A DNA stretch of 16,192 nucleotides from Actinomycetales bacterium (lineage in GTDB: Bacteria; Actinomycetota; Actinomycetes; Mycobacteriales; Mycobacteriaceae). The position numbers were made by a program, and so were the translations under genes. The first letter of the stretch is position 1; each line of letters begins with the position of its first letter. Shown here one piece after another: positions 1-16,192 of the stretch. The notes beneath the pieces are model-generated. The model had not been told where the DNA came from. It made no database searches and was given only the letters and a program-made list of their open reading frames with translations. The stretch covers positions 1 through 16,192 of the forward strand of contig DUOR01000412.1 in the NCBI GenBank assembly GCA_012838715.1, written 5' to 3'.

Positions 1-264
1 CTGGCGTCGGTGCCGCGCGCTCGCCGCAGCCGCAGCGATCTGCGGGCGGTGACCGTCGGCGCCGCCGACGCCGGCCGCGTCGAGGCGGAGCTGCGCACCC
101 GCGGTTTCGAGGTCACGGACACCGAATGGGCGCAGGAGGTCACGCACGTGGTGGCGGTCGAGCCCGGTGGCGCGGAGCGTCTCGACGGCGTGCTCCAGGC
201 CATCACCCATGGCGAGGTCCTGTCCGCCGACGCGGGCGTCGCCTGGACCGAAACGCCCGTGTAG
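1..264 (+). CDS. C-terminal end of a YigZ/IMPACT-family protein (partial)
   Basis: The reading frame is open from the left window edge, so this is the 3' end of a longer gene; the in-frame GTG at 10 is probably internal. The visible ~85 residues read as a small alpha/beta domain with the pattern DAGRVEAELRTRGFEV, then THVVAVEPG, and end TETPV. This resembles the C-terminal DUF1949 (ferredoxin-like) domain of YigZ/UPF0029 proteins, a conserved family of poorly defined function related to eukaryotic IMPACT. The N-terminal domain that would confirm this lies outside the window. The stop at 262-264 is followed by a terminator, so the gene is not transcriptionally linked to the TRAP genes. Family assignment is from remembered patterns and is moderate. 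Confidence 0.6.
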   Translation: MASVPRARRSRSDLRAVTVGAADAGRVEAELRTRGFEVTDTEWAQEVTHVVAVEPGGAERLDGVLQAITHGEVLSADAGVAWTETPV

Positions 265-292
265 CCGACCGGGTCGCACGACCCCCGCCCTT

Positions 293-323
293 GCCCCCGC
301 CCGGAGGTGGTCGGGGGCTTTTT
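293..323 (+). terminator. Rho-independent terminator after the YigZ-like gene
   Basis: GCCCCCG at 293-299 pairs with CGGGGGC at 312-318, enclosing a 12-nt loop, and is followed directly by five T residues (319-323). It lies 29 nt past the stop codon at 264. Confidence 0.75.
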
Positions 324-398
324 CGTGCCACGGAAACGGACTTCACCTGGTCTTTTTTCTTTGGGTGCGAAAAAGTTCCGCAGCGTGCGCCGTTTCCC

Positions 399-426
399 TT
401 GACACGTTTATGAATCAAAGTAAGCT
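399..426 (+). promoter_or_regulatory. Predicted promoter of the leader-dctPQM operon
   Basis: A perfect -35 hexamer TTGACA lies at 399-404 and a TAAGCT -10 at 421-426, with a 16-nt spacer. The expected transcription start is about 432-434. It sits in the only AT-rich part of the region, upstream of a strong Shine-Dalgarno at 481-485. The -10 is imperfect (TANAAT expected), so its exact register could shift by 1-2 nt. Confidence 0.65.
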
Positions 427-434
427 ACGTCACA
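419..434 (+). promoter_or_regulatory. Candidate GlxR/CRP-type site over the dctP -10 box
   Basis: The 16-mer AGTAAGCTACGTCACA fits TGTGANNTANNTCACA at 10 of 12 defined positions: a perfect right half TCACA, the central TA, and three of five in the left half. It covers the -10 at 421-426, a position where binding would be expected to repress. GlxR is the corynebacterial cAMP-responsive CRP homologue; its presence in this organism is assumed, not seen. Confidence 0.4.
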
Positions 435-446
435 CTACGCATTCAG

Positions 447-463
447 GTAGTCAACTACGCAAA
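447..463 (+). promoter_or_regulatory. Putative IclR-family operator upstream of dctP
   Basis: The sequence GTAGTCAACTACGCAAA contains a perfect inverted repeat (GTAGT-CA-ACTAC, 447-458). It matches the iclR/acyl-CoA dehydrogenase intergenic site at 5374-5390 in all 12 bases of GTAG-N5-TACGCAAA, with the same 5-nt spacer. Further copies of CTACG at 425-429 and 435-439 are phased 10 and 20 bp before the copy at 455-459. The site lies just downstream of the predicted start of transcription, as for a roadblock repressor. Assignment to the local IclR protein is inference from gene neighbourhood. Confidence 0.55.
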
Positions 464-492
464 CCCGTAAAAGGGTGGCTGGAGGTGCAGGC

Positions 493-582
493 GTGAAAAT
501 GGGATTCCCGAGGAAGGCGACCGCCGCTGCGGTGGCGTCGCTTCCCCTCGCCGGAAACCCGGGTCAGTGGGGCCCGGCATGA
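493..582 (+). CDS. 29-codon leader ORF overlapping the dctP start
   Basis: The frame starts with GTG at 493 (or ATG at 499) and ends with TGA at 580-582. It overlaps the dctP ATG at 579-581 as ATGA. It has the best Shine-Dalgarno in the region, GGAGG at 481-485, 7 nt before the GTG, while the dctP ATG itself has only a weak GTGGGG. The peptide begins VKMGFPRKATAAAVASLPL, short, basic then hydrophobic, rather like a truncated signal peptide. The likely role is to deliver ribosomes to dctP by translational coupling. Alternatives are a regulatory leader peptide or a decayed N-terminus. No known family is recognised. Confidence 0.5.
   Translation: MKMGFPRKATAAAVASLPLAGNPGQWGPA
550..578 (+). promoter_or_regulatory. 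Alternative hairpins sequestering the dctP ribosome-binding region
   Basis: Two mutually exclusive stems can form before the ATG at 579. GCCGG (550-554) can pair with CCGGC (574-578), or CCGGG (559-563) with CCCGG (573-577), the second with the weak GTGGGG Shine-Dalgarno in its 9-nt loop. Both lie inside the leader ORF, so a translating ribosome would melt them. Function is inferred from geometry only. Confidence 0.35.
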
Positions 583-1655
583 CGGTAAACAACAAGCGAC
601 GGGCGGCCATCGGCGCCGCCCTCGTCGCACTGGCAATCGGCGCCGCGGGCTGCTCCGCGGAAGGCAGCGGCCATGACGACGGGATGCTCATCATGGGCGA
701 CAGCTTCTCGCTGACCCACCCGATCGGCAGGGGCGGCACCGAGCAGTTCATCGAGGGACTGCAGGAACAGGGCCCGGACGTCGGGCTCGGCCTGGAGTAC
801 TACGCCTCCGGCCAGCTCGGCAAGCAGTGGGACATGCCCACCGTCGTCCGCACGGGCGTCGCCGACATCTCCGTGGTGTCGCCGTCCTACGTGTCGTCGG
901 AGATGCCCCTGTCGTCCGTGGGCGACCTGCCGGGCCTGGTGCAGGATTCCTGCCAGGCCGGCTACGCCCTGATGGAGCTGATGTCCGAGGGCGGCATCCT
1001 CTACGAGGAGGAGTTCGAGCCGCTGAACCTGCGTCCCCTGTGGGTCGGCGTCATCCCCGCGTACGAGGCCATGACGGCCGGCCGCGAGGTCACGGTCCCC
1101 GATGACCTGCGCGGCACCGTGCAGCGTTCCACCGGCGGCGCCCAGGACCGCATCGTCGACGCGGTCGGCGCGGCGGGCGTCGGCATGCCCATCGGCGACC
1201 TCTACGAGGCGCTGACCCGCGGCACCGTGGAAGGCACCGTCGCGTCCCCCGTGTCGATTACGCCGTACGGCCTCGAGGAGGTCATCCACTACTCGACCCG
1301 CGGCGCCAACCTCGGTTCCTTCACCACGGTGTACGTCATCAACAACGACACCTGGAACGAGCTTTCCGACGAGCAGCGCGAGCTGATCACCGGCCTGGCC
1401 GAGGAATCGCACCAGAGCGTGTGCGAGGAGCTCAACAAGTCCGTCGGCGAGTCCTACGACGCGATGGAGGAGTCGGGCGTCCAGTTCAGCGACATCTCCG
1501 GCAACGCCGACGAGTGGGAGGCCCTGCTGGAGCCGACCCGCCAGGGCTGGGTCCGCGACCTCGAGTCGATGGGCCGCCCCGCCGGCCGGGTGCTGGAGGA
1601 GTTCCAGCGCGCCCTGGCCGAGAACGAGGACCGGATCGAGAGTGATCTGCCGTGA
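579..1655 (+). CDS. dctP: TRAP transporter substrate-binding lipoprotein (DctP family)
   Basis: This is the extracytoplasmic solute receptor of a tripartite ATP-independent periplasmic (TRAP) transporter, which drives organic-acid uptake with an ion gradient. The 358-aa product starts at ATG 579, which gives a clean lipoprotein signal: NNKRR, a hydrophobic stretch, then GAAGC with Cys25 as the lipidated residue. The GTG at 567 would only add residues before it. Family features include SLTHP near residue 45, YYASGQLGKQWDM around 74-86, and DLRGTVQRST where Arg183 aligns with the carboxylate-binding Arg of DctP/SiaP proteins. The gene is entered from the leader ORF by an ATGA overlap and leaves to dctQ by a GTGA overlap. 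The ligand is most likely a carboxylate; its identity cannot be read from sequence. Confidence 0.92.
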   Translation: MTVNNKRRAAIGAALVALAIGAAGCSAEGSGHDDGMLIMGDSFSLTHPIGRGGTEQFIEGLQEQGPDVGLGLEYYASGQLGKQWDMPTVVRTGVADISVVSPSYVSSEMPLSSVGDLPGLVQDSCQAGYALMELMSEGGILYEEEFEPLNLRPLWVGVIPAYEAMTAGREVTVPDDLRGTVQRSTGGAQDRIVDAVGAAGVGMPIGDLYEALTRGTVEGTVASPVSITPYGLEEVIHYSTRGANLGSFTTVYVINNDTWNELSDEQRELITGLAEESHQSVCEELNKSVGESYDAMEESGVQFSDISGNADEWEALLEPTRQGWVRDLESMGRPAGRVLEEFQRALAENEDRIESDLP

Positions 1656-2308
1656 CCGGGTCATCCGCGAAAAAAGCGTCCGTGAACATGAAGTCCACGA
1701 ACAAGACCATCGTCCATCCGGGGCATGACGGCATCGGCAAGCGCACGACCTTCGGGTTCGTGACCAACGACTACCCGATGCTGCACAAGCTCCAAAATTT
1801 CCTCTCGGGCGTCTGCGCCGTCATCGCGGCCGCGGCCGTGGTCATCAGTGGCGTGCTGACGGTCATCGAGGTGTTCATGCGTGCGGTGCTGCAGTCGCCG
1901 CTGGGCTGGAACATCGGTTTCTCCGAGCGCTACCTGATGGTGGCCATCGCCTTCTTCGGCCTGGTCACCGCGTACCGCACCGGTTCGCACATCGCCGTGG
2001 CGTCGCTGTTCGGCAAGTTTCCGCCGGTGGTGCAGAAGCTGCTGATGCTGCTGGCGCAGGTGATCATCTTCATCACCTTCCTGCTGCTGTTCCTCGCGGG
2101 CGTGGAGGCGACGTCGTTCTCCATCTCCATCGGGGAGCGCGTGCCGCCGGGCATGGCCGACATCCCGTGGGCCAGCTGGACCTGGAGGGTCATGATCCCG
2201 GTCGCCGCGTTCATGGGCCTCATCGTCTCCGGCATCGACATTTTCCGCGAGCTCACCACCAAGTGGGATCGCTCTTACACGGACTACGAGCCGGGGGAGG
2301 CGCACTGA
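1652..2308 (+). CDS. dctQ: TRAP transporter small membrane subunit (DctQ)
   Basis: This is the small integral-membrane component that pairs with DctM and helps couple the binding protein to the translocation channel. Four hydrophobic segments lie near residues 50-72, 93-110, 130-151 and 178-198. The DctQ signature is visible as TVIEVFMR, then a Trp, SERYLM and TGSHIAV. The chosen start is GTG 1652, overlapping the dctP stop by 4 nt. It gives 218 aa with a hydrophilic N-terminus of about 48 residues, longer than typical for DctQ. Downstream candidates are ATG 1688 and ATG 1778 (residue 43), but none has a clear Shine-Dalgarno, so coupling from dctP favours 1652. Confidence 0.88.
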   Translation: MTGSSAKKASVNMKSTNKTIVHPGHDGIGKRTTFGFVTNDYPMLHKLQNFLSGVCAVIAAAAVVISGVLTVIEVFMRAVLQSPLGWNIGFSERYLMVAIAFFGLVTAYRTGSHIAVASLFGKFPPVVQKLLMLLAQVIIFITFLLLFLAGVEATSFSISIGERVPPGMADIPWASWTWRVMIPVAAFMGLIVSGIDIFRELTTKWDRSYTDYEPGEAH

Positions 2309-2309
2309 C

Positions 2310-3593
2310 ATGTTGCTCGCAAGCATCATCATCCTGCTGATCGTCCTGATCATGCTGAGGGTGCCCGTTTCATTCGTCATTTTCGCGACGGGCATCCTGG
2401 GCCTCCTGGCCATGGGCGGTTTGGACCTGGTCCTCCCGGTCATGGAAACGGCGCCGGCCACCGCGGTCCGCAGTACCTCGCTGACGGCCATCCCGCTGTT
2501 CATGCTCATGGCGCAGTTCATGCTCATGTCCGGCCTGCTCGATTCGCTTTTCGACGCCGCCCGCGGCCTCGTCGGCCGCATGCCGGGCGGTACGGGCATC
2601 GCCTCCATCGGCGCCGGCACGGCGTTCGCGGCGGTATCGGGTTCCTCGACGGCCGCGGCCGCGACCCTGGCGCAGACGTCGACGACCCGCATGCTCCGCG
2701 AGGGCTACCGCCCCGACGTGGCCTCCGGCCTCGTGGCGTCGGTGGGCACCCTGGCGGCCATGATTCCGCCGTCCATCATCCTGGTGTTCTACGCCATCAC
2801 GGCGGAAGCGTCGGTCGGCGATGTCCTCATCGCCGGCTTCTTCCCGGGCATCCTCATCGCCTGCGCGATGGCGCTGACCATGTACCTGGGCATGATGCGC
2901 AACCGGGATTCCATCCCGATGGGCACGCGTTCCTCGATGAAGGACAAGCTCAGGTACCTGGGCCAGGCGTCCCCGCTGCTCATCGTGTTCCTCGCGGTCG
3001 TCGGCTCCATCTTCCTGGGCGTCGCCACCCCGACGGAGGCCGCCGCCCTGGGCGCGTTCGCCGCACTGTTCCTGGTCGTCGTCCGCGGCAGGTTCACCAT
3101 GCTCGGCATGGGCCGCTGCCTGGTCGAGACCGTGAAGTCGACGGCCATGATTCTGGCCATCATCATGTCGGCGCACGTGCTGGGCCACTTCCTCACGGAG
3201 ACCCGCGCGGCCCCGCGCCTGGTCACCGCCATCGAGAACTCGGCGCTGCCGGTGCTGGTCATCATGGCCCTCATCGCGGTGTTCTACGTGGTGCTCGGCT
3301 TCTTCATGGACCAGATCGCCATCATCGCGCTGACGGTGCCCATCGTCCTGCCGGTCGTGGTGGGCCTGGGCTACGACCCGGTGTGGTTCGGCATCTTCAT
3401 GGTGCTGCTGGCCGAGGTCGGCATGGTGACGCCGCCAATGGGCATCAACGTGTTCGTGGTGTCGAAATCCGCGAACATGGCGCCGATGACGGTGTTCAAG
3501 GGAGCGTTCCCGTACGTGGTGGCCATGCTGGTCATGGCGGCCATCTTCCTCCTGTGGCCGGACCTGGTCATGTGGGTGCCCAACCTGATGTAG
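2310..3593 (+). CDS. dctM: TRAP transporter large membrane subunit (DctM)
   Basis: This is the channel-forming subunit that moves the substrate with a cation gradient. It has 427 aa, the usual length for an unfused DctM, and is hydrophobic throughout with roughly a dozen membrane segments. Family motifs include LTAIPLFMLMAQFMLMSG, GAGTAFAAVSGSSTAAAA and GTLAAMIPPSIILVFYA in the first half, and a matching IIALTVPIVLPV and VGMVTPPMGINVF in the second half, reflecting the internal repeat of the fold. The ATG is 1 nt after the dctQ stop, with a strong Shine-Dalgarno GGGGGAGG at 2293-2300. The next gene follows after 89 nt containing repeats at 3621-3667. Confidence 0.95.
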   Translation: MLLASIIILLIVLIMLRVPVSFVIFATGILGLLAMGGLDLVLPVMETAPATAVRSTSLTAIPLFMLMAQFMLMSGLLDSLFDAARGLVGRMPGGTGIASIGAGTAFAAVSGSSTAAAATLAQTSTTRMLREGYRPDVASGLVASVGTLAAMIPPSIILVFYAITAEASVGDVLIAGFFPGILIACAMALTMYLGMMRNRDSIPMGTRSSMKDKLRYLGQASPLLIVFLAVVGSIFLGVATPTEAAALGAFAALFLVVVRGRFTMLGMGRCLVETVKSTAMILAIIMSAHVLGHFLTETRAAPRLVTAIENSALPVLVIMALIAVFYVVLGFFMDQIAIIALTVPIVLPVVVGLGYDPVWFGIFMVLLAEVGMVTPPMGINVFVVSKSANMAPMTVFKGAFPYVVAMLVMAAIFLLWPDLVMWVPNLM

Positions 3594-3620
3594 GCGGCCG
3601 AGTTCGGCCATCATTGAAGC

Positions 3621-3667
3621 TTGACCCCGTTTGACCCCGTTTTCCACTTGTTTTCCTTTGACCCCCG
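3621..3667 (+). repeat. TTGACCCC repeats between dctM and the crotonase gene
   Basis: TTGACCCCGT occurs twice in perfect tandem (3621-3630 and 3631-3640), and a third copy, TTGACCCCCG, lies at 3658-3667 beside the Shine-Dalgarno. The region around them is T-rich. They could be protein-binding sites, a slippage product, or TTGACC -35-like elements, but no good -10 lies at a proper distance. A GGCCG/CGGCC hairpin at 3596-3609 without a T-run precedes them. Confidence 0.6.
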
Positions 3668-3682
3668 GAAAGGGACTTGGCA

Positions 3683-4504
<822 letters not shown>

Positions 4505-4541
4505 GAACGCGTCGCCTCCGGCGATTTTCGGACAATGTGCA

Positions 4542-4580
4542 CCGCCCACCCGGGTCATCCGGGTGGGCGGGTCCGTGTTT
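4542..4580 (+). terminator. Terminator between the convergent crotonase and iclR genes
   Basis: CCGCCCACCCGG (4542-4553) and CCGGGTGGGCGG (4559-4570) form a perfect 12-bp stem with a 5-nt loop, followed by GTCCGTGTTTT. It sits between the crotonase stop (4504) and the end of iclR (4589). The T-run favours plus-strand termination; the stem could also slow minus-strand transcription leaving iclR. Confidence 0.75.
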
Positions 4581-4588
4581 TCGGGGCG

Positions 4589-5308
4589 CTATGCCCAGTT
4601 GCGGCGGTGCCGCTTCAGCACGTCGACGAGTTCGTCGCGGCGGGAGGAGATTTCCTCGTGCGAGCCGATGACGCCGACGGCGGCGACGATGTGGCCGTCC
4701 TGCTCCACGCCGATGGAGACGCCGTCGACGCCCTTTTCGGCGACGGCGGGGGAGGCGCAGATGCCGGTGGCGGCGATGTCCTCGACGGCGGCGAGGAAGG
4801 CCTCGACGTACTCCTGTTGATCGGCCGGGCGGTTCCTCAGGTAGGACCACAGGTCGCGCTTGTCCATGCCGGCGAGCAGGACCCATCCGGAGGAGGTGCG
4901 CAGCAGGGAGCGCGGCAGGAAGTTCTCGGTGAGGTACTGGTACGACATTCCCTCGGCCGCGGAGTGGAGGTAGAAGACGCGCTCGTCGACGGCGATGGAG
5001 AGCACGGTGATGAGGCCGGTCTCCTCCGAGATTTCGTCGATTTCGGCCTGCGTCACCAGTTCGATGGGGCGGCGGCCGGCCATCGCGTTGATGAGGTAGG
5101 GCGCCATGCCGAGCGTGTAGCGCTTGTTGCGCTCGTCGAGGTAGCCGGTGGCGGCGAGCCCGTTGACCAGTCCCTGGGTGGTGCTCAGCGGATAGCCGAG
5201 GTTCTGGGAGATGTCGGTCAGGGTCAGCCCGTTGGATCGGGCGACGAGCTCGAGGATTGCCGCAACGCGGTCGACCATGCGGTGCCGCGGCCGGGTGGAC
5301 TCTGTCAT
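4589..5308 (-). CDS. IclR-family transcriptional regulator
   Basis: This is a likely substrate-responsive regulator of the flanking TRAP/crotonase and dehydrogenase/CoA-transferase operons. Using ATG at 5308 the protein has 239 aa, normal for IclR proteins. An open extension to 5425 is rejected because it would run through the divergent promoter. The N-terminal winged helix-turn-helix spans about residues 14-67 (VDRVAAILELVARSNGLTL, then ISQNLGYPLSTTQGLVNGL, then the wing RYTLG). The rest is the IclR effector domain, with ITVLSIAVDERVFYLHSA and, near the end, GVDGVSIGVEQDGHIVAAVG. GAGG lies only 2 nt before the ATG, a tight spacing; ATG 5278 is a poorer alternative. It is divergent from the dehydrogenase operon and convergent with the crotonase gene. 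The effector is unknown. Confidence 0.92.
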   Translation of the reverse strand: MTESTRPRHRMVDRVAAILELVARSNGLTLTDISQNLGYPLSTTQGLVNGLAATGYLDERNKRYTLGMAPYLINAMAGRRPIELVTQAEIDEISEETGLITVLSIAVDERVFYLHSAAEGMSYQYLTENFLPRSLLRTSSGWVLLAGMDKRDLWSYLRNRPADQQEYVEAFLAAVEDIAATGICASPAVAEKGVDGVSIGVEQDGHIVAAVGVIGSHEEISSRRDELVDVLKRHRRNWA

Positions 5309-5351
5309 GGCCTCAAGACTAGCAATCCGACCTGGGGAAAAGGCGAAACGC

Positions 5352-5365
5352 GAAGAATTTTCTTC
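5352..5365. promoter_or_regulatory. 14-bp palindrome in the iclR leader region
   Basis: GAAGAA-TT-TTCTTC is a perfect inverted repeat, 44 nt upstream of the iclR start. Its centre (5358.5) is 21 bp from the centre of the GCGTA...TACGC repeat (5379.5), about two helical turns, so both lie on the same DNA face. It may be a second operator or part of the iclR promoter; no clear minus-strand -35/-10 pair was found. Confidence 0.4.
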
Positions 5366-5371
5366 CAAATG

Positions 5372-5390
5372 GCGTAGGGGGTTACGCAAA
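5372..5390. promoter_or_regulatory. Putative IclR-family operator at the divergent promoters
   Basis: GCGTA (5372-5376) and TACGC (5383-5387) form a perfect inverted repeat with a 6-nt centre. From 5374 the sequence GTAG-GGGGT-TACGCAAA repeats the motif found upstream of dctP at 447-463, identical at all 12 non-spacer positions. It overlaps the predicted -35 of the dehydrogenase operon and is placed to control iclR too. The binding protein is inferred to be the adjacent IclR regulator. Confidence 0.6.
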
Positions 5391-5410
5391 TGGGGATTAT
5401 GCGGTATGTT
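5382..5410 (+). promoter_or_regulatory. Predicted promoter of the acyl-CoA dehydrogenase operon
   Basis: A weak -35 TTACGC (5382-5387) and a -10 TATGTT (5405-5410) are separated by exactly 17 nt, giving a start near 5417. The -35 lies inside the putative operator, and the GlxR-like site covers the start. A poor -35 under an operator is a common arrangement for regulated promoters. Confidence 0.5.
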
Positions 5411-5426
5411 TGTGACCACGGTCACC
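5411..5426. promoter_or_regulatory. Candidate GlxR/CRP-type site at the dehydrogenase operon start
   Basis: TGTGACCACGGTCACC contains the perfect palindrome GTGACC-AC-GGTCAC (5412-5425). It fits TGTGA-N6-TCACA at 9 of 10 arm positions, though the centre is AC rather than TA. It lies directly after the -10 box, where binding would block initiation. GlxR as the binder is inferred from the consensus. Confidence 0.5.
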
Positions 5427-5443
5427 GACGATTAGGAGCGCAC

Positions 5444-6571
5444 ATGAAGCAGGAGTCACCGGAGCTGCGGGAACTGCGGCTCGACGTCCGCCGGTTCCTG
5501 GCGGAGAAGATTGCGGAGGGCAGGTTCGAGCCGAGCATCGACACCTGGCTGACGAAGTGGGACGAGGAGTTCACCAAGGAACTCGCGCAGCAGGGTTGGG
5601 TCGGCATGACCATCCCGAAGGAGTACGGGGGACACGGCCGCACGTTCATCGAGCGGTTCGTCGTCACCGAGGAGCTGCTGGCCGTGGGCGCGCCCGTCGC
5701 CGCCCAGTGGGTCGCCGACCGCCAGATCGCGCCGTCGCTGCTGGCGCACGGCACGGAGGAGCAGAAGAAGGAGTACCTGCCCCGCATCGCGGCCGGCGAG
5801 TCCTGCTTCGCCATCGGCATGAGCGAGCCGGACTCCGGTTCGGACCTGGCGTCGGTGCGCACGCGCGCCGTGCAGGTCGACGGCGGCTGGAAGGTCACCG
5901 GCACCAAGGTGTGGACCTCCGGCGCCCAGTACTCGGAGGCGTTCTTCTGCCTGGCCCGCACGGAGCCGGTGGACACCTCGAACCGCCACGCCGGCCTGTC
6001 GCAGTTCCTGCTGGACCTGCGCAGCGAGGGCGTCACCATCCGTCCGATCGAGTCGATGTCGGGTTCCCGCCACTTCTCCGAGGTCATCCTGGACGAGGTC
6101 TTCGTCCCCGACGAGATGGTCTTCGGCGAGATCGGCGAGGGCTGGAAGCAGGTCAATTCGGAGCTGGCGTTCGAGCGTTCGGGCCCGGAGCGGTTCCTGT
6201 CCTCGTTCCGCCTGTTCGCCGAGGCCGTCAGCCCGTCGTCCGGCAACGAGGCCGTCCTCGACGAGGCCACCGCCGGCCGTTGGGCCGCCCGTCTGGCCGC
6301 GCTGCACGGCCTGTCCCGCTCGGTCGCGGAGACGCTGCAGTCCGGCGGCAAGGCCGATGTGCCGGCGTCGCTGGTGAAGGTGCTGGGCACCACCACCGAG
6401 GGCGACATCGTCGACGTGGTCGACGCCGCCGTCGGTGACGAACTCACCCACGATCCCGCGGTCCTGGCGCTGCTGCGCGCCGGGGTCGTCCAGCGCCCCG
6501 GCTTCACGCTGCGGGGCGGTACCAACGAGATTCTGCGCGGCGTCATCGCGCGGGGACTGGAGCTGCGCTGA
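5444..6571 (+). CDS. Acyl-CoA dehydrogenase, probable catalytic subunit
   Basis: This flavoprotein introduces the alpha,beta double bond in an acyl-CoA. Start ATG 5444 has AGGAG at 5434-5438; an in-frame ATG at 5390 lies in the promoter and is rejected. The 375-aa protein shows the helical N-terminal domain, the middle-domain FAD/substrate motif CFAIGMSEPDSGSDLASVRT (121-140), KVTGTKVWTSGA (150-161), and the C-terminal FTLRGGTNEILRGVIARG (354-371). LAFERSGPERF puts Glu244 where isovaleryl-CoA and long-chain dehydrogenases carry the catalytic base, so this is probably the active chain. Substrate is unknown. It is the first gene of the divergent operon and overlaps the next dehydrogenase by one base. 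Confidence 0.92.
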   Translation: MKQESPELRELRLDVRRFLAEKIAEGRFEPSIDTWLTKWDEEFTKELAQQGWVGMTIPKEYGGHGRTFIERFVVTEELLAVGAPVAAQWVADRQIAPSLLAHGTEEQKKEYLPRIAAGESCFAIGMSEPDSGSDLASVRTRAVQVDGGWKVTGTKVWTSGAQYSEAFFCLARTEPVDTSNRHAGLSQFLLDLRSEGVTIRPIESMSGSRHFSEVILDEVFVPDEMVFGEIGEGWKQVNSELAFERSGPERFLSSFRLFAEAVSPSSGNEAVLDEATAGRWAARLAALHGLSRSVAETLQSGGKADVPASLVKVLGTTTEGDIVDVVDAAVGDELTHDPAVLALLRAGVVQRPGFTLRGGTNEILRGVIARGLELR

Positions 6572-7617
6572 TGAGCATCATCGACACCACCGTTGACAAG
6601 GAACTGATCGATCTCGTCGACTCGGTGTTCGGCCAGGCGGCCGACTCGGGCGAGGATTTCCGCTCCGTGTGGGGCACCCTGACCGAGCTGGGCCTGGCCC
6701 GTCTGACGGGCTCGGAGGAGTCCGGCGGTTCGGGCGCCGGTTGGGGCGAGGCGGCGGCGCTGCTGTCGGGCGCCGCGGGCAAGGGCGTGCCCATGCCGTA
6801 CGTGGAGTCCGACCTCCTGGCGGGTTGGCTGCTGGAGCAGGTCGGCCTGCCGGTCGACGAGTCCGTCCGTTCGGTCGCCATCGTCGACGCCGAGGGCCGT
6901 GGCCAGCGCGTCGCGTGGGCCCGTGAGGCCGATTCCCTGGTCGTCGTCGCCCCGCGCGGCGAGGGCTGGGCGGTCGCCGACGTGCCGGCGTCCGACGTCA
7001 CCGTCACCGATTACCCGACGCTGGGCCGCGAGCCGCGCGCCAACGTCGAGGTCCCCGCGTCGGCGCTGGCCGACGCCAAGGACCTGTCCGCCGAACAGAT
7101 GGACGCGTTCTACCTGCGCGGCGCCCTGGCCCGCAGCCTGCAGACGGTCGCCGCCCTGGAGACCGCCGCGGATCTGGCCAAGGAGTACGTGGTCACCCGC
7201 CACCAGTTCGGCCGTCCGCTGGCGAAGTTCCAGTCGGTGCAGAACCTCATCGTCGACGCGGTCGCCGAGGCGACGCTGGCGCGTTCCGCCGTCGACGAGG
7301 CGCTTTCCGACGCGCTGGAGCACGACCTGGCCGGTCCCGACAGCGTGTTCCGCGTCGCGGTCGCCAAGTCGGTCGTCGGCCGCGCCGCGTCCGTCGTGGT
7401 GCGCAACACGCACCAGGCGCTGGGCGCCATCGGCACCACCGAGGAGCACTCGCTGCACCGCTACACCAATGCCGCGCTGACCTGGCGCTCCGAGTTCGGC
7501 TCGGTGCGTTCCTGGGAGGAGGCCTTCGGCGCCGCCGCGGCCGCCGGCTCCGTCGACGACGTGTGGGCGTTCGTCGTGGGCGCCGGCCCGGTGACCGCCC
7601 CGGCCGTGTCCCGCTAG
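6571..7617 (+). CDS. Acyl-CoA dehydrogenase-like partner subunit
   Basis: The 348-aa product is a second, divergent acyl-CoA dehydrogenase chain; its ATG overlaps the preceding stop as TGATG. The middle domain is degenerate: the SEPxxGSD motif and a recognisable catalytic Glu are missing. The C-terminal domain keeps the FAD-contacting TRHQFGRPLAKFQSVQ (209-224) and HQALGAIGTTEEHSLHRYTN (281-300). Adjacent unequal dehydrogenase genes of this kind encode alpha2beta2 enzymes in actinobacteria (for example the steroid side-chain FadE/ChsE pairs), where each chain supplies part of the flavin site. Here chain one would provide the base and chain two the RxQF segment. Complex formation is inferred from this complementarity and the coupling. 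Confidence 0.85.
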   Translation: MSIIDTTVDKELIDLVDSVFGQAADSGEDFRSVWGTLTELGLARLTGSEESGGSGAGWGEAAALLSGAAGKGVPMPYVESDLLAGWLLEQVGLPVDESVRSVAIVDAEGRGQRVAWAREADSLVVVAPRGEGWAVADVPASDVTVTDYPTLGREPRANVEVPASALADAKDLSAEQMDAFYLRGALARSLQTVAALETAADLAKEYVVTRHQFGRPLAKFQSVQNLIVDAVAEATLARSAVDEALSDALEHDLAGPDSVFRVAVAKSVVGRAASVVVRNTHQALGAIGTTEEHSLHRYTNAALTWRSEFGSVRSWEEAFGAAAAAGSVDDVWAFVVGAGPVTAPAVSR

Positions 7618-7624
7618 GACCCGC

Positions 7625-8845
7625 ATGGCCTTCACGCTGAAACCACTGCCCCTGATGTTCGCATCGGGGGTGTTGGTGCATGGGGCGTATGACGCGGTCC
7701 GTGTGCTGGTGTCGTACCGGGTGATCAACCTGGGCGGCGGTGGCGCGGAGGTGGGCCTGGTGGCGGCGACGTTCGCCCTGGTGCCCCTGTTGCTGGCGCT
7801 GCGCATCGGCCGGTGGGTCGACGGGCACGGCAGTTGGGGCGTCATGGTGGTCGGTGGCGTCCTGAGCCTCATCGCGTGCGTCGGCGTGCTGTTCAGTCCG
7901 ACGCTGCTGTTGCTCGGCCTGGCCAACGCCTTGCTGGGCCTGGGGCAGGTGATGACCTTTCTGGCGGGTCAGGGCGTGATCATGGAGAACTCCCCGCCGG
8001 AGAAGTTCGTCAATGGTTTCGCCCTGTTCTCGCTGTCCGTGGCGGTGGGCCAGTCCATCGGCACGCCGCTCGTCGGCGTGCTCGTGGAGATTCGCCGTGC
8101 GGGTGGCCCCGCGGGCATCGTGGACGTCGATCTCGCGATGATGGCGATGGTCGTCGCCGTGGCGCTGGCCCTGCCCCTGATGCTCCTCCTGCCCCGGCTG
8201 CAGGGCGGCGACGGGCGGGCGCAGTCGTCCCGGCCGAAGCCGGACATGCTGGGCATCGCCCGCATCCACGGCATGCCGGCGGCGGTGTACGCCAGCTTGG
8301 TGGTGCTCACGGGCATCGACCTCATCACGGCGTACCTGCCGGTGGTGGGCGAGCATTACGGCATCGCCCCGCTGACGGTGACGTTGCTGGTCGCCCTGCG
8401 GTCGGTGTTCTCCATGCTGTCGCGGGCGGGCATGCCGCTGCTGATGCGCATCGCGTCCGGCCCGACGCTGTTGACGGCGGCGCTGGCGGTGTCGACGCCG
8501 GCCATCATCGCGGCGGCCTTCACGGGCAACACGCTGCTGCTGGCGGTGCTGATGGCCGTCGTCGGCTTCTGCTGGGGCATGAGCCAGCCGCTGTCCATGA
8601 ATTGGGTCGCCATCCTGGTCGACCCGTCCATCCGCGCGTCGGCGCTGTCGCTGCGCTTGACGGGCAATCGTTTGGCGCAGGTCGCGGTGCCCGCGCTGGC
8701 GGGTTCGCTGACCGGGACGTTCGGTCCCGGCGCGGTTTTCGTCACGTCCGGTTTGCTGACGGGCACCGCCGCGGTGTCCACCCGAATCTTCTTCAAGGAA
8801 AAGCCCGGGGAGCCCGAGGGCCCCGGGGAAAGGAATGAATCATGA
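7625..8845 (+). CDS. Major facilitator superfamily transporter
   Basis: This 406-aa polytopic membrane protein has about 12 hydrophobic segments in two halves, separated by a hydrophilic loop near residues 192-215. ALRIGRWVDGHGSWGVMVVGG (about 59-79) is the MFS motif A region between segments 2 and 3. ATG 7625 lies 7 nt after the dehydrogenase stop, with AGGA at 7617-7620 as a short Shine-Dalgarno. The gene overlaps the CoA-transferase by ATGA. Being inside the catabolic operon, it may import the same or a related acid, or export a product. The C-terminus is charged and Pro/Gly-rich. By eye it uses more G-ending codons and T in wobble positions than its neighbours, perhaps due to its hydrophobic composition. 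Substrate unknown. Confidence 0.88.
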   Translation: MAFTLKPLPLMFASGVLVHGAYDAVRVLVSYRVINLGGGGAEVGLVAATFALVPLLLALRIGRWVDGHGSWGVMVVGGVLSLIACVGVLFSPTLLLLGLANALLGLGQVMTFLAGQGVIMENSPPEKFVNGFALFSLSVAVGQSIGTPLVGVLVEIRRAGGPAGIVDVDLAMMAMVVAVALALPLMLLLPRLQGGDGRAQSSRPKPDMLGIARIHGMPAAVYASLVVLTGIDLITAYLPVVGEHYGIAPLTVTLLVALRSVFSMLSRAGMPLLMRIASGPTLLTAALAVSTPAIIAAAFTGNTLLLAVLMAVVGFCWGMSQPLSMNWVAILVDPSIRASALSLRLTGNRLAQVAVPALAGSLTGTFGPGAVFVTSGLLTGTAAVSTRIFFKEKPGEPEGPGERNES

Positions 8846-10065
8846 CGTCTTCGCTCGAGGGAATCCGGGTGGTCGACATTTCGCGCGTGCTGGCGGGCCC
8901 GATGTGCGGGCAGATGCTGGCCGACCATGGCGCGGAGGTGTTCAAGGTCGAGCCGCCGACCGGTGACGAGACCCGTTTCTGGGGCCCGCCGTTCGTCCGC
9001 GAGAACCAGAGCGCCTACTTCACCGGCCTCAACCGCAACAAGAAGAACATCTCCCTGGATCTCCGCACGGAGGCCGGGCAGGCCGTGCTGCGCCGGATGC
9101 TTGCCGACGCCGACGTGCTCATCGAGAACTTCAAGGCCGGCACCCTGGCCAAGTGGGGTCTGTCCGATGAGGTCCTGCGCGAGGAGTTCCCGCGCCTGGT
9201 GCATTGCCGCATCACGGGTTACGGCACCGACGGCCCGTTGGGCGGGGCGCCCGGCTACGACGCCGTCATCCAGGCCAACTCGGGCCTGATGAGCATCAAC
9301 GGCGAGGCCGACGGCCCGGAGATGCGCATCGGAATCCCGCTTGTCGACATCGTCACCAGCCTCAACGGTCTGGCCGGCATCCTCATGGCGCTGCGCGCCC
9401 GCGAGACCACGGGCCGCGGCCAGCTGCTGGACATGGCGCTGCTCGACTCGGCCCTGGCCATCCTGCACCCGCACGCGTACACCTACCTGGCCTCCGGCCG
9501 GGATCCGGTGCGCACCGGCGTCGCCCACCCGACCATCTCCCCGTACGAGACCTTCCAGGCCGCCGACGGCCCGTTCTTCCTGGGCGTGGGCAACGACAAC
9601 CAGTTCCGCAAGGCGATCCGCGTCCTGCACGCGGAGAAGGAGCTGTCGGGCCCGGAGTTCGAGACGAACCCGTCGCGCGTCGCCAACCGCCTGGAGCTGC
9701 GGGCGAAGCTGGGCGAGCTCATCGGCCAGTGGAACCGCGACGATCTCGCCGCCGCGATGATCGAGGCGGGCGTCCCGGCCGGCCCGGTGAACCAGGTCAG
9801 CGAGGCGCTCGCCGCCCCGCAGGTCCGCCACCGCGACATGGTCGTCGAACTGGACGACTACACCGGCATCGGCCTGCCCATCAAGCTGACCGAGACCCCG
9901 GGCGCCGTGAAGTTCGGCCCGCGCAGCCGTGGCCAGGACAACCGCGAGATTCTCGCCCACTTCGGTTTCACCGAGGAGGAGGCCGAGCGATTGGAGGCGG
10001 ACGGCATCGTCAGCGCCCACGAGCAGGTCGAGACCCCCTGGCCCGCGGATAAGCCCAGGGCATGA
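8842..10065 (+). CDS. Class III CoA-transferase (CaiB/BaiF family)
   Basis: This family moves CoA between carboxylic acids through an aspartyl-CoA intermediate, here most likely activating the imported acid. The 407-aa length matches the family. The N-terminus LEGIRVVDISRVLAGP and GAEVFKVEPP is characteristic, followed by NRNKKNISLDLRTEAG and ADVLIENFKAGTLAKWGL. The nucleophilic aspartate is Asp169 in GIPLVDIVTSLNGLAGIL, the same number as in formyl-CoA transferase. The C-terminal part carries AGVPAGPVNQVSEALAAPQV. The start is supported by GGGGAAAGGA (8825-8834) and an ATGA overlap with the MFS gene. No acyl-CoA ligase is present nearby, so this is the only visible activation enzyme. CoA donor and acceptor are not identifiable. 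Confidence 0.93.
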   Translation: MTSSLEGIRVVDISRVLAGPMCGQMLADHGAEVFKVEPPTGDETRFWGPPFVRENQSAYFTGLNRNKKNISLDLRTEAGQAVLRRMLADADVLIENFKAGTLAKWGLSDEVLREEFPRLVHCRITGYGTDGPLGGAPGYDAVIQANSGLMSINGEADGPEMRIGIPLVDIVTSLNGLAGILMALRARETTGRGQLLDMALLDSALAILHPHAYTYLASGRDPVRTGVAHPTISPYETFQAADGPFFLGVGNDNQFRKAIRVLHAEKELSGPEFETNPSRVANRLELRAKLGELIGQWNRDDLAAAMIEAGVPAGPVNQVSEALAAPQVRHRDMVVELDDYTGIGLPIKLTETPGAVKFGPRSRGQDNREILAHFGFTEEEAERLEADGIVSAHEQVETPWPADKPRA

Positions 10066-10087
10066 CGCGCCGGCCCGGGCCCGCACT

Positions 10088-10093
10088 TAGAAT
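10088..10093 (+). promoter_or_regulatory. Predicted -10 for a leaderless transcript
   Basis: TAGAAT matches the actinobacterial TANAAT -10 element and ends 6 nt before the ATG at 10100, which would place the first transcribed base on or next to the start codon. No Shine-Dalgarno is present. No convincing -35 is visible; ATGACG at 10062 is too far upstream. Confidence 0.5.
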
Positions 10094-10099
10094 GTCCGC

Positions 10100-10336
10100 A
10101 TGAGCTACATCCAGCCCTACAAGCAGAACCCGATTGAGCAGCGCAAGGACGCGGTGCGCCGGTACAGCCGCAATGCGGTCATGTGGACCGGCGGCGGCAT
10201 CGCCGCGGGCGCGGCCATCGGCCTGCTCGCCTCGAGCCTGGCGCTGTTCATCGTCATCGCGGTCATCGGCGTCGCCGGCGGTTTCATCAATTGGCGGAAG
10301 GTGCAGCAGATCGTGAACTACCGGGATCCGCAGTGA
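10100..10336 (+). CDS. Small membrane protein of unknown function
   Basis: The 78-aa product has a hydrophilic basic N-terminus (to about residue 27), then about 35 hydrophobic residues rich in Gly and Ala (28-64) that could form a two-helix hairpin, then a short polar tail ending NYRDPQ. The GGGIAAGAAIGLL stretch suggests close helix packing. I recognise no family. It appears to be read from its own leaderless promoter and overlaps the following S4-domain gene as GTGA, so the two are probably co-expressed. Codon use matches the neighbours, supporting a real gene. Confidence 0.75.
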   Translation: MSYIQPYKQNPIEQRKDAVRRYSRNAVMWTGGGIAAGAAIGLLASSLALFIVIAVIGVAGGFINWRKVQQIVNYRDPQ

Positions 10337-10707
10337 CGGATTCCGCGCCGGTCCGCGTCGACGCGTGGCTGTGGGCCGTGCGTCTGCTGAAGACGCGGTC
10401 CCAGGCCGCCGACGCGTGCCGCGGCGGGCACGTGAAGGTCAACGGTTCCGCCGTGAAGCCGGCGCAGCAGGTCGTGCCGGGGGATGAGATCCGCGTGTGG
10501 GCCAACCACCGCGAGACCATCGTGGAGGTCACCCGCACCATCGCGAAGCGGGTCGGCGCCCCGGTGGCGAGGACCTGCTACCTCGACAAGACGCCGGCCC
10601 CGCCGCCGCGCGAGCTTTTCGCCGCCGCCCCGATCCGCGACCGCGGCGCCGGGCGGCCCACCAAACGCGAGCGCCGCCAGATCGACCGCCTCCGCGGGCG
10701 CGGGTAG
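10333..10707 (+). CDS. hslR: Hsp15-type S4 domain RNA-binding protein
   Basis: GTG 10333 overlaps the previous stop and gives 124 aa, close to E. coli Hsp15 (133 aa). The S4 RNA-binding domain covers about residues 7-65: VRVDAWLWAVRLLKTRSQA, then GGHVKVNGSAVKPAQQV and PGDEIRVW. The basic tail RPTKRERRQIDRLRGRG parallels the Hsp15 tail. Hsp15 binds free 50S subunits carrying nascent chain-tRNA and helps recycle stalled large subunits. The open frame upstream of 10333 is a shadow inside the membrane-protein gene. It converges with the alarmone synthetase gene, with only 8 nt between the stop codons and no visible terminator. Confidence 0.85.
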   Translation: MTDSAPVRVDAWLWAVRLLKTRSQAADACRGGHVKVNGSAVKPAQQVVPGDEIRVWANHRETIVEVTRTIAKRVGAPVARTCYLDKTPAPPPRELFAAAPIRDRGAGRPTKRERRQIDRLRGRG

Positions 10708-10715
10708 GCGATCGG

Positions 10716-11753
10716 TCACCCCACGATCCCGGCCTTGCGCATCTGCGCCAGCCGGGACCGCAGCCGCGCGGGCCGCTGCGCGGGATGCGCCCCGGATTTG
10801 CCGGTCCGGGTGACGTGGTCCGCGCCGAACGCGGCGAGCAGCAGGTCGTCGATGATGCGGACGTGCCCCGGCTGGAACCGGTACTTCAACGCTTCCTCGA
10901 CGGCGGCGACGCGCTCGGGCGCCACCAGATCGCGCAGGTCCCCGACGGTGGTCACGCCGTTGGCGTCGAGAAGCTCCTCCAACCAGGCGTAATGCTCCGA
11001 CTTCGAGCGCGGCACCGTCGGCAGCAGCAGGGTCAGCAGGCCCGGCAGCGTCTCCGCGCCGAGCTCGACGGCATCGGCGCCGTCCCCGCGTACCTCCCCG
11101 CGTTCCTCCCCGCGTTCCTCGTCGAGGATCGCGGCGACCTGGTCGAACTGCTGGTCCGCCAATTCGATCAACCCGGCCGCCAGCGCGAAGGCGCGGTCGA
11201 TGCGCGGGTCGATGGCGCCGTCGGGGGACTTGTAGCGGATGTCGTGCTCGAACTCGGCCCACGCGTGCTGCAGCACGGTGCGCACCTGCACCTCGAACTT
11301 CTGGCCGCGGTAGGGGGCCAACCCGGGCGGGGCGTCCTCGCCGACCCGGCACACCAGGTGGTGCGAGCCGTAGCCGAACTGCCCCGAAATGCGGGTCTCC
11401 GCCGTCTTGTCGATGGCGCGCAGCACCTCCAGCGAATCACCCAGCACCGCCAGGACGTCGGGGATCTCGTTGGAGTGGTACGCCGTCACCCGCACGCCGA
11501 CGAGGTCGTGGATGTCCGTCCACGGCTCCGGGTACGCGAACTCGCCGTCGTCGCCGCGGCGCATGGCCTTGATCCGCAGCGAACGCCACGTTTTCACGCG
11601 GGCCGTGACGGAGTCGAAGGCCAGGCCGGCGTCGGAAAGCAACTCGCGGATGGCGGAGGCGAAGTCGTCGGCCGCCCGCGGGTGCCGGGCGGTCCACTCG
11701 TCGTAGCGCGCGTGCAGTTCCCGCAGCCGCGAGCCGCCCTTCGCCCGTGCCAT
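10716..11753 (-). CDS. RelA/SpoT-domain small alarmone synthetase-like protein
   Basis: This is a stand-alone (p)ppGpp synthetase-type protein with no hydrolase, TGS or ACT domain. The catalytic domain spans about residues 40-200: ARVKTWRSLRIK (51-62), DLVGVRV (83-89), QFGYGSHHLV (125-134) and EVQVRTVLQHAWAEFEHDIRYK (154-175), retaining the conserved Lys, Asp, Tyr/Ser/His and Glu-Gln-Arg positions. At 345 aa it is longer than typical RelP/RelQ (about 210-260), with an extra C-terminal region starting at an EERG-type repeat (212-223). It recalls the corynebacterial RelP*/RelS proteins; whether it is active cannot be told from sequence. It lies 8 nt after treY, with no good Shine-Dalgarno of its own, so it is probably coupled to it. 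Confidence 0.85.
   Translation of the reverse strand: MARAKGGSRLRELHARYDEWTARHPRAADDFASAIRELLSDAGLAFDSVTARVKTWRSLRIKAMRRGDDGEFAYPEPWTDIHDLVGVRVTAYHSNEIPDVLAVLGDSLEVLRAIDKTAETRISGQFGYGSHHLVCRVGEDAPPGLAPYRGQKFEVQVRTVLQHAWAEFEHDIRYKSPDGAIDPRIDRAFALAAGLIELADQQFDQVAAILDEERGEERGEVRGDGADAVELGAETLPGLLTLLLPTVPRSKSEHYAWLEELLDANGVTTVGDLRDLVAPERVAAVEEALKYRFQPGHVRIIDDLLLAAFGADHVTRTGKSGAHPAQRPARLRSRLAQMRKAGIVG
11083..11118. repeat. Three tandem 12-bp units inside the alarmone synthetase gene
   Basis: The unit TCCCCGCGTTCC occurs at 11095-11106 and 11107-11118, with a one-base variant (TACC end) at 11083-11094. On the coding strand it adds EERG, EERG and EVRG just after the catalytic domain. Because the unit is 12 bp, copy-number change keeps the reading frame. 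Confidence 0.85.
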
Positions 11754-11761
11754 GCCGCCCG

Positions 11762-14221
11762 CTACTCCGCGTCGTCGGCGACGAGCAGCGCCACCGGGTA
11801 CGTGCCGAACATCGCGGCAACCGTCACCGTGCCCGACCAGGCGTTGCCGGTGAAACGGTCCGTCCAGATGCCCTCCGGCAGGGTGATGGTGGTGTCGCCC
11901 CAGCCGCCGTCGCGCGCCAGGCCGATGGGGCGGCGGGTGACCAGGGTGATCACGTCCTGCGCGCCGTCGACCGGGCCGCGGGCGGAGCCGACGAGGTAGC
12001 GCTCGCCGCTGCCCTCGGCGAACACCGGCTGGTAGGTGCCGCCGACGAAGGAGCCCGGGCGCTCCTTGCGCAGCGTCAGCGCATGGTGCGTGACCATGAG
12101 CTTCACGGCGTCACCGGCGCCGTTGGCGAACTCCTCCGGGAACTCGGCGGGCGTGGCCGGGTCGCCGACGGGGGAGGGGACGTCGCCGCGGACGACGCGC
12201 TCCAGGGCGCGGGCGCGGGAGTCGTAGTCCACGAAACGGCGGTTGTCCGGGTCGACCAGGGAATCCTCCAGGAACTCGGTGCCCTGGTAGGTGTCCGGGA
12301 TGCCCGGGCCGGTCAGCTGCAGCAGCTTCCGCGACCAGCTGGTCACCTGCGCGGCGGGGTCGATGCCGCGGACGAACTCCGTGATCCGGTCGCGCAGCGG
12401 GCCGTCCAGCAGGGCGTCGATCCAGCGGCGCACCCGCAGCTCGAACTCCTCGTCCTGCTCGGTCCACGTGGTGTGGACGCTCGCCTCGCGCATCGCCTTT
12501 TCGGCGTAGGCGTGCAGGCGCTCGCGCAGCTCCTCGGTGATTTCGCCGTCCGCCGGCCACACGCCGATGATGTTCTGCAGCAGGAAGTAGCCGGTCGCGC
12601 CGTCCGGCGCCGGGGTGACGGCCGTCCAGTCGCGGACCTGCTCCGCCCAGTCGCCGGAGATGTCCGCCAGCTGGATGATGCGGGCGCGGACGTCCTCTCC
12701 GCGCTTCGCGTCGTGCGTGGACAGGGCGGTCATGGTGCGCGGCCACAGGCGGGCGCGCTCGGACTGCAGCAGGTGGTACTCGGCCGCGGACATGCCGTAG
12801 CGGCCCGGGTCACCGCCGACCTCGTTCAGGCTGATCAGGCGGCAGGCCCGGTAGAACGTCGTGTCCTCGACGCCCTTGGCCATCACGGCGCCGCAGACCT
12901 GCGCGAAGCGGGTCGCCGCCTCGCCCTGGGCGACGAGGCCCGCGGAGATGAGGTCCAGCGCGAACACGCGCGAGGGGAAGCGGGCGACCATCTGCTGGAT
13001 GACGGACGAGGTCACGCGGGACAGGGAGACGTAGTCCGCGCGGTACACCGGCATCGCGGCGACCAGCTCGCAGATCGTGTCGATCAGCTCGTCCTCGGTG
13101 ACGTTGTCGCCGCCGGTGGACCAGTTGTCGCGGCGCAGCGCCCGCGCCAGGCGGCGGACCTCGGCAGCCAGCTCATGGGCGGCGACGTCGCGCTTCAGCG
13201 CCCGCTCGGTGGCGTGCACCGCCGACTTGTCCCAGGTGGAGCCGGACTCCTGCAGCGCCAGCATGCTCATGGCGTCGCGGGACTCGCGGTTGACGAAGAC
13301 GTTGTCGAACTCGCGCAGCGCGTCGTAGCCGGTGGTGCCGTCGACCTGCAGGCGCGGGTCCAGGGGCTCGGTGGCGCCGAGGATCTTCTCGATGACCAGC
13401 CACTTGTCGTCGCCGAGCAGGCGGCGCAGCTCCGACAGGTAACCGAAGGGGTCGGACAGGCCGTCCGGGTGGTCGATGCGGACGCCGTCGATGACGTCGG
13501 CGGCGATGAGCTCCCGCAGGATGCGGTGGGTGTGCTCGAAGACGACCGGGTTCTCCTGGCGGATGCCGGCCAGGCCGTTGACGGAGAAGAAGCGGCGGTA
13601 GCCGATGATGCCGTCGCGCCAGTACATCAGGCGGTAGGACTGCCGGTCGTGGATTTCCTGCGGCGTGCCCTCGTCCGTGCCCGGCCGCACCGGGTAGGCG
13701 TGGTCGTAGTAGCGCAGCAGCGGCTCGTCGCCGCTGCGGTCGATCTCCAGCTTGTCCACGTCCTCCGGCGAGCCGAGGATGGGCAGGCCCATTTTGCCGT
13801 CGGCGCCGTTGTCCTCGTGCCAGTCGATGTCGAAGTACGGTTCGAACTGGGAGTCGCGGCCGTGGGTGAGCACGTCCCACCACCAGGCGTTGAGCTGCGG
13901 TTCCTCGACGCCGAGGTGGTTGGGCACCAGGTCGATGATGATGCCCATGCCCGCGTCGTGGGCGACCTCCGCCAGCTTCTGCAGCCCCGCCATGCCGCCG
14001 ATTTCCGGGTTCACGGTGGTGGGGTCGATGACGTCGTAGCCGTGGTTGGAGTCCGGCACGGACGACAGGATGGGGGAGAGGTACAGGTGCGAGATGCCGA
14101 GGTCCGCGAGGTACGGGACCTGCTCGGCGGCGTCGGCGAACGTGAACGCCCGGCCCTGATCGTCGGCCTGCGGCCCCCGCAACTGGAGTCGGTAGGTGGA
14201 GGTGATGGGTCGACGGTTCAT
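11762..14221 (-). CDS. treY: Maltooligosyltrehalose synthase (GH13)
   Basis: TreY converts the reducing end of maltooligosaccharides to a terminal trehalosyl unit, from which TreZ releases trehalose. The 819-aa protein starts in the typical way (PITSTYRLQL). It carries all GH13 regions: DLVPNHLG (97-104), GVRIDHPDGLSDP with the nucleophile Asp250 (246-258), VIEKILG with the acid/base Glu278 (276-282), and STHDAKRGED (501-510) with Asp504. The start at 14221 has no obvious Shine-Dalgarno; it lies 9 nt after the stop of the preceding gene, so coupling is likely. treZ and treX are not in the window. In mycolate-containing bacteria trehalose also feeds cell-envelope glycolipids. Confidence 0.96.
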   Translation of the reverse strand: MNRRPITSTYRLQLRGPQADDQGRAFTFADAAEQVPYLADLGISHLYLSPILSSVPDSNHGYDVIDPTTVNPEIGGMAGLQKLAEVAHDAGMGIIIDLVPNHLGVEEPQLNAWWWDVLTHGRDSQFEPYFDIDWHEDNGADGKMGLPILGSPEDVDKLEIDRSGDEPLLRYYDHAYPVRPGTDEGTPQEIHDRQSYRLMYWRDGIIGYRRFFSVNGLAGIRQENPVVFEHTHRILRELIAADVIDGVRIDHPDGLSDPFGYLSELRRLLGDDKWLVIEKILGATEPLDPRLQVDGTTGYDALREFDNVFVNRESRDAMSMLALQESGSTWDKSAVHATERALKRDVAAHELAAEVRRLARALRRDNWSTGGDNVTEDELIDTICELVAAMPVYRADYVSLSRVTSSVIQQMVARFPSRVFALDLISAGLVAQGEAATRFAQVCGAVMAKGVEDTTFYRACRLISLNEVGGDPGRYGMSAAEYHLLQSERARLWPRTMTALSTHDAKRGEDVRARIIQLADISGDWAEQVRDWTAVTPAPDGATGYFLLQNIIGVWPADGEITEELRERLHAYAEKAMREASVHTTWTEQDEEFELRVRRWIDALLDGPLRDRITEFVRGIDPAAQVTSWSRKLLQLTGPGIPDTYQGTEFLEDSLVDPDNRRFVDYDSRARALERVVRGDVPSPVGDPATPAEFPEEFANGAGDAVKLMVTHHALTLRKERPGSFVGGTYQPVFAEGSGERYLVGSARGPVDGAQDVITLVTRRPIGLARDGGWGDTTITLPEGIWTDRFTGNAWSGTVTVAAMFGTYPVALLVADDAE

Positions 14222-14230
14222 GGAACCAGG

Positions 14231-14905
14231 TCACGCGCCTTTCGGTTTGCTCTTCATTTCGCGGTGCATGTCGGCATGCGCCCCGGCGGCCACGAGGGGC
14301 GCCGGGGTACCCGTCCCATGGTAGTTCGATTCACCGCCGCGGTGCCCGGCCGCGAGGAGCACGGCGTCGCGGTGCAGGGCGTGGTCGGCGCGTTCCTCGG
14401 CGGGCACGAAAGTGGTGAGCCGGTCGTCGCCGAGCGTCATCGCCAGGGGCGTCACCGGGTTTCCGGCGTTGCGCCACGTCATGGCGGACCACAGGTACGC
14501 GCGGGTCAGGTCCGCGTGGGAGGGGAGGACCAGCAGCTGTTCGACGGAGGCGGGGAAGTACACGGGCCGGTCGGCGAAGAAGCGGGCGAGGTGGCCGTCG
14601 ATTTCCAGCAGCGGGCTGACGGCGGCGAGCCAGCCGGTCGGTGCGGTGTCCGGGGAGCCGAGCTGCAGGCCGTCGTGAAGCGAGGTGGCGGTGGACCCGG
14701 TGACGGCGGAGGCGGGGCGGACGGTGACGTGCAGCCTGCCGTCGGCGATGTGCCGTTCCATGAGGACCCGGCCGGCCGCCTCGACGCTGTAGCCGGGGCC
14801 GCCGGCGGTGCCGACGAGGCCGCCGCCGACGTCGCGCCAATCGACGTTCGACGGGGCGGTGGCCAGCCAGGTGGTGGGACGGAGTTCGGGAACGGGTCTG
14901 TGCAC
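14231..14905 (-). CDS. Conserved-looking protein of unknown function upstream of treY
   Basis: I do not recognise this 224-aa protein. The GTG start at 14905 is chosen because AGGAGG (plus-strand CCTCCT, 14911-14916) sits 5 nt before it; ATG 14929 is in frame but has no Shine-Dalgarno and would place AGGAGG inside the gene. The frame's long extension to 16180 is a shadow of the exonuclease gene. The protein is soluble-looking and mostly beta/alpha mixed, with Trp-containing stretches (TTWLATAP, YLWSAMTWRNAGNP) and a Gly/His-rich patch AAGHRGGESNYHGTG near the C-terminus. It has no signal peptide or membrane segment. It is the first gene of the treY operon, ending 9 nt before treY, so a role with trehalose or glycogen metabolism is possible but not shown. 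Confidence 0.75.
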   Translation of the reverse strand: MHRPVPELRPTTWLATAPSNVDWRDVGGGLVGTAGGPGYSVEAAGRVLMERHIADGRLHVTVRPASAVTGSTATSLHDGLQLGSPDTAPTGWLAAVSPLLEIDGHLARFFADRPVYFPASVEQLLVLPSHADLTRAYLWSAMTWRNAGNPVTPLAMTLGDDRLTTFVPAEERADHALHRDAVLLAAGHRGGESNYHGTGTPAPLVAAGAHADMHREMKSKPKGA

Positions 14906-15009
14906 GTGCGCCTCCTGCGGAAAGGACATTGACACGTGTTTGGACGCGCCGCAGCGCGGATCGGTTCCGCCCAATTCGCAGGGGGTGATTTCCGGGGGTG
15001 CCCGCCGGG
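14906..15009. other. Intergenic region upstream of the treY operon
   Basis: These 104 nt lie between the exonuclease stop and the GTG of the unknown protein. They contain the strong Shine-Dalgarno (14911-14916), a perfect 8-bp palindrome ACACGTGT (14932-14939) and a small CGCGC/GCGCG hairpin (14945-14958). A promoter for the minus-strand operon is expected here, but I could not find a credible -35/-10 pair, and no T-tailed terminator for the exonuclease gene is visible. Read-through from the exonuclease gene is therefore possible. Confidence 0.4.
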
Positions 15010-16192
15010 TCAGAAGGGTGGTTCCTCGGTCAGCCCGAGAACCTCGAAAAGCTGCTTCTCCGACCAGATGTCGATGTCCTGGCCCTGCTCCTTCAGCTCC
15101 CGCGCCCGCTTCTCCTTGGAGGTCACGGAATCCCACGGCCCGGCGACCAGAATCGTCGTCTTCTTGGTCACGCCCTTGTTGATGTCCGCGCCCGCCCCCG
15201 CGATGAGCTCCCACAGCCGGCCCTTGTCGTACGGCGCGAAATCTCCGGTCAGCGTCACCCGCTGCCCGTACAGTAGCCCGTCGGGGTCGGCGTCCTCGTT
15301 TCGGGGTGGGATGACCTCCGGCGCCTTCACCGCGTCCCACTTCGCCCGCCGGTCGCGTGCTTGCCGACGACGGCCAGATCCCCCGCCCACCTGCGACTGG
15401 CCGGTGGTCTGCATCGGCACGAGCCGGGTGCCGAAGAGCATGCCCATCTCCATGCCGAGGTTCTCGGTGTACTTGACCGGGTTCAGGGTGGGTTCGGCGC
15501 CCGGGTGCTGGCGCATGAGCCAGAGGGCGACCTTCGCGCAGGCGGCGGCGTCCGCGGCGGCGTCGTGGTGGTCGAAGTCGGCCGCGCCGGCCTCGCGGGC
15601 GAGCGTCGGCAGGCGGTAGTCCTCGACCTGCAGCCCGACGCGGCGCGCCCACAGGAGGGTGCAGGCGAAGGCGACGTCGGGGACGTCGATGCCCGCGGCC
15701 GCGCAGCCGCGCTTCAGGGCGGTGAAATCGAACTTGGCGTTGTGCGCCACCACCGGGGTGCCGTCGATGAGGCGGCCGAAGCGCTCCGCGGTCTCCGCGA
15801 AGGTCGGCGCGTCGACGACGTCGGCCGGCGTGATGCCGTGCACCGCGGTGTTCTCCTCGTCGAACTGCTCCAGCCCGGCCGGCGGGCGGCACGGCCACGA
15901 GTACGTCTCCGCCACCCGGCCGTCGCGCACCGCCGCGATGCCGAACTGGATGACCGAGCCCTCGTCCGCGTTGGCGGTCTCCACGTCGAAGGCGAAGAAA
16001 TCGGGGTCGCCCTCCGGCTCCCGCCGCGCCGTCCCCGGAATCACGGCCTCCACGCCGGGGATGCCGGCGCCGGCCAGCTCCGCGGACGCCTCCGCCTTGT
16101 TTTCCGCGTCCAGCAGGGTCACCAGCGCCTGCGCCGCGGCGACGGTGCGCGGCGTGACCCGCACGTCCGGCAGCCCGCACGCGAACTTGACC
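15010..16192 (-). CDS. DEDDh 3'-5' exonuclease with C-terminal BRCT domain (5' end cut)
   Basis: This DNA polymerase III epsilon-like exonuclease is joined to a BRCT domain. The frame is open to the right window edge, so the true start is probably outside; GTG 16164 is an internal candidate without a Shine-Dalgarno in view. The exonuclease core has FFAFDVETAN (DxE, motif I), TAVHGITPADVVDAP, VVAHNAKFDF (motif II Asp) and DHHDAAADA (His-x4-Asp, motif III), the complete DEDDh set. A basic linker (SGRRRQARDRRAKW) leads to the BRCT domain, GQRVTLTGDFAPYDKG through KKTTILVAG to the end. At least 80 residues precede motif I. Such fusions are common in actinobacteria and are assumed to act in repair or proofreading rather than as core DnaQ. 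Confidence 0.85.
   Translation of the reverse strand, partial: VKFACGLPDVRVTPRTVAAAQALVTLLDAENKAEASAELAGAGIPGVEAVIPGTARREPEGDPDFFAFDVETANADEGSVIQFGIAAVRDGRVAETYSWPCRPPAGLEQFDEENTAVHGITPADVVDAPTFAETAERFGRLIDGTPVVAHNAKFDFTALKRGCAAAGIDVPDVAFACTLLWARRVGLQVEDYRLPTLAREAGAADFDHHDAAADAAACAKVALWLMRQHPGAEPTLNPVKYTENLGMEMGMLFGTRLVPMQTTGQSQVGGGSGRRRQARDRRAKWDAVKAPEVIPPRNEDADPDGLLYGQRVTLTGDFAPYDKGRLWELIAGAGADINKGVTKKTTILVAGPWDSVTSKEKRARELKEQGQDIDIWSEKQLFEVLGLTEEPPF

Follow-up and report, generated by a model that had tools for sequence, protein, structure and literature searches.

Paired tandem palindromes as candidate operators of a neighboring IclR-family regulator at the TRAP transporter and acyl-CoA dehydrogenase promoters of a member of the Mycobacteriaceae

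Does a short motif that stands at two promoters of one gene cluster mark the operators of the regulator encoded between them? The question is raised by a 16,192-nucleotide stretch of DNA from a member of the Mycobacteriaceae (contig DUOR01000412.1; hereinafter the window). Its forward strand encodes dctP, a TRAP solute-binding protein (579 to 1655, ATG start as read; Pfam PF03480, 1.1e-27, run from an upstream GTG at 567), dctQ, the small permease (1652 to 2308; PF04290, 3.5e-20), dctM, the large permease (2310 to 3593; PF06808, 4.3e-84; TIGR00786, 287.1 bits against a cutoff of 268.45), and ech, a crotonase/enoyl-CoA hydratase (3683 to 4504; PF00378, 7e-58; NF006699, 421.7 bits against a cutoff of 354). 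On the reverse strand follows iclR (4592 to 5308; profiles run on the longer frame from 5425), whose product combines an N-terminal IclR helix-turn-helix domain (PF09339, 2.6e-11, 43.6 bits against a cutoff of 22) with a C-terminal effector domain that barely reaches its threshold (PF01614, 24.2 bits against 24). Again on the forward strand lie acd1, an acyl-CoA dehydrogenase subunit (5444 to 6571, start as read; PF02771, 1.2e-25, and PF02770, 1.5e-18, run from an upstream ATG at 5390), acd2, a dehydrogenase-like second subunit (6571 to 7617; PF00441, 1e-15), an MFS transporter (7625 to 8845; PF07690, 1.1e-32), and a family III (CaiB) CoA-transferase (8842 to 10065; PF02515, 1.7e-121).

The motif first described here is a 17-mer, GTAG-N5-TACGCAAA, with exact forward-strand copies at 447 to 463 (GTAGTCAACTACGCAAA) and 5374 to 5390 (GTAGGGGGTTACGCAAA). 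What the earlier note had reported of it proved accurate, namely, the match at 12 fixed positions, the equal 5-nt spacer ending in a pyrimidine (C in one copy, T in the other), and the placement of one copy before the TRAP operon and the other between iclR and the dehydrogenase operon; the window holds no third exact copy. With one mismatch allowed, only the two known copies were retrieved from the 2.38-Mb assembly (87.7% complete); we do not take such counts as proof, since the pattern read backward likewise had two matches. Likewise, a tandem pattern allowing two mismatches was matched more often backward than forward per strand (2 versus 1 in genome G000, 5 versus 3 in G179), and a 28-base composite that matched just the two sites, with no control matches, had been fitted to these sites. 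Within the window, five matches with up to three mismatches were observed against 2.9 expected, a number reached in 32 of 200 shuffles. When the two intergenic regions, 314 and 135 bp long and read on both strands, were dinucleotide shuffled 150 times, 12/17 identity arose somewhere in 148 of the replicates, an exact 8-bp run in 121, and both, counted without the demand that they share one 17-mer, in 120. Taken alone, the likeness of the two intergenic regions is not beyond chance.

Comparison with relatives revealed a different unit, a 16-bp palindrome with the consensus TTACGTATATACGTAA (YTAC-N8-GTAR) that often occurs in tandem with centers 20 bp apart. This consensus emerged in 9 of 10 models, each built with one whole genus left out and from a starting consensus chosen after all loci had been inspected; the tenth gave TTACGTAATTACGTAA. 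In the window, the palindromes lie at 435 to 450 (CTACGCATTCAGGTAG) and 455 to 470 (CTACGCAAACCCGTAA) in the TRAP promoter and at 5362 to 5377 (CTTCCAAATGGCGTAG, left arm degenerate) and 5382 to 5397 (TTACGCAAATGGGGAT, right arm degenerate) between iclR and acd1, and no 16-mer of the window comes within four mismatches of the consensus. The model built without the window's genus placed three of the four, those starting at 455, 5382, and 435, at ranks 1, 2, and 3 of 16,177 positions, and a model without G000 and G179, trained on 23 hand-listed sites of which several come from distant members of the genus (G138, G286, and G292), placed 455, 435, and 5382 there. The palindrome at 5362 ranks only 17th of 16,177 by itself, and its tandem is second-best in the window; under the 23-site model, the two tandems take the top two places for a 20-bp spacing, both in the window and in G179. 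The orthologous promoters of G179 keep the window's palindromes, with TTACAAAATGCCGTAA as the counterpart of that at 5362. It is because of this conservation that we count the feature as real, and a chance resemblance of two short intergenic regions, with which the shuffles and the backward matches would agree, is scarcely credible in the face of a model blind to the genus and of the retention in G179. The case also bears on method: a two-copy motif that was statistically worthless alone nonetheless became real on comparison with relatives.

In both copies, the 17-mer can now be seen to run from the right arm of one palindrome across a 4-bp linker into the left arm of the next, and we reject it as the natural unit in favor of the 16-bp palindromes that flank its middle. 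It marks the middle of a paired site, being the junction between two tandem palindromes rather than the operator proper. The inverted repeats of which the copies had been said to form part, GTAGT-CA-ACTAC at 447 to 458 and GCGTA-N6-TACGC at 5372 to 5387, are present, but neither is the conserved repeat. In relatives, the best partner offset was +20 bp in both groups tested with hand-set weights, 26 sites from the 38 iclR loci and 10 TRAP/ech sites; 12 loci were omitted from the former (L022, L023, L041, L042, L043, L046, L048, L053, L054, L059, L062, and L065), and the anchors were the site at 91 rather than the top-scoring one at 46 for L060 and L061 and the second palindrome for the window and L034. 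In the window itself, the tandem scores 28.4 at 20-bp spacing against 24.2 at 27 bp. A differently spaced third box in relatives, following palindrome 1 by 12 rather than 4 bp, was considered and dropped because its letters form the right arm of the second palindrome at 20 bp.

Orthologues of iclR were found in 33 of 301 genomes, including the window's own (E of at most 1.1e-55). When the 350 bp upstream of each iclR were scored with leave-one-genus-out models, the best site there took first place within its locus at 27 of 38 loci and a place in the top three at 36, many of these loci being near duplicates, whereas L048 and L065 failed with ranks of 29 and 19. The loci are not independent, in that upstream sequences are identical or nearly so within the sets L042/L043, L036/L037, L049-L051/L053/L022/L023, L055/L056/L058/L059, and L060-L062; L022, L023, and L041 are short, so that a high rank is easier there, and in L060-L062, the top "upstream" site extends over the start codon of iclR, with the site at the conserved position ranking third. 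In 14 loci, a site also precedes TRAP or crotonase genes; the presence of the TRAP system in relatives rests on dctQ and dctM, for L034, L036, L038, and L046 on a reading of the DNA, and the dctP of L064 and L067 is presumed from where it lies. With up to two mismatches, the palindrome occurred 15 times in 28 of the 33 orthologue-bearing genomes (omitting G176, G190, G195, G204, and G234) against once for the backward control; 10 of these occurrences lay no more than 1.2 kb from iclR, 1 stood at a TRAP promoter, and 3 preceded aldehyde dehydrogenase-like genes. At this stringency, 16 of the 28 genomes, the window's own among them, had none.

Could the palindrome be read by another transcription factor and lie near iclR by coincidence? 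Of 268 genomes lacking an orthologue, 23 do carry a near-consensus palindrome, compared with 12 of all 33 with one, a contrast that we count in favor of the local regulator. A separate CRP/GlxR-like site is seen in some of the same promoters and might be cited for such a factor. However, the palindrome stays with iclR when the neighboring gene changes: it is kept where the divergent gene codes for a CoA-transferase instead of acd1 (L044, L045, L047, L049, L050, and L053) and beside a cluster-less iclR in G033 (L035), where dctM had no match at an E of 1e-30 or less. The IclR family is, moreover, known to use sites of such spacing (PMC8222616). We accordingly regard a different reader as improbable. 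The comparison supports the proposal that the motif marks the operator of the local IclR regulator and joins the two operons in a single regulon, through the iclR-upstream sites, those before TRAP or ech genes, and the one retained in G033.

As to how the sites might work, the arrangement at the promoters is suggestive. Ahead of dctP, we read a likely -35 element on the forward strand (TTGACA, 399 to 404; TTGAC is kept in the G179 orthologue) and, after a 16-bp spacer, a likely -10 element (TAAGCT, 421 to 426; identical in G179), and both palindromes lie downstream of the latter. By eye, 8 of 10 printed TRAP/ech promoters have a TTGAC -35 ahead of a palindrome located 3' of the -10. Because of this placement in the TRAP promoter, a repressor is the more likely, and we consider it probable that the tandems, of two 16-bp palindromes each, are paired operators through which the local IclR regulator represses both operons. 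The regulator would bind both tandems, probably with two dimers or one tetramer sitting on a single face of the helix, the 20 bp between centers being about two helical turns. At the TRAP promoter, just downstream of the -10, it would stand in the way of initiation or of promoter escape; at the acd promoter, the second palindrome would cover the putative -35 (TTACGC, 5382 to 5387, forward strand), which with a -10-like hexamer (TATGTT, 5405 to 5410) gives TTACGC-N17-TATGTT, with TTACGT-N17-TACTGT as the counterpart in G179. The predicted transcripts dctPQM-ech and acd1-acd2-MFS-caiB would then both stay silent until the regulator is released by a ligand, which might be the carboxylate that is taken up or the CoA ester of that acid. 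The operator at acd is a weak one, with good sequence in the two inner arms only. If iclR is leaderless, as it may be, the tandem would lie upstream of its -35, and autorepression would not be evident.

The same regulator and operator could instead serve activation in the manner of PcaU/PobR, with the tandem upstream of and over the acd -35 recruiting RNA polymerase when ligand binds. The best NCBIfam match of the regulator is the PcaR/PcaU/PobR subfamily (TIGR02431), though far below threshold, at 49.1 bits against a cutoff of 284.75. The acd palindromes would center near -47 and -27 from the presumed start, a position open to activators, and the hexamers at the acd -35, TTACGC and TTGCGT, are poor. 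Yet activation would be hard at TRAP/ech promoters where the palindrome lies 3' of the -10 beside a good TTGAC, and the place of the site relative to the acd -35 is apparently not fixed, shifting by about 8 bp between genera as judged by eye. Activation strikes us as unlikely, and repression remains our preferred reading.

Known systems offer precedents for this architecture. A survey of 181 orthologous groups of IclR-family regulators (Suvorova and Gelfand 2021, PMC8222616) describes tandem sites 18 to 22 bp apart, a range that the 20-bp center distance at both window promoters fits, weak as the acd palindromes are, and names DctPQM among the coregulated transporters. With the NGT-12-ACN subgroup of group 1 operators, the consensus palindrome shares the 12-base inner spacing, and the small regulon beside the regulator is likewise shared with group 1, but the arms differ (GTYC/GRAC in the subgroup, YTAC/GTAR here). 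The HmgR site of Pseudomonas putida, ATTACGTTATTCGTAAT, for which an extra external half-site is reported, has the same TTACG...CGTAA arms, with an inner spacing of 5 instead of 6, and the HmgR pathway is a different one, that of homogentisate (PMC8222616). The three-box operators of PcaU and PobR, as the same source presents them, resemble the present ones in joining a palindrome to a further box at helical spacing. All four tandem arms are good at the window TRAP promoter, so that three or more boxes are present, in contrast to the two inner arms at acd. PcaU and PobR govern the use of 4-hydroxybenzoate and protocatechuate (PMC8222616), and the regulator here scores far below the cutoff for their subfamily.

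The profiles offer no more than a hint about the substrate, since the best matches fall well below their cutoffs: succinate-glutarate CoA-transferase for the CoA-transferase (373.4 bits, cutoff 750) and the large subunit of pimeloyl-CoA dehydrogenase for acd1 (159.9 bits, cutoff 623.85). Among proteins of solved structure, the regulator matched two distinct sequences, the better of them a Pca regulon protein (7.7e-07), and the matches of DctP (46) and CaiB (35) settle nothing. In the open-licence PMC literature, we found no paper naming this regulator in its title or the start of its abstract and no description of a family-wide regulon of the following kind. We put forward, with about even confidence, that one IclR regulator and its palindrome preside over a short carboxylic acid degradation module with lineage-specific entries, the operator having moved with each new promoter, and that in the window's lineage this operator is spread over two weaker tandem palindromes. 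The module would comprise the family III CoA-transferase, the two-subunit acyl-CoA dehydrogenase, and the crotonase, and the entries would be of two kinds: TRAP uptake, for the most part where genomes are small, and, where they are larger, an aldehyde dehydrogenase and a hydrolase together with a flavin monooxygenase that may be of the Baeyer-Villiger type.

Judging from the sequence comparisons, a single neighboring regulator very probably controls an uptake system together with enzymes that would break down the imported substrate. An uncharacterized IclR regulator thereby gains a testable operator, a two-promoter regulon in the window's genome, and a comparative regulon in its relatives, and the genes so joined hint at the class of substrate, which would be a carboxylic acid and might be a dicarboxylate derived from alicyclic compounds.

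Pfam and NCBIfam models identify the window genes as dctP, dctQ, and dctM (TRAP transporter) and a crotonase gene (ech), followed by an IclR regulator gene on the minus strand (iclR, 4592-5308), two acyl-CoA dehydrogenase-like subunits (acd1 and acd2), an MFS transporter, and a family III CoA-transferase (caiB). Pfam places the regulator in the IclR family, and it does not reach the PcaR/PcaU/PobR cut-off. The earlier note had proposed a 17-bp motif, GTAG-N5-TACGCAAA, as a mark shared by both promoters of this cluster. Both exact copies are indeed present, one 5' of dctP (447-463) and the second between iclR and acd1 (5374-5390). Of 150 dinucleotide shuffles of both intergenic regions, 148 yielded a shared 17-mer as good and 121 an 8-base run, so that the motif, although correctly observed, does not by itself exceed chance. 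At up to one mismatch, the 2.38-Mb assembly (in which the window is contig C320) has no matches beyond these two copies, a rarity that proves little because the backward control pattern equally has two matches there.

Of 301 genomes surveyed by protein search, 33, including the window's own, have orthologues of the regulator (E <= 1.1e-55), at 37 places; 9 additional genomes have distant matches only. We took 34 of these places as 20-kb stretches (shorter at contig ends), used L022 and L023 as 3.7-kb loci, and added one named locus from Mycolicibacterium parafortuitum, giving with the window a set of 38 loci that includes several near-duplicates. Their common gene order is ech-iclR-acd1-acd2, often with caiB, MFS, and TRAP genes, the dctP rows of this comparison being unreliable. 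We found that the intergenic regions of these relatives have in common a 16-bp palindrome, TTACGTATATACGTAA. Palindromic models were trained on upstream sequences with one genus withheld each time and then used to scan the withheld loci over their full length; the highest-scoring site in the 350 bp 5' of iclR ranked first in 27 of the 38 loci and among the top three in 36, near-duplicates included. The models fail in L048 (best upstream site at rank 29) and L065 (rank 19, the top-ranked palindrome lying 1.1 kb upstream). For L060, L061, and L062, the highest-scoring upstream palindrome overlaps the start codon of iclR, with the one in the usual place coming third.

In the window, the top three positions of the left-out-genus model are, in order, the palindromes at 455-470, 5382-5397, and 435-450. 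A second model, built from 23 hand-listed sites to which the window's genome and that of its close relative G179 contributed none, ranks 455, 435, and 5382 as 1, 2, and 3 among 16,177 positions, with the remaining palindrome (5362-5377) at rank 17. On tandem scoring at 20 bp with this model, the two window promoters come first and second, as do the orthologous tandems of G179, whose regulator is 80% identical; alignments of the two show palindrome arms largely kept, with C/T changes. Thus, the 17-mer spans the junction of the tandem, from the right arm of palindrome 1 into the left arm of palindrome 2, and we rejected it as a unit. Counting against the palindrome reading, the window has no 16-mer within 4 mismatches of the consensus, and the good arms of the acd tandem are the two inner ones only.

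The tandem arrangement itself was scored at spacings of 16 to 30 bp, and 20 bp was best both in the window (28.4; runner-up 27 bp, 24.2) and in G179 (30.9; runner-up 28 bp, 18.8). Averaged over 26 iclR-side and over 10 TRAP/ech-side sites, +20 bp is likewise the best partner offset, closely followed in both groups by -8 and +8, which score high because the arms are self-palindromic. Several relatives pair a strong palindrome with a weak partner, and the TRAP palindromes of the window and G179 are of middling strength. In six relatives, the TRAP-side partner takes a TTCC...GGA form that in most overlaps the apparent ribosome-binding site, so there is a second possible cause for its conservation. 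The IclR survey by Suvorova and Gelfand (PMC8222616) assigns 11 or 12 inner bases to group 1 sites, reports tandem sites at distances of 18-22 bp in 94 orthologous groups, and also describes three-box sites, that of PcaU among them. The sites described here agree with it in the 12-base spacing and in the tandem distance but differ in their YTAC/GTAR arms; among the Table 1 entries compared, the HmgR site ATTACGTTATTCGTAAT is most similar.

Searching 28 orthologue-bearing genomes for the 16-mer at up to two mismatches gives 15 matches versus one for the backward control. Ten occurrences lie within 1.2 kb of iclR, one at a TRAP promoter, and three before aldehyde dehydrogenase-like genes, and the last (G033, contig 9) falls within an open reading frame with no explanation. 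At this threshold, it is absent from 16 of the 28 genomes, including the window's and G179. Across the survey, 12 of 33 genomes with the orthologue carry it versus 23 of 268 without; hence, similar palindromes are used, or arise by chance, elsewhere. One variant, GTACGCATATACGTAA, recurs in three genomes of one genus (G159, G189, and G233) where the regulator has no match at E <= 1e-20, so another regulator may use it there. In two further genomes, a near-consensus palindrome lies about 8 kb away from a distant IclR relative (G082 C1:1816653; G244 C35:96680).

The palindrome is kept where the divergent neighbor of iclR is not acd1 but a gene for a CoA-transferase sharing 25-28% identity with caiB (L044, L045, L047, L049, L050, and L053), and fails in the similarly laid out L048. 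In L035 (G033), it persists beside iclR with the remainder of the cluster absent: the 20-kb locus has no other cluster gene, and a genome search with dctM gives nothing at E <= 1e-30. Going by sequence, this is a regulator that kept its site without its cluster. The L035 regulator is 66% identical to the window's, and its neighbors look like trehalose genes from their N termini only. On the operon side, ten printed sites precede dctP or ech, and further ones lie about 50 bp 5' of ech in L041, L042, L043, and L054. In L037 (about 8768-9053), ech comes within about 300 bp after an operator and an apparent dctP start, an arrangement resembling loss of the TRAP genes by deletion. Loci of two genera with larger genomes have a further copy, which precedes a gene for an aldehyde dehydrogenase (identified by Pfam in L053 and by N-terminus likeness only in L049 and L106) or, in L056, for a flavin monooxygenase (by Pfam); in G238, which carries L106, this copy is 148 kb from iclR.

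The TRAP tandem is preceded by TTGACA (399-404) and TAAGCT (421-426), so its palindromes would extend from about +2 to about +38 relative to the inferred start. By eye, 8 of 10 printed TRAP/ech promoters share that order, with no such -35 element seen in L064 and L067. At the acd promoter (TTACGC-N17-TATGTT), the -35 element falls inside palindrome 2. Both layouts would suit a repressor more than an activator. A short frame of 29 codons (493-582) ends across or beside the dctP start codon, as does one of 17 codons in L034 (5651-5704); the two have no evident likeness, and a leader for coupled translation is possible. Upstream of iclR, a TA-N3-T element 6-7 bases 5' of the ATG (5309-5321 in the window; 19 of 35 printed loci, counted by eye) suggests a leaderless transcript.

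The motif GTGA-N6-TCAC, which we take to resemble a CRP/GlxR site, has 21 exact matches in 659 kb (35 loci), 9 of them in operator-bearing promoters: three at iclR/acd promoters (window 5412-5425, L034, and L046) and six at TRAP promoters (L036, L037, L038, L046, L052, and L063). These matches suggest catabolite control, which would be superimposed on the proposed IclR-type control. No substrate-naming NCBIfam equivalog model reaches its cut-off for these window proteins. The combination of a family III CoA-transferase, a two-subunit dehydrogenase, and a crotonase hints at a carboxylic acid that is activated and degraded by beta-oxidation, and the monooxygenase, hydrolase, and aldehyde dehydrogenase of the larger genomes would suit a ring-opening route feeding such an acid.
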